Source of the DNA: Anaeramoeba flamelloides
Taxonomy: Eukaryota; Metamonada; Anaeramoebidae
Length of the DNA: 64,000 nt
NCBI GenBank assembly: GCA_027625915.1
Contig: JANTQA010000036.1
Location: 6,779,001-6,843,000, forward strand
Direction of reading: 5' to 3'
Numbering within the stretch: the first letter of the stretch is position 1; every line of letters starts with the position of its first letter. The translations under genes and the position numbers were made by a program. Shown piece by piece: positions 1-64,000 of the stretch. The notes beneath the pieces were generated by a model. The model had not been told where the DNA came from and did not search any database. It saw only the letters and a list, made by a program, of their open reading frames with translations.

Positions 1-213
1 AAATTTTCGGTGGAAAAGAATAAAAAGAAAAACGAATTTGAAAAAGATTCAAAGTGTTTAAATGGGGAAACCAATTTTGAGAATAAAACAAAAGGGAAAG
101 AATAAAATAAAATAAAATAAAAAAAAAACAAATTTGTTTTTCTTTTTGGTTATTTCGGTAATTATTAGGCCGAATCAAAAAGCCAGAACAAAAGAAAAAA
201 ACAGTTCACATAC

Positions 214-366
214 CCTGTATCTAGGATCTTGGTATACTTTTTTTATCGCGACAATTTTCCCTGAAGAAGTAATTTTTGCTTTATAGACGATACCAAATGC
301 GCCTTTACCAATTTTTTTAACAAGCGTATATTTTTCAATCTTTTTTTCTTTTTTTTTGCTGCTCAT
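214..366 (-). CDS. GSK3: GSK3/shaggy-like protein kinase, first exon (gene continues past left edge)
   Basis: This is the 51-codon first exon of a Ser/Thr kinase. It reads from an ATG at 366 (MSSKKKEKK) into subdomain I (IGKGAFGIVYKA, the glycine-rich ATP loop) and subdomain II (VAIKK, the catalytic lysine). It stops at a GTATGT donor at 213 in phase 0, after KKVYQDPRYR. In GSK3 the same place reads KKVxQDxRfkNREL, so the exon break falls exactly before the expected NREL. This makes GSK3 more likely than another CMGC kinase. An upstream in-frame ATG at 390 is possible but gives an odd hydrophobic leader. No acceptor for the next exon is visible in 1-212, so the rest lies outside the window. 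GSK3 kinases act in the cytosol and nucleus on primed substrates. That role is family knowledge and is not shown here. Confidence 0.72.
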
Positions 367-825
367 AAGTATATTCGTTAATAATAACAAGAGAGATTCC
401 CAAGAGATCTGAAAATGTCTGAATTAGTATAAAAATAAGTTTAGTCAAAGAAAAAAAAAATGAAAAGAAGAAAGTGTTGCCCAAAAGAAATAAAGAAATT
501 TTTGAAGTTAGATTTTGTGTAATTGGATTTCGAAATATCGGATTTTCTTGGGAAAACATAAACTTGAATTAAAAATAAAGCAGGTACTTCTTCTTACTCT
601 TCTTCGAAAATTGTTTTTTGTACTCAAAATATTCTTCTTTATGATTGTGCGAAATTCTACAAACAGAAATTAAGGTTTTTTCAAAGACTTTGACATATTT
701 TGTTTATTTAAAAGAGAACAGATAGACTTTCTTTTAATAGGTCAACATATGTTAAAGATGTTTTTAGTTTGAAAAGCCAGAAAGGAATAATCATAACAAA
801 TATTCTCTATCTTGATAATTTTATA

Positions 826-1002
826 CTGGAATTTGAATAATAAATATGAAACAAATTTTCACTTCCTTTTCCGATACTTTTCTTTTATAAATTGAGTTTC
901 TCAATAAAGAAGGTTTAGATTTGTGGTATTTGTGGTCTCTATTTGAAAAAGGCAAATTGAAAATGAAGTGAAAATTTTTCGCTTTTAGAATTCAAATACT
1001 AG
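826..1002. mobile_element. Family C MITE, copy 1 (TA-flanked palindromic element)
   Basis: This 177-bp non-coding element has inverted ends of about 45 bp starting CTGGAATTTGAATAATAAAT and ending with the complement. The motif TTTTCACTTC lies inside the left end and GAAGTGAAAA inside the right end. TA precedes the left end, as in copies 2 and 5. It has no ORF and looks like a non-autonomous DNA transposon with a mariner-type TA target. The right end has drifted (ACTAG instead of ACCAG). Confidence 0.7.
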
Positions 1003-3131
1003 AAATTTATCCTTTGATAAAATAGGTAAAGGGATATAATTTTCTTGGAGAGAAAAATTTGATAGGCTCTATGGTGTGTTACCTTTACTTTTAATATTAA
1101 ATTTTTAAATGACTCTTTTCAAACTAGTTTATGAAAATTTCAAATTTGACAAAGTATTATTTTTTTGAGATACATTGATATTATATAATCGAATAAACTA
1201 AGTGTAAACAATCAGTAAATATGACACTGATCGTTTTCAAATTCTGCAATCTAAAAAGAAATTCTAAAATTTATTATATCTTTTAAAAATTCGATCAAAA
1301 AATGGAGTTCTCTTTATAAGATTATTTTTGTGTAAACACAATGAAATTTAATAGAAATTCCACAATTTCTTGAAAATTTTTAAAGAATTTCAATTGATAA
1401 TTGGAAATTTAACATTTACTCAAAATATCAATTAATTTACATTTAAATTTGAAATGAACTCCCCTATTCTTTTAGTTTTTAAATTCGATATTCTATTGTA
1501 ATAATCGGAAAAAAAAGAATGAGTTTTTTTTTTTGAAAAATGGTATTTATTTTACTGGTATTATTTTTTTTTTGATCATAATAAAAAATATTAGTGGATT
1601 TTAAAAAGAAAAATATGAATATATATATATATTTATCATTTTAGTCAAATATAGACTTTATTTTGGGGTGCGAATCTAAGTACCCATCTGAAATTGCTTA
1701 TTTAGTAACATATGGGTTTTTTTCAAGTTTCTTCTGTTTTGGAATTTTGGTAGCAAAAACTTACTTAATTTTGGATTAAAAAATATTTTTTTCTTTAATT
1801 AAAGGAGTATAAGAGTATAACTAACTATGATATACTAAAATGTATTTATTTTTTTAAACTATTTCGTATCATAACCTGAATAAATTTTTTTTTTGAAGAT
1901 TGGAATTAAATTTGAACATTATTTTGTTTGTATACATGTTTTTATTCATTGACTCATAACTTTTATTAATGACAATTAATAATAAAAACAATCTTCAAGG
2001 AAATTTGGATACAATATAATAAAAAATTTATTGCATTATAAAATTTGAAAAAAAAGTAAAAATTTGATTACTATAATACCAAACTTATTTTTAATGCTAT
2101 TTTTTGAAATGGATTATTACTTTTTAAAATATGATTCAATTTCTCACATTTTTGAAAGATTTTAAAATCCAAATATTTCTGAATTATTCCGAAAAAAATA
2201 TTTTCAAAAAAATTATTCTTATTATTGATTAAGAAAAGTAAATAAAAATACACCTTAAAAAAAATAAACTACCCAATTTTAAAATGACTGGGGATAAAAT
2301 ATATACTTTATACCAAAAAAATTCCAATATTTATTTTAAACATCAGAGAAAATACAATTTTTTTATTCAATTCATTTTTCTTCTTGATATTTTTTCTTCT
2401 TTTTGTTTAAGTATATAACCTGATTAAAAAACAAACAATTAGGCTATAAGTGTTCCCAAAATCTTTTTTAAGATCTGGAAATTTTAACTTATAATCTATA
2501 GAAATACAATTTCATTTTCATTATTTTTAAAATAAGTATTAATATTACATTCTTATTCTTTGATTGAGAATAACAAATTCAACTAATGTTTTCGAAATGA
2601 TATTTTTAGACATTTAATTTAACAACCTTATTTGACTCGAAGACAAAATTTTTACTCTTTTAATTTGATTGTAACAGTAATAATTAATCATCATTATAGA
2701 AATTGAAATAAAAATTTTCATTTATTAATTGGAAAAAAAACAGTATACAACCAATTTCTATGTTTTAGTTTATTTTGCTGTACAGATGAAACTTATTAAT
2801 TATTTTTGGAGACAATGTAACAATCCAACATAACTCAATAGTCTAAAATCATTGACAAATGATCTTTTAAAGTTGGTGTTATTTATTGAAAGCGTTTTTA
2901 AATTTAAAAAACCGAGACTAATTTTCTTTTTCATTTTCATGTTTCTTAACAAGGTGTTCGAGTTCACGTATCTCAAAATTTCTTGATGAATTCTTCATTT
3001 AAAAAATAATATAAAATGGTTTTTTTAATCCAAATTGGAGAATAATTGAAAAAAAATTCCTTTATATATTAAATGAGATTGGAAAAAATTCTGTTGAGAG
3101 CTATTTGTTGAATTAGAAACCGGTACCTTAA

Positions 3132-3686
3132 GGTTTACAATCCCTGAAACTGGAAAAAAGATTATCTTGTATTGGGTATGTCAACTTGTTATTTTGGTTC
3201 TTAGCTGATCGATCCACAACTAAGTTTGGATCGTATAGGTGGTTGAAAAATGCTATTTTTGCCATTTTATTTTTTTTTTTTTTCCGAAATCCAGATTGAT
3301 GAGTCTAAGATTAATTAATTGGAAGATATTTAATTAGTAATTGAGTTTTTTGTTTTCTATGTTGAAATTTTTATTTACGCTTTGTATTATTTGATGCTTG
3401 TAAAAAAAAATTTTTTTATTTACTCCTAACTCTGTAAAAGAAAAATGATAATTTCAATTGACAACCCAAAAATTAACACTTTCAATTCAATACCTTCCAA
3501 TTGTTTAATCTTAGACTCATCAATCTGGATTTCGGAAAAAAAAAAAAATAAAATGACAAAAATAGCATTTTTCAACCACCTATACGATCCAAACTTAGTT
3601 GTGGATCGATCAGCTAAGAACCAAAATAACAAGTTGACACACCCAATACAAGATAATCTTTTTTCCAGTTTCAGGGATTGTAAACC
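3132..3686. mobile_element. Family A long-arm MITE, copy 1 (TTAA-flanked)
   Basis: This is an inverted-repeat element with arms of about 200 bp (3132-3330 and 3490-3686) around a loop of about 160 bp. The two arms differ by only a few bases, including the stretch GCTGATCGATCCACAACTAA and its complement. TTAA stands directly outside both ends, the target duplication typical of piggyBac-type transposons. No transposase is encoded, and ORFs in the arms are by-products of the palindrome. The near-identical arms suggest this copy is younger than the second one at 11278-11848. Confidence 0.8.
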
Positions 3687-4063
3687 TTAAGAATGAAATA
3701 CTGAAATAAATTCATATTTTTACTATTTCTTATGATATTTGAATTTTCTTCATATAATTAAACATTTTTTGCTGATAGAACAAATTTATAAGAACAAAAA
3801 CAGATTGCTTAGGATATAGATATCTTTATAATTTTTAAAAAACAAAATTTTAAAACAGTTCTTCAATTTTGTAAAGTTCTCGACTATTTTTTTTTCTTTC
3901 ATTGAAATTTGAATCCCAATTTGTACTCACTAATCTTTAGGTGAATCCAAACCAATTCCCAATCAGACAAAAATGGAATTCTATGGATAAAAACAACCAA
4001 TGAATAATGTTTAAAATTTTTCATTTTTTTGTAAAATAACCAGAAAAAATTATTCTTTGCTGA

Positions 4064-7000
4064 ATGTCGGTCGACAAACCTACAAAGAAGGAAGAAAGAT
4101 ACCAAAAACAAATAGAGTCAATGTGTAAGGATTTAGATCCTGTCACACTTTATTCTGAAAAAATAGATCTTGAAGAGCAATTACGAATCTCCAAAGAAAG
4201 CCAAACAAACAAGGAAAATAAAATCTCTCACTTAGAAACAAAATTTCAACTTACAAAAGAGAAATTGATTGAATCTGAACAAATCATTGAGCGATCTTTC
4301 AAAAAAACAAAAACATATGAAGAAAAAACAAAAACACAAGAAAAAGAATTAATCAAAATTCAAGAAGAAAACAACAAACTTCGGGAGCAATTCAAAAGCA
4401 TGGAAACAAAGTTTCAAATCTTTAATTCAATCAAGACGTTAGGACAAGAGGATTTAAAGCAAAAAGTAATTACCTTAGAGCTAGAATTGAAAAACGAGAG
4501 AGAACAAAAACAGAACAAGCAAACTGAATTTGAAAAGAATTTACAAACCGATTGTCAATTAAAAAGCAGCCAATTAAACCTTGAGGCTAAGAAATCGAAA
4601 GAAAAAATCAATGATCTTGAATTGCATGTTCAATCACTTCTCAAGGAAAGAGACTTTTGGAAAAAATTGGTTAGTGCACGATCCAAAGAAAAAGAAAACG
4701 AAAAAGAAAATAAAAAAAAAATGGGAATGGAAATAGAAACAGAAATGGCTCAAGATCAAGAAAAAGAAAAACAAAAACAAAAGCAAAACAAATTAATAAA
4801 TAATTATGAAAACCAAAATATGCTAACGATGATTCCGATTTCACGATTTGAGCACATGAAAAAAACACTTCGAACAGAGTATTTAAATTTAAAGCAATCT
4901 TTAGAAAGGGTGCGCAAAGAACTGTTACGAGAAAAGGAGACATCTGAAATTCGAAAAAGGAAAGTAGACCATTTACATTTAAGGGAACAACAATTGTTAA
5001 AGAACATCGAGTCAAGTAATAAGGATCAAGTGAAGATCAAAAAAATTGTTGAGGGGTTTGAAAAGGAGCAGAATAGGTTAGAAAGGACCATTTTAAACCA
5101 AGAGGAGATTATTAAAGACTTAAATGAGGATTTAAGAAAGATCAAACAGAACAATTCACAAAAAGAGGAAGGAATTGAAAAGTATAAATTCCAAATTGAG
5201 CAATTGGAAAAAAGGCAAAAATCATTAATTGATGAGTTACATCGCAAATCCGAATTATTATTTGGTGTGAAGGAGGCCCAAATAGATATGAACAATAAAT
5301 TAAGATTTGAAAGGAACGAATTGAAAAATGATTTAATAAAAAGTGAAAATCAATGCAAAGGCCAGATTAGACAAATTGAAACTTTGAATGAAAGATTAGT
5401 TGAATTTGAAAAAATGTTGAATGAAAACAAGACCTTAAATGAACAGGCTGAAGAATTGAATGAAAATTTAATAAAAATTAAGGATCAAAACGAATTTTTT
5501 GAAAAGGAATTAGAATTTATTAAAAATTCGACCAATAACGAACAAAAAACTATTTTAAATTTATATGAAAAGTTAGATCAAGCCTCAGGTGACAATAATA
5601 ATTTAAAAATTGAATTATTAAAAATTACTAGGCTTGAGGAAAAAATAAAACGAATGGAAAATGAAAAATTGAAATTAAAACAATCATTAGAAAAGGAAAG
5701 AAAATCTTCTGATCGATTATTAAATTCTCTTTCCAACACAGAAAAGAGAGCCATTGAATTGGAAAGGCGGTTATTAAAAATTAAACAGCTTGAAAATGAT
5801 GTTTCTGAATTGCAAACCAATTTAAAAAAATCAAAAGATTTAATATTTAATCTTCGTGCGGACAAAAAGAAATTCCAACAACAAAAATTGGAAATCCAAG
5901 ACCGACTAGATCAGCAAGTGTTAAAGCATAGCCAAGATTTGCAACGGCTGCAAAAATTAAAACAACAAATCAAAAAATATGAAGAGAATAATAATTATAA
6001 TCCTAATAATATCGAGAATGGAAATCAAACGGGAATGCAATTGGAAAATGAAATAAATGGCAATAAAGACGAGAGAAATAATAATAACGATAATAATAAT
6101 AATAATAATTTCCATATGATATTAGAACTAAAAAAAAAAGTAGAAAAAATGAAAGGCAAGAATGAAAAACTTCAAAATGAAATCAATATATATAAAGAAA
6201 AATTCTTCAATAAAAATGATAATGAAAAAACGATTTCTAAAAACGAACAATTATTATTAGAAAGTAATAAAAAATTAAGACAAGAAAACAAAAAAATAAA
6301 TTTAAAATTTTCAAAATTTGAAGAAAGATTAAAATTACAAAAAACGAACCATAATAAATTAAAAAAACAATTTACAATGGTTAGTGAAAAAAAGAATACT
6401 TTAGAAAATGAAAAGAAATTACTTCAAGATGAAATCTCCGGTTGGGGTGAAAAAGTAGATGAAATGTTAAATCAATATTATTCCAAAAAGGAATTTAAAC
6501 TATTAAAAAAACAAATAGCTGACAAAAATGAAGAAATAAATAATTTGAAAAATCAAATAAACGAAAATGAAAAAATGAAAAACCAAATAGAAGATCAATA
6601 TTTAAAACAAATCTCTGAAAATGAAAGAAAATTCCAAAAGGAACTTTTAGAATTAAAAAATCAATCAAAACTTGAAATTAATAAAATTCAAAGTGGAGAA
6701 AATGACAAAATGAAAGAATTCATAGAAAACGAAAAAAGTAAATTAAATTTAATTCATGAATCAAAAATTGAATCATTGAATCAAAAGTTTTTAAACGATC
6801 AACAAAAAACAAAAAAAGAAAACTTAGCCAAAGTTAATGAAAAAATCATCAAAAACAACCAATTGATCAATGATAAAAAGAAACTGAAGCAAAAATTAAA
6901 AATATTTGAATCAAACAAAAAAAAGGAAATCCAAGTTCTAATCAATAAGCATAAAGCGGAGTTGATCAAGAAATTAAATGAACAGAAATTAAGCCTTTCA

Positions 7001-7585
7001 AAGGAAAATATTCAACAAATGCAAGAGAAAGAAATTAGCTTAAATAAGAAATTTGAAAAAGAATTAAATAAAAAGGAGCAAGAAATTAATATATTGAAAA
7101 CAAATACAAGGTCTAATTTAAAAGGAGGCAATGTTACTTTACAACAGCAACAAAAACAACAGCAGGAATTGGTGGAAAAAGTTCAAAATAAATTGATTGA
7201 AGAATTTAAAAAAAAATTAAAAGCAAAAGAGAAAAATAAACAAAAGGAAATTCAAAAAATTAAAAATGATTATGAAAAAAAAATTCAAAATTTCATCCTT
7301 CAAGAAAAGGAAAAAGATAAAGTTCTCAATGAAAACAATAATAAAATGAAATCTCAAATTTTACACACAAAAAAATCTGACCAAGTTTTAAAGAAAGCAA
7401 AAAATTTAGTTGGATTATCCATCAAAACTATTTATCAATTGAAATCTAAATTAAATAACAACGGTTTAGATTTGGACAATAAAAGAAAATTCGATCAATT
7501 AAATCAGCTGAAAGATTCAGAAACGGATTTAGATTTACAGGCAAAACGCAAAATTTTCCGTTCAAATAAACCAAATGAAAATTAA
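4064..7585 (+). CDS. Long coiled-coil protein, TPR/Mlp1-like nuclear basket candidate
   Basis: This is a single-exon gene of 1173 aa, ATG to TAA, almost entirely coiled coil. Three spots resemble human TPR and yeast Mlp1 in the same order. LLKERDFWKKLVSAR (residues about 193-207) resembles RQRDMYRILLSQ. QEEIIKDLNEDLRKIK (about 345-360) resembles QEQIINTMTQDLR. ENEKKLLQDEISGW, followed by a Y..KEFKLLKKQI segment (about 782-815), resembles AEKKLLEEDVKRW..EEYRKLL. The C-terminal KAKNLVGLS (about 1109-1117) resembles the AKSKIAHLAGV region of TPR. A basic tail (AKRKIFRSNK) could be a nuclear signal. TPR proteins form the basket filaments of the nuclear pore, and at 1173 aa this one would be about half the usual length. 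An Asn-rich insert lies near residue 645. Coiled coils give false matches, so another filament protein cannot be excluded. Confidence 0.9.
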   Translation: MSVDKPTKKEERYQKQIESMCKDLDPVTLYSEKIDLEEQLRISKESQTNKENKISHLETKFQLTKEKLIESEQIIERSFKKTKTYEEKTKTQEKELIKIQEENNKLREQFKSMETKFQIFNSIKTLGQEDLKQKVITLELELKNEREQKQNKQTEFEKNLQTDCQLKSSQLNLEAKKSKEKINDLELHVQSLLKERDFWKKLVSARSKEKENEKENKKKMGMEIETEMAQDQEKEKQKQKQNKLINNYENQNMLTMIPISRFEHMKKTLRTEYLNLKQSLERVRKELLREKETSEIRKRKVDHLHLREQQLLKNIESSNKDQVKIKKIVEGFEKEQNRLERTILNQEEIIKDLNEDLRKIKQNNSQKEEGIEKYKFQIEQLEKRQKSLIDELHRKSELLFGVKEAQIDMNNKLRFERNELKNDLIKSENQCKGQIRQIETLNERLVEFEKMLNENKTLNEQAEELNENLIKIKDQNEFFEKELEFIKNSTNNEQKTILNLYEKLDQASGDNNNLKIELLKITRLEEKIKRMENEKLKLKQSLEKERKSSDRLLNSLSNTEKRAIELERRLLKIKQLENDVSELQTNLKKSKDLIFNLRADKKKFQQQKLEIQDRLDQQVLKHSQDLQRLQKLKQQIKKYEENNNYNPNNIENGNQTGMQLENEINGNKDERNNNNDNNNNNNFHMILELKKKVEKMKGKNEKLQNEINIYKEKFFNKNDNEKTISKNEQLLLESNKKLRQENKKINLKFSKFEERLKLQKTNHNKLKKQFTMVSEKKNTLENEKKLLQDEISGWGEKVDEMLNQYYSKKEFKLLKKQIADKNEEINNLKNQINENEKMKNQIEDQYLKQISENERKFQKELLELKNQSKLEINKIQSGENDKMKEFIENEKSKLNLIHESKIESLNQKFLNDQQKTKKENLAKVNEKIIKNNQLINDKKKLKQKLKIFESNKKKEIQVLINKHKAELIKKLNEQKLSLSKENIQQMQEKEISLNKKFEKELNKKEQEINILKTNTRSNLKGGNVTLQQQQKQQQELVEKVQNKLIEEFKKKLKAKEKNKQKEIQKIKNDYEKKIQNFILQEKEKDKVLNENNNKMKSQILHTKKSDQVLKKAKNLVGLSIKTIYQLKSKLNNNGLDLDNKRKFDQLNQLKDSETDLDLQAKRKIFRSNKPNEN

Positions 7586-8398
7586 TTATTTTTATTGTTG
7601 CTACTATTGCAAATTAATATTAAAGTTTATGCTTTCGGCTTTTTATTTTTTCTTTACATTTTCTCATTTTATTCAAGAATATAATATTTTATTAAATATC
7701 TTCTTTCTTTCTTTCTTTTTTTCTTTTTTCGTTTAATACTTTTAAATAAATATTTTTAAAAAATTGATTATATTGATTTGATTTGATTAATTGGTTGGTT
7801 GGCTTTATTTTAAAAGAAGGAAACTTTTTATTTTTTCTTTAAAAGAAAAAATAAATCAAATGTATTTTCAAACTTTGATAAAAAATGTGAAAATTATTAT
7901 ATTTCAAATTTGGTCAAATTTCAAAATTGGTCAAATTCTCATTTTTTTCTCAAAATAGTCAATTCAGTTTGAATATATAGACTGTAGGTATTTAAAACAC
8001 CCCTTTTTGGGTAGGTTCAGCTTTTTTAGAGCATGTTAGAGTGGTATGTTCGAGAATTTTGGCAAGGATTTTGAAAATTAAAATAATTAAGAGACCAATT
8101 AGGCTGGTAGAACTTATTTAAAGGGAAAAAATTCCACATTGAACTTTGGTAGCTAAAATTGGGTTTTAAACATATTTTTAAAAATGTTTAGTATTGATGA
8201 TTTCAAAATTTTCGATTTTTCAATAGTTTAAGTAATAAAATATTACCAATCGTTAAATAATATTTTTGTTTTTTCTTCCCACAATCACTAAAAAAACATT
8301 AAAATCTTTCATACTCAAAAAATAATATTGAATAGACTTTTCAAAAATATATAAAACTTCAATTTGATCAATTTTGTATTTTTACCAAATTTTTATTA

Positions 8399-8594
8399 CA
8401 GTCAGTTTCACTTTTAAGGCACAAACTTTCAACGAAATTTAAGGCACAATAAAAATCTCCAATTAAGGCATAAAAGTCAAATTCTAGTAAAAAAAATTGT
8501 AAAAAAAAAATATCCAATTTTTGTGCTTTAATTTGAGATTTTTTTGTGCCTCAAATTTCGTTGAAAGTTTGTGCCTTAAAAGTGAAACTGACTG
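8399..8594. mobile_element. Family B mariner-type MITE, copy 1
   Basis: This 196-bp element is nearly a full palindrome. It starts CAGTCAGTTTCACTTTTAAG, ends with the exact complement and is flanked by TA on both sides. An internal pair of AAGGCACA boxes repeats in each arm. A CAGT start and TA flanks are the hallmarks of Tc1/mariner elements. It encodes nothing. The arms are almost identical, so this is the best preserved copy of the family here. Confidence 0.85.
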
Positions 8595-9014
8595 TATAAC
8601 TGTTGTGTAAAAAAAATTGACAAGGGTTGTTTAAGTGCATAATAATATGAAAAAATAAAATTGAAAATTCTCAGTTAGACAAAATCATTACTTCAATTAT
8701 CATTTCATCCTTCTTAATGGATTTTGTTCAAAATATAATCACCATTACAGTTTGTAAAAATCTTGAAAGTGTTAACTTTATTGGTATTCAAGTACTGCGA
8801 TTTTTAATAGTCTATGTCTAGAAAAAAAAGGTCTATTTTGGGGTAAAAATTTTTAAATGGATGTAACAATGAATTTTCATTAAATTCAACTTTAAATATT
8901 TTTTTGTAGATATAATATATAATAGTTTTGAAAACAATCTTCTCATCAAAAAAAAAAACACAAACACAGAAAAAAAAAATAACTGATGATAAATATCCAG
9001 TCCTGTAGATTACT

Positions 9015-9110
9015 GGAGAGTGCCTAGTATTTTCAGAATTCAAAAGAAGGGAATAAAATCTTTGATTTTATTCTATTCTTTAAAATTAGGGAATGTCAAA
9101 GGAAAAGTGT
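9015..9110. repeat. Family D fragment (TTCAGRATTCAAAAGAA palindrome unit)
   Basis: The stretch TTTTCAGAATTCAAAAGAAG, followed by a stem around TAAAATCTTTGATTTTA and a complement ending in TTCTTTAAAATT, matches the unit seen at 51665-51730 and, more diverged, at 20720-20790 and 52150-52210. It is a solo copy of one module of the family D composite. Confidence 0.55.
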
Positions 9111-10889
9111 CCTGGGATTTTTTTATTATTTGGAATAAAACGGAAATTTATTTAATTTTCAGTTTATTTCAAAAATTAAAAAAAGGTCTAAGCGCAAAAT
9201 CAAACAATATATAGTTTTTCCAATCTCAAAGAATAAATTATTCAATAGCCTGAATAAAAGATTACCTATTAGAAATATATTTATCAGATTTAAAATACTT
9301 TCTGAAATATAATATTATAACCTATTAACTATGAAAAAAAATATTCAAATTTTTTATGATAAAATTTCATAAAAATCTTAATAGAAAATGGAAATTTTGA
9401 TTTTTCAACGTAAATTGTAAAATATATTTAAGGATCTAGTCAAATACCATGGATTTGGTCCATAAACAAGTGATGACTTGAAACCTAAAAAGATTATTAT
9501 GAAATTTCCCTTGTTTTGAATAAACAATAAAAAAAAATTGAAATAACCTTATTGGAAAAATCATCAACATCAAAAAAAATATTAAATAGAATTTCAATTC
9601 CCCTAAAAATCCAATTTTAAAATAAAGATTAATGCAGTTTTTTTTAATTTTCTAAAGTGTTAAATTCTTCAAATTGCGAACACATTGTTTTCTATTAGTA
9701 TACAACAATGGAATTCGAATTAATCTAATTTGTGATTAAATTGTAAATCTCTATATTTGGAAAATATGGATTTTGAAATTTTCTTTTGAAAATAATAACT
9801 TATTTGAGAATAGTTAAAATTTAAAAAAAAAAATCTTTGAAATCTGGAAAAAAAACAAAGAACTACACTTTAAAATTAACACAGTTGTTTTCAAAATGAT
9901 AAATCACAACAATTCTAATTTGAAATTTAGAATTGTTCTTTAACATTTTTTTTCTTAAATTGTCCCTCTTTTTTGATTTTTGATTTTTTGAAATCGAGTA
10001 CACTATCACAGGTTGGTTTTTTTTTTATTGGTATTATGCCCCATTAAAATTACAATTTTTTTTAAACTATTTCAGAAAATTATTGTTAACCGCAATTACT
10101 CTACCCTTAAAATTCTTTTTCTGATTCAAGATATTATATTAACCAAAAATTTCTTGTTATCAAAGGGCCTTTATTAACTTTTAATATTTATTATAATTGA
10201 AGTTATTAAAAAGTGTAAAATTAGTAAATATTTATTTGTTTTTGTAAAATTTTTTCATAATTATGTTGTGTAATTTAGTTTGTCTTGTGTTTGGTTAAGA
10301 ATTTCAGTCTGAAAAATCTTTTTATTTAGAAATTATTTGAAGAATTGTTCTTTGTCCTGTGAGTTTAGATACTGGTAATATAGAACAACTAAGAGAAGTA
10401 GATTTTAATAAATATTCAAAATTATTTTTTGCATATATTGACAAAAGGGATTGAAACTGATTCATACAATTTCTTTTTAATTATTTTTTTTAGCCTATCT
10501 TTGTGTCGAGATTTTGATCCGCTTTAATGAATTAGCATCTAGAAAGGAGAAGCTTAGAATCAAATTATATTGTTATTAGACGTAAACCAAATTAGTGTTA
10601 CATGATTCAAATGTCTCTTAAAAATCGATTAATCAAGTCGTAATTTTTGTTGATCTCATCAATTAAAAATCATACTAATATAAGTTATAAACCAATAATT
10701 TCATAAAAAAAAATATACATATAGCCACAAATTTAACAGGTAAATTATCAATATTCAGACAAGAGAGTTGCAAAATATCTTTCTTAAATTTGTGGCGAAA
10801 TGTAGATTAATAAACCAAAAAAAATATCGAATAAATTAAATAATTAACCAAAGAATTTTTTGACCAATTATTTCTAAAATCTTCGAAAT

Positions 10890-11260
10890 TTATTGATGTT
10901 ACAATTATCTTTATAAAAAGGAAAATCAAAATAATTAGTCTTTGGGTTTTTATATTGATGATTATCTAGTTAATCTTTGAAATTAAAAAAATGAAAAAAT
11001 AGTTACTTTTGGGGTTTTTAAATAAAAAATATAATTATTTTTGAATACTATTATTTTGAGTTTTCGATTTTTCAATTTGAGAAAGAATTTTAAAAAAATT
11101 GCCATTATGAAAATTTTTTAATTGTAATACTGAGTAAAAAATGTTAGAATTTACTGTGCAATAAGATTTATAATAGATTTTTTATGGCTATTTAAGCTAT
11201 TAAACACTAATATCATTTACACCCAATTAAAACATAATTAGATTAAAGAGAAATATATGA
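10890..11260 (-). repeat. Repeat F, copy 1
   Basis: Read on the minus strand, this 370-bp non-coding stretch aligns by eye with 39955-40320. Shared words include TTTTAATTGGGTGTAAATG against TTTTAATTAGGTGTAAATG, ATTTCAAAGATTAAC, and TTTCCTTTTTATAAA. Identity looks around 75-80 percent. It is an old dispersed repeat with no clear terminal repeats. Confidence 0.6.
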
Positions 11261-11277
11261 TGAAACTAATTCCTTAA

Positions 11278-11848
11278 TGTTTTACATTCCTGAAATTTGA
11301 AAAAAGATTATCTTGTGTATGGTGTGGAATACTTGTTAACTTGGTTATTAGGTGATCGATCTTTATTATATAAATTTTGATAATGTGATTCAAAATGCCT
11401 TTTTTGTCATTAATTGTTTGATCCCAACTCCAAATTGATAAGTCTAAGGCTATAATATTGGAAGGTAATTAAGATATCAAAAAATCTGATTTGTTAGTTA
11501 TCAATAGAAATTTTTATTGAGATATGGTTTTTATTGGGAGCTTCAAAAAAAAAGTTTTTTTATGAGGTAATTGAGTAAAAGTGAAATCAAATAAAACCAA
11601 AACTTATAAATAATCAAATTAACAACCCATTGTAAAAAATCTTTGATAAATATATACTAACCTATTAGCCAATTAATTTTAGACTATTCAATTGGAATTT
11701 CGAAAAAAAAAAATTTGTGAACAATTGTCTTTTTGAGCCTTATTTTCAATCCATATCAAGCCAAAGATCGATCAGCTAAGAACCAAATTAACAAGTGGTC
11801 ACAAAACACATAAGATCATCTTTTTTCAGATTTCAGGTATTGTAAACC
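11278..11848. mobile_element. Family A long-arm MITE, copy 2 (diverged)
   Basis: This copy shares the outer word AAAAAAGATTATCTTGTGTA, the TAGGTGATCGATC and GATCGATCAGCTAAGAACCA boxes, and the right end TTGTAAACC with copy 1. TTAA lies directly outside each end. The arms have diverged from each other far more than in copy 1, so the insertion is older. It has no coding capacity. Confidence 0.75.
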
Positions 11849-12245
11849 TTAAAAAAGGAAATTGGATCACTAATTTTCATCCGTGATTTTTGAATTCAGC
11901 GATAATCTTTTTTCTGAATTTTTGAATTTTTTAACACCTGACAAATGAGTTTTTATTAATGGCGAATCGATATTATTTTTAAAATTATCCAACAATAGAA
12001 CAACATCTTTCTGTTTGACAACTTAATTTTTTATCTGCCAAATAAATATGAAAGTAAAAAATTTTCTGAAAGCATTATATTACTTGAAAAGAAATCAAAA
12101 AACTATTCACTGAATAACAAAATAAACTTGAGTTTGAGAAATATTCTGATGTTGTAAGAATTTTGTTGTCATTTTTTCCAAAAAAAACACTCAAAATCTA
12201 AATTTCATAAAAGAATTTTTAATTGTTCAATTTTTTCAAAAACAA

Positions 12246-15200
12246 ATGAATGAAATTGATAGTTTGAATTTTGGTGTTATAAAGCCAAGTTTGATTTGTT
12301 CTGGTCACACGGGGTCTGTAACAAAAGTAATTATTGATGAAAAAGATGGTTATGCATATTCCAGCTCCTTCGACAAAGAAATTAACAAATGGGACATTTC
12401 AAAATCTTCAAACCCTTGGGTTGGCACATTCGAAGGACACAAAGGAATTGTTAATGACATTTTAATTCAAGACAAAGAAATTTATTCTTGTTCTGTTGAT
12501 GGGACAGTCAAAAGTTGGAATATGAAAAAAACAAAAAATGTGAAAACATTTGAAGGCCACAGTGGATCTGTAAATTGTTTTCTTGTCAATGAAAATCGTT
12601 TAATTTCTGGTTCTGATGATTCGAAAATTAAGTTTGTTTCTTTTTCTTTTTTCTTTCTCTTTTTTAACTTCAATCTTTCTTTTTTTTTTTAATTTGTTGC
12701 TGGGAAGAAAGAAGGGAAATTTCAATTTTTTTTTTTTTTCATTCAATTTAAACCAACAGACAATTACAACAAAAAAAGAACATTTCTTAAAATTTGTTTT
12801 TCTTGAATGTTATTGCTTATGGTTTGTATTTAAATAAGCACCGATTTTTCCTTTTGTTACAAATTTGAGACAAAAAAATAAAAAGAAATTGATCCAATCC
12901 TTCATTAGATACCAAAAAAGTTCCGATCTTTTTTATTTGCTCAACAATTATAATTCCAATTTAAATTTCTTCTTTAATTTGAATTTGAAATTGATATTGG
13001 TCCATTCATTCGTTGCCTTCTTTCTTGACAAAATTGGAATTTTAATTCTATCTCCACAAATAACAAATGAATTTTACAGAAAATCAAGGAGAAAAACAAC
13101 AAAAACTCTTTTCCCAATGATTTTAAAAAAAAAAAATTGCTTGTTAATTTTACAAACCTTTGTGAACTCCCCTATTTAAATTTTTCCTTCAATAAAAATT
13201 CACTTTTTAAATATTTCTTGAATTTACTGATAACATTGACAAATAAAATATTTTAAAAAATTAATCTCTTCAAACCCAAAAAATTAGGATTTTTGATTTA
13301 AAAACTTCAAAATGTCTCACAACACTTGAAGGGCATACTGGCTCAATCCAAAATATACTACAAGTAAAGGATTCCTTATTTTCAACTTCAACAGATAACA
13401 CAATTATTGAATGGGATTTCGAAACAGGGAAATGTAAAAATGTGTTTGTTGGCCATTTGTCATATACAAGCTCAATGATCCATGATTCTGGTATCATTTA
13501 TACTGGTCTGAAGAATGGCCAGATTAAGGCTTGGAGTATGGATTATGGGGTATGCATTAGAAATTATAATGGGCTTCAGTTTCCAATTACCCAATTGCAA
13601 GTTCATAATGATTCTTTATATGCTTGTTTGTTTTTTTCTTTTTTCAATTTTCGTTCTTTTTTTTAATTTTTTGTTGCTATTATTTTCTGACTATTGATAA
13701 TCAATATTGAAACGCAACTCTAATCTATTTTCTTCAAAAAATAATCGATATAATCAAAAATTGGAAACAAAATAAATCTAAAAATAAATAAACAAATAAA
13801 TATATAAACAAATGAACAAATACAATAACAAAAATTAACAAAACAAACAAACACCGAAACAAACAAAAAGCTAGTTGGGACGGTAAAATTGGGATTTTTA
13901 ATATTAATTCTGAATTAATAAATAAAATTTATGATTCGCATAGAGGAAAAATAAATGATTTTATTATTAAAGACAATTATCTTTATTCTGTTGGAAGGGA
14001 TACCATCATGCGAGGATTTAATTTAAAAAACGGGAAATTGGATTATTTGTTCAAGGGACATAAGGATTCAATTAATAATATTGTTCCAACATCAGATTTT
14101 TTTTTAACAAGTTCCAAAGATAAAACTATCATCAAATGGAAAAATCCAAAAAATGTTAAAGGAAGGGGAGAAACGAGTGCAAAGCCCATTAATCCCAAAG
14201 AAACAAGGTATTATGGAAAGGTAAAAGATCCAAAAGTGAAATTATTTCGATTTATCTCAAGTAAAAAAAAAAATTTCGACAACCATATTGATAAACTAAT
14301 TCAAATATCTGAAGTGTATACCCGAACTGGAATTGGTTCGATCTACTTTGGCAAAATGCTTTGTGAGGCATTATTTACCTTTGCAATTGACGGATCCGAA
14401 ATGTTTATTAATGATGAAGATAACGAACTTGAGAAGGAAATGATGTTAATTAAAAAGCAAGACGAAAAAGAATCTCAACTAAATAAAATTTCTAATATTA
14501 TGAAGAGTTCAAGTTCTAGATTAAATTTAGATCCTGAAATTCAATTGGACGAAATATCTCTCAGTATTCAAAGAAAAAAAAATTTAAATTTTAGTAGTTA
14601 TTTAAAAGATTTCGCAGCACTACTGACCAAAATTGAAACTTCTCGTGAAAATATATTTAAATTTTATCAAAAGTCTTTTCAAAAACCGTTAACGCAGTGG
14701 AAATCAGAACAATCAAAAAAATTAAAAATAGCTTTAAAAAGTTTCAAGTAAGTTTTTTTGTTTTTTAATATTTTATTCTTGGCAATATTGATCAATATCT
14801 ATTTCACAAAATTTCTACAAAGTGTAATTGAATAATTCTTCAACCAAAAAAAAAAAATTAAAAAGTTTCTTTTTTTTTTTTTTTTATTTTAAAGGGAGGA
14901 AATTAATTTCCTCTTACAGCCGTTAGATTTTCTTGAGCTTGCTGTTTATTTGGAAAATAAACAAAACTTCGTTAGGTTTTTTTGAGTTTTCTATTTATTT
15001 GTGAAGTGTTCTAGGTTTTTTTGAGGTTTTCTATTTTATTTCAAAAAGTAAAAAAAACCTAACGAAAATCTATTGATTTTCTAAATAAATAGAAAACCTC
15101 AAAAAAACCTAGAAAACTTTACAAATAAAACAGAAAACCTCAAAAAAACCTAGAACACTTTACTAATAAAACAGAAAACCTCAAGAAAACCTAGGCACTC

Positions 15201-18200
15201 TACGGCACTCTACGAATTCCTAAATTTTTGTTTAGAAATCTCAATAAAGAATCATAATTTTCTTTATTGTTCACCAATGATAAAACGAATAATGTGTCTT
15301 TATTCCGAAAAATAACAAAGTTATCATTTTCTTCTGGGCTAGGCTAAAAAAATGACAAAAAATAACATATCTACAATGATGATTTAATTGGCTTATACTT
15401 TAGATCAACTTCTTTCCACTTGCTTACTCTTTCAATTTTGGCTCTATTTTCAAATTGTGAATTGTTATTTTTTGTTATTCAAAATAACTTTTTAGGATGA
15501 TGAGAGAGTTTCTAATTATTAAAATTAGAAGAGTTGTGGGATAAACTAAATTAGTAAATCTTATGTAGATCAAGTATACATCTTATACTAATTTTCGAAA
15601 AAAAGTGAAAATTAAAAGAGTCTTTTAATCATCCGACTCATCCAATTTGAATGTTTTTAACAAACAGTAATAATAAAAAATATCAGTTGAAAATTTCTAG
15701 ATCAAATTGATCAATTTGTTTGAGTTTGGTACTTTAAAGATGATTTTTGGATATTCTGTATTAGAGAAAAATTTTCAAAATTATTAAAAAAATTGGTAGA
15801 ATTTTTTACATTTTTGGTTATTTATTTTCCGGAATACAATTGGAAATATATTTTTTGTTTTTTGTTTGTTTTATATTTTATTTTAATTATTGATATTAAC
15901 AAGCCCGTTTCAAATAATAACCCTAGCAATTTTGTTCATTTCTCAAAAATAAGTTGATTATAATTCTCTCTTGGTGATATTAAAAATATCACCCATAGGG
16001 AATTATAATCAGCATATTTTTTCGAATTTACTAAAATAACCCCAGATATTATTCTTATTTTTTTTTTTTAATTTGAATTAATTCTTTAATCCAAAATTTT
16101 CGATTATTTTGATACACTTGGGCAATTCCATAAAAAATTATCGATATCTTCAATGATTTCTAAATTGAAATATTTTTTGCATAAATTGGAAGATTTTGTT
16201 TTTAATTTATTCTTATCATAAACATAAGAAAATTTGTTTAGATAATTTTTGGAGTTTCGTAGTTTTAATATGGAATGTGAACCCTTCCCATTTTAAATAT
16301 TGTTTGTTGTTAGGGTTTTTTTTAATTTGAGAAATCTCAAGAAAATTTAAACAAATTTTCAATTTATTTCAAAAATATAAAAAAAACCTGGTAACAGACG
16401 ATACTCTACCTTGCTCTACGGCATTTAACGACACGGCTGTTTATTATATTGTTATATGTAATAACTGTTAAATATTCTTGGCCTTTCTATCCAAAACAAT
16501 TTATTATCAAGATTCCCTCAAAATTGATTTAGATTTACGTCTAATAATAATAAGTTGTCTGCTTTCCCAATTAATATTTTCCATTATCTTTTTTTGAAAA
16601 CTTTAAATTTTTGGATATATTCACAAAACCCAGAATTTCTAATTTCCTTTTGAGCTTATATCTTCTTTTATAGATTCAAATTCTGACTTGGTCATTTTTT
16701 GCTTCAGTTTTATAGATTATCCTTGGAGAATGTGAATTAATTTTTAAGAATTTTGTGGCTTTTTTATTTATCCAAACATCAATTGAATCGAAATCTTTTT
16801 GAGTTAGAATAAATATAACTAATCCAGAAAATAACTGGCTAATACATATTGATTTAAACATTTGCAGTTTTACTCGATTGACTAAATTTTATTGACTAAA
16901 AATCATTTTTGATTTTTTTTTAAAATTATCTTTTACTTTTACAAAGTTTTTTTGTAAACATATTTCTCTTTTTCTAGCCAAATTCCTAAATATTTTATAA
17001 AAAGTTTCTTTTTTATCAATTAAAAGTAATTTTATTGTGAAATCTACTTTGGTAAAATCTCTGTATTTTTTTTGAAACACTTTTTTTAAACAAATTTACA
17101 AATATACAAGCAATGATCAATTCTTGAAAAAACTATATCAAAAATTGGAATTAATAAATAACCAACAATTTTTTTGTTTTTGATTATTAAAAGAACATTT
17201 CTTTTATTACAAATGTTTATTGAATTCTATATATGTGATGAATGGAAATTTTAGATATTTAAATAGTTATATTTGAATTGGGTTTAATAAAAATCTTTTG
17301 AAATAAATTTGCCACGCTTTTTTGGAAATAGATGTTATTAGTACAGTCAGTTCCACTTTTAAGGCACAAACTTTCAACCAAAATTTAAGTAACAAAAAAC
17401 AATTTCAAATTAAATCACAGTATTCAAATTATAGTAAAATAATTTGTAAAAAAAAAAATTCCAAAAAACGAGCTTTAATTCAAGATTTTTTTGTGTCTTA
17501 ATTTTCGATGAAAGTTTGTGCCTTAAAAGTGGTACTAACAATAATCAAAATCACAATTTTGAAAACTTTATCGAGAATCTATATACAAATCATCGATTTC
17601 TCTATTAAATCAAAGTGCGTTTTTTTGTTTTTTGTAAGAATTAAAGATTTAAAGGATTTTAAAAGTATTTTGTTCAATAAAAGTGAAAATTAATTGAATC
17701 GATTTTTAAGTTAATACGAATTTGAAAATTTTGAAAGAAACTCTGTAGAAGACAAAATTTATTGCTTTGGTGAAATAGAAATATATTAAAAAAAATGAAT
17801 AAAGTCAAAAATTCATAAAAAACTGATTAATCAATTGCTGTTTTGTAATCGACTCCATTCTTATTTCATATTTGTTTATTATAATTATTTTTCTATATAT
17901 ATTTTTAGAACTTTTCATCAAGATTTGATAGCTACGTCAGAGATTGTTAGAAATGAAATGAAAAAAAAGAAAAGGGATGTTAAAAAAACTAACCTTAAAT
18001 CAGAATTAGCCGAATCTAAAAGGAAAGTTGAAATGGCTGAAATTGAATTGAAAATTATTTTTAATCAAGTGGAGAATTTTAAAAAAACTGATTTTCTTGG
18101 GGAATTGTGTTCAATAATAAACCAAGAATTATCTTTTTATAAAATGGCATTTGGCATTTTGCTTGAAATTGATCCAAAAATAAATGAATTGAATCAAACA

Positions 18201-19424
18201 ATTTCAACAATTGAATTCGAAATTAATAATCAAAAAGAAAATATAAAGGAAAGCGAAAAATATGAAAAAAATAAAATTGAAAGTGAAAAACTTAAAAAAA
18301 TGAATCAATTAAGTCGAAAAAAACATACAAAGCAAAAAAAAAGTAAATTAAAAGAAGAAAAAGATCATACTGAAAAAAAGGGTAATTCAACAAAAAAAAA
18401 GAATAAAGATACAGAAGATGTCAAAAATATTGAAAAGAAATTAAATTCGGTTGATCTTAAATCTCAAAATGGCAATGAAAAGGGAAATCATAGTGATAGT
18501 GATAGTGGTAGCGATAGTGATAGTATTAGTATTAGTGAAAAGGATGATGGAAGTTCAGAGCTGGATCAAGAGACTTCCACAACCGATAGTGATCTAGATA
18601 ACATAGATTTTAATAGTGATACTTCAAGCCAGAGCAACAGATCTACAAGTGATAGTGAAAGGGATCTCAAAAAAAAAAGGAGCAAAGATAAAAAAAAACA
18701 GAAAGGCTCTTCAACAACAACAAAGAAAAAGAAAATAAAAGATGAAAACATAAAGAACAAGGAAAAGGAAAAGGAAAAAAAAAAGGAAAAAGAAAACGGA
18801 AAAAGGGAAAATAAAAAAAATGAAGATGATAAAAATAAAAAAAAAACTTCCAAAAAGAAAAAAGAAGATTCAAAGAAAAAAACAAGGAGTAAAAAGGAAG
18901 GCAAGGAGAAAGGGAAAGGTAAAGGGAAAAATAAAAAAAATAAAAAGGAAAACCATGAAAAGAAAAAGAAAAAGAAGCATACAAAAAAAACCAGTTCTGA
19001 CTATCCAAGTGAAAACGAAAAAAATTCAGAATCAAGCATGTCTACAGTTAGCGTGACCGATAGTGATGAGTCTTCTGGGAAAGGGAGAAAGAAAAGAAAA
19101 AAATCAAAGAAATCTAAAAAAACTAAAAAATCTAATAAATCAAAAAAATCAAAAAAGTCAAAACATACAAAAAGAAAGAAAAAAGGAAAGAAAAAAGAAA
19201 AAAGAAAAAAGAAAAAAAAAAAGGAGTCCAGTTCTGAAAATGATGAAGAACAACAAGATATTAGCAGCGATTTAGATATGGATATGGATATGATGAATGG
19301 GGATCAACCCATCAGTCAAAACTCTTCTGATGACATGATGAACATGAACCAAAATCCAATTTCTCAAAATAGTTCAGACTCATCGATTAGTTCAAGCTCA
19401 GAATCTGAATCGAGTAGTTCTTAA
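12246..19424 (+). CDS. WD40 propeller - BAR domain protein with charged tail (4 exons)
   Basis: Four exons join in frame to 1038 aa: 12246-12631, 13288-13625, 13871-14747 and 17909-19424. Donors are GTTTGT, GTTTGT and GTAAGT; acceptors are TTAG, AAAAG and TTTTTAG. Residues about 14-332 hold eight WD40 repeats (such as TFEGHKGIVNDILIQDKEIY and SSWDGKIGIFNI). Two of them are completed only by splicing, which supports the model. Residues about 355-640 match the ACAP/ASAP class of BAR domain. Signature stretches are SFQKPLTQWKSEQSKKLK, where ACAPs have PLexFikeDLKkvKe, and later INQELSFYKMAFGILLEI. BAR dimers bend membranes. The tail is an S/D-rich and poly-Lys low-complexity region ending in DSSISSSSESESSSS. 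The last intron (3161 bp) splits the BAR domain and carries transposon-like repeats. I know of no standard family with WD40 followed by BAR. Confidence 0.85.
14890..16500. mobile_element. Family D composite repeat, copy 1, inside the WD40-BAR intron
   Basis: The left end (TTAATTTCCTCTTACAGCCG) and right end (GACACGGCTGTTTATTATAT, then TGTTAAATATTCTTGG) match those of copy 2 at 51620-52670. ACAGCCGT on the left and ACGGCTGT on the right are inverted. The left part (14890-15235) has nested palindromes of CTAGGTTTTTTTGAGGTTTT and a degenerate 41-bp tandem unit (AGAAAACCTCAAAAAAACCT...). The right part resumes at about 16315. The 1.1 kb between is unique here and may be a later insertion or old filler. 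No transposase was seen. Confidence 0.6.
15956..16010. repeat. Short perfect-ended palindrome in intron
   Basis: GATTATAATTC at 15956-15966 pairs with GAATTATAATC at 16000-16010. GGTGATATT (15973-15981) and AATATCACC (15985-15993) form an inner stem. The stem-loop stands alone with no recognised family and could be a very short mobile element remnant. Confidence 0.6.
17344..17540. mobile_element. Family B MITE, copy 2, inside the WD40-BAR intron
   Basis: TA is followed by CAGTCAGTTCCACTTTTAAG and AAGGCACAAACTTTCAACC. The right arm reads GAAAGTTTGTGCCTTAAAAG. The right end has drifted (TACTAACA instead of AACTGACTG). It lies 370 bp upstream of the last exon of the host gene and does not disturb the splice sites. 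Confidence 0.75.
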
Positions 19425-19749
19425 TAATTAAATAAAAAAAAAATAATTTTTTATAATCCCAAGCCTATTTAAATAGTCTTTTTTTTTGTATCATTATCAT
19501 TTTTTTTTTAAAGAATTTGAAAATTAAATCTTTTGTACTATTTGGAGATTGATAATTCAAATATAATTTTCTCTAAAATAAAAAAGAATTCAGAAAATAA
19601 CACTTAAGGGACATTTATTTAAGCTAACTGGATTTTAATTTTGCCAAGAATAAATTTATAATTTGTTGCTTTTCCATTTTAGAAACTGTTTTTTTTTTCA
19701 ATAATAAGTAAAGTTTAAATTGAATCTCAAGAACTTATTTTTTGAATAT

Positions 19750-19835
19750 AAACCCAAATTCAAAATTTTTAACACACCAAAATTCAATTTGTGAAAAAAA
19801 AATCTTATTCAATCAGTTCTAGAAGAAATACCAAA
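19750..19835 (+). repeat. Repeat I, copy 1
   Basis: AACACACCAAAATTCAATTT followed by a run of A, CTTATT, AATC and TTCTAG matches 37325-37405 word for word with small changes. It is a short non-coding dispersed repeat of unknown kind. Confidence 0.5.
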
Positions 19836-20679
19836 TTAGAACCCTTGGCTAATTGAAATGTTTAACACTTTTTTATACATTACAATACTCACAAAACAAA
19901 AAATAAATAATTATCAATACTAATAAATCAATGGTCTGTTAAAAATTTTGGAGAGAGCAAAACAAAAAAATTGATTGCTAAATTTGTTGTAATTCTATTA
20001 GGAATATTGATCGATCAAATGGTTAGATACTACCAACTAATTTTATTTGAGTTCTTCTATTTGTAACAACTCAACTTTTGATATATATCAATCGTTGAAA
20101 AAAATTTTAATCGAAAGAAACAAGTCACATAATTCAAAAAATGAAATGAAAACAAAAACTAAAAGATGAAAAAATAATTTTCATATTTTATAAAATTCAA
20201 AATTATTTTCCAATTTGAATGAAATTGTATTATTGTGATTATTTGGAACGTTTTAGCTGTGTGGAAAATTTTGAATTTTAGTTTATTTTCTCTTTGGGGT
20301 TTTCATATATTAAAAAAAAAAATTTTAAATCTGATTAATAGCTTTTTTTTCAAAAGTTATTATGGTTAAAGAAAAAAGATCAAACTAAAAGGAGAAATTT
20401 GCATTACTATTTTTTGCAAAATAAAGGGAACAAAAGTTTCATTCAGCTTTCATAAAGTGTAGTTATTAAATCATGTAATGTTTCAAATTTTTAGATCTCA
20501 AAAGTAGCTTAAATTATTAATTTGCCTTCGAGAATTGGGCTTTTGAAGATTTTATTTTGATTTTTGGATTGTGATTTTATGTTCGAAAGCTGAATGAAAA
20601 TTGTGATCTTTTTATTTTGCAATTAAAAGTATTTGTATTCGAACTTAAAATAGCAAATGTGATATATCCTTAATTTTAT

Positions 20680-20890
20680 AAATAAACAGAAAACCTCAAG
20701 AAAACTGCAGTCCGTTTTTTTAATTTAAAAGAATTCAGTGAAATCTTTAATTTTTCTCTATTCTTTTAAATTATGGAAAACCTAACTGAAGTTTGGTACT
20801 CTACGGAACTTGGTGGTACTTGACGGTATTCTATACACTTTACAGCAATCAAAATTGCTAAACAGTACTTAATGGCACCCCACAGCAATA
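20680..20890. repeat. Family D fragment
   Basis: Contains AATAAACAGAAAACCTCAAG, a TTTAAAAGAATTCAGTGAAA palindrome arm with its partner TTCTTTTAAATTATGGAAAA, CCTAACTGAAG, and a CTCTACGGAACTTGGTGGTA segment. All are modules of the composites at 14890 and 51620. Neither end is preserved. Confidence 0.55.
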
Positions 20891-21329
20891 TTTCACAATA
20901 ATAAAATATTACAATTTTTTATTCACAACTTAAAAATCTCTAAGTTATCTGTCAAGCCCAACAATTCTAAAATACAAGAACATTCACTAACTGCTTAAAT
21001 AGATATTACTATGTAATTAAATGAAAAATCAAATAAATTTTGTTGTCTAGATTTAGAATATGATCAGAGGGGAATAATAGAGAATTATAATATTTTTGGT
21101 GGGTAGGTCATTCCAATGAAGGAGATATTTTAATATCTGTTAACAAATTAAAAGGAATAAACAATCTGAATTAATATATTTTAAACTGAGAAAGTTTGAA
21201 ATTGTTTTTATTAATCAAACATCATAGAATCTATGATTTTATACTCAAATTTTTGGAGAAGGGTTTGATTATATTGGTAACTAAGGTGTAATTTACACTT
21301 CTTCAATAATAAAAACAGTAATAAACATA

Positions 21330-21506
21330 CTGGTATTTGAATAATAAATGGGATTTTTTTTCACTTCATTTTTAATTTCTCTTTTTTAAGAGAACATAGA
21401 TCGAGAACCCTAAATTGTAACCTAATCTCTTTGAGAACTATATTTATAAAAAAAAAATATGGAAAAGGAAGTGAAAATTCTTTCCCATTTAGAATTCAAA
21501 TACCAG
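21330..21506. mobile_element. Family C MITE, copy 2
   Basis: Starts CTGGTATTTGAATAATAAAT, ends AGAATTCAAATACCAG and is flanked by TA on both sides. The length is exactly 177 bp, the same as copy 1. The TTTTCACTTC and GAAGTGAAAA boxes are intact. Confidence 0.75.
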
Positions 21507-21584
21507 TAAAGATTCTTTTTTTGGATTTCAACAAAAAAAAATCATTTTATTTCTTACAAAAGTAGTAATTATGAGAACATTTTA

Positions 21585-21790
21585 ACGATGTTTTCGAAAC
21601 AAAAGTATTAAATATTTTTGAAAATTTTACAGTAATTGAAGATCTAACCTCAAAAGATAATTTAAATCTGAACTAAGCATATATGTGTAAATTCATATTC
21701 TCAAATACAAGGGGATAAAAAACTCACAAATCTAGAATTTTTACAATGGATTAAAGTTTATGGATTTGTGCTTTTATTAACACTAAATAA
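21585..21790 (+). repeat. Repeat J, copy 1
   Basis: Words such as GAAACAAAAGTATTAAATAT, GAAGATCTAACCTC and TCTCAAATAC recur in the same order at 38040-38250. The stretch is non-coding and the identity looks moderate. Confidence 0.45.
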
Positions 21791-22818
21791 CAAAAATTAA
21801 TATCAAAAAAGACAATTTTTTAATCTATTGTTTTTTTGTAATTTATGTATAAAAGATTCTATTTACCTAAAAAAGGGCTAAAAGGGGGGTTTTAAGTTGA
21901 ATGTGAAGATTTTATTTCGAATATCCACCTGTAAAATAAATATAAGACCTTTTTTGTTGAGTTTTTATTTTTCATTTAATTTTTTGTTTTGAATGACGGT
22001 CTTTGTACTTTTTAACAAGTACACCAATAGTTTGAATGGTGTACAAAAAAAAAGCTTTGTTTAAGGCACAACTCTTCGATATAAGGCACAAAATGTTTAT
22101 TGTTTAGGTTAGTGTTTGGGTTGAAAAAAGATATTGTTAGTTATTATGGTATATCTTTTTTTATTAGTTATTGATTTTTTGGACTCTATTCAAAAATATT
22201 TTTTAAGTACCATTTTAATTGATTCTTGAAAATTCATCAAAGATTTGAACAAAAATACTTATTGTTTCATTAAACTGTTTCAAAATATAAAAAAATAATT
22301 CTTTTCTATTTTTGAATAGATAGAAAAATGAAAAGTACTTCGAAATTTTGGATTTTAAAACCATTTTTTGATAATATGGATTGATTTCCGAGGTTTTTTT
22401 TTTAAAGGAATATATAATTTGAACATTTGAAACTTTGGTTTTCTCATATAAAATTTGGATGATAAAAATAAGAGATAAAAATGTTCTTGTTTCCTTTTTC
22501 AGGAACTCTAATCTTGAAATTTGAAATCTCAGTAAAAAAAAAGGATAAAACTTATGGTATCAGTTTTCTGCAACAACATGTAAAATTTTAAAGTGTCTGT
22601 TGGGGAAGATATTGATAGGTTGGCAATTAATAAATATACAACTTTTTAATATTTTTCCAATTTACAGAAATAACCAATCTAAATTTTTCAATCATTTAGG
22701 TCAAGTCAGTTTTGCAAATTTTAATAATATATGAACAAAAAGTATTTATTTGGGCAAAATACGATTTTTTAACACAAAAGAAAAATGAACAATTTTCCTT
22801 GTTACCTAAATGATTATA

Positions 22819-22980
22819 CTGTTATTTCAATTCTAAATGGGAAAAAATTTTCACTTCCATATTTACTTTATTTTTCTTTGATAAATTGAGTGTTCAATCA
22901 AGTTGGTTGTAATTTGTGTTATTTTAAAAAGTAAATTGAATAAGAAGTGAAAAGTGTTCATATTTAGAATTCAAAAACAG
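22819..22980. mobile_element. Family C MITE, copy 3
   Basis: TA precedes CTGTTATTTCAATTCTAAAT, and the right end reads TTTAGAATTCAAAAACAG. The inner boxes TTTTCACTTC and GAAGTGAAAA and the middle word AAATTGAGT are shared with copies 1 and 4. It is 162 bp and slightly diverged. Confidence 0.7.
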
Positions 22981-23431
22981 GTATTTTTGGAATTTTTAGT
23001 AACACAAAAGTTCATAATATATAATCGTAATATTAGAAAATTGATTCTAGTGGAGTCGGTTTTTATCAACATTTTCAACTGTAAAAGTACCTTTGTAAAA
23101 TAATTTTTCAAAAACAACAATAATAATTATTTCAATCTGATGGCAAGGAATCAATAGAAGAATTCTTAGAGATTTTTTTCAAAAAAGAGTGAAAATGTGA
23201 ACTCTGAAAATTCAGATAATTGTATGATAATTATAGGAAAATTCCAAAAAATTAGAATTTGCAAAGTGTTTAAAAAATAAAAAACCCATTTTCATTTTTC
23301 AAGATGATACTTTTCAACATTAAAGATAAAACCAAGGTTTAACTTCTCAATAAAACCAAAAAGAGAAGGAACATTTCATTTTTTTTCGTTTTTGGAACCA
23401 AATAAACGTGTTTATTTTTTTTTTAAAAATT

Positions 23432-26400
23432 ATGTTTTTTGTCCCAACCGAAAAAAAAATAGAAACAATAAAGTATCGACCGAATATTGAAAGCTTTCAA
23501 ATAAAAGAAACAAAAGAAGAAATTAGTAGTGACAATGAAGAGCCAAATGAGACCGATCCTATTCAAGACTCTGTTGAATGGATGAAAAATGTTTTACAAG
23601 ACGAGACACTAACAACTGAAGAAGCATTTTCCAATGATTGTGTTCAATTATTAAATATTCTGAACATCGTTAGGCCTTCTCAAATCAATCAAATAGTGAA
23701 GACTTCCTTCCCTTCAAAGCAGAGAGCGCAGAATATTCGTGAATATTTAGGCTCCTTAAGGAGGGCAAAATATTCAAAACTAAAGGACATTTCAACCGAG
23801 CAGTTCTTGTTAGGCGATCAAGAGGCACTTGAGCAAATTTCTTTAAGTGTGCTCTTTTTGAAAAGGGTTTATGAAAAGCAAGGAATTATTCGAAACCAAA
23901 CCAAACAAAATCGAATCTTTTATATTTTATCAAAAAGAAGTCGATCAAAAAAACAAAATAAAGAATCTGAAAGGACTGTTTCTGGTTTAAATCCATTTTT
24001 AAATACTCAAGAATCTTTGAACTCTGTTTCTAAATCCACTAAGGTTGAATGCAAAAATCCTTTTTATCTCAATTATGAAGATTTTTTTCTTTTTATCAAA
24101 CAAAGATCTCTAGATTTAAATGATCCTTTAACAGAAAGTGAAAATGAAAATGAAAAGGAAAAGCAAAAAGAAAATGAATTAGAAAATGAAAATGAAGGTG
24201 AAAACGAAGAAGAATTGGAAATAGAATTGGAAATAGAATTGGAAAAGGAATTGGAAAAGGAATTGGAAAAAGAATTTGGAAAAGAATTTGAAAAAGAATT
24301 GGAAAAAGAATTGGAAAAAGAATTGGAAAAAGAATTAGAAAATGAAAATGAAGGTGAAAATGAAGATGAAAACGAAGAAGAATTGGAAATAGAATTGAAA
24401 AAAGAATTGGAAAAAGAAAATGAAGATGAAAACAAAAAAGTCTTGGAAAAAGAATTGGAAAAAGAATTAGAAAAAGAAAATGAAAATGAAAAAAGTGTTG
24501 ATGAATTTGATGATTTAGATGATTTGGATGAAATAGAAGAAAATTGGGAACAAATGAATACCAACAATCCACAAGAACAAGAAGAGGAAGAGGAAAAAGA
24601 AGAAGAGGGGGAGAAGAAGAAAGAAAACGGAAAAGAGAAAAAAAAAGAAGAAGAGGAAGAGGAAGAGGAAGAGGAAGAGGAAAAAGTATCAAAGAGAAAG
24701 AATAATAAAAGGAAAAAAAAAAAAAAAAAAAGAAAGAAAGGAAAAACATCGACAACAAAAGAAAAAGAAAAAGAAACAAAAAACAAGAAAAAAAAGAGAA
24801 AAAAAAAAGCCAAATCTCAAAAAAAAAAAAGCCAACAAGAAGAAAATTGGCAAAGAATGTCTTTTAGTCAAGGATCTGTTTCAGAATTTGCTATTGAAGA
24901 TGAAAAAACTTCTGATTTGGAATATGAAGAAGCAGATCTTAATTTTTCTTCGGATCCTTCGTCTGATTTTGCTGAGGAATATAAAAAAAGAAAAGAGGAA
25001 ATTAAAAAAAATAAAAAACAGAAAGAAAAAAACAGCACTAAAAACAAAAACGAAAACGAAAATAAAGATGATAACAAAAACAAAACGAAAAAAGAAAAGG
25101 AGAATGAATTAGAAAAAGAAAATGAAAATGAAGAAAGATCACCACAAAAAAAAATAGCAACTATAGTTAGTTCAACATTTTCATTTTCTTCTTCATCATC
25201 TGGAGACCAATCAATAAATAAACTGAATGAATATGATCCAATTTCAATGAATGAATCTGAAAATTCAAAATCCAATAATTCAAATTTCAACAAACAAAAT
25301 AATAATAAAAATAAAAATAAAAATAAAAAACGAAATGAAAACAAAAACAAAAATAAAAATAAAAAGAGAAACAAACAAACAAATGAAAAATTATCAGATT
25401 ACTCTTCTGAAAAAATACAGAACGAATATCCCAAGAAAGAATTCATATTAATGCCAATTGATTTATTAGAGGAGAATGACTATTTAAGTAATTCGATTGG
25501 GATGATTTCGAAATTAAATGCAAATGAACCAAAAACAAAAACAAAAACAAAAAAACAACAACAAAACAAAACAAAATTAAAATTGGTATATATAATCTAT
25601 TTGATGGTTAACACGTTTGATCACTGGAACCGTAATTCGAAAAGAAAAACAATGAATTTTTTAAGAAAAAAAGGATTTTCAAAACTAAAATTACTATTAA
25701 AGCGGACCCTCCAAGATACTGAAGATCTTGTAAGATATGGAACACCAAAATTTGAGATTGAGATTGAGATTGATCATATTAATTCCACGTTTTATAAAAA
25801 GGGGCGAATTGAATTGAACAATCAAACCTTAATCTTAAAATTAAATCAAAATAGCGATAAAAGCAATAAAAGCAATAAAAGCAAAAAAAGCAATAAAAGC
25901 AAAAATCCTTATTTGTTAAAGGAGCCATTATCTGAATTAATAGAAAAAAAATTTGAATTGAGATTTAATTTTGACAGGCTGAACATAATTTCATTACAAT
26001 TGAAAAACAGGAATGCTCATTATAAAATCAAATTTCAATCAATGAAGGAAAGTATTAGAGCGGTAATGACAATAATTTATTTTATAAACGCGCAAGATCC
26101 AATAACGAGACAGACTATCAATTTACTCCCGATCGGGTTTAACCCAAGAAAGGTTGTAGTCAACGATGAAAAGATTTTTACAAATCTTTGCAAAAGGATA
26201 ATGCCACCGCCAATGGTGCCCTCAAAGAAATTTTTGAAGTTATTTTCTTCAACGGATTTAGTTGATTTAAAGTTAGGGGTGAAAAATACAATGGAGCAAT
26301 ACGACAAACAAAAAGGTGTCAACTTCTTTGTCTGCATCGTAAATTCCAAAGAATATCCTCTTTCACCTGGGTACATTAAAATTAGGAAAAAGCAATTTAA

Positions 26401-26629
26401 AATTGGTGTCAAAAAAAAAACCTTATTTAGAATTCCCTGGAAAAGCTCTCCCATACTTTTCCATAGCCCCTTAAACCATTCTCTCCTTTTATTGGAATGG
26501 ACAATGTCTGCTACCTGTTCAGCAGATAAGGAACCCTCAGTTGCCATTTTATGCGAAAAGCCTTCACACAGAAGTTTGATTAGTAAAACCATAAACCATT
26601 TCCATAGAAATTATTATAAAGAAAAATAA
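23432..26629 (+). CDS. CH-domain protein with long charged linker and PH-like C-terminal region
   Basis: A single exon of 1065 aa. I start it at the ATG at 23432, because the in-frame codon eight positions upstream is GTG. Residues about 45-150 read as a calponin-homology domain (SVEWMKNVLQDETL, then LLNILNIVRPSQINQIV, QNIREYLGSL and FLLGDQEALEQISLSVLFL), which commonly binds actin or acts as a signalling module. Residues about 230-680 are low complexity: E/K/N repeats, poly-Glu and poly-Lys. The C-terminal 300 residues are ordered again. A PH-like fold seems likely at about 770-890 (basic beta strands with KESIRAVMTIIYFI as the closing helix). A second PH-like piece lies at about 955-1055 (YPLSPGYIKIRKKQFKIG ... 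SHRSLISKTINHFHRNY). The CH call is firm and the PH calls are tentative. Confidence 0.88.
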   Translation: MFFVPTEKKIETIKYRPNIESFQIKETKEEISSDNEEPNETDPIQDSVEWMKNVLQDETLTTEEAFSNDCVQLLNILNIVRPSQINQIVKTSFPSKQRAQNIREYLGSLRRAKYSKLKDISTEQFLLGDQEALEQISLSVLFLKRVYEKQGIIRNQTKQNRIFYILSKRSRSKKQNKESERTVSGLNPFLNTQESLNSVSKSTKVECKNPFYLNYEDFFLFIKQRSLDLNDPLTESENENEKEKQKENELENENEGENEEELEIELEIELEKELEKELEKEFGKEFEKELEKELEKELEKELENENEGENEDENEEELEIELKKELEKENEDENKKVLEKELEKELEKENENEKSVDEFDDLDDLDEIEENWEQMNTNNPQEQEEEEEKEEEGEKKKENGKEKKKEEEEEEEEEEEEKVSKRKNNKRKKKKKKRKKGKTSTTKEKEKETKNKKKKRKKKAKSQKKKSQQEENWQRMSFSQGSVSEFAIEDEKTSDLEYEEADLNFSSDPSSDFAEEYKKRKEEIKKNKKQKEKNSTKNKNENENKDDNKNKTKKEKENELEKENENEERSPQKKIATIVSSTFSFSSSSSGDQSINKLNEYDPISMNESENSKSNNSNFNKQNNNKNKNKNKKRNENKNKNKNKKRNKQTNEKLSDYSSEKIQNEYPKKEFILMPIDLLEENDYLSNSIGMISKLNANEPKTKTKTKKQQQNKTKLKLVYIIYLMVNTFDHWNRNSKRKTMNFLRKKGFSKLKLLLKRTLQDTEDLVRYGTPKFEIEIEIDHINSTFYKKGRIELNNQTLILKLNQNSDKSNKSNKSKKSNKSKNPYLLKEPLSELIEKKFELRFNFDRLNIISLQLKNRNAHYKIKFQSMKESIRAVMTIIYFINAQDPITRQTINLLPIGFNPRKVVVNDEKIFTNLCKRIMPPPMVPSKKFLKLFSSTDLVDLKLGVKNTMEQYDKQKGVNFFVCIVNSKEYPLSPGYIKIRKKQFKIGVKKKTLFRIPWKSSPILFHSPLNHSLLLLEWTMSATCSADKEPSVAILCEKPSHRSLISKTINHFHRNYYKEK
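24130..24490 (+). repeat. Coding microsatellite, GAA-rich E/K/L/N repeat
   Basis: Near-tandem units of GAATTGGAAAAA and GAAAATGAAGGT inside the CH-domain gene encode ELEKELEKE and ENENEGENE. Longer blocks recur (about 24180-24245 against 24330-24395), suggesting growth by slippage or unequal exchange. The antisense F/S/L-rich frames here are artefacts. Confidence 0.85.
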
Positions 26630-28114
26630 TTTTTTTTATATATATATATTTTTTTTCTATTTATTTATTATAGTTATCGAAATAAAGTGTAAACTCATTT
26701 ATTAATAAAGATGACTTTCTTTGATCTCTCAAAAATAAATCATTTTTTCGTTTACTTTTATTAACCCAAAGCGTACTCTTTTTGAAATTAATTATTTTTT
26801 TGTTTTTATTTATTCATTTAATTGAAAAGTATTGTTTGGAATAATGAAGTTTTATTACTTTCATTGAATGATCGAAATTTGTTTTTTTAGTTTACAGTTC
26901 TTCTTAAATTGAAAACCAAAGTATACCTCAAAAATAGTGAGATAAATTTCTTTTCAGATGTATTTATTAAACCCATTTATTTATTGAATATTTATTCAAT
27001 AAATATTTATAGTTCAATAAAAGTTATTAGTAATTAATTGATTATTCATAAGAATTCAATTTGCTGATTTCTAAGACATTTATTAAATCACAAATATCGA
27101 AACTTCTAATTTCTATTTGTATTTTTTCAATTGAAATTTGGTGATTTTTTTTGTAGTTGCTCAAAAAAAATATTTTCTTGTATAAGAGGCTTAATCTTTA
27201 TTAACTTTATTACCAAAATGGATAAAGCTTATGAATGTAATTTCATTTTTTTAGAATTGGAATTTGGATCCATAGGAGACTATCTTTTTTTTTTTTATTG
27301 AAATTGGTAAACATTGTTTTTACCAAAATAATCTTTTTTTTTTTGTTTTCATTTTTTTTTTTAATAATTTAATGAAATTAGTTACAAATAAAGACAATAG
27401 GTGTTTATTCAATTAGTATTAATATTTCAATTCAATTTGATATTGTTTCTTGACGAATAGATCTATTAACAAAAATGATTTATTATAAAATATAAAAATA
27501 TTTGACCTACTTTATAGGAAATACCTTAAATAACGTGACTGAAAATCATCCTGAATTCAAAATTGAATGTACTTTATTTAAATTCATAGTCTTTTCATTA
27601 AATTTTTTTTTAAATTTCTTTTTGATTTTTTTTTTATAACTTTTATATGGTAAACATTAAATAGAAACATTGTCTAATCTAATAGGTTCAATTTGAAGAA
27701 ATTTCTCATAGATTATTGATGAAAAAAATATCAAATATAATATCTATATATTTTGATCAATGGTTTTGAATTCAAGTGATGAAAAAATCCCAACTTGAAG
27801 TTTTTCAATTATGATACAATATTTTTTTTCAAACATATTTTTAATTTTTCTGAAAAATTAATATGTCATAATTATTCCTTTTGATGATCAATTAAATCTT
27901 TTTGAAAATAAAATAATATTAAAAGTATCGAAAAAATTTATTGCTAAATACATTCCTACTAAAGTTGTAATTTGAGATAACAAACATATAACCAATCTTT
28001 CTATTTTATTAAATATCTATTGAAAAGAATGAAAAGTAAAGAAAATGAAGTAAAAAGTAATTGGATTGAAAAAATTGAAAAGTTTTTTTTGGGCAAATAT
28101 TTATAAGGAAACTG

Positions 28115-28141
28115 AATATATATATATATATATATATATAA
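28115..28141. repeat. (TA)n microsatellite
   Basis: About 13 uninterrupted TA units in intergenic DNA. Confidence 0.9.
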
Positions 28142-29875
28142 CCTTTAAGGGAGTAGTATTTTTTAAAAATAAAATGAAATCTTGTCTAGATCTTGAAAAA
28201 ATTTATTTTAAAAGAAGTATCTCAACTTATGAAATGGATGAGTTCATAAAATTAAAAAAAATTATTAAATTGAGGCTATTATTTGAAATTCAAAATTCAC
28301 ACAAGTTAAAATTATAAAACGAAAAAGAGCAACCAATTATTATTTTAAAAAATTAAGTTAATTCTTGAAAATAAGAAAACATGTTTTTCGTTTTATGTCG
28401 AAAAGTATTGATTTGAAAAGAAAATTTTTAATTTGTTATTCTTTTTAATGATTAAAATTCCGATTCACATTTTAGCCAATAAAACATATTGTGACATTGG
28501 TAGTTAAATAAATGAATATTTCATAAAAGTTTAACAAAAACATCCTAATTAAATTAAGATCCATTATACAATTATATTTTTTTTTTCTTTAAGGTTTTTA
28601 AAGTTGTTTTTCTTGTATTCAAAAAATGAAAAAAAAAAAAAAAAATACAAAAAAAAAATTTTTTAAACTAATTGTTTGGATTTATTCACAAGAATCCTTA
28701 AAACAATTCAAATGATTTTTTGGAATAAAAAAATTGACTTTGAATTTTGAGGATAAAATTACAAAATTCTCAAATACATTCAAGAAAATATAATTTTGAA
28801 AAATCGAATTTCATCTTGAAACAAAAACAAAATTTCTTGAGCAAAATTATTAATAAACCCTAAAAATTTAATGATTATAATTATCATTCTTAAATCAATA
28901 CAAATTATTTTCCAATTAGTTTAATATATCAATTTTTTTTTTGTTAACCAAAAGTTTTAACTCAAAAAAGAAAAGAATTCTTTATTTTAATATTCCTAGC
29001 AACAAAGATTTGTTATGGGATAATAATGATGTGAATGGATATAAACAGGGTAAAAAATTTTCTAAAAGTGAGAAATAAAATGATTTTAATAGTTTTCTTT
29101 TTCAGAAAAAAATGGAAAAAAAAAATTTATCTTAAACAAAAAAAATAGACTTTTTTGAATTTCTTAGTTGATCAGAATTTTTTGACACTCTACTTATACA
29201 AAATTTCTAAGTAGAGAATATCACCAAGAACATATTTTAAAATTTTACCTTGTTTTCATAGAAGACTGATCCCTTACTAAAAAAATTATTTCTTTGAGTG
29301 ATTTAAGTTGTCTTTTTAGTTCTGATTCTTAGTTAGTGGTAAATCAACTGAATATCATCAATTATATCTTTTCAGTTGCTAATGTAGTATCGATCACATA
29401 AAAGCACTTGTTATTAATAAAAATAATAAAAAATAGCTATTTTAATAATAATATTTTGAATGCTATTAGAGCTCTAATTTCCCGATCAGGTAATCAATGT
29501 AGATGCCAATGAATTTAGGTATTAATATTAAAATAAATACACTTTCCAATTGAATTATGTAAAATTATTGTGGATACTTCACTACCCCACAAAGTTAAAA
29601 CACCTTTATTTTTGATAAAAAAATAATAAAAAAATAAAAAAGAATTTGAAATTTGTTGCATAGATATAAAATCCAAAATTCTAACTAAATGAACAATTCA
29701 ATCAATTATTTTAAATTTATATTTTTATAAAAAAAAATATAAAGAAAGTAACAATCTAAATAATAATAAAGTTGGCTATATAAGTTTTGAAGTGGGAATA
29801 GTCTTACAAAGAATTAGCAAAATTTGATTATTCCAAGGTTTATTATGTAGTGAATAAATTAATTGGTTTTTGGAT

Positions 29876-30008
29876 ATAGCTGTTTTAAAAAAGTGTGGAC
29901 TCGAAGTTTTGTAAGTATGGCTTAAAACTGTCTAATTCATTTGTTTTAATCAGTTCAGTCAACATCTAATAAAAATTTTGGTATACACTTTTCGAAAACA
30001 GCTGTCTT
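29876..30008. mobile_element. Small inverted-repeat element G
   Basis: AGCTGTTTTAAAAAAGTGT near the left end is matched by the complement of ACACTTTTCGAAAACAGCTG on the right, giving a 130-bp element with ends of about 20 bp. A related single end (TTGTTTTAAAAAAGTCTGAA) appears at about 59270. It encodes nothing and is probably a MITE of another family. Confidence 0.5.
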
Positions 30009-30309
30009 GAAAAAACATTCATTTTAACTAAATTTTTACAATTCAAAACATATCCAATAAAACTCTGAAATGGAGAAGTTAATATGAAAAAATAAATTTT
30101 AACAAAAAAAAAAAATGATTGAATTCTTTGAAAAAATATTTAAAAAATAAAAATATACAAATTTTATTATTATTTAATTTCTAGATATACTATACATGAG
30201 TATAATTTTCCAATTTATGAATAATAACACAATATAATTAGAATATATATATATCTTCAAAAGCATTTATTAACATAGAATAGTATATCATCAGTTAAAA
30301 ACAATTATT

Positions 30310-33300
30310 TTAAAAATTTTCATTATTTGAGATAAAATTAGAATTATCATTATGAATTTGATGGATGTTTCCTTTTAAATCAAAATTTGTTTCTATATCA
30401 AAAGGATTTTGAATTTCTTGATTCATTTTAATTGGTAAATTTAAGTGTTCTTGTGAAAAATAATTAAAATTATTCTTTAAAATATCAGCATCATTGATCA
30501 ATGATTTCAAGCTTTCATGAGTTTGCAAATCATTAGCTGGTAATTGGTTTTCAATCATTAACTCGTTTCTTCTTTTTTCAATTATTCCCCGTACATCATC
30601 CATGTCATAAAGATTAAAAAAACCCACCTCTTGACGATGATGAGTTTCACCGGCTTCACGGGTTGTTACCCAATGTTCTGTTTTAAATATTAAATCCTCG
30701 GTCCCATTTTTGTTAATTATATATTCTTCCTTTTCTGTTTCACCAAGTATAAATTCTCTCATGTCATTAATCTGTTTAAATCCATATAAATAACCATGTG
30801 TATTAGTCAATGCAAAAACACATCTATTTATATATTTAAACCTTGAAAACATAAATCCATTGCTGATTAGCCAAAATAAACCAGATATTATTGTAATACC
30901 ATAACAATATGATTTTTCTAAAGGATAATTTTTTATTAATTGAAATATGATTTTAAGATAAATTTTTAAATTAAAGTTTGGTAAAAAAATAATGCAACAG
31001 ATGAAAGTTTAATAAATACCAAAATAAAAACAATAATCATTAGTTATATCTTTATTAAAAAAATAAATAGTAAAACAATAAACAAATTAGATATAATAGT
31101 GATATTATTGTTTTTCCAAAACATTAAGAAGAATAAAAAATAATGTCTTTTAACTAAAAAGTCATTTTTTATCAAAAATGCAAGATATTTCTTCGCCAAT
31201 ACGATAATTTTATTCCAATGTTTGAGTGTTTATTGTTTTTAAAAAATCTATATAAAGAACTACTATAAATCATATTTTTTTCGAGTTATTAGTTGTAAAA
31301 TGGCTTGAATTCTTTTATTATTGTAGTGGGAGAATTTTTATTTAATCAAAAAAATTTTTTTAATAAAATCAGAAAATTCTTCTATATTTTTTTTTTATAA
31401 GGATCCTATTGTAGTGATTATTTTTTTTTATTTTTGAAATAAAAAATTCAAAATTTTCCACCTATTGTACAAACCAAAAAGGGTGGTTACAGAGAATCAC
31501 TTTGGGATATCTAAAATAGAATGTTAGTAAAGATTTTTCGAAACGTTAAATATTTTCAAATTTTTAATATAGAAAATAAGTAAGATTTGGAAATTAATTT
31601 TAATAAAATATAGGAAAAAATAAGTAAAGAAATAACTATAAATGTGAACTTTTGTAAACATATTATATGGAATCATATTTTGTTCATTTTTTTAATATCT
31701 AGCTCATAAAAAAAAATGTGATCTGTCTATTTTTTCAAAGTTAAAAACAAAAACTTAAATCCAAAAATTAAATATTTCTTATTTACAAAGTCAATTTATA
31801 ATTTCAAGCCAAAGTATAATTTAAGTATAATCATTGTGTAAATTTTTGCTTTTATTTTATACCTTAGTAAAATTGATCTTTTTTAAAATTTTTATTAATA
31901 TATTATGTATATTCAGATGGAATTGTCTTCAGAGTTTCGAAATTGATATTAATTTGGGTTGAATAAGATCAATTTCGGATATCTTTGTTTGATCAGTGAA
32001 AGTTAAGATGAATAATCTTTGAAAAATTTACTTTTTTTACAACCATTGTAAAATTAATATCAATTAAATTTTTTTTTTTCAGGTAGGGTAAATGTGGATT
32101 TAATAATAAAATGTTTGAAAACTTTGTTTTTTATTTAACTGTTAAATCGAAAAAAGGGAATTTCCATTTTTTCTGATATTAATTAAAAATCTTAATAAAA
32201 ATTGGAAAAATATATTTCGATATTAAAGAAAAATATCTAAATTATAAATTAACCATTAATAGTTCTAATTCGGATATTGATTAAATATTCTCAATCTAAT
32301 AATTTTAGCCTTTTGGTGGATTTCAAAATTTGAAAAAATATCAGATCTTTAAAATTTGATATATAAAATTACTGAAAAAATAATCTATTTTGATATTAAA
32401 TTTTAAAAATCAGAATCATTTTTCTTAATTTACAATATTTTAAATGAATTTTAATTTGAGAAAGTTGTTTTATTATTTTGAATTTATATTAGTTTAAGAT
32501 AATTATTTGTTACAAGAATTTTTAAATACTCTAAGTTATCAATTTAAATGAAAAATTTTCATAAAATTATTCAAAAAAAAAAAGATCTACATCAAATAAA
32601 ACTCTTATTTCATAAATAGAAAAGTAATTATAATAATAAATGTTTTTGAAATAAATTGATCCTTTTCTCTAAAGAATTATCACATAAATGGAGATTTTAA
32701 TTTTCGGTTAATTTATCTCTCAATTAATTTTGAAGATTGCTGATTTATCGATTTCGAAATTTACCAAAAGGTTAAAATTGATAGATTGGGAATATTTAAT
32801 CAATATCCGAATTAGAACTGTTAATTGTAAGTTGACAATTTATATATTTTATCTGTAAATTGGGAGATATATTTTCCAATTTTTACTAAGAATTTTAATT
32901 GATCAGAAAATAGAATTTCCTATTTTTTGAAAATTTAATGTAGTTTCTATTTGACAATAAAAATCAGTTGATTTGATATATAATTCCACTAAGGATTAAA
33001 TTACAAAAGGGATTTTTTTTTAATCAGAGCTGTAAGGGGATCTTTGATCACTCCCTTCAATCATTAAAAAAAAAAAAAAAATGGGATTTGTTTTGGCAGT
33101 GATTCAAACTCAAGAACACTTATATGAGTTACTTGAAGTAGTAACGTATTTTCATTCCAAACATCTCTATTTTAAAATCCAATACCTTACAATAAAAAAA
33201 AGACCTCACTTATATGCTTTCAAAATTCCTTTAAACAAGAAACAAATTTTCGGAAGATTCACTTTATAAATTGTGTTTCTTAAAGATATTTTCTTCATTT

Positions 33301-34051
33301 TCAAATGAATTTCCGGTCTTTAGATGTTCACTTAACCAAAGGCTAATTGACTGTAAAGAATTTAAACAACGTAATTCATCAGGTTGTATGTAAAAGTTGA
33401 CTGTATTAGTTAGTTTTTTTAACTGTAAATTGTTTGGTTTAAAAAAATTCTTTTAAATGGGCTTTTTGTTGTTAGTTAAATTTTAAAAGAACGTTTCAAT
33501 TTAAAAAGCTGAACTTACAACTCGACTAAAGATCATAACTTTCAATAATACAATAATTGTATTCAATACCTTGATCTGATCTTTTTTTTTAAAAAAAATT
33601 GTTCAAGACTTGAAATTCCAAATAGGTCACCAACAGAATCTATTATTATGGAAAAAAAAACGATTCTAATCAAAAAGAAGAGATCCAAAAAGAAAAGGAA
33701 ATTAAAACAAAGCATACTTTGAAAAAAGCATAATGTCTCTAAACCCAAACTTAGTATCAAAAAGGAAATGAAGGAAAATATGATTTTGTTTAAAATCGAC
33801 ATATCTTGATAGCCCGAAAACCATATAATTTGTTCTTGATTGTTTATATATTTAATAATTCCCTTTGAGCGTTTTTGGTGAGCTTTTAAACGAATTTTGG
33901 TATCTGTTGTTGTACGGAATAATTTTGCCCTTCGTGACAGTTGATAGTATTTAAGGACAAAATAGATGACACTGACAAACCATAAAGACACAATAGAGAG
34001 AGAAAGTATTCGTTGGAATTGAAGAAGCCTTGGTGATAAATTTTTCGACAT
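30310..34051 (-). CDS. Membrane protein with bacterial-type PH (bPH-like) domain, 2 exons
   Basis: Exon 1 (34051-33570, from the ATG at 34051) and exon 2 (30862-30310) join in frame to 344 aa through a GTATTG donor and a TAATCAG acceptor. Exon 1 encodes one helix near the N terminus. Next comes EQIIWFSGYQDMSI, the position of the E-ilWsGqP motif of these proteins, then two or three hydrophobic helices. Exon 2 continues with NRCVFALTNTHGYLYGFK, the usual RxYxLTN box, then NGTEDLIFK and EVGFFNLYDMDDVRGIIE, which match the GxGdIxF and GFxxIxDvxxvxxlI boxes. The function is unknown; such domains sit on membranes. An alternative acceptor (CCTTTAG, about 60 bp upstream) would add a hydrophobic helix but does not keep frame with this donor. 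The 2.7-kb intron holds a large palindrome. Confidence 0.68.
32155..32929. mobile_element. Element E, long inverted repeat inside the bPH-like gene intron
   Basis: The arm at 32155-32340 (GGGAATTTCCATTTTTTCTG ... ACCATTAATAGTTCTAATTCGGATATTGATTAAATATT region) is complementary to 32745-32929 (GGAATATTTAATCAATATCC, GAATTAGAACTGTTAAT ... AGAATTTCCTATTTTTTG). Arm length is about 185 bp with perhaps 85 percent pairing, and the loop is about 400 bp. One arm-like relic lies at 34840-34995. It has no ORF, and no clear target duplication could be fixed. Confidence 0.65.
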
Positions 34052-34839
34052 AAAACGATTTAATAAAAACAATATTTTTGAAAAAATAAATAAAAAATAA
34101 GTGAAATATTTACTTTTTGATCAATCTATCAATAACCTCAGCTATTTGTGTGTTATCTTGTTTCTAGAATCCTGATCCAAAATGAAGAAAAAGAAATAAA
34201 TATTTTTTGAATGAATTGGTACAAATGTCTGATTTTTGATTAATTATTAGGCAAGACTTCAATTCTTCATCTTGAATTCCTCGAATTGATCATATATAAT
34301 TTACAAATTATTTTTTTTTAATTTTGTGAACAATTAATCGGATTTCAAATTGACTTCATGGAAATTGGTGAAGAGTAACAAAAATTCCAACACTATTTGA
34401 TTGGTTTTAGGGAGAAAGTTTCTACTTTTATTTTGACAATTAATTTTGAGTGTAACAAGAGAGAAAAAAAAAAATGAAATCAATCAAATTTATCCAGTAA
34501 TTTCAACTAAATTAATAAATTCCAAAACAATTATTCTGTATTTGTATTAGGGGTATAAAAAGTTATTCTTGCAAAATATAAATTCTTTTTTATTTTTATT
34601 TTGCTCTATAAATTTTCAAAATGGATTTAGTCATTCCAAAAAATATGCAAAAGATTATCAATTGTTTTTTAGAATCACAGATCTAAAATAGTAAATATTC
34701 AGAAATTGTCATCCAATTAAACTATCTTTATTCGATGTTGAACTTTTCACAGAAAATAAAAGTTTATTAATGAATAATTTAAAAGATGTGATTAACACTT
34801 AAACCTCAAACCCAGAAATTTCAAATATACTAGAAATTC

Positions 34840-34995
34840 AATTTTTTTCAGATCAATTAAAAATCTTTATAAAAATTTGAAAAATTTATTTGGATTGTAA
34901 AGAAAAATAAAGAAATTATGGACAAACCATTAACTGTACTAATCGGGGTGTGGTTATTTATTCTAAATCTATCAATTTTAACCTTTTTCTAACTA
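34840..34995 (+). repeat. Relic of element E
   Basis: TTTTTTTCAGATCAATTAAA, AATCTTTATAAAAATTTG, GTAAAGAAAAATA, ACCATTAACTGTACTAATCG and AAATCTATCAATTTTAACC follow the order of the left arm of the palindrome at 32155. The second arm is missing. Confidence 0.5.
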
Positions 34996-35181
34996 TCAAA
35001 ATGAAAAAACCCAAATCTGAATTAATAATTGAGAAAAAGAATTGACTTAAAATTAAAATCTCTATTTTTTGAGATTATCCCATAGATAAAGGAAAAAATT
35101 TGAAAAAGTGTATATAATAATAATTACTCGACTTTCATAAGAAATAAGAATCATAATATTTTCTTCAAATCTTTCCTTTTA

Positions 35182-35346
35182 CTAATATTGGAATTTTATA
35201 TGGGAAATAATTTCCACAATTTTCCAAATTTTTCAATCCTAAATTGAGTACTCAAAGAAATGTGTGGTAATTTGTTGATTCATATAAAAAAGGAAATTGA
35301 AAATGAAGTGTAAACTTTTTCTCTCTTTAAATCCAATAACCAATAA
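35182..35346. mobile_element. Family C MITE, copy 4 (diverged)
   Basis: The left end reads CTAATATTGGAATTTTATAT and the right end AATCCAATAACCAATAA. The centre keeps AAATTGAGTACTCAAAGAAA, and GAAATTGAAAATGAAGTG precedes the right arm. It is recognisable mainly through the shared centre, and is older than copies 1, 2 and 5. Confidence 0.5.
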
Positions 35347-37324
35347 TAATTTTTTCAAAATTTTACATTTAAATTGTTTAAGAACTAAGTTAACACCCCT
35401 GAAAACTGTTTAGTTATTGTGTTATTTTGCATTCACTTCTCAAAAAGAATTTTCATTATTTAGAAACTGTTATGAAAAAGGTACAAATTACCAAGTTAAA
35501 ATTAACATAAACCTAACAAAAAAATTTCAAATAGAATTTTGAAGAAAAATTTGAAAAAAAAAAAAAGTCTTTAAAGGATTTTCAAGAGCAAGTTCAAATT
35601 TAAAAATATTGCCTACTTGCAAAAGCAACTAAAAATGATATTTAACACAGCTTGGGGAGTTGATTTGTGTTTGAGATCTGAAATAGAAATTAATAAAATT
35701 AAATTTTGAGCGGAATTAAGAAAACTAAAATGGTCAAAATTGTTGAAAATGTGGAAATATCCTATTTTTTTTTTGTAATATAAATTCTCAATAGGTAAAT
35801 TTAACTGAGATTATGGAATTTTTTCAATGGCGTTTTTATCAACAATTTCATCATTTTTAGCTGAAAAAGTAGTTTCAGGGATATTTTTTTTTTTTAGTTC
35901 GGCTTATTTCCCCAATTAATATACAAGAAAAATCCTTGTTTTTGTAAACATATAAATTCAATTTCATTCTTGGTTAGGTACCAAAGCTATTTTTTTTTTT
36001 CGGATCGAGGTAAAAAAAGAAAAATAAAAATACAACAAATATTATTTCTCAAAAAATGTGAAAAAGTAAACTTTGAGGAGATATTATTTTTGAAGGAAAG
36101 GGGTACATTGTAACATATGTACAATTTTAATATGACAGGCTTACTGAAAAAAGTTTTTTTTTTGAATCCCATTGGATATTGAAACTTTTAAGTCATAATA
36201 TCGTTTTGTATTATATTTGCGAAAATAACCAAAAGGATACAAGATTTAAATCTTTAATTTTTCAATTTTTTTAAAAAAAAATTTTTTTGATTAAATTTTT
36301 GGTTTTTTATTAAATTAAATTTTGAATCAAAAATGTTTTTATGGGAAATATTGAAATTAATCATAGTGTAACCCCATAAAATACACCTGGGAATGTGTTC
36401 ATTTTTTAAAAAAATATTGTCTTTTTTAAACACCCAACATAATAGATTACGGTTAGAGAGAAACTTGTTGAAAATTAATTAATGAAAAAAAAATATTCAC
36501 AAAGTATATTTTCCGAGATTTATTTTCTTTATCTAATTAGTTTGAATAATATAAAACAAAACATTTTTTTGGATTTCTCCAACACATTACTTATTTATTA
36601 TTACATTAAAAACCATTTTTTTACAAATATTTTCTTTTAAATTATAGACCAATATCAACTAATAACACATTGACAAGATTTTTTCTTAAACTTAGTATAA
36701 AGGAACTTCATTCATGGAATCAAAAAACAGTTACAAAATTTTCAGTCGAAAGATTAATAAAAATTGACAAAAAATCAGAAATCATAAATTTTGAAATTAT
36801 TTTGAGTTTTCATTTTAATCAACAATAAATAATTATTAAAAATCAAACAAATACATCTAATAAATCTTAATTTCCAAATAATAATTCCAAAATTTATCCT
36901 ATTTTCCGAATAAAACTAGAATTAGATCAATTAAATGAAAATTTAGATTTTAAAATCCATTTTGAGAATTTCTTTTGAAATAAAAAATAATTTATTGATT
37001 AAAAAATTTTAGAAACAAAAGTATTTACATGAAGAATTAAAACCAAAAACTCAATAAGAAGAAATAATTGTATCAAATTTTATTGATAAGATCAATAAAT
37101 AAAGGATTTTTTTTATTTTGTCAAGTTCAATTTTTTTCATTTTTTTGAATTTCCATTTTTTAATTGGTATCTAAATATAATATACTAGGATATATCCCAG
37201 TCTCATATTTATTAAAATATTAATGTATTTGGTTAAAGAAATGATTTGATGAATTCAGTTTCATATTTATGGTAGCAATTAATATTTGAAAAAGATACTT
37301 ACTTCTTTAATTGATTTGACAGTA

Positions 37325-37405
37325 ATAAACGTGAATTCCAAATTTTGAACACACCAAAATCCAATTTTTGAAAAAAAAAAAAAAGCTTATTTAATCGATT
37401 CTAGT
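37325..37405 (+). repeat. Repeat I, copy 2
   Basis: AACACACCAAAATCCAATTT, an A-run, then CTTATTTAATCGATTCTAG. It is the partner of 19750-19835. Confidence 0.5.
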
Positions 37406-37427
37406 GAAAGAATTTGTTTAGGGGACT

Positions 37428-37467
37428 AATCTCTATTAAATTTTTTTACCTAAATTTAATAGAGATT
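37428..37467. repeat. Perfect 16-bp stem-loop
   Basis: AATCTCTATTAAATTT and AAATTTAATAGAGATT are exact complements around an 8-base loop. No family was recognised. Confidence 0.7.
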
Positions 37468-37690
37468 GAGAAAATTTATAGCCAATTACTTAGATTTGAA
37501 AAAGCCTGTTTATTTTTATATTAAATACATTTCTAGAGAAGGAATCCTTATTTAGAAATTGGCCAAAAAAAAAAAATATTAGAGAATAGTCCCTTAAAAA
37601 AAATTCAAAAAATGAATCTAGTTATTTTTTTGTCAGAATAAAAACTATTTTATGTTTGATATTTTAATAAAGTGTGTACTCTTATGAATT

Positions 37691-37764
37691 TTGTGCCTTA
37701 CTTTTTGATTTTTATTGTGCCTTAAATTTTGAAGAAAGTTTATACCTTGAAAGTGGAACTGACT
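37691..37764. mobile_element. Family B MITE, right-half relic
   Basis: TTGTGCCTTACTTTTTGATT, TTTTTATTGTGCCTTAAATTTTG, AAGAAAGTTTATACCTTGAAAGTG and GAACTGACTATA form the right arm of family B. The left arm is gone. Confidence 0.65.
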
Positions 37765-38039
37765 ATACAGTGTAGTAAATAACTTGTGTTTTTTATTTTA
37801 ATCTTTTACCAAAAATTGACTCCTGCAAAAAATATTGGCTGACTGTAGAAATAAAAGAAACAAATCAATGGGATTACAACAGCATATAAACACAAAATAG
37901 GGTTCTTTTAAATCAATTTTTGAAAATGAATTATGAAGATATTGAATGATTAAAATGTAATTTTCTCTACAAAAAAAGAGAAAAAGATTTCATTTTTGAT
38001 TTTTAATAAGAAAATACATTTAATCTCAAGTTATTTTGA

Positions 38040-38250
38040 TGAATATAACTAAATTTTTGAAACAAAAGCATTTAATATTATTGAACCATTTCGTTTAATC
38101 AAAGATCTAACCTCTAAAGCCTATTTGAAACCCAACAAAGAATATATTTGTTCCTTCCTATCTTCAAATACCCAAACCTGAAAAAAAAACACGAGTTAAA
38201 TATTGTGATGGGTTAAAGGTTGTCAACATGGGTTATTTACATCACTGTAG
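38040..38250 (+). repeat. Repeat J, copy 2
   Basis: GAAACAAAAGCATTTAATAT, AAAGATCTAACCTCTAAAG and TCTTCAAATACCCAAA match copy 1 at 21585-21790 in order. Confidence 0.45.
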
Positions 38251-38626
38251 TTTAAAAAAACTTTTTCAAAACTTGTTTAATCTCAATACTTTTTCCAATA
38301 GAATTGAAAACCTATAATAGCATTTGGTTTTCACAGTATTTCGAACGTACGTAAAAAAAAATGTAACTAAGGATTGTCAAAAGATTCAGCCCCACTTTAT
38401 TTTGGTTTTCGTTAAAAAAAGCAATTTAAATAATATAGGAATAATGATAAGAAATTTTTGTTTTGAGAGATTTCAAGGAGAGTTAATGAACGGAAAAATG
38501 TCATAAACATTTTGAAGTCATGAACAAACAAGAAAAATATGGGAGTGAATGAAAGGCACCATAAAAATTTTGTTTGAATTTTTTTTTGGCGTGAAGGAAT
38601 TGGGTGACTAGAATTTGATTCTCTTT

Positions 38627-39082
38627 TTATTTTGCTTTTGTCAATTCTTCTAATCGATTTCCAAAATAAGAATAGAGTCTCCAACCATACTCATAAAGAA
38701 GCTTTGCGTGTGCGACACCCGTTGCAACATAGAAAATCCACCCGCTTGTGGATCGAAGGAAGAGTAAAGGAAAAACGAAAAGTATCGATAAGGCATATTT
38801 GATCCAAATCTTTTGTTTTTTGAGTGATTCCAGATCCAAATTGCTTGATGCTTCAATTTTAGGAAACCAAAAATTAAATAATGTAGCAACGACAACAATT
38901 AGGGTTGTGTTGACAAAATAGTTAAGCAACACAGAAAGCACAAGCAAAAGAAAAATTGCTCCTGTTCCTTGAACCATTGGCTCCGCTGAGAGGACAAGTG
39001 ATTTTACTCTACTAGGCTGGATCTTAAGTAAGTGTGGATACAAGTGAAGTAGATCCGTTTTTGCTTCGTTGATGTAATTCAT
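38627..39082 (-). CDS. Small four-helix membrane protein, PRA1/ARL6IP5-like topology
   Basis: A complete single-exon ORF of 151 aa, ATG at 39082, TAA at the left end. A soluble N-terminal part (MNYINEAKTDLLHLYPHLL) is followed by two close hydrophobic hairpins: GTGAIFLLLVLSVLLNYFV with TLIVVVATLFNFWF, and KYALSILFVFPLLFLRS with GWIFYVATGVAHAKLLYEYG. The tail (NRLEELTKAK) is charged. Length, helix spacing and the short link between hairpins fit the PRA1/Yip3 family of ER-Golgi proteins, whose ends read like FIHASLRLRNLKNKLE. I do not see a diagnostic N-x-xYY-x-xNY motif, so a reticulon-like or other ER-shaping protein is also possible. The composition is clearly less AT-rich than the flanks, which supports a real gene. 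Confidence 0.75.
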   Translation of the reverse strand: MNYINEAKTDLLHLYPHLLKIQPSRVKSLVLSAEPMVQGTGAIFLLLVLSVLLNYFVNTTLIVVVATLFNFWFPKIEASSNLDLESLKKQKIWIKYALSILFVFPLLFLRSTSGWIFYVATGVAHAKLLYEYGWRLYSYFGNRLEELTKAK

Positions 39083-41535
39083 GAAAAAAATCTCTGAGAA
39101 GAAAATAAGAAAAAATAAGATTCTTGCTCAGAAGAAGATCTCAAGACGAAATTGCCAAAAGGGTAATTATTTTTACTGTAGAAATTATTTGGTTTGTAAG
39201 GATATTATCAAAAGGATTATTTGGGTTGGTTATTCCTCAAAAAAAAATTTGTTTTTAGTCAACAGAACATTTTATCCTTTTAAGGGATTGTCGAATAAAA
39301 TAGAGATAAAACATAATCAGTCCATGTTATTTTAGAGCAGAAACTTAATGTTTAATCTGATTCGGATGTTTTGAAATTTCTATTTTAGCATTACTTTATT
39401 TAATTTCTTTAAGGGAATAGCCTCACATTACTGTTATCAAAATAAAGCGTGCAAAAAAATTTAATCCGTGTTTCAAAAGAAAAAGCGTGTTTTTTTATTA
39501 TAGAAGACCTTTACATCAACTGGCCAAAGAAAACAACAATTATACCTGCTTAAATATGATATTGGTTTCTTAAAGTTCTATTATTTAAAAAGAAATTCTA
39601 AAAATGAAGGATCAAATTGGAGAATTTATCTTTTAAATAGAGTCTATTTTTATTGAAAATTTTTATATCAAAAAAACAAAAAAAATTCAAAAAAATTGAG
39701 AAAATTATTGATATAAAATACTAATTGCGTTCCTAATTTATATTTTACTGAAAATATCTAGATTTTTACTTTATAAAATTGATTTGAACTTAGGTATAGT
39801 AATGGTATTAAATTGGTTGTAGCCTTGGAACAAGAAGAAAAAAAATCACGAATTATATTTTGAAACACGGATTATAGTTGTTGTGCACTCATTATTTTGA
39901 TCTCTGTACTTTTTCACTTTTTCAATTTAAGGGATTAGTATCAACTTTAGATTTCTCTTTAATCAAAGTATGTTTTAATTAGGTGTAAATGTTATTAGTG
40001 TGTGATATATCTGAAATAGCTTCTAAAAATCTGTTATAAATCTTAGTACACAATAAATTATTACATTTTTTACTTAGGATTACTCTTAAAAATTTTCATT
40101 TTGGAATTTTTTTTTAAATTCCTTTTCCAAAATCTTGTAAATAAAAACCCAATATAATAGCATTCCGCGATTTAACAATTAGGATTTAGAAATTCCAAAA
40201 GTAACTATTTTTTATAATTTTTCAATTTCAAAGATTAACCTCAATAATAATCAATATAAAAAAAGCGAAAGACTGATTATTATTGTTTTCCTTTTTATAA
40301 AATTAATTTTGTTTTCAATACTGTTATTTCCCAATTAATATATGAAAATTTTTATTTACATTTTTCCCAAATTTTTTTTTCACATAGTTCTACACAAAAA
40401 AACTATATCAGTCTTATTAAACCTTCTCAACTAGAGTACCCGTATATTTTACAGTTCGTTCAATCATCTTATTTCATTATATTTTAAATTCCTTCTCTTA
40501 TTATCAATAATTTCCAAGTAGGTTAGTCAACTCCAAGTAGAAAATATAATTCAGTTCTTTTTAAATATTTTTAAATTGTCCATTTTCCAATATCAAAAAA
40601 TATTACAATAACGTAACATCTTTATCTCTGAGATATTTTGACTTTTTATTATCATTCAAATCTGGATTAAAGAAATTTAAGAAAATATATTTATAATAAT
40701 ACATCAATATCATTTAAAAAGTTTTATTTTAAACTTGATGATATTTAGTTTAATTTGGAGTGCAAAGGATATAAGGTAATATATTTATAGCTAAATAATG
40801 GGACAAGAAGAATAAGTACCATTTGAATTTTAAATTCATGTTTTGTGTCATCTAAAAAGCAATTTTTGAACCTTGTAATGCATGGCCAAAGTTTTAAAAA
40901 AAATATTTATCAGATTATCAGAAGGTATCTACTTTCCAAATTATGATTAATAGATTCGACTAGACATCACAATTATTTATGTTAACTATTTATCCCAAAA
41001 TATTGCCCTATGAACCAAAATCAACCCAAAAAATTGTAGTAATTCAAAAAACGAAAGACACTCCTAGTTTAGGATCAGTTCACTTCTTAAATATTATGGG
41101 AAAAATATTATCTTCTATTATTATCCAATTAAAAAAATGAAAATTTTTCGTTCCCTTTCAAAAAATTTTTCTAGTTTATTAGTTGAAGAAAATCCAAAGA
41201 TCCTTACAACACCATTTCAAAACGAAATTATTAGACAATAAATAACACTTCCTTAATTCACTAAGAGATAAAATTTTTACTCTACTAATTTGATTGTAGC
41301 AGTAATAATTAAAACACTTTTCTTCAACATTTACCATTTAAAAAGTATTTCAAATAATTTTGAAATCTCAAACTCTTCACATTAATTCCTTTTACGTGTT
41401 AAAAAATTCAAGTACACTCACCTTTCAAGGAAAAAAGAAAAGATCTGTCAAAATAGCAAGAAATAATTGAAACAAGTGTTTTCCATAAAGTCATTTTTTT
41501 AATATTTCTCTCATAAATCAACAAATAAAATTTTG
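39083..41535. other. Intergenic desert, 2.45 kb, divergent gene pair
   Basis: This region lies between the start of the small membrane protein (minus) and the start of the NEF1-like gene (plus), so both promoters should lie here. No gene is supported. Repeat F copy 2 is at 39955-40320. The last 70 bases before 41536 are T-rich, then AATCAACAAATAAAATTTTG directly before the ATG. Confidence 0.6.
39955..40320 (+). repeat. Repeat F, copy 2
   Basis: Aligns with the complement of 10890-11260: GTTTTAATTAGGTGTAAATG, GTTATAAATCTTAGTACACA, ATTTCAAAGATTAACCTCAA, and ATTGTTTTCCTTTTTATAAA. Confidence 0.6.
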
Positions 41536-42196
41536 ATGAAGAATAATACACGCAAAATGAAATTAACAAAGAACTTTAATTTTCTTTTAGTTGGTTTACC
41601 GTGTTTATTTATTTTTCTTTATGTTGGAGGAAGAACGGTCTGTTTTGTCTTAAGTTTAGGGATCTTATTTTTAACAATTTTGCATATTATTGGCCATCAA
41701 AAAAGGATCTTGGCATTTTTTTGGTTGTTAATTATCAATTTAGAAATCGCCTTGTTGTTTATTCCAATTTCTGCACGATCTTTGGAACACCTACCTGCAG
41801 GCAGTAGTGCCTTTTTAACAAGCAATATGTTTTTATTTATCATTATCTTTGGGCTTTATGTAAGTTTCCAAATGGAATGGTTTTCACAATATTTTTCCAA
41901 CGAGACATTGAGAATTCTCGAGAAAGCATTATATTCTTCCTTCCCATCGGTTTCGTCTGTACTTTTAACATATGCTTCGTCGCCTTTTGTTTCTCTTGTA
42001 TTTTTACCCTATGTATTATTAGGGATCTTATTTGTGAATTTTCTATTATTTGTCCTGCCTCAAAGATCTTCTTTTGCCATTTCTTCAAATATGAAAGAAA
42101 ACGAAAACGGCAACTACAACAAAAAACCGAACCAAAATCAAAAAAACAGAAACAAAAAAGTAAAAGAAAAAGAAAAAGAAAAAGGAAAAGGAAAAA

Positions 42197-42230
<34 letters not shown>

Positions 42231-44598
42231 AGAAAAAGAAAAAGAAAAAGAAAAAAACAAAAAAGAAATCGAACTAGGAGGTACAATTAAGATTTACCCA
42301 ACCAAAGAAAGAAATAGTTTAAAGGAAACGCAAATCTTAGGAAAGGCACAATATTTAATTAATACCATTTTGTTAATAGTCTACCCAACTGGCATGGAAT
42401 TTGTTGTCTCAAAAAACGTATTACTAACGAACAAAGTCTATTCCATTCACTTAATCACCGTGTTTTCCTTGACAATATTTTTTTTAGGGTTAACTGCCAA
42501 TCGTGGCTCGATCGACTGGATTATTTCAAAAAGGTATTTAAAGCAAATAAGAATTATCTTTATCTTGATTTCAACTCTTAGCCTGACTTCGTGCTTAAAT
42601 TATGGGTATTTACAAACATTACATGTAGGTGATCATATCTCGATACTTTTATTACAAAACATGACCTTCATCTTGACCTTTTTATTTGAGTTCCATTGGT
42701 TAAAGATTATTAACTTTAATAAAATTCAACAAAATGTATTTATTGTATTTACAATAATTTTCATGGGCTTGGTTGCAAGGGTATTTTTATTAAATATTTA
42801 TGTCTCGGTTTTTTTAGTGATTAGCGCGGCGTTTTTAGCTCATTTTTATTTTGCAAAAAAATTATATTCCTTGCTAATTTTCGCTCTATGCATTACGACA
42901 ATATTAATCTTATTTCTGTATTACAACATTTGGTCAATTGAATATCATTTTTCCGAATTCTTTGGAATCAATTCCAAAATAATGAGTATTTTAATCATCA
43001 GTTGTTTTTTATTTGCATTAATAATTCTAATTTCGTTATTGATCAAGAATTGGAATTTGCTTGGAATAATTTTAACACTATATTGCTTGCTATTGTTAAT
43101 TTTGGAACCAATTCTATGCTCAACAGATTTACAAGGATCGTTCATTGCCCTATTGTCAACCATTTTTGGTTTGATTGCAATATACCATTTAGTGTTCAAT
43201 AAGAAAATCAATCAAACAAGTCATTGGCTCAGCACGTCCTTTTTAATTACAAAGCTAATTGTAATTTTTCAACAGTTTTTTTTAATAACAACGCATAACA
43301 ATAATCAAAATTTCCATCAATATAATCAAAGTTGGAATTTGATTTTCGTATTGCCCATTAGTATTTTAATTTCGGCCTTATCTTCCTTATTTTATTTCCA
43401 TTCAAAATCCCACCCAACCTATATGAGTAGAATCAGTGCGTTGGCACATATTTGCTGCATCATTGGCCCCATTTTTTTGCTAGTTGAAGAATTTGCCTTT
43501 AAAAAATTAGCATTTATTGCTAGAATCTCTTGGACAATTATCATTTCAAGTATTTCACTGACACCACTTTCTTTTAAACACTTTTCCTATAATTCAATTT
43601 ACAAAAAAATAAATTTTACTGCCTTTATTTCGGGCATTGTATTGCTTTGGGTTTCAGAGGATTTAATATTAATCATTCCCACAGTATTATTGATTGCTAA
43701 AATTTCCAAAATAGTTGTAATTTATAATAATTTGGTATATAAATTAGGCTTTAGTGCCATATTAGGAACCACTTTAGGAATTTATTATTCGAAATATTAT
43801 ATCAAATATGATCTTGATACAAATTTAAAAATTGTTCCAAATTTGAACATTTCAATTCTTTGCTCGATTACAGTCACCTTTGCTACTCTAACATTATTGA
43901 CATTCTCCCAAAAAAAGAGAAATTATAAAAATATCAAGCTTGATGAAAAAATAAATTTTAATTTTTTAAAGAATAAAATGTTTCATATTTCAATATTATT
44001 AATGTGGATTTCTCCTCTTTTTTTATTTATCGTGGAAAAGGACACCTTTAATTCAGTTTTATTAATTACAATGATAAATTTAACAATTGCATTATTCGCA
44101 AAAATTAAACCTCAAAAATCAAAAACAATTTGGACAAATTTTGCTTTAATTTTTGGAATAGTTGGATCAATTAGAATCTCATATGAATTGGGATATTTGC
44201 AAATCGGTACCATTGCCCTATCGCCACTTTGGTTACTATTAAATAAAGACAACACAATATTCTTTTCTTTTGTCAGCCATCGAAAAAGACATATACCTAG
44301 CTTCCTTTCATCATTTTTCATTTTATTATTATCTTCAAAAAACTTGTTATTTCGTCATCACAATTATTTCGAATTTTTGCTTCTAATAGCCGTATTAATT
44401 GTAGATCCAATCCTTTTTTTATTTGCTAAAAATAGGAAAAAAATGCATTTCATTTTGATGTTATTGCCAAATACCCTTATTTGCTTTTATACCAAAATAT
44501 TAAATACCTTTCTTCTTTCAGTTATCGGTATCATATTCGCTTCAATTAGACTTATTGATGAAGACAAAAAATTACAAAAAAAAAAAAAATATCTTTAA
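41536..44598 (+). CDS. NEF1-like polytopic membrane protein
   Basis: A single exon of 1020 aa; the ATG at 41536 is chosen because the codon before it is TTG. There are roughly 22-26 hydrophobic helices over the whole length. Three regions match plant NO EXINE FORMATION 1 (NEF1) in order. VSFQMEWFSQ with ILEKALYSSFPSVSSVL matches SLQFKWLQ..ALERLLFACVPFTASSL. QILGKAQYLI with GLTANRGSIDWI matches FILGQLES..YASTRGGLWWV. LSPLWLLLNKDNTIFFSF with HRKRHIPSFLSS matches LAPILLLLNQDSDLLSGFGDKQRYFP. In Arabidopsis NEF1 is needed for pollen wall and plastid membrane integrity. Its molecular activity is not established, so the role in this protist is open. A KEKEK/NENEN insert at about residues 185-240 sits in the loop after the sixth or so helix, where plant NEF1 has a short linker. 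Confidence 0.85.
42140..42265 (+). repeat. Coding microsatellite GAAAAA/GAAAAC in a membrane-protein loop
   Basis: Tandem hexamers AAAGAA, AAAGGA and AACGAA encode KEKEKGKG, NENENENE and KEKEKEKE. The tract is flanked directly by conserved helices of the NEF1-like protein, so it is an in-frame expansion in a tolerant loop. Confidence 0.85.
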
Positions 44599-46635
44599 TT
44601 TTTTTTTTTTTTGTTTTTTTAATTCATATTTAAACTTCGACTTTTTTTTTGAATATCAATAATTAATTTTTCTTTAATTGTTGATTTCAAACTATCTAAT
44701 ATCAGGAAATAAATGTTGTAAATAATCTTTATTTTTAATTTTTATTCTAATTTGTGGAAATTATTTTTTAATAATAAACAGTAACTATTTTTTTTTATTT
44801 ATTTATTTTTTCATCAAGTAAAAACTCAAATTCAAAATGTTTGAAACTGTTAAAACAGTTAAAAGAATCATAATATTATAATTTCATTCATTTTGGAAAT
44901 AAAATTTGTTATTTTGTAAAATATCTAATTCATTTTTTTATTAGTTTTTTTTGGTTTTCATTTGATTTTTTCAATTATTTAACCTTGTTTTATTCAATCA
45001 ATAATTTTTTTCGAATCTTTGATATTATGTGAAAGTTAGTTTCTTTTTAAATAGAATTTAAATAAATTGACCTATGTATTTTTTTATTTCCCAAATCAAC
45101 ATTTTCAACACACCCTTGATTTATTTGTTTGAGAATTATTTATTTTTTGTTTTTTGTGATTAAGGTAATTTATAAACATTTGTTAACATTTCAATTAGTG
45201 ATTGATATTAATTTGGTATTTCTTTGAGAATTTATTAAATAATATTTTTTGTTCATAAATCGAATTGTGGTGTTTTTAAAATTTTGAATTGGGGTTTAAT
45301 TAAAAAATCAATAAAAAAAAAATTATATAATCTGTGATTTTTAATTTTATCTTTTCGGAATCTAGTCAAGTAGATAATACAGTATCCAAATTTCTAAATT
45401 CATAAAATATTTCAGGATGTTTTTTAACCTTTTCCTTTTTTTAGGATCCCAAAAAATTTTCAATTCTTCGATTTCATCTTTTGCATTTTTTTCAAATATC
45501 CAAGTGCTTTTTTTTGATTTTAAAAATGAAATTGTTTGAAATTTGAAAAAAATAAAATATTGATTATAAATTCTATTTCTTTCTTTTCACAAATAAAAGT
45601 TTAAGTTTCAATGGTTTAGACAATTATAATTAATAGAATATAAAAACGATTGGAAAATATCTTACTTTTGGTATGTCCAGTATAATTACAAAATTCAAAA
45701 ACCTTCTAAAAAGGAAAAAAAACTCGAATATGTTATTAAAAGAAATCCTACAACCATTTTTAATAATGAATAATCATATTTTCTTCAAATTGATAATAAA
45801 TCAAATTTCCTTAAAACTCTGTTTTCTATCCAAAAAAAAAAAAAAAAAAGCTTAATTTGCATTAACTTTTCAATTAAAATAATCAAATATAAATATAATG
45901 TTGATCAATAAAGGCAAAAAAATAAAATAAAAAATTTTTATTGGAGGATTGATCATTTTTAAACAATTTCGAAAGTGCTGTGTTTCATAATATAACATCG
46001 TTTTAATGAATCATAAAAAAATAAATAGTTTATCAAAGGTGTTGTCTTTTTTCAGACTTTTAAGTTTGGAAGTTTTTTAGAATTTTCAAAAAATAATTTT
46101 TTTTGATATTCACTTTTTTTTAAGCAACTGTAAATCATTTTTTATTTTGTTAGAGAATATATTTGATTTAATTAATTTTTGTGTAAAGCATTAAAGAAAG
46201 AAAATAGAGCCAATTAAAGTCATACTATAACAATATTTAAAAATCTTGCAAAACTTAGAATTGTTAGATTAAATAAAATAAATAAGAAAAATTTTAATTT
46301 ATTTAAAAATTAAAAAGGTGATGAGAATTTTTTAGATTTGAAATTATTTTATCATTTTTAGACAATTTTTGTGTTTTATTTTTTTTATTATTTCTAAAAA
46401 ATAAAGAGAAATGCATCAAATTACAGAATTTGTAAAAAAATGATAAGTGATAGTAAAGATATTTACCTAATAAATTATTAAAAAATTCATTTTAGTAAAG
46501 TATAAAGTTTCAAAAGGAAATTAGAAAAATATTTTTACATTTAAATCTATTATTTTGAAAAACGAGATAAATAAAAAAAAAATAATATTATTATTTTCTT
46601 TTTTGCTTTCGAAGATTTTTATATTTCATTTCTTT
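44599..46635. other. Intergenic, 2 kb, convergent gene ends
   Basis: Very T-rich sequence follows the NEF1-like stop. No gene is supported. A 60-codon ATG frame at 45673-45855 (MSSIITKFKNLLKRKKN...) ends in a run of Lys from poly-A and has no recognisable domain. Confidence 0.55.
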
Positions 46636-47676
46636 TTAATTTTTAATTTCCTCATCCTTTTCTTGTTCTTTTTTCTTGTTCTTGTTCTTGCTCTTGCTCT
46701 TGCTCTTGCTCTTGTTCTTGTTTTTGTTTTTGTTTTTGTTCTTGTTCTTGTTCTTGTTCTTGTTCTTGTTTTTCTTTTTCTTTTCATCCCCCCTTTCCTT
46801 TTCCTTTTCTTTTTCTTGTTCTTTTTTCCTTTTTATTTTTTTTTTCTTTTTTTTTTTCTTTTTCTTTTTCTCTTCTTTTTCCTTTTTGTTTTCCTTTGAA
46901 TTCCCCTTTTCGTTTTTGTTTTCATTTCCTTTTTCATCTTTCTTTTCATTTTTGTTTTCATTTTCGTTTTCCTTTTCATTTTCTGTTTGATTTTCCTTTC
47001 CCTTTTTATTATTGTTTTCATTTCCTTTTTCCTCTTTCTTTTCATTTTTGTTTTCATTTTCATTTTCTTTTTCGTTCCCCTTTTCGTTTTTGTTTTCATT
47101 TTCGTTTCCATTTTTGTTTTCATTTTCGTTCCCCTTTTCGTTTTTGTTTTCATTTGAATTTTCGTTTTCGTTTTTGTTTTCATTTTCTTTTTCTATTTCT
47201 TTTTCTATTTCTTTTTCTTTTTCTTTTTCTTTTTCTTTTTCTTTTTCTTTTTCTTGTACATTGATGTTTTGGTGTTTTTTTACCTTTCCATTGGTGACAA
47301 ATTCTGCAATATTATCAAGTTGATCTTTTTCTTGAATAATTTTTGATTTTATTATTTTAAATTTTTGTTTTAAATCATTTGTTTCTTTCATTGTTCTCCT
47401 CCTTTCTTGCTTTTGTTCTTCAATCACATTCATCATTTTATTTAATTTTATTTGAAGTTTTTCTTGTTTTATTTTAGTATTTTCTTGCTCCTCTTTTATT
47501 GATTCCTTCAAAGTTTGATTTTTTTTGAAAACTAATTCATAAAAATTGTTTAATGAAGATATTTCATTTAAAAATTCTTCAATAAGGCTAAAATCGTGTA
47601 ATTCAGTAACAATATTTCTTAAATTATTAATAGCACTTTGAAAATTTGGTTCTCTTTTTTGTGGTATTTTCCCTTT
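46636..47676 (-). CDS. KE/NE-rich coiled-coil protein, 3' exon (5' end unresolved)
   Basis: The open frame runs from about 47676 to a TAA at 46636. It begins KGKIPQKREPNFQSAINN with a stop just upstream and no ATG until MMNVIEEQ (47436). An upstream exon joined at the TAAAAAG acceptor near 47673 is therefore likely. The first 150 residues are a plausible coiled coil (LIEEFLNEISSLNNFYELVF ... KQERRRTMKETNDLKQKFKI). The remaining 200 are hexanucleotide-encoded KEKEKE, NENKNEKGNE, KKKKKK and KNKNKSKSK runs ending in KDEEIKN. No family was recognised. The repeat is made of GAAAAA/GAAAAC units like those in the NEF1-like and CH genes. If translation starts at 47436, the protein is 266 aa. Confidence 0.6.
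   Translation of the reverse strand, partial: KGKIPQKREPNFQSAINNLRNIVTELHDFSLIEEFLNEISSLNNFYELVFKKNQTLKESIKEEQENTKIKQEKLQIKLNKMMNVIEEQKQERRRTMKETNDLKQKFKIIKSKIIQEKDQLDNIAEFVTNGKVKKHQNINVQEKEKEKEKEKEKEKEIEKEIEKENENKNENENSNENKNEKGNENENKNGNENENKNEKGNEKENENENKNEKKEEKGNENNNKKGKENQTENEKENENENKNEKKDEKGNENKNEKGNSKENKKEKEEKKKKKKKKKKKIKRKKEQEKEKEKERGDEKKKKNKNKNKNKNKNKNKNKNKNKSKSKSKSKNKNKKKEQEKDEEIKN
46680..47255 (-). repeat. Long coding microsatellite (KE/NE/KN/SK runs)
   Basis: About 570 bp of six-base units encode alternating Lys with Glu, Asn or Ser on the minus strand. The plus strand shows TTCTTG/TTTTTC repeats and yields several false F/L/S-rich frames. Confidence 0.85.
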
Positions 47677-49803
47677 TTATTTTGTGAAAAATAATTTTTT
47701 TTTTTTTATTTATTTGAAATTTGGAAAGAAAATTTTTACGTTATACAATTAACAATAATAATTTAAGGAGAATAAATTCAATAAAATATGAAAATAGAAA
47801 ATATGAAATTTTACACACAAAAATAAGTGAAAGTAAGAATTAAAAGGAAAATGGGGATATAGAGAAAAGCACAATTGGAAAAATATCAAAAAATAAACAA
47901 AAAAACAGATTTATTTTTGATCTGTTTGTTCAGAAAGGTATCACGAGACTATTGGAAAAATAGGTGTTCAGAAAATTTATAAATTTAGTAAAATTCTCTC
48001 TTAATTTAGAGATTGATCAGAAATAAGAACACAAAATATACTAAATATATCATATTATCCCTTGATTTTCTATTTTGTTTCACTGACTATCTTAATAAAC
48101 AAAATAATACATATTACAAAAAAAGTGTGTCAATTCTTTTGAAATGAGATTTCTCATTTTCGGTTTTCTTGGATGATGAAAATAAAAAAACAAGAAATTT
48201 ATATTTTTTTAAAAATATTATATTGATGTTAAAGGTTTCAGATATCTCTTATTGGCTTATCCGCAATAATTTCCATCAATTCTTCAGATTTTTTATTATG
48301 ATTTGTGTAATCAGATTCATCTATAAAATTATTCTTTTTCTTTTTCTTTTTCTTTTTCTTGTTCATTTTTTGAAAATTAGGTTCCTTTTTGAAAAATATT
48401 TTGTTATGAAAAGGTTATAAAAGGGTATCGATCTTTTGGATCCAAAAATTATTATTTTTTTTTCAATTGACTTTTTTTAAAAAAAAAAAGAAAAGATAAA
48501 AAATTTGGCTAAATTAAAAAAAAAGATTTTAATCCAAGAATTTGAAAATTTATTTTGATAAGAATACTGATAAAAATAACAAAAAAATTTCTATTAGCAT
48601 TATAAAGTGAGTCAACATTTTTGAAAAATATTTTGATTAATTGATTTTATTTCAAAATTTTCTTGATCTAAGTAATTTTGAGAAGAGAAAAATGATTTTT
48701 TGATGTAAATCATCATTAAAAAATCATTTTAAACATTTTTTAAACAAAAATAATTGCAATTTAATCTTTTAGTATCTTCATAATTCTTTTTTAAAAATTA
48801 TTTAAAGAACCCTATTTCTTGTTTTTAAACTACTATCAATATATTGTACTGTTTGTTTTATCTCTTGAGTCAATATTTTGATCATGAGCTCAATTTTAGT
48901 TAAAGTTAAAAACATATATATGCATCAGAGACAATCAAAAATTATCTTCAAATTTGGAAAAAAATTTTAGTTCAAAATCGGATTTTCAAGACAAATTCAG
49001 GCTCTGATTATACTGGTGATCTATATATCACATGATCAGAAAAAAATGAAAAAAAAAATTTAAAATCAAAAACAAGAAAAAAAAATGGGGGGGGAATTAA
49101 TTATAAACATAATGAAATTAATAAAATTCCAATTGGGACAACACAATATAAATAATAAAAAAAGTTAAAATAATCAAGTTGAAATTCACAAAACTTTAGA
49201 CTTGAAGATTTGAAAGAATAAAAAGAAAATCGAATCAATTTATGACCAATCTCAAAGAAAATTTTGATAATAAAAATAGTGTTGTACAATGTTTTGTGGA
49301 ATTATTTGATGAAAAATTATTTATTATTTTATTAAAACTTTGTAACTTTAATTAAAAAAAATTGAAGCCAAATACTGATAAATTTAACCTACAATCAGCT
49401 AAGTGAATTTTTAAAGAAAGATAAAAAAAAGAATTTATTTGATCATTTTAATAATGAGTATTCACTCAAATTCATCACTTAGTTTAACTTGTATTCAAAA
49501 AACAGTAAACAATCAAGTTTAATGATAACTTTTGATGTTTTTCTCATATGAAAAATACATTATCCGCATATGTTAATACATCTGTATCTATAGATATATA
49601 TAAACATGTTTTGTATAATAACTATTTCGATATATATTGTGAAAATTTATTAAAAATTGAGCTAATATTTATGCAAGGGATTTGATTAAATATAAAGTTC
49701 CCAAAAGGGTGTTTTTTTTTTTGAAAAAATAGTTTAATTGTATTCGGAAGAAATGAAATTATTTTATCAGAAATAATTATTTGTTGGTGATCTTTTAAAA
49801 AAT
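47677..49803. other. Intergenic or intronic region, 2.1 kb
   Basis: May contain the missing 5' exon of the coiled-coil gene. One coding-like segment is seen on the minus strand (48238-48366). The rest shows no supported gene or repeat. Confidence 0.45.
48238..48366 (-). CDS. Small Lys-rich ORF or exon of unknown function
   Basis: ATG at 48366, TGA at 48238, 42 aa: nine lysines in a row, then NNFIDESDYTNHNKKSEELM and EIIADKPIRDI. Codon use and the acidic, non-repetitive end look coding. The frame stays open upstream (KKEPNFQK) to a TTTTTCAAAAAG that could be an acceptor. It may thus be the last exon of a gene starting further right, rather than a whole gene. It contains no GT, so it cannot be a first exon with a standard donor. 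KKEPNFQ recurs as KREPNFQ in the coiled-coil frame downstream. Confidence 0.35.
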   Translation of the reverse strand: MNKKKKKKKKKNNFIDESDYTNHNKKSEELMEIIADKPIRDI

Positions 49804-52800
49804 TTAAATTGTAAATTGTTTTGAAAACAAATGTTTACTTTTTATGATTTGAGTATTTCCGAAAGATTTTGACCTTCCTACATTTTTTGTAAAGGCTGTG
49901 CGTCTACGTCTTTTTTTCCTCTTTTTAGGCAATGCCCTTGGTACCATTGTTCCTGAGCGTTGTCTTAAAGTTGGTTTTGTTGATAATTTAAAAATAAATT
50001 CAATATGCGGTTCACCACAAAAATCTATTAAATTAAGAAAGGTTTGGATCCAAATTTCTACTTTCTTTGATTTGAATAACCATATTACACTATTAAACCC
50101 TGTTTGAGAGCTATAAAATTAATGAGAATTTGTTTGTATAAATAAGGAAATATTTTGTGAAAAAATTCAAATTTTTACAAAAATCGATAGATTGTGTTTT
50201 TTTTTTATTATTTTTAATTTTTCATTTGTAATGATGAGGGATTTTATAAAATAGGGATATTTGCCTATAATCAGTGTTGTTTTAATTTATTAAAAATTAA
50301 CTATTAAATAGAAGTGATCAATTTTAAAAAATAATTCATTTGAACAAATGATAGTTGGATCGAAAATGGTGATATTTTTTTGAAAAAAATTTTTATTTTG
50401 GATAAAAAATAAATTCTTGATCAATGATAGTTTATTTTAAATTTCAGAGTTTTCAATAAGGATTGAATTTTGAAATTGTTTTTTATTTTATTTTTTTTTT
50501 AATCTTGATTTTTATCTTTATTTAAGATGGTTATTTTTGGATTCAAAAAATATAACAATTAAATTTTAAAAAACAATATAAAAAGAAATTTTAAAAAACA
50601 ATATAAAAAGAAATTTAAAAAAAAAATAATGCTATGTGGCTTTGTTTGTCTATAAAGTTCTGTTCAATGAATCGTAAACTAAATTGCGAAGGATACTTTT
50701 GAAAATTTTGGAAAGAAAGGAATGAAATGAAAAAAAGATATATTTATTTTTAGTAATTTCATCTACATAAAATTTTTGAAAGAATCTTTTTTAGAAAATC
50801 TAAAAAATCTGAAAGAAATTAAGACAATTGAAAATTAAAAAAAAAAAAAATCTGGTCTCTATTTCACACAAAGGTGTCGAGACAAAAATGAAAAATTCAT
50901 TTTTTTTGAAGAATCGCCAATATAATATTAATTAGAAATAAGAAAAGTAATTAATTTTGGAGTTAAGGCTGATATTCATAAAATAAATATCAATTCTTGT
51001 AAAACTATAAATTTTCCAAAAAATAAAATGTTAAATAAATTTTTGGTCCCACTTCCATTGTAACACCTCGTGCAAAATTTATCAATTTCTTTAGGAAATT
51101 AAAATGACTGACAAGAAGATTTTTTAATAAAAAATCTCTGAATGTTTAAAGAAATGATATATTCTCAATTTTCTTACTGCTAATTTGTCTTTTCAAAGAA
51201 ACTTATTTACTCCATAAACTGTTTGGTCTATCATTCCATTTCTGTAAAAACAACATTAATACCACCGATATGATATCTGAAAAAGGAATACAATTTTCAT
51301 TTGTCCTTCTAAACGAGATTATTTACTTAATAGGCTGTTGAGTTCATAATTCCATTTCTTGAAAAACAACCTTAATATCACCAATATGATTTATGAAAAG
51401 GAAATTAGTTTTTCAAAGTTATTTTAAATATTTTTTTTAGAAAGAGAAATTGAAAATGTTGTTAAATTTATTTTTTAACTAGCGATATCATTACAAAGGT
51501 ATTTTTCTGAAAATTTTTGTCAATAAAAAATATTAAAAAAATTGACAACCTAATTTTTTTCAAAGTTAAATATCCACAAAGTACTTAATAGAAAATTGAA
51601 AACTCTATACCTTTTTTTTTTTTTTTGAAGGGGGGGTTAATTTCTTCTTACAGCAGTTAGGTTTTTCAGGATTCAAAAGAATTGAGTAAAAATTTTGATT
51701 TTACTCTATTCTTTTAAATTCTGAAAAACTGCCGTTAGGTTTTTTTTAATTTGAGAAATAAAAAGAAAATTTCAAAAATTTTCTTTTATTTCTCAAATTA
51801 AAAAAAAAAACAAGCACTCTACGACATTTGACTGACACTTTCGTAAGTTTTTCTTGGGTTTTCTGTTTATTTATAAAATCAATAGATTTACGATATAAAA
51901 TAGAAAATCTCAAAAAAACCTAGAACACTTCACGAATAAAATAGAAAACTCAAAAAAAACTAACGAAAATCAATAGATTTACAATATAAAATAGAAAACC
52001 TCAAAAAAACCTAACGAAAATCAATAAATTTTCCGAATAAAATAGAAAACCTCAAAAAAACCTAGAACACTTTATAGATAAAATTAAAAACTTTAAGAAA
52101 ATTGCCTAGTCACTCTACGGCACTTGGCGGTACTTAAAGTTAGCTTTTCTAGAATTTAAGTGATCGAGAAGATAAAATCAAAGATTTTATGTATTCTTTT
52201 GAATTATGGAAAGTGCAGTTAGTTTTTTTTTAATTTTAAAAATTATAAGAATAGTCTTGATTTTTCTTTTTATTTCTGAAATTAAAAAAAACTGCCGTTA
52301 GCTTTTCCAGGATTTAAAAGAATTGAGGAAAATATTTGATTTTTTTTCTATTCTGTGAAATTCTGGAAAGCTAAAACACTTTTTGTTAGGTTTTCTGTTT
52401 ATTTGGAAAATCAATAGATTTTCGAAATAAAATAGAAAACCTCAAAAAGTAAAAAAACCCTAGAACACTTTACAAATAAAACAGAAAACCTCAAGAAAAT
52501 CGCCATTTGGTGTTTTTTTTTTTAATTCTTGTTTTGATTAGAAAATTGATACATTCTCTAAAAGACAAACAAGAATTAAAAAAAAAAAAAAAGTACTCAG
52601 AAACACGGCTGTTTATTGATATGATTATGCATAATAATTGTTAAATATTCTTGGTCTTTCCACCAAAAACTCTAAACATTAAGAATTCAAACAACTTGGT
52701 TTAACTTTTAAAATAAAAAGGGATTTTAAAAGATCGATCTTGAAAAGATGATAAAATGACTTTTATTTTATCTTTGAGAATTTTTATTTTGTTAGGATAT

Positions 52801-54934
52801 TTTAGGTTTCCCAAGATCAGATTATGTTCTGAAAATACTTTAAATAAAAGTACAAAAAATATTTTTTGATATCTGTTAGTATTCTTTCTTTTTTGGGATA
52901 ACCATTTTTATTTAATTACAATTCATCCTTATATATTTACAAATGGTTAATTAATATGTTTATTACAAAGAAAAAGCCAAATTTGTATGTTCGAAATAAG
53001 TAAAATTTTTAAAATTTTAGATTGGAAAATTTCAATGTCCATTTTCGCAAGAAGGTGGCCAATTGAAAATTGGTCATATTCTTGTAAAACTGTTCATAAC
53101 AACACTTCTCAAAAATCTAATAGCGTTGTATCTCATAAGGACAAAATTATCCCTTTTTAGAAAGTATTTTTTATATCTCTATTTAATTTTTTGAATTTTA
53201 ATATGGAACAATTCGAAAAAATAAATGAAAGATCTCAATTTCCATTATTATTGTTGTTTTAAATTTCAACCAAGTGGTTTAAGAAACCAACTAAAGAGAT
53301 ACATCTTCAACTATGTAAAGACTTTTTTACAATTCAAAAAAAATTATTACAACAAATGCAATTTACTCCTTTCGCAAAAGGGTAATGTACAAAATAATAC
53401 ATTTTTTGTTTCAGTGTTAAATGATTTTTAATCATATTTAAACCAACTTTTTGTGAAAAATTCGTGGAGTTTTACACATACAATTTAATTTTTTTTTCTT
53501 TTTGTTTTAAATTTATCTGAAATCTGACTTTATCTGTTCAAATAAAAAAAATGAAATTTTCGGTTTTTAAAAGATATAAAATTGTTTTTTTGGTTCGAAT
53601 TTATTTTTGAGTTTTTTTTTTAAAAATTATTTTTTTTGCTTTATTACAACATTTCGCGCTAAAGTGTTGATTAAAAGATTATTTTGACAAGAATACGAAC
53701 CGACTCAAAATCGGCGTCTTGTCACAAAAAATGGCCAATCGCTTTTGTGGATTGTTAAAAAGATTACTTTTGTAATCGAGACAAGTAAACAGCCACAAAT
53801 TTTAATAATTTATTGTTTAGTTTTTAACATTTTTTCATCTTATGATCAATCCTTAAGAACAATCATAACAAAAAGCTAAGTGTGGTGAAACTAGATCAAA
53901 AAATTGTTTTTCATCGTACCATATTTGAATAAAGTAAACGATTTCTGTGTAAAAAATCAAAATTCGAAAAAGTGTGCAAAAGATCCAAAATGTACCGAAC
54001 ACCTCAATTAATTAAATTCTCGTCTTTACGATGATTTTTTGTTTAAGGTTAAAGAATTGACCCACCAACAGAAATAGTCTGGATGATTTGTGGTGGTTTC
54101 TCCAATCTTTTTAAAAAAAGCTTGGGGTTTATTAATAAATAGATTCTGAAACTCAAAAAAAAAACATTTCTAGTATAAAGGAAATTGTTGAGAATTGCTC
54201 ATCGTGGTTAGCGACTAAACTGATTATTACTGAAAGAAATTGTTTTGCTTGGTTTAAATTAGAAACTAATTTCAGTGCTTTGATGATCTTAATTTGAAAG
54301 ATGAGAAATTTTTTCTAAAAATAAGAAAGGCTAAAAAAGAATGGTATCCTTTTCTGATAAAGAGGTGTGGAAAGTCTTAAAATTTCGATTTAAGAAATGA
54401 AATTCCTTTTTTTTCTTCTTGAGGGTGTTTGATCTTGCTTTTCTTGATACAAATCAAAAAAATAAAAACATTCAAAAAAAAAAAAAAAAAAAAAGTGAAT
54501 TTTTTGAGAAAAGATGATTACTTTTTTAAGTTCTTGATCTCTTGTTCAAGCGATTCCTCAGAAGAGGTTTTTAAGTGAGGCTGGATTTCTGTTTGTTTAA
54601 AAAAAGAATAAAAACATAATTTAAATTTTTCAATAAAAAGAGTGAAAAGGTCTCAAAAAAGAAATAATTGGGGTAATTGGTTTGGTACCTGGTAAAAAGG
54701 AACGAATTAATGATCCTTTTGCATTTTTTTTTGTGCATTTAAACATTTTGCAAAATCTTTTGGTAACAAAAACAAGTTCTGTGTCTAAGCCTGAAATTGC
54801 GATTGCCTCATGAATTTTTTCTAGATTTTTTTTGTATTTCTTTTTTTCTTTTTTGTCGACAACCTTTGTAAAAATCATTCTTGGTGGACAAGTTTTAAAT
54901 AAGAAAAAATGATTTGAAATTAATTCACACACTA
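49804..54934 (-). CDS. PAS-domain protein with basic nuclear-type tail (at least 3 exons, 5' end unresolved)
   Basis: Exons 54934-54689, 54588-54522 and 50110-49804 join in frame (donors GTACCA and GTAATC, acceptors AACAG and TATAG). From the ATG at 54878 the product is 187 aa. KNLEKIHEAIAISGLDTELV and KRFCKMFKCTKKNAKGSLI form the first half of a PAS fold. FLPEIQPHLKTSSEE, created only by splicing, is the usual link in amoebal PAS proteins. SVIWLFKSKKVEIWIQTF plus HIEFIFKL are the closing strands. The tail PKKRKKRRRR resembles a nuclear localisation signal. The first exon is open beyond the ATG to a strong TTTTACTATTCTAG acceptor at 54935. The stretch CPPRMIFTKVVDKKEKKKY resembles the end of a preceding PAS domain, so further 5' exons are probable. 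PAS domains sense ligands or mediate dimerisation; the ligand is unknown. Confidence 0.68.
51620..52670. mobile_element. Family D composite repeat, copy 2, inside the PAS gene intron
   Basis: Left end GGGGGGTTAATTTCTTCTTA then CAGCAGTTAGG; right end ACACGGCTGTTTATTGATAT then TGTTAAATATTCTTGG. Both match copy 1. Inside are paired palindromes (TTCAGGATTCAAAAGAATTG with its partner, and TTTTAATTTGAGAAATAAAA with its partner), four degenerate units of AGAAAACCTCAAAAAAACCT with spacers CTAGAACACTTTA or AACGAAAATCAATAGA, and CTCTACGGCACTTGGCGGTA. Each palindrome is bordered by GTTAGG or CCTAAC, giving a nested, modular look. No coding capacity was seen. Confidence 0.65.
53647..53777. ncRNA. Candidate structured RNA: four adjacent hairpins in an intron
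   Basis: Four stems follow each other within 131 bases. CAACATTT/AAGTGTTG pairs at 53647-53669. GACAAGA/TCTTGTC with inner CCGA/TCGG pairs at 53686-53723. CACAAAA/TTTTGTG pairs at 53723-53749. GATTAC/GTAATC pairs at 53762-53777. GC content is visibly higher than in the surrounding intron. ACA occurs shortly after (AAACAGCCACAAATTTT), but I cannot place the H and ACA boxes of a snoRNA with confidence, and no U-snRNA or tRNA signature fits. The strand is undecided, and a DNA-level function or relic is possible. Confidence 0.35.
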
Positions 54935-57580
54935 CTAGAATAGTAAAAAAATGTGGTTATTTTTTTTAATGCACATACTTTTTGTGTTTTTATGAAATTA
55001 TTTCAATTTTTTGAAAGTATATAAAAGAAGATCAAAATCCAATAACTTTTGATCGAAAAGTTTTTAGAATTCAAGCTTTTAATAAAAGACCCTTTTGCCC
55101 AATGAAGTCTAAGTTTTCTGAAAAAACAATTTCATGTTTTTCGGAAAGTTAACAAATATTTTTGTTTTTGGAAAACTTTTTGAAAAAATTTCCAATAAAT
55201 TCTTAATTTTTATCTTTTTTTAAGGAAGATGTTGGTAATTCAACAAATAGACCTCAACAAAATTTATTCCATTCTCATTTAAAATATAAAGGAAGGTTTT
55301 TTATAATATTCTCCAATTTTGATCAAAAAATCATTTAATGTAATTTTTTACCTTGAAAAATGAACAAGAAATTTTAAGAAATGAAACTCAAGTAACTTGT
55401 GATGGAATCGTAAAAATGAAAAATTTTAAAAATAATCACTATTTTTTATAATTAAAAACACTCTCTCGACAAACATCTTTAAATCTAAATAATCATATTG
55501 TCAATGATTTTTAACCATTGGGTTAAGTTGAATTACTACATTGTCTCCTCAAGCCATTAAACCCTTCCCTACTGTGAAATATTATAACACATAGAAAAAG
55601 GTTGTATATTATTAAATTGTTTTTTTTTTTTTAAAATTCCATTTCTATATATTATAAAAATTTTGACTTCTCTTACTTCTCATTATTAGAGTTATTTTTT
55701 TTTTGGAAAACCAAGATTAAAATTAAATTTTCTAAAGAATAGAAATCACAGAAACCATGATTATTTTAAAGTATTTATCAATCATTGTTTTTAACTTGTA
55801 AAAACCTGAGATTTTAACAATTTTGGAAATTGAAGATCCACATTAATTAAAATTTTTTTATGAATTTGTTTTTCAGTTCCTAAAACCATAAAAATAATAT
55901 CTTCTTTCTAATCTTCTATTATAAATTTTACTGTACAAGATGAACAATAATAAACATTTTTCCTTTTTTTGTACAAAATATTTTTTCATAATAAAAAATC
56001 AATTCCAGGGTCTTATAAATTTTCAGGGTAGGGCGGGAACTTCTGCATTAATTATTATAAAGATTTTGTGTTTTTTTCTAATTTTTGTTGGTTCTTTTTG
56101 TTTTTTCTTGAATTGAATTCCACCAGCCATAATTAAGGGGAGATTATCCCCTCAAATTTTTTTTTGAACAATGTGATCCATTCCAAACGTGCTCCACATT
56201 TTTATGTAATTTTTTGATAATTTTTTTTTATTTGGATAATTTCTATCCAAAACCCAATTTATTGTAACAAGATAAATTGGATTGAGGTTGTGTGATAAAA
56301 GTTTGAAGAATTTTTCATTTGTCGGATTTAAGTGGGTAAGTACATTTTACCATTTTTGGTCAGTTTTAACTAGGTAACCACCTTACAGATAAAAGATTTT
56401 TTGAATATGTTAAGATATTGAAACTTTTAAATCAAACTAAACTATTTTTCAAAAATTTTGACTCGCTTTATAAAAATAATGGGAAAAGTTAAGAAAGTTT
56501 GTCCAATATTCTTATCAACAAAATATTTTCAAATTTTTGGATCAGAAATCATTTTTTCTTCTTTTGCAATTTTTTCTAATGCTTTTTCAAATTTTTGTTT
56601 TTTTTTTCTTTTTCTTATTAGATTTTCTTTCTTTCATTTTGCAACAGATCATTTGAAAAAAAAAAGATCTTCGAATAGACGAATAATCACAAAAAAATTA
56701 TCGGCTATGTAATGTCTTTTAAAATGAATTTAATTATTTGTAAAAAATCTTATTGTTAACCATTTTTCATTGGAAGCTCAGTAATAAAAAATTCGTAATG
56801 CAAAAATTTCAACAATAGTTACTCTTTTTTTTTTTTTGGTTTTGTTTTTTTTAATTTTTGAAATATCAGGTTTTTATATATTTAGAATGATTTAAAAGTG
56901 AATTACAAAGTCAGATTTAATTATTAATTGTTAGAGAATACCAAAGGATATATTTTTTTAATTTATTGTTTCAAGTGAGTTACAATTTTTGAAATTGTGT
57001 TTATATTTGAAATTGCACTAAAACTGAGAATATTTTTTATAATTTTAATTAAAAATACAAAACATATAATATATTTCTCAACTGAAATTGATGTAAATAA
57101 CAAGTTACAAGAATGAAACTTGTCTCAATTTTCATTATCTTTATTGGGATTTTCCAAGATCTTTTTATTTTTTTCAACTAGAGGATTATAGAATTTAAAA
57201 AATAATTGAAAAAATTTTATTATAAAAAAAAGTATAAGACCCAACAAAAACAATTGTAATAACATTTAAAAAGTGAACATATATTATCCAAAAAAAATAG
57301 TTTTAATCAATTGAAGAGGTTTTTTTTTGATATTCAAACAAAGTCTTGAGAAAAGGGTGATAACTATAGATACAAATAAATAAATATTTATCATGTCTAT
57401 CAAAGCTAAAACATAAAAATAAAAAATAAAAGGTAGAAAAAATAAATTAAAAATGATTAAACAACTTTATTATTAATTTTTTAAAATTTTCTATAAATAA
57501 AATATTCATTTAATATATATATATATATATATATATTACGATATATGGCAATTATAAACAAAATATATAAAACGAGGTAA
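54935..57580. other. Intergenic region, 2.6 kb, possibly with 5' exons of the PAS gene
   Basis: No gene could be assigned. Short coding-like stretches occur on the minus strand (for example KLRLHWAKGSFIKSLNSKNF at about 55050-55115 after a TTTTTTCAG) and could be an upstream PAS exon, but phase and donor are not convincing. A (TA)n tract lies at 57512-57536, just beyond the stop of the RGS-DUF547 gene. Confidence 0.45.
57512..57536. repeat. (AT)n microsatellite
   Basis: About 12 uninterrupted AT units, 45 bases downstream of the RGS-DUF547 stop codon, probably in its 3' UTR. Confidence 0.9.
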
Positions 57581-59594
57581 TTATAAAAATTGATTTTTCA
57601 ATTCCATCTGCTCTTTCAAAATTATAAATTTAGGATTGACTAAAGAATTTTTAGGATATTTTATTACTAAATTATGAATATTCGTATTTTGGGTATACAA
57701 ACTATTTGAAGAATTAGAATTTATCCAATTTAAAATATTTTTGATTCCGCCAAAGTCTTTTTCGTACAATTTAAAGATATTTGGTAACAATAATTTCTTA
57801 TTGGAAAATTTAACCAATTTCGTTAAAACATTCTGTGCAATTGATTTAAGATTTTGTTCAATATTATTAGATGTGAAGATTTGTAGCTGTACATTAAAGT
57901 GAAAATTGATCAAAGCAAAATGGAATTGTGGCTGTACTTTTTTTAGAGACAGTTTACCTCGTGCGTCGGTTTTTTTAAAATAATTTTGGTTTCTCAATGA
58001 TAGTTTATGTGTATTGTTAGCTCTTAATATACCATGATAAATATCTTTGAGGCAAAAATAATCATTGCAAATTCTATAGCAACATTTTTGATAAAACCTT
58101 TTTACTTCATTTCTATTTGAAGGTATTCCATAGTTTATTAACCCATTCAAAAATAATAAATTATAAATATTAATAAAGAAGCAAAACTTCTGTTGTTTAT
58201 CCAAGTTATTTAAGCGGATTCTTTGCAAATGTGAAGTTTCCTTTACAAATTTTCGATAAATTAGGGATTTGGAAACTAATTGTAAATTAATATTGTTTGA
58301 ACTAATTTTATAAAAGGTCATTAGAATTTGTGTTAATTTTTTTAATAGTTCTGCAGACAGCTTTTCTGCATCATGATATTTGCCTAGATACTCTATTTCT
58401 TCATTTAATACTATTTTTTTTTTGATGGGATAAATTAATTTGCTTTTTTTGACGTTTGGATTGTATTGATAATTTTGATCTTGCATTAATTCTTTTAATA
58501 AGATTTTAAATAAATTTGTCTGGGTAAATGATTCCCATGAATTTAAATTCATATGGTTATAAGCAGTTTGTTGTGCTTGATCAAACATAATTGTTGAATA
58601 GTTAGAAACTGAATGTAAATCGAGTATTTTTTGTCTCATTTTCGATTCAATATTAATTTCAAAAATTGAGCTTGGTATAATATATTTTTTAATGATTTTT
58701 TTTGCTTCTTTATTAATTTGCTATTATTAATTATGATGAAATTATTTTAATAGAGAAATATAATAAATGGGGAAGATACGGATATATATTTATAAGTATT
58801 TTGAATTTTTATAAAGCATTGTTTTGGATTTTTTTTATCTAGTTATTTATGAATGATAATTTGTGGATTGGATGTATAAATAAAGAGGCTATTCAAAACT
58901 ATCTAACCTACCACTTACAAGGCATTTTTATAAGAATTTAATCTTTTTGGTTTGAGAATTCAAACGTAAAGTTATGATCCACATAAAAAAAAAATCAATT
59001 CAAAAAAAAAAATTCTAAAAAATAAAAATAGTTAAAATCTTAAGATTATGAATTTCAATAGGAAGCAAATAGACTTAAAAGTTACAGTAGAATTGAAATG
59101 GGAATTATCGTTGATTTTTTTATTTTGAAGAAGAAAAGAAAATATTGAACTTTGAGTATAACTCAAACTATGACTTCTCAAGATGAATTAATATGAAAAT
59201 CGCAAAATTAAAGGAAGGGAATTTTTAATTCACAAATAGTTTTGTTTGAAATTTTTTATCAACTATAAAGGTTGTTTTAAAAAAGTCTGAACAAAAAAAA
59301 TTTGAAAATGTTCAAGAAAATAGTTGAATTTAAGTTTATCAACGGTTTTATCGATTCAATTAATAAAATTTTTGTATCACATTTTTATAACAACAAGTGA
59401 AAATTTCCTTTTTGATTAATTGATTACAATTTAGATCTTTGATTTTTTTTTATTGATTGTTTTCATATAATAAAATATATCGATAAATTTGGGCATGATT
59501 AAAGACGATTTGATAAATATTATTGTGTAGAGGTGTGGTGGTGGTTTAATTAAAGAATCTTTGATATTTTTGTAAAATATAAATTTATTTGGAT

Positions 59595-59627
<33 letters not shown>

Positions 59628-62022
59628 ATCGAGATATCAGAAAATACATCAGTTTAACTATTTATTGAAAAAAATGATTTTATTGGGGGGTAAGTTGATT
59701 GTCACTAATTTGTGGATTTTTTTTAACTCCTTGTAAGAGTATTTAGAAGTTTATTATTGAAAATATTTTTGCTAATTTTAAAAAAATAGATGAATTATTT
59801 TTAATCTTTACAAAAAAATCTAAATAGGATTGGTAAATTAAAAAAAAGTGTAAAACTAATTTTCTATTCCAATTTTTTTTAAGAATCCTATAAATCCTGA
59901 TAACTTTGCTCTCAGAGCAATCCTATACAAGAATATTTGTAAAACCAACTAATTGGCAAAGTTTCCTTCTATTTTAACGAATAAAATTCTTTCTTCGAAA
60001 TAAGGTTAAAAAATTTAAAAAATGGAAATTGAACTAGAAAAGTTTGTAACATAATTTTTTAATGTTTTCAGGAAGATTTTAATACTTTCATTAAAAACTA
60101 CAAATATGGTGACAATCTACATATTGACGGAAAAGTATATTCAACCATAAATTTATTGTTTTGTTAATAAAAAAATTCACTTATCGATGATTATCTCTCT
60201 TGGAAAATATTTGATGTTAATAAACAAAAAAAAAAAAAAAAATAATTACTTTTTGGGTTTGACAATTAGCCTTATAGTCTTTAACATTTTGGAAAAACAA
60301 TAAATTTTCTTGGTTTAAATGCACGCAAAGAAATTCTTTGAAATAAGCCACACCTTTAGGTATTGTTAGCAAGACTTCCAATGATGGTACGTCTACATTT
60401 TTATATTTGTTTTCTTTCTCTTCATTATTTTCATTTCGATCTTCTTGTTCATTTTTCTTCTTCTCTTCTTCTTGTTGCTGCTTTTGTTGTTGTTGTTGTT
60501 GTTGTTGTTGTTTCTGTTGTTGTTGTTTCTGTGGTTGCTGTGGTTGCTGTTGTTTCATTAATAATTTATATTTATTAATCATATCCATGTTGGGTAGATC
60601 TAAAGAATCTTCAGAATCATTATTATTTCTGCTTTTAGGCTTTATCATTACATTTGAAATGAAATATACTGAATGAGATCGTTTCTTGGTTCTTTTTTCA
60701 GTGTCCTGTGTGCTAATTGCAAGGGTCCTTTGTGTCTTCTTCTTTGAATAATGCGTCAGCCCATTGTTAATTTGATTGTGCCACAATTCTTCATTATTGC
60801 CCGTGTTGCCTTCAAATCTTGTAATTTTGTTTCCAAAGCCTTGTTCGCTATTGCAGCTGTCAGAAAATGAGATTGAAAAGGATTCGGAGCCATCTGTGTG
60901 TGTAGCTGTTTCGGTTAATTCGCTTATTGTTCTGTGGTATCTAGTTTTTGTTGATAACGATGACGGGATTTTTAATTTTATTAAGCCCTTAGAAATCGTG
61001 CTTGGTGATTTTTTCAAATTTATGGTGTTCCTTTTTTTGATCGATTTTTGAATTGAAAAGGAATTGTCAGAGTCACTTGTATTCGTGGTGTTTTCGTGAT
61101 TATTGTTGTGACTAATATTGCTTGAAAAATCCGAATATGTCGTTTCGGATTCAGATCTGGCCGTCTTGTTTTCAGACGACGCCTTTAATTGTTTCAGGGC
61201 ATCAATCTCATGTTGTAATTTCTCATTTTCAACTTGAATTGAGCTGCATTTGATTTTGATCGAACTTTGGGTTTGTCTGTAGTCTAAAGGCGACTTGTTC
61301 ATCGATTGTAAATTGTTGATATCAAATTCAATTTTTTTTACTTTTCTTTTTTTTTGGGAATATTGCTCTCGGATCCTGTTTAAAATTTTTTCTTGGATCA
61401 TTATTTTCTCTTCATCCTCTTTATTTTGTTGCTTTGGATTTTTGAAAATTTTCAAATCTTCTTTTAAGAGACTTAAATCTAAAAGCAAAAGATTAGTTTC
61501 GTTTGTTAAGTTTTTTAGCTTTGTTTGCTTTGAATTTACTTTTTCGTTAAAGTTGATTTTTTGATTTGATTTCAAAAAGTTGATGCTTTTTGTCAATTTC
61601 TCAATTTTTTTCTTTTTTTGTTCAATTTCATCGTCTTCGGAATCACTGTTTTGACTACTTGTAGAAATGCCCTTTTGCTTTTTTGGATCACTTTCACGAA
61701 AACCCGAGAGTTCCTCTTTTAAGTTAAATTTTTCTTTTTCTTGATCCTTGATCTTTGCATACAAGTTTTGAAGCTTACGTAATGTTGTTTCGGTTATTTG
61801 TTGTTCTTTGAGTTGCTCATACGTCCTTTTCATTTTTTTGTACTCAAACCGTAAGTGTTCCAATTCGGGGTTTTTTTTGCTTTTTTTTTGATCAGATGCC
61901 TTTATGTCTGTTTGGCCTGTTCCTTTCAATTGATCCCTTTTTTGATTTCCTTTCTTTTTGTTTCTTCTTGAAAGGATCGTTCTTAAGGTTTGTCCATATC
62001 TTGAGCTTCGGATGTTTGTCAT
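57581..62022 (-). CDS. RGS - DUF547 fusion protein with coiled coil and poly-Q (2 exons)
   Basis: Exon 1 (62022-60250, from the ATG at 62022, since the frame upstream starts with TTG) and exon 2 (58720-57581) join in phase 0 through GTAATT and AATAATAG, giving 970 aa. Residues 1-280 are basic and coiled coil, 280-490 Ser-rich, and about 500-530 a Gln-rich run. Residues about 545-670 form an RGS domain cut in the middle by the intron. EVLLTIPKGVAYFKEFL and NQENLLFFQNVKDYKA are on exon 1; EAKKIIKKYI, EINIESKMRQKI and FDQAQQTAYNHMNLNSWESF are on exon 2. The Glu-Asn-Leu and FDxAQ signatures are present. RGS domains speed GTP hydrolysis by G-alpha. Residues about 750-930 match DUF547 (QQKFCFFINIYNLLFLNGLI, CLKDIYHGILR, DARGKLSLKK, LPNIFKLYEKDFGG), whose activity is not firmly known. 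RGS fused to DUF547 is unusual. Confidence 0.88.
59597..59626. repeat. 30-base poly-T tract in the RGS-DUF547 intron
   Basis: Thirty uninterrupted T on the plus strand (poly-A in the sense of the gene). It is one of the longest homopolymers in the window. Confidence 0.9.
60480..60555 (-). repeat. Coding CAA/CAG repeat (poly-Gln)
   Basis: Mostly CAA codons with a few CAG, CCA and AAA encode a Gln-rich run of about 28 residues, followed by EEEKKK, just before the RGS domain. The minus-strand reading is the gene; the plus strand gives a false Val/Cys-rich frame. Confidence 0.85.
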
Positions 62023-63361
62023 TTGCAACGTTTTTTTGTTTGTTTTCTTATGGAAAAAGATTTGCAAAATTTGTTTTGGGTCGAGTGGTAAGGTTTGAAC
62101 TTGTTAAGTGGGGTTTAGTTTTTAAAGTCCTCTTTAAAAAATTTCAAAAGTGGTGTTTTACAGTAATTTTGGTTGCGAAAAAATGAGAGAAAGTAGTAAA
62201 AATATTTGGAAATAAATTTAAAAAGAAAAAATAATTTTCGTTACTTTTTTTTTAATTTAGATAACTGAATATTCATTCATTTTAACTGACAACTTATCAA
62301 CGATTTGAATTTGATGATTATTTCTTGAATTTTAAACAAAATTTCTATTTTAATAAAACCTTACAAAAATTTTGATGTGATGACAAGTTTTTTACGATCT
62401 TGTTTTCCAACTGTTTTTATCGAATAAAAAGTTCTCATTTTTTTTATCAAAAAAATCAATGTACTTTTATTCCAAGGTTTTTGAAACAACAACTTTAAAA
62501 CATATTTTGAACAGTAGACTAAAAAGACACAATTTTCGATTCTATAAAAGAATCTCACTTCATTATATTTTCGAAAAACAGAATTTATAGAATCCAGCAT
62601 ACTTGCGTTTTTGACTCAAATGAGATTACTTAAAAATAACTAAAACTTTGTTAAAGTTTCTGAAAGTGTTTGCTTTGTTGATCAAAAATAAAATTTTTTA
62701 ACACAATAAGACGATATTTGAGATTCTGAAAAAAAAAACGAATACAGGTATTTTGATATGGAGAATAAAATAAAAGTATTTTAAGATCAGGAGGTTGTCT
62801 TTTAACTTATTTTCTTGATCACACACCTTCAATTCTCTAATTTTGTTTTTTTTTCAAATTAAATATATTCGCTTTTTTCAAATTTTATTTTATTTTTCAC
62901 CCTTTTTACAAATGTTAATAAAAAATTTATCAGACCCCATGAGTTTACCCCGAGTTTGGTTGGAATTGTGTTAAACAAAGGAGTCAAAATAATGATTTAA
63001 AAGAAAAAAGTTCTTCAAAAAACAAAACTAAAATTTTTTGACTTTATTCTTTAATGTTGATAATTTTTTGTGCAAAGAAGATTTCAATTAATATGGTTGA
63101 TTGATTTTAAAAGAAAGTATTTTCAAAGGAAAGGGTGAAGAAATCAGTGAATAATATATAGTAATGAAAAAAATCCTGTAAAAGATTTTTAAATGTCAAT
63201 ATTGATAAATTCAACTTTATTTACGGAAATTTTTCGTTCAATATCCATATTTGTAATCTACAATTAACTTAACTTTTAAAACAACTCGAGAGTAAGAATA
63301 TTTTGAAGGAACAAGTAATTTTATAAAAGTTTTTCAACATTGAAGCCAATAGAATTCTATA

Positions 63362-63520
63362 CTGGTATTTGAATTATAAATGGGTAAGAATTTTCACTTC
63401 GTTTTCTAGATTCTGTTTTTAGGAATATAGCTCTCAAACAAGTAGGTAGTAATTTGTGACTTTGTTTGAAAAAGGAAATTGAAAAAGAAGTGAAAATCTT
63501 TCTTATAATTCAAATACCAG
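63362..63520. mobile_element. Family C MITE, copy 5
   Basis: TA, then CTGGTATTTGAATTATAAAT; the right end is TATAATTCAAATACCAG followed by TA. The inner TTTTCACTTC and GAAGTGAAAA boxes are intact, and the length is 159 bp. Target flanks and ends are perfect, so this is one of the youngest copies. Confidence 0.78.
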
Positions 63521-63947
63521 TATTAAAAATGATGAAAAAAAGATTTATAAAATGGATAATGATATAAAAATTTTCAGATATTTATTTGAATTTATTAGTC
63601 TTCGGAAAATTATTGTGTAATGGCAAATATTTTCAATCAAATCCTTTTGATAAATAATCAATTTTTTTATGAATCTAGTAATAAACCTTCCTAAAGTTTA
63701 TTAAAGTGAAGTTGTCTCTAAAATACCCAAGTAATTATTTGATTAATAAATTAGATCTACATTTTTTGAAAAACAATGGAGTTTTATTGAGGTTTGCTAA
63801 GAGTTTGGAAAATGATAATTTTTATTCTTTTTTTTTGATTGATTGAATAGTGTTTTGAACAAGTGTAATTTAATTAATCATAATTTTAATAAGTGGGTGA
63901 GTTATAATTTTAAAAAGTTTGATTCTTAAAAAAAGGATGAATTTAAA

Positions 63948-64000
63948 GGATTAGCTTCTACCAAGGAGAAGCCTAAGATCAAATAATGTTGTTATTGGGT
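63948..64000 (+). repeat. Repeat H, cut by the window edge
   Basis: GGATTAGCTTCTACCAAGGA, then GAAGCCTAAGATCAAATAAT and GTTGTTATTGGG, matches 10528-10576 (AATTAGCATCTAGAAAGGAG, AAGCTTAGAATCAAATTATA, TTGTTATTAGA) at roughly 80 percent. It is a dispersed repeat whose extent beyond the edge is unknown. Confidence 0.5.

Follow-up and report, generated by a model that had tools for sequence, protein, structure and literature searches.

The locus at positions 12246 to 19424 (forward strand) of the window, that is, of the whole stretch of 64,000 nucleotides analyzed here (C37:6779001-6843000), raises the question of whether a WD40 propeller and a BAR domain are encoded by one and the same gene, and what such a protein could do at a membrane.

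Exon structure and the third intron

Splicing of four exons on the forward strand yielded a protein of 1,038 residues with no internal stop, in agreement with the initial annotation, according to which four exons join without frame errors. Exon 1 (12246..12631) includes the start codon, repeats 1 and 2 and part of repeat 3 of the WD40 region, and is 96% identical in nucleotide sequence, with no gaps, to the copy at locus C24. Intron 1 (12632..13287, 656 nt, GTTTGT..TTAG) is the sole in-frame GT..AG reading within the stretch tested. Exon 2 (13288..13625, 338 nt) encodes the end of repeat 3 up to a part of repeat 6. For intron 2 (13626..13870, 245 nt, GTTTGT..AAAG) a second in-frame option is located four bases on, at 13630-13874, and the former position was selected because it yields a more usual WD40 strand. 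Exon 3 (13871..14747) sits in the open frame 13816-14751 and encodes residues 242-534 in a single frame, which comprise the end of repeat 6 to repeat 8, a linker and the start of the BAR domain. Intron 3 (14748..17908, GTAAGT..TTTTAG) is 3,161 nt long with dispersed repeats inside. Five in-frame GT..AG pairs were found close to its ends, and 14748-17908 was chosen over the four others because the relatives described below splice at the same codon and the BAR helix seen in them is thereby retained. Open frames in this intron do not surpass 77 codons, a length that coincides with the median for 200 composition-matched random sequences. Exon 4 (17909..19424) encodes the remainder of the BAR domain, to approximately residue 645, followed by a tail rich in Lys, Ser, Glu and Asp, and the stop codon. 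Scans of the window for Rfam families and tRNAs found nothing.

Intron 3 is far longer than introns 1 and 2, contains repeats, and has a GTAAGT donor as compared to GTTTGT in the other two, as might be seen if two adjacent genes had been wrongly joined: a WD40 protein that stops at the TAA immediately past 14747, and a Lys-rich coiled-coil protein at 17909-19424. We consider such a misjoining very improbable in view of the BAR_3 profile. With the exons scanned separately, the end of exon 3 matched positions 61-123 of the profile (E 0.028 with the whole exon, 0.0084 with residues 352-533), and exon 4 matched profile positions 139-233 (E 9.7e-6). Therefore, the two exons carry successive parts of one domain, located on both sides of the intron. 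The first ATG of the open frame of exon 4 also speaks against a separate gene, since it corresponds to residue 551, within the BAR part.

Relatives in the same genome provide further evidence against two genes. A search of 254 Mb in 76 contigs with the BAR part of the window copy gave 10 matches at five loci: the window, C24, C13, C46 and C64. The identities to the two pieces of the window BAR are 96% and 90% for C24, 61% and 43% for C13, 32% and 29% for C46, and 33% and 30% for C64. At each of the five loci, the exon-3-like piece ends at the point of the query where the exon-4-like piece starts, and the two stretches follow in order, 1.6 to approximately 4.6 kb apart, with a GTAAG donor for intron 3. 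WD40 exons were identified upstream at all four relatives. The resulting four-exon gene models agree in all five cases in the length of exon 2 (338 nt) and in the codon phase of intron 3, with the splice sites of C13, C46 and C64 hand-picked to preserve the frame. The window and C24 copies are 92–96% alike, with no gaps, across the first three exons and the BAR-coding part of exon 4. Their introns 1 and 2 are 89% and 91% alike, and intron 3 is 62% alike with 416 gap positions and preserved splice ends. The C13 model terminates after the BAR domain; scanned alone, its exon-4 part matched no Pfam family at E<=1, but the joined C13 BAR does match BAR_3.

At six other genes (C1, C70, two at C41, C51 and C48), the WD40 repeats and BAR_3 are encoded within one frame of 764–830 codons. 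The BAR_3 scores were 44–55 bits in four of these, among the matches listed, and just at the cut-off for C51 (31.5 bits, or 31.9 with neighbours) and C48 (32.1 bits). In four of the six, the profile was matched from position 25 onward, and a short upstream stretch contained one further WD40 blade match in every case. Identity to the window copy is 29–33% over the WD40 part and 13–20% over the BAR part. Since WD40 and BAR are uninterrupted in these six genes, the fusion is not an artefact of splicing. The interval 12246-19424 (forward strand) is almost certainly one protein-coding gene with a four-exon structure, and a separate gene at 17909-19424, named in the initial annotation as a refutation, is contradicted both by the continuation of the BAR_3 profile across the intron and by the single-frame genes.

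Propeller, BAR domain and tail

Pfam WD40 families gave strong scores over approximately the first 340 residues. The eight repeats claimed for the protein can be discerned by eye at a spacing of approximately 40 residues, with starts near residues 18, 61, 101, 141, 181, 221, 261 and 301. However, PF00400, which scored 94.0 bits against a cut-off of 27, counted only five stretches; the number eight is thus founded on spacing and not on the profile count. The best natural match to the propeller among solved structures was FBXW7 (E 4.7e-48), which was outscored by two Tako8 chains (E 1.6e-107 and 4.8e-99), which are designed propellers. The propeller of FBXW7 is eight-bladed. The likeness to FBXW7 lies in the WD40 propeller, whereas in the window protein no F-box was listed and a BAR domain comes after the propeller.

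The BAR_3 domain (14227..18242, forward strand; approximately residues 361-645) is split by intron 3. In a scan of residues 352-676, BAR_3 (PF16746) matched residues 471-644 with an E-value of 3.4e-9 and 37.1 bits, above the cut-off of 31.7 bits, and the match continues across residue 534, where exons 3 and 4 meet. The SFQKPLTQW motif, which the initial annotation gives as the signature of the BAR domain, corresponds to residues 510-518. The score for a 296-residue fragment of the protein was 39.3 bits. A scan of all 1,038 residues yielded 24 families at E<=1 without BAR_3, perhaps due to an effect of the biased tail on scoring. The first helix of the domain (approximately residues 361-420) was assigned solely via alignment to the relatives, and no BAR match was returned for residues 352-425 by themselves.

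The BAR parts of eight family members (the window copy, C24, C13, C46, C64, C1, C41a and C51) were aligned, with the near duplicates C70, C41b and C48 omitted. All eight matched BAR_3 at E<=0.01, and two of them matched PF03114 (BAR). A phmmer search against solved structures identified the BAR domain of APPL1 at E 0.01. With the eight-member profile, the E-values were 1.4e-7 for APPL1, approximately 3e-5 for APPL2, 0.001–0.01 for the BAR domains of endophilin, amphiphysin and Bin1, and just 0.31 for ASAP3, and unrelated coiled or ribosomal chains started at 0.058. Because the BAR domain of APPL1 is the nearest solved fold, "APPL/BAR_3-type" would be a safer label than the "ACAP/ASAP-type" of the initial annotation, with which the lack of PH and ArfGAP matches in the window protein (Pfam, E<=1) also disagrees. 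An AlphaFold model of the exon-4 fragment, which represents half of the domain and was computed from a single sequence, displayed two long helices (mean pLDDT 86.9, pTM 0.39) and is neutral with regard to a BAR dimer. A Foldseek search with this half-domain model, made without an alignment, returned no solved structure at E<=10.

The tail after the BAR domain contains 112 Lys and 70 Ser in 388 residues, in line with the long acidic-serine and poly-lysine tail of the initial annotation, and is probably disordered. Pfam searches with the tails of the window and C24 proteins gave no family at E<=1.

Family members, SH3 domains and selection

By domain content, the WD40-BAR family in this genome has at least 11 genes, which is a lower bound as further BAR_3 matches are present in the genome. 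The same architecture, WD40 followed by BAR, was recovered at ten other loci of this genome. An SH3 domain was identified above the Pfam cut-off in C-terminal fragments of five of the 11 members, namely C46, C64, C70 (L005), C51 (L027) and C48 (L028). In C1 (L003) the SH3 score was below the cut-off, and in the two C41 genes (L006 and L007) no SH3 was found at E<=0.5. No SH3 domain was recovered by Pfam searches at E<=1 from the window protein, from its tail on its own or from the C24 tail. A counterpart of the long tail of the window protein is present only in C24; C1 and C70 each have their own acidic, Ser-rich end. The view of the tail as a mark of a new type is not supported: it is shared by two of the 11 members, while five others have an SH3 domain above the cut-off.

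A tree of WD40 blades 5-8, which has no outgroup and carries a long-branch warning, contained three groups: the window group with 5 members, the single-frame group with 6 and a WD40-hydrogenase group with 10. The exon-3 part of the BAR domain was also scanned once against bacterial and archaeal contigs (62 pattern matches) and once against viral contigs (9 pattern matches), and no match was confirmed in either set of contigs.

Selection was estimated as dN/dS by the Nei-Gojobori method, using our own script. For the window copy versus C24, the values were 0.10 for WD40, 0.05 for the exon-3 part of BAR, 0.15 for the exon-4 part and 0.24 for the tail. For C46 versus C64, they were 0.06 for WD40, 0.03 and 0.03 for the two BAR parts, 0.12 for the low-complexity part and 0.02 for SH3. 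The comparison of the window copy with C13 gave 0.24 for WD40 and 0.54 for the exon-4 part, which is fast-evolving in C13, while the exon-3 part was saturated and could not be computed. The WD40 and BAR domains are under purifying selection. This bears on the suggestion that the window copy is a drifting family member from which the SH3 domain was lost, a view for which the missing SH3 and the low-complexity tail, its least constrained part, can be cited. We regard such drift as improbable: the WD40 and BAR coding parts align to C24 with no gaps at dN/dS values of 0.05–0.15, and the tail is open in both copies despite the insertions and deletions by which they differ. As judged from sequence, the WD40-BAR join is real, repeated and under selection; the functional role set out below is a prediction.

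Predicted role at membranes and relation to known BAR proteins

The BAR domain is a module that as a rule binds curved membranes, and BAR proteins are usually directed to membranes via PH, PX, SH3 or GAP parts. A propeller ahead of the BAR domain would instead steer the protein through recognition of proteins or phosphopeptides. In the mechanism that we propose, the BAR part would dimerize and the dimer would rest on a curved, negatively charged membrane via basic residues near the presumed tip between helices 2 and 3. The two propellers of the dimer would serve as protein-binding platforms, standing where APPL, ACAP and ASAP use PH, PTB or ArfGAP domains, and could recruit the scaffold to an endosomal or phagosomal membrane, or deliver cargo or regulators there. 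The SH3 domain or, in the window and C24 copies, the charged tail may add contacts to partners or to the membrane. A cluster of 5–8 Lys/Arg per 16–20 residues is present at the presumed BAR tip in all 11 family members; it is weak evidence for membrane binding because proteins of this kind commonly contain many basic residues.

A different role would follow if the BAR-like part were a dimerizing coiled coil that has lost its contact with the membrane, in a cytosolic or cytoskeletal WD40 scaffold with a charged tail for binding to nucleic acid or ribosomes. The low BAR identity of 13–20% between the two groups, the 112 Lys of the tail, and the lack of a PH or other lipid-binding Pfam family among those listed are consistent with such a protein. 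Against it speak the assignment of all eight members given to BAR_3, and not just to a generic coiled coil, the matches to solved BAR domains, the basic cluster that all 11 members have at the presumed tip, and the order BAR then SH3 in five relatives, which is that of endophilin and amphiphysin. We consider a role off the membrane rather unlikely. The mechanism of a membrane scaffold formed via BAR with the propeller as platform is, taken on its own, put forward tentatively, at somewhat below even chances. The overall reading of a gene for a WD40 propeller, an APPL-like BAR_3 domain and a tail, with a membrane-adaptor mechanism, is considered likely.

The domain order differs from those of known systems. 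APPL1 and APPL2 (DCC-interacting protein 13 alpha and beta) belong to the same Pfam family, PF16746, and provide the best solved BAR match. APPL proteins have PH and PTB after the BAR domain, whereas in the window protein a WD40 propeller precedes it and neither PH nor PTB was listed at E<=1. The BAR domains of ACAP and ASAP are also members of BAR_3, in the order BAR-PH-ArfGAP-ankyrin, with an additional SH3 in ASAP. The likeness to these proteins consists of the BAR_3-type domain and of the SH3 located C-terminally of BAR in five relatives, whereas PH, ArfGAP and ankyrin are absent from the window protein (Pfam, E<=1). Endophilin and amphiphysin are similarly approached by the BAR-SH3 order of the relatives and by the reach of the BAR profile, but differ in that the family here is BAR_3, with PF03114 in two of eight members, has an extra WD40 propeller, and lacks SH3 in the window copy. 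A separate gene in the same genome (L001) encodes BAR_3 followed by a PH-like stretch, for which PH scored 21.7 bits, below the cut-off of 25.1.

The reading as a "new type of scaffold" is plausible as a hypothesis. What would be new is the order of the modules, the parts themselves being known, and the family looks like one of unusual membrane adaptors assembled from familiar parts. A bolder reading, to which we assign a low probability, is that WD40-BAR(-SH3) proteins constitute an undescribed class of membrane-curvature adaptors that arose in this protist lineage by one or two fusions and then expanded to at least 11 genes. In this class, the propeller would replace domains that read lipids or GTPases, and would link membrane shape directly to the recognition of proteins, perhaps on phagosomes or on compartments that hold symbionts. 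The many copies within one genome, some with SH3 and some lacking it, offer a natural series for what each part contributes.

We found no description of WD40 and BAR in one protein in the literature searched, which covered few subscription papers. The available parts of PMC6563779, PMC4824007 and PMC10380299 contain no WD40 with BAR in one protein, and in Giardia the two occur in separate proteins according to the portion available of PMC7058353. For Anaeramoeba, the accessible text of PMC11550330 describes genomes rich in AT and an expansion of membrane-trafficking families alongside a symbiont compartment; the term "WD40" is absent from its main text, and in the passages covered "bar" refers to scale bars. 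The GC content of the window is 20–31% and FeFe-hydrogenase genes are present in the same genome, both of which fit an Anaeramoeba as the probable host, an AT-rich and probably anaerobic protist.

A propeller type possibly shared by two kinds of gene

A search with the propeller of the window's WD40-BAR gene, in which 116 of 497 candidates were scored, placed genes combining a WD40 propeller with an FeFe-hydrogenase high in the ranking, mixed among the WD40-BAR genes and immediately beneath them. Because the two kinds of gene interleave in the match ranking, they may carry one propeller type joined to two unrelated partners; the propeller tree is unrooted.

The FeFe-hydrogenase and the WD40 propeller are joined in open frame at 10 loci elsewhere in the same genome (L029-L033 and L035-L039), two of which (L030 and L029) were assigned by Pfam domains and the remaining eight by reading of translations only. 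Locus L030, on contig C61, has two frames: the first (3418-4614) contains a 2Fe-2S domain (Fer2_4) alongside WD40, and the next (5878-7677) contains Fe_hyd_lg_C, Fe_hyd_SSU and flavodoxin. At L029, on contig C26, Fe_hyd_lg_C and WD40 lie within a single frame (1-2583, minus strand). Nothing evidently describing such a join was found among the papers listed by the literature searches, and it is possibly more surprising than the WD40-BAR join.

Two minus-strand frames resembling pieces of a mariner-type transposase, judged from translation only, adjoin the WD40-hydrogenase gene of L038 on contig C61 (L038:3233-4340).

Other domain architectures

In contrast to the WD40-BAR genes, locus L001 (contig C33, 1192-1944, minus strand) looks like an ordinary ACAP-like gene, with BAR_3 (65.9 bits) followed at the frame end by a PH-like stretch scoring 21.7 bits, below the cut-off of 25.1. 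A similar frame is present at L002, judged by the likeness of its translation. In the window, an open frame at 57584-58720 (minus strand) combines a partial RGS domain with DUF547, both above the Pfam cut-off.

An inverted-repeat element in intron 3

Intron 3 of the WD40-BAR gene contains an inverted-repeat element at window 17335-17539 (arms 17320-17399 and 17486-17565). An upstream copy, 82% identical, is located at 8390-8592, and a shorter match at 37685-37768. The element and its copies in the window may represent a short transposon family.
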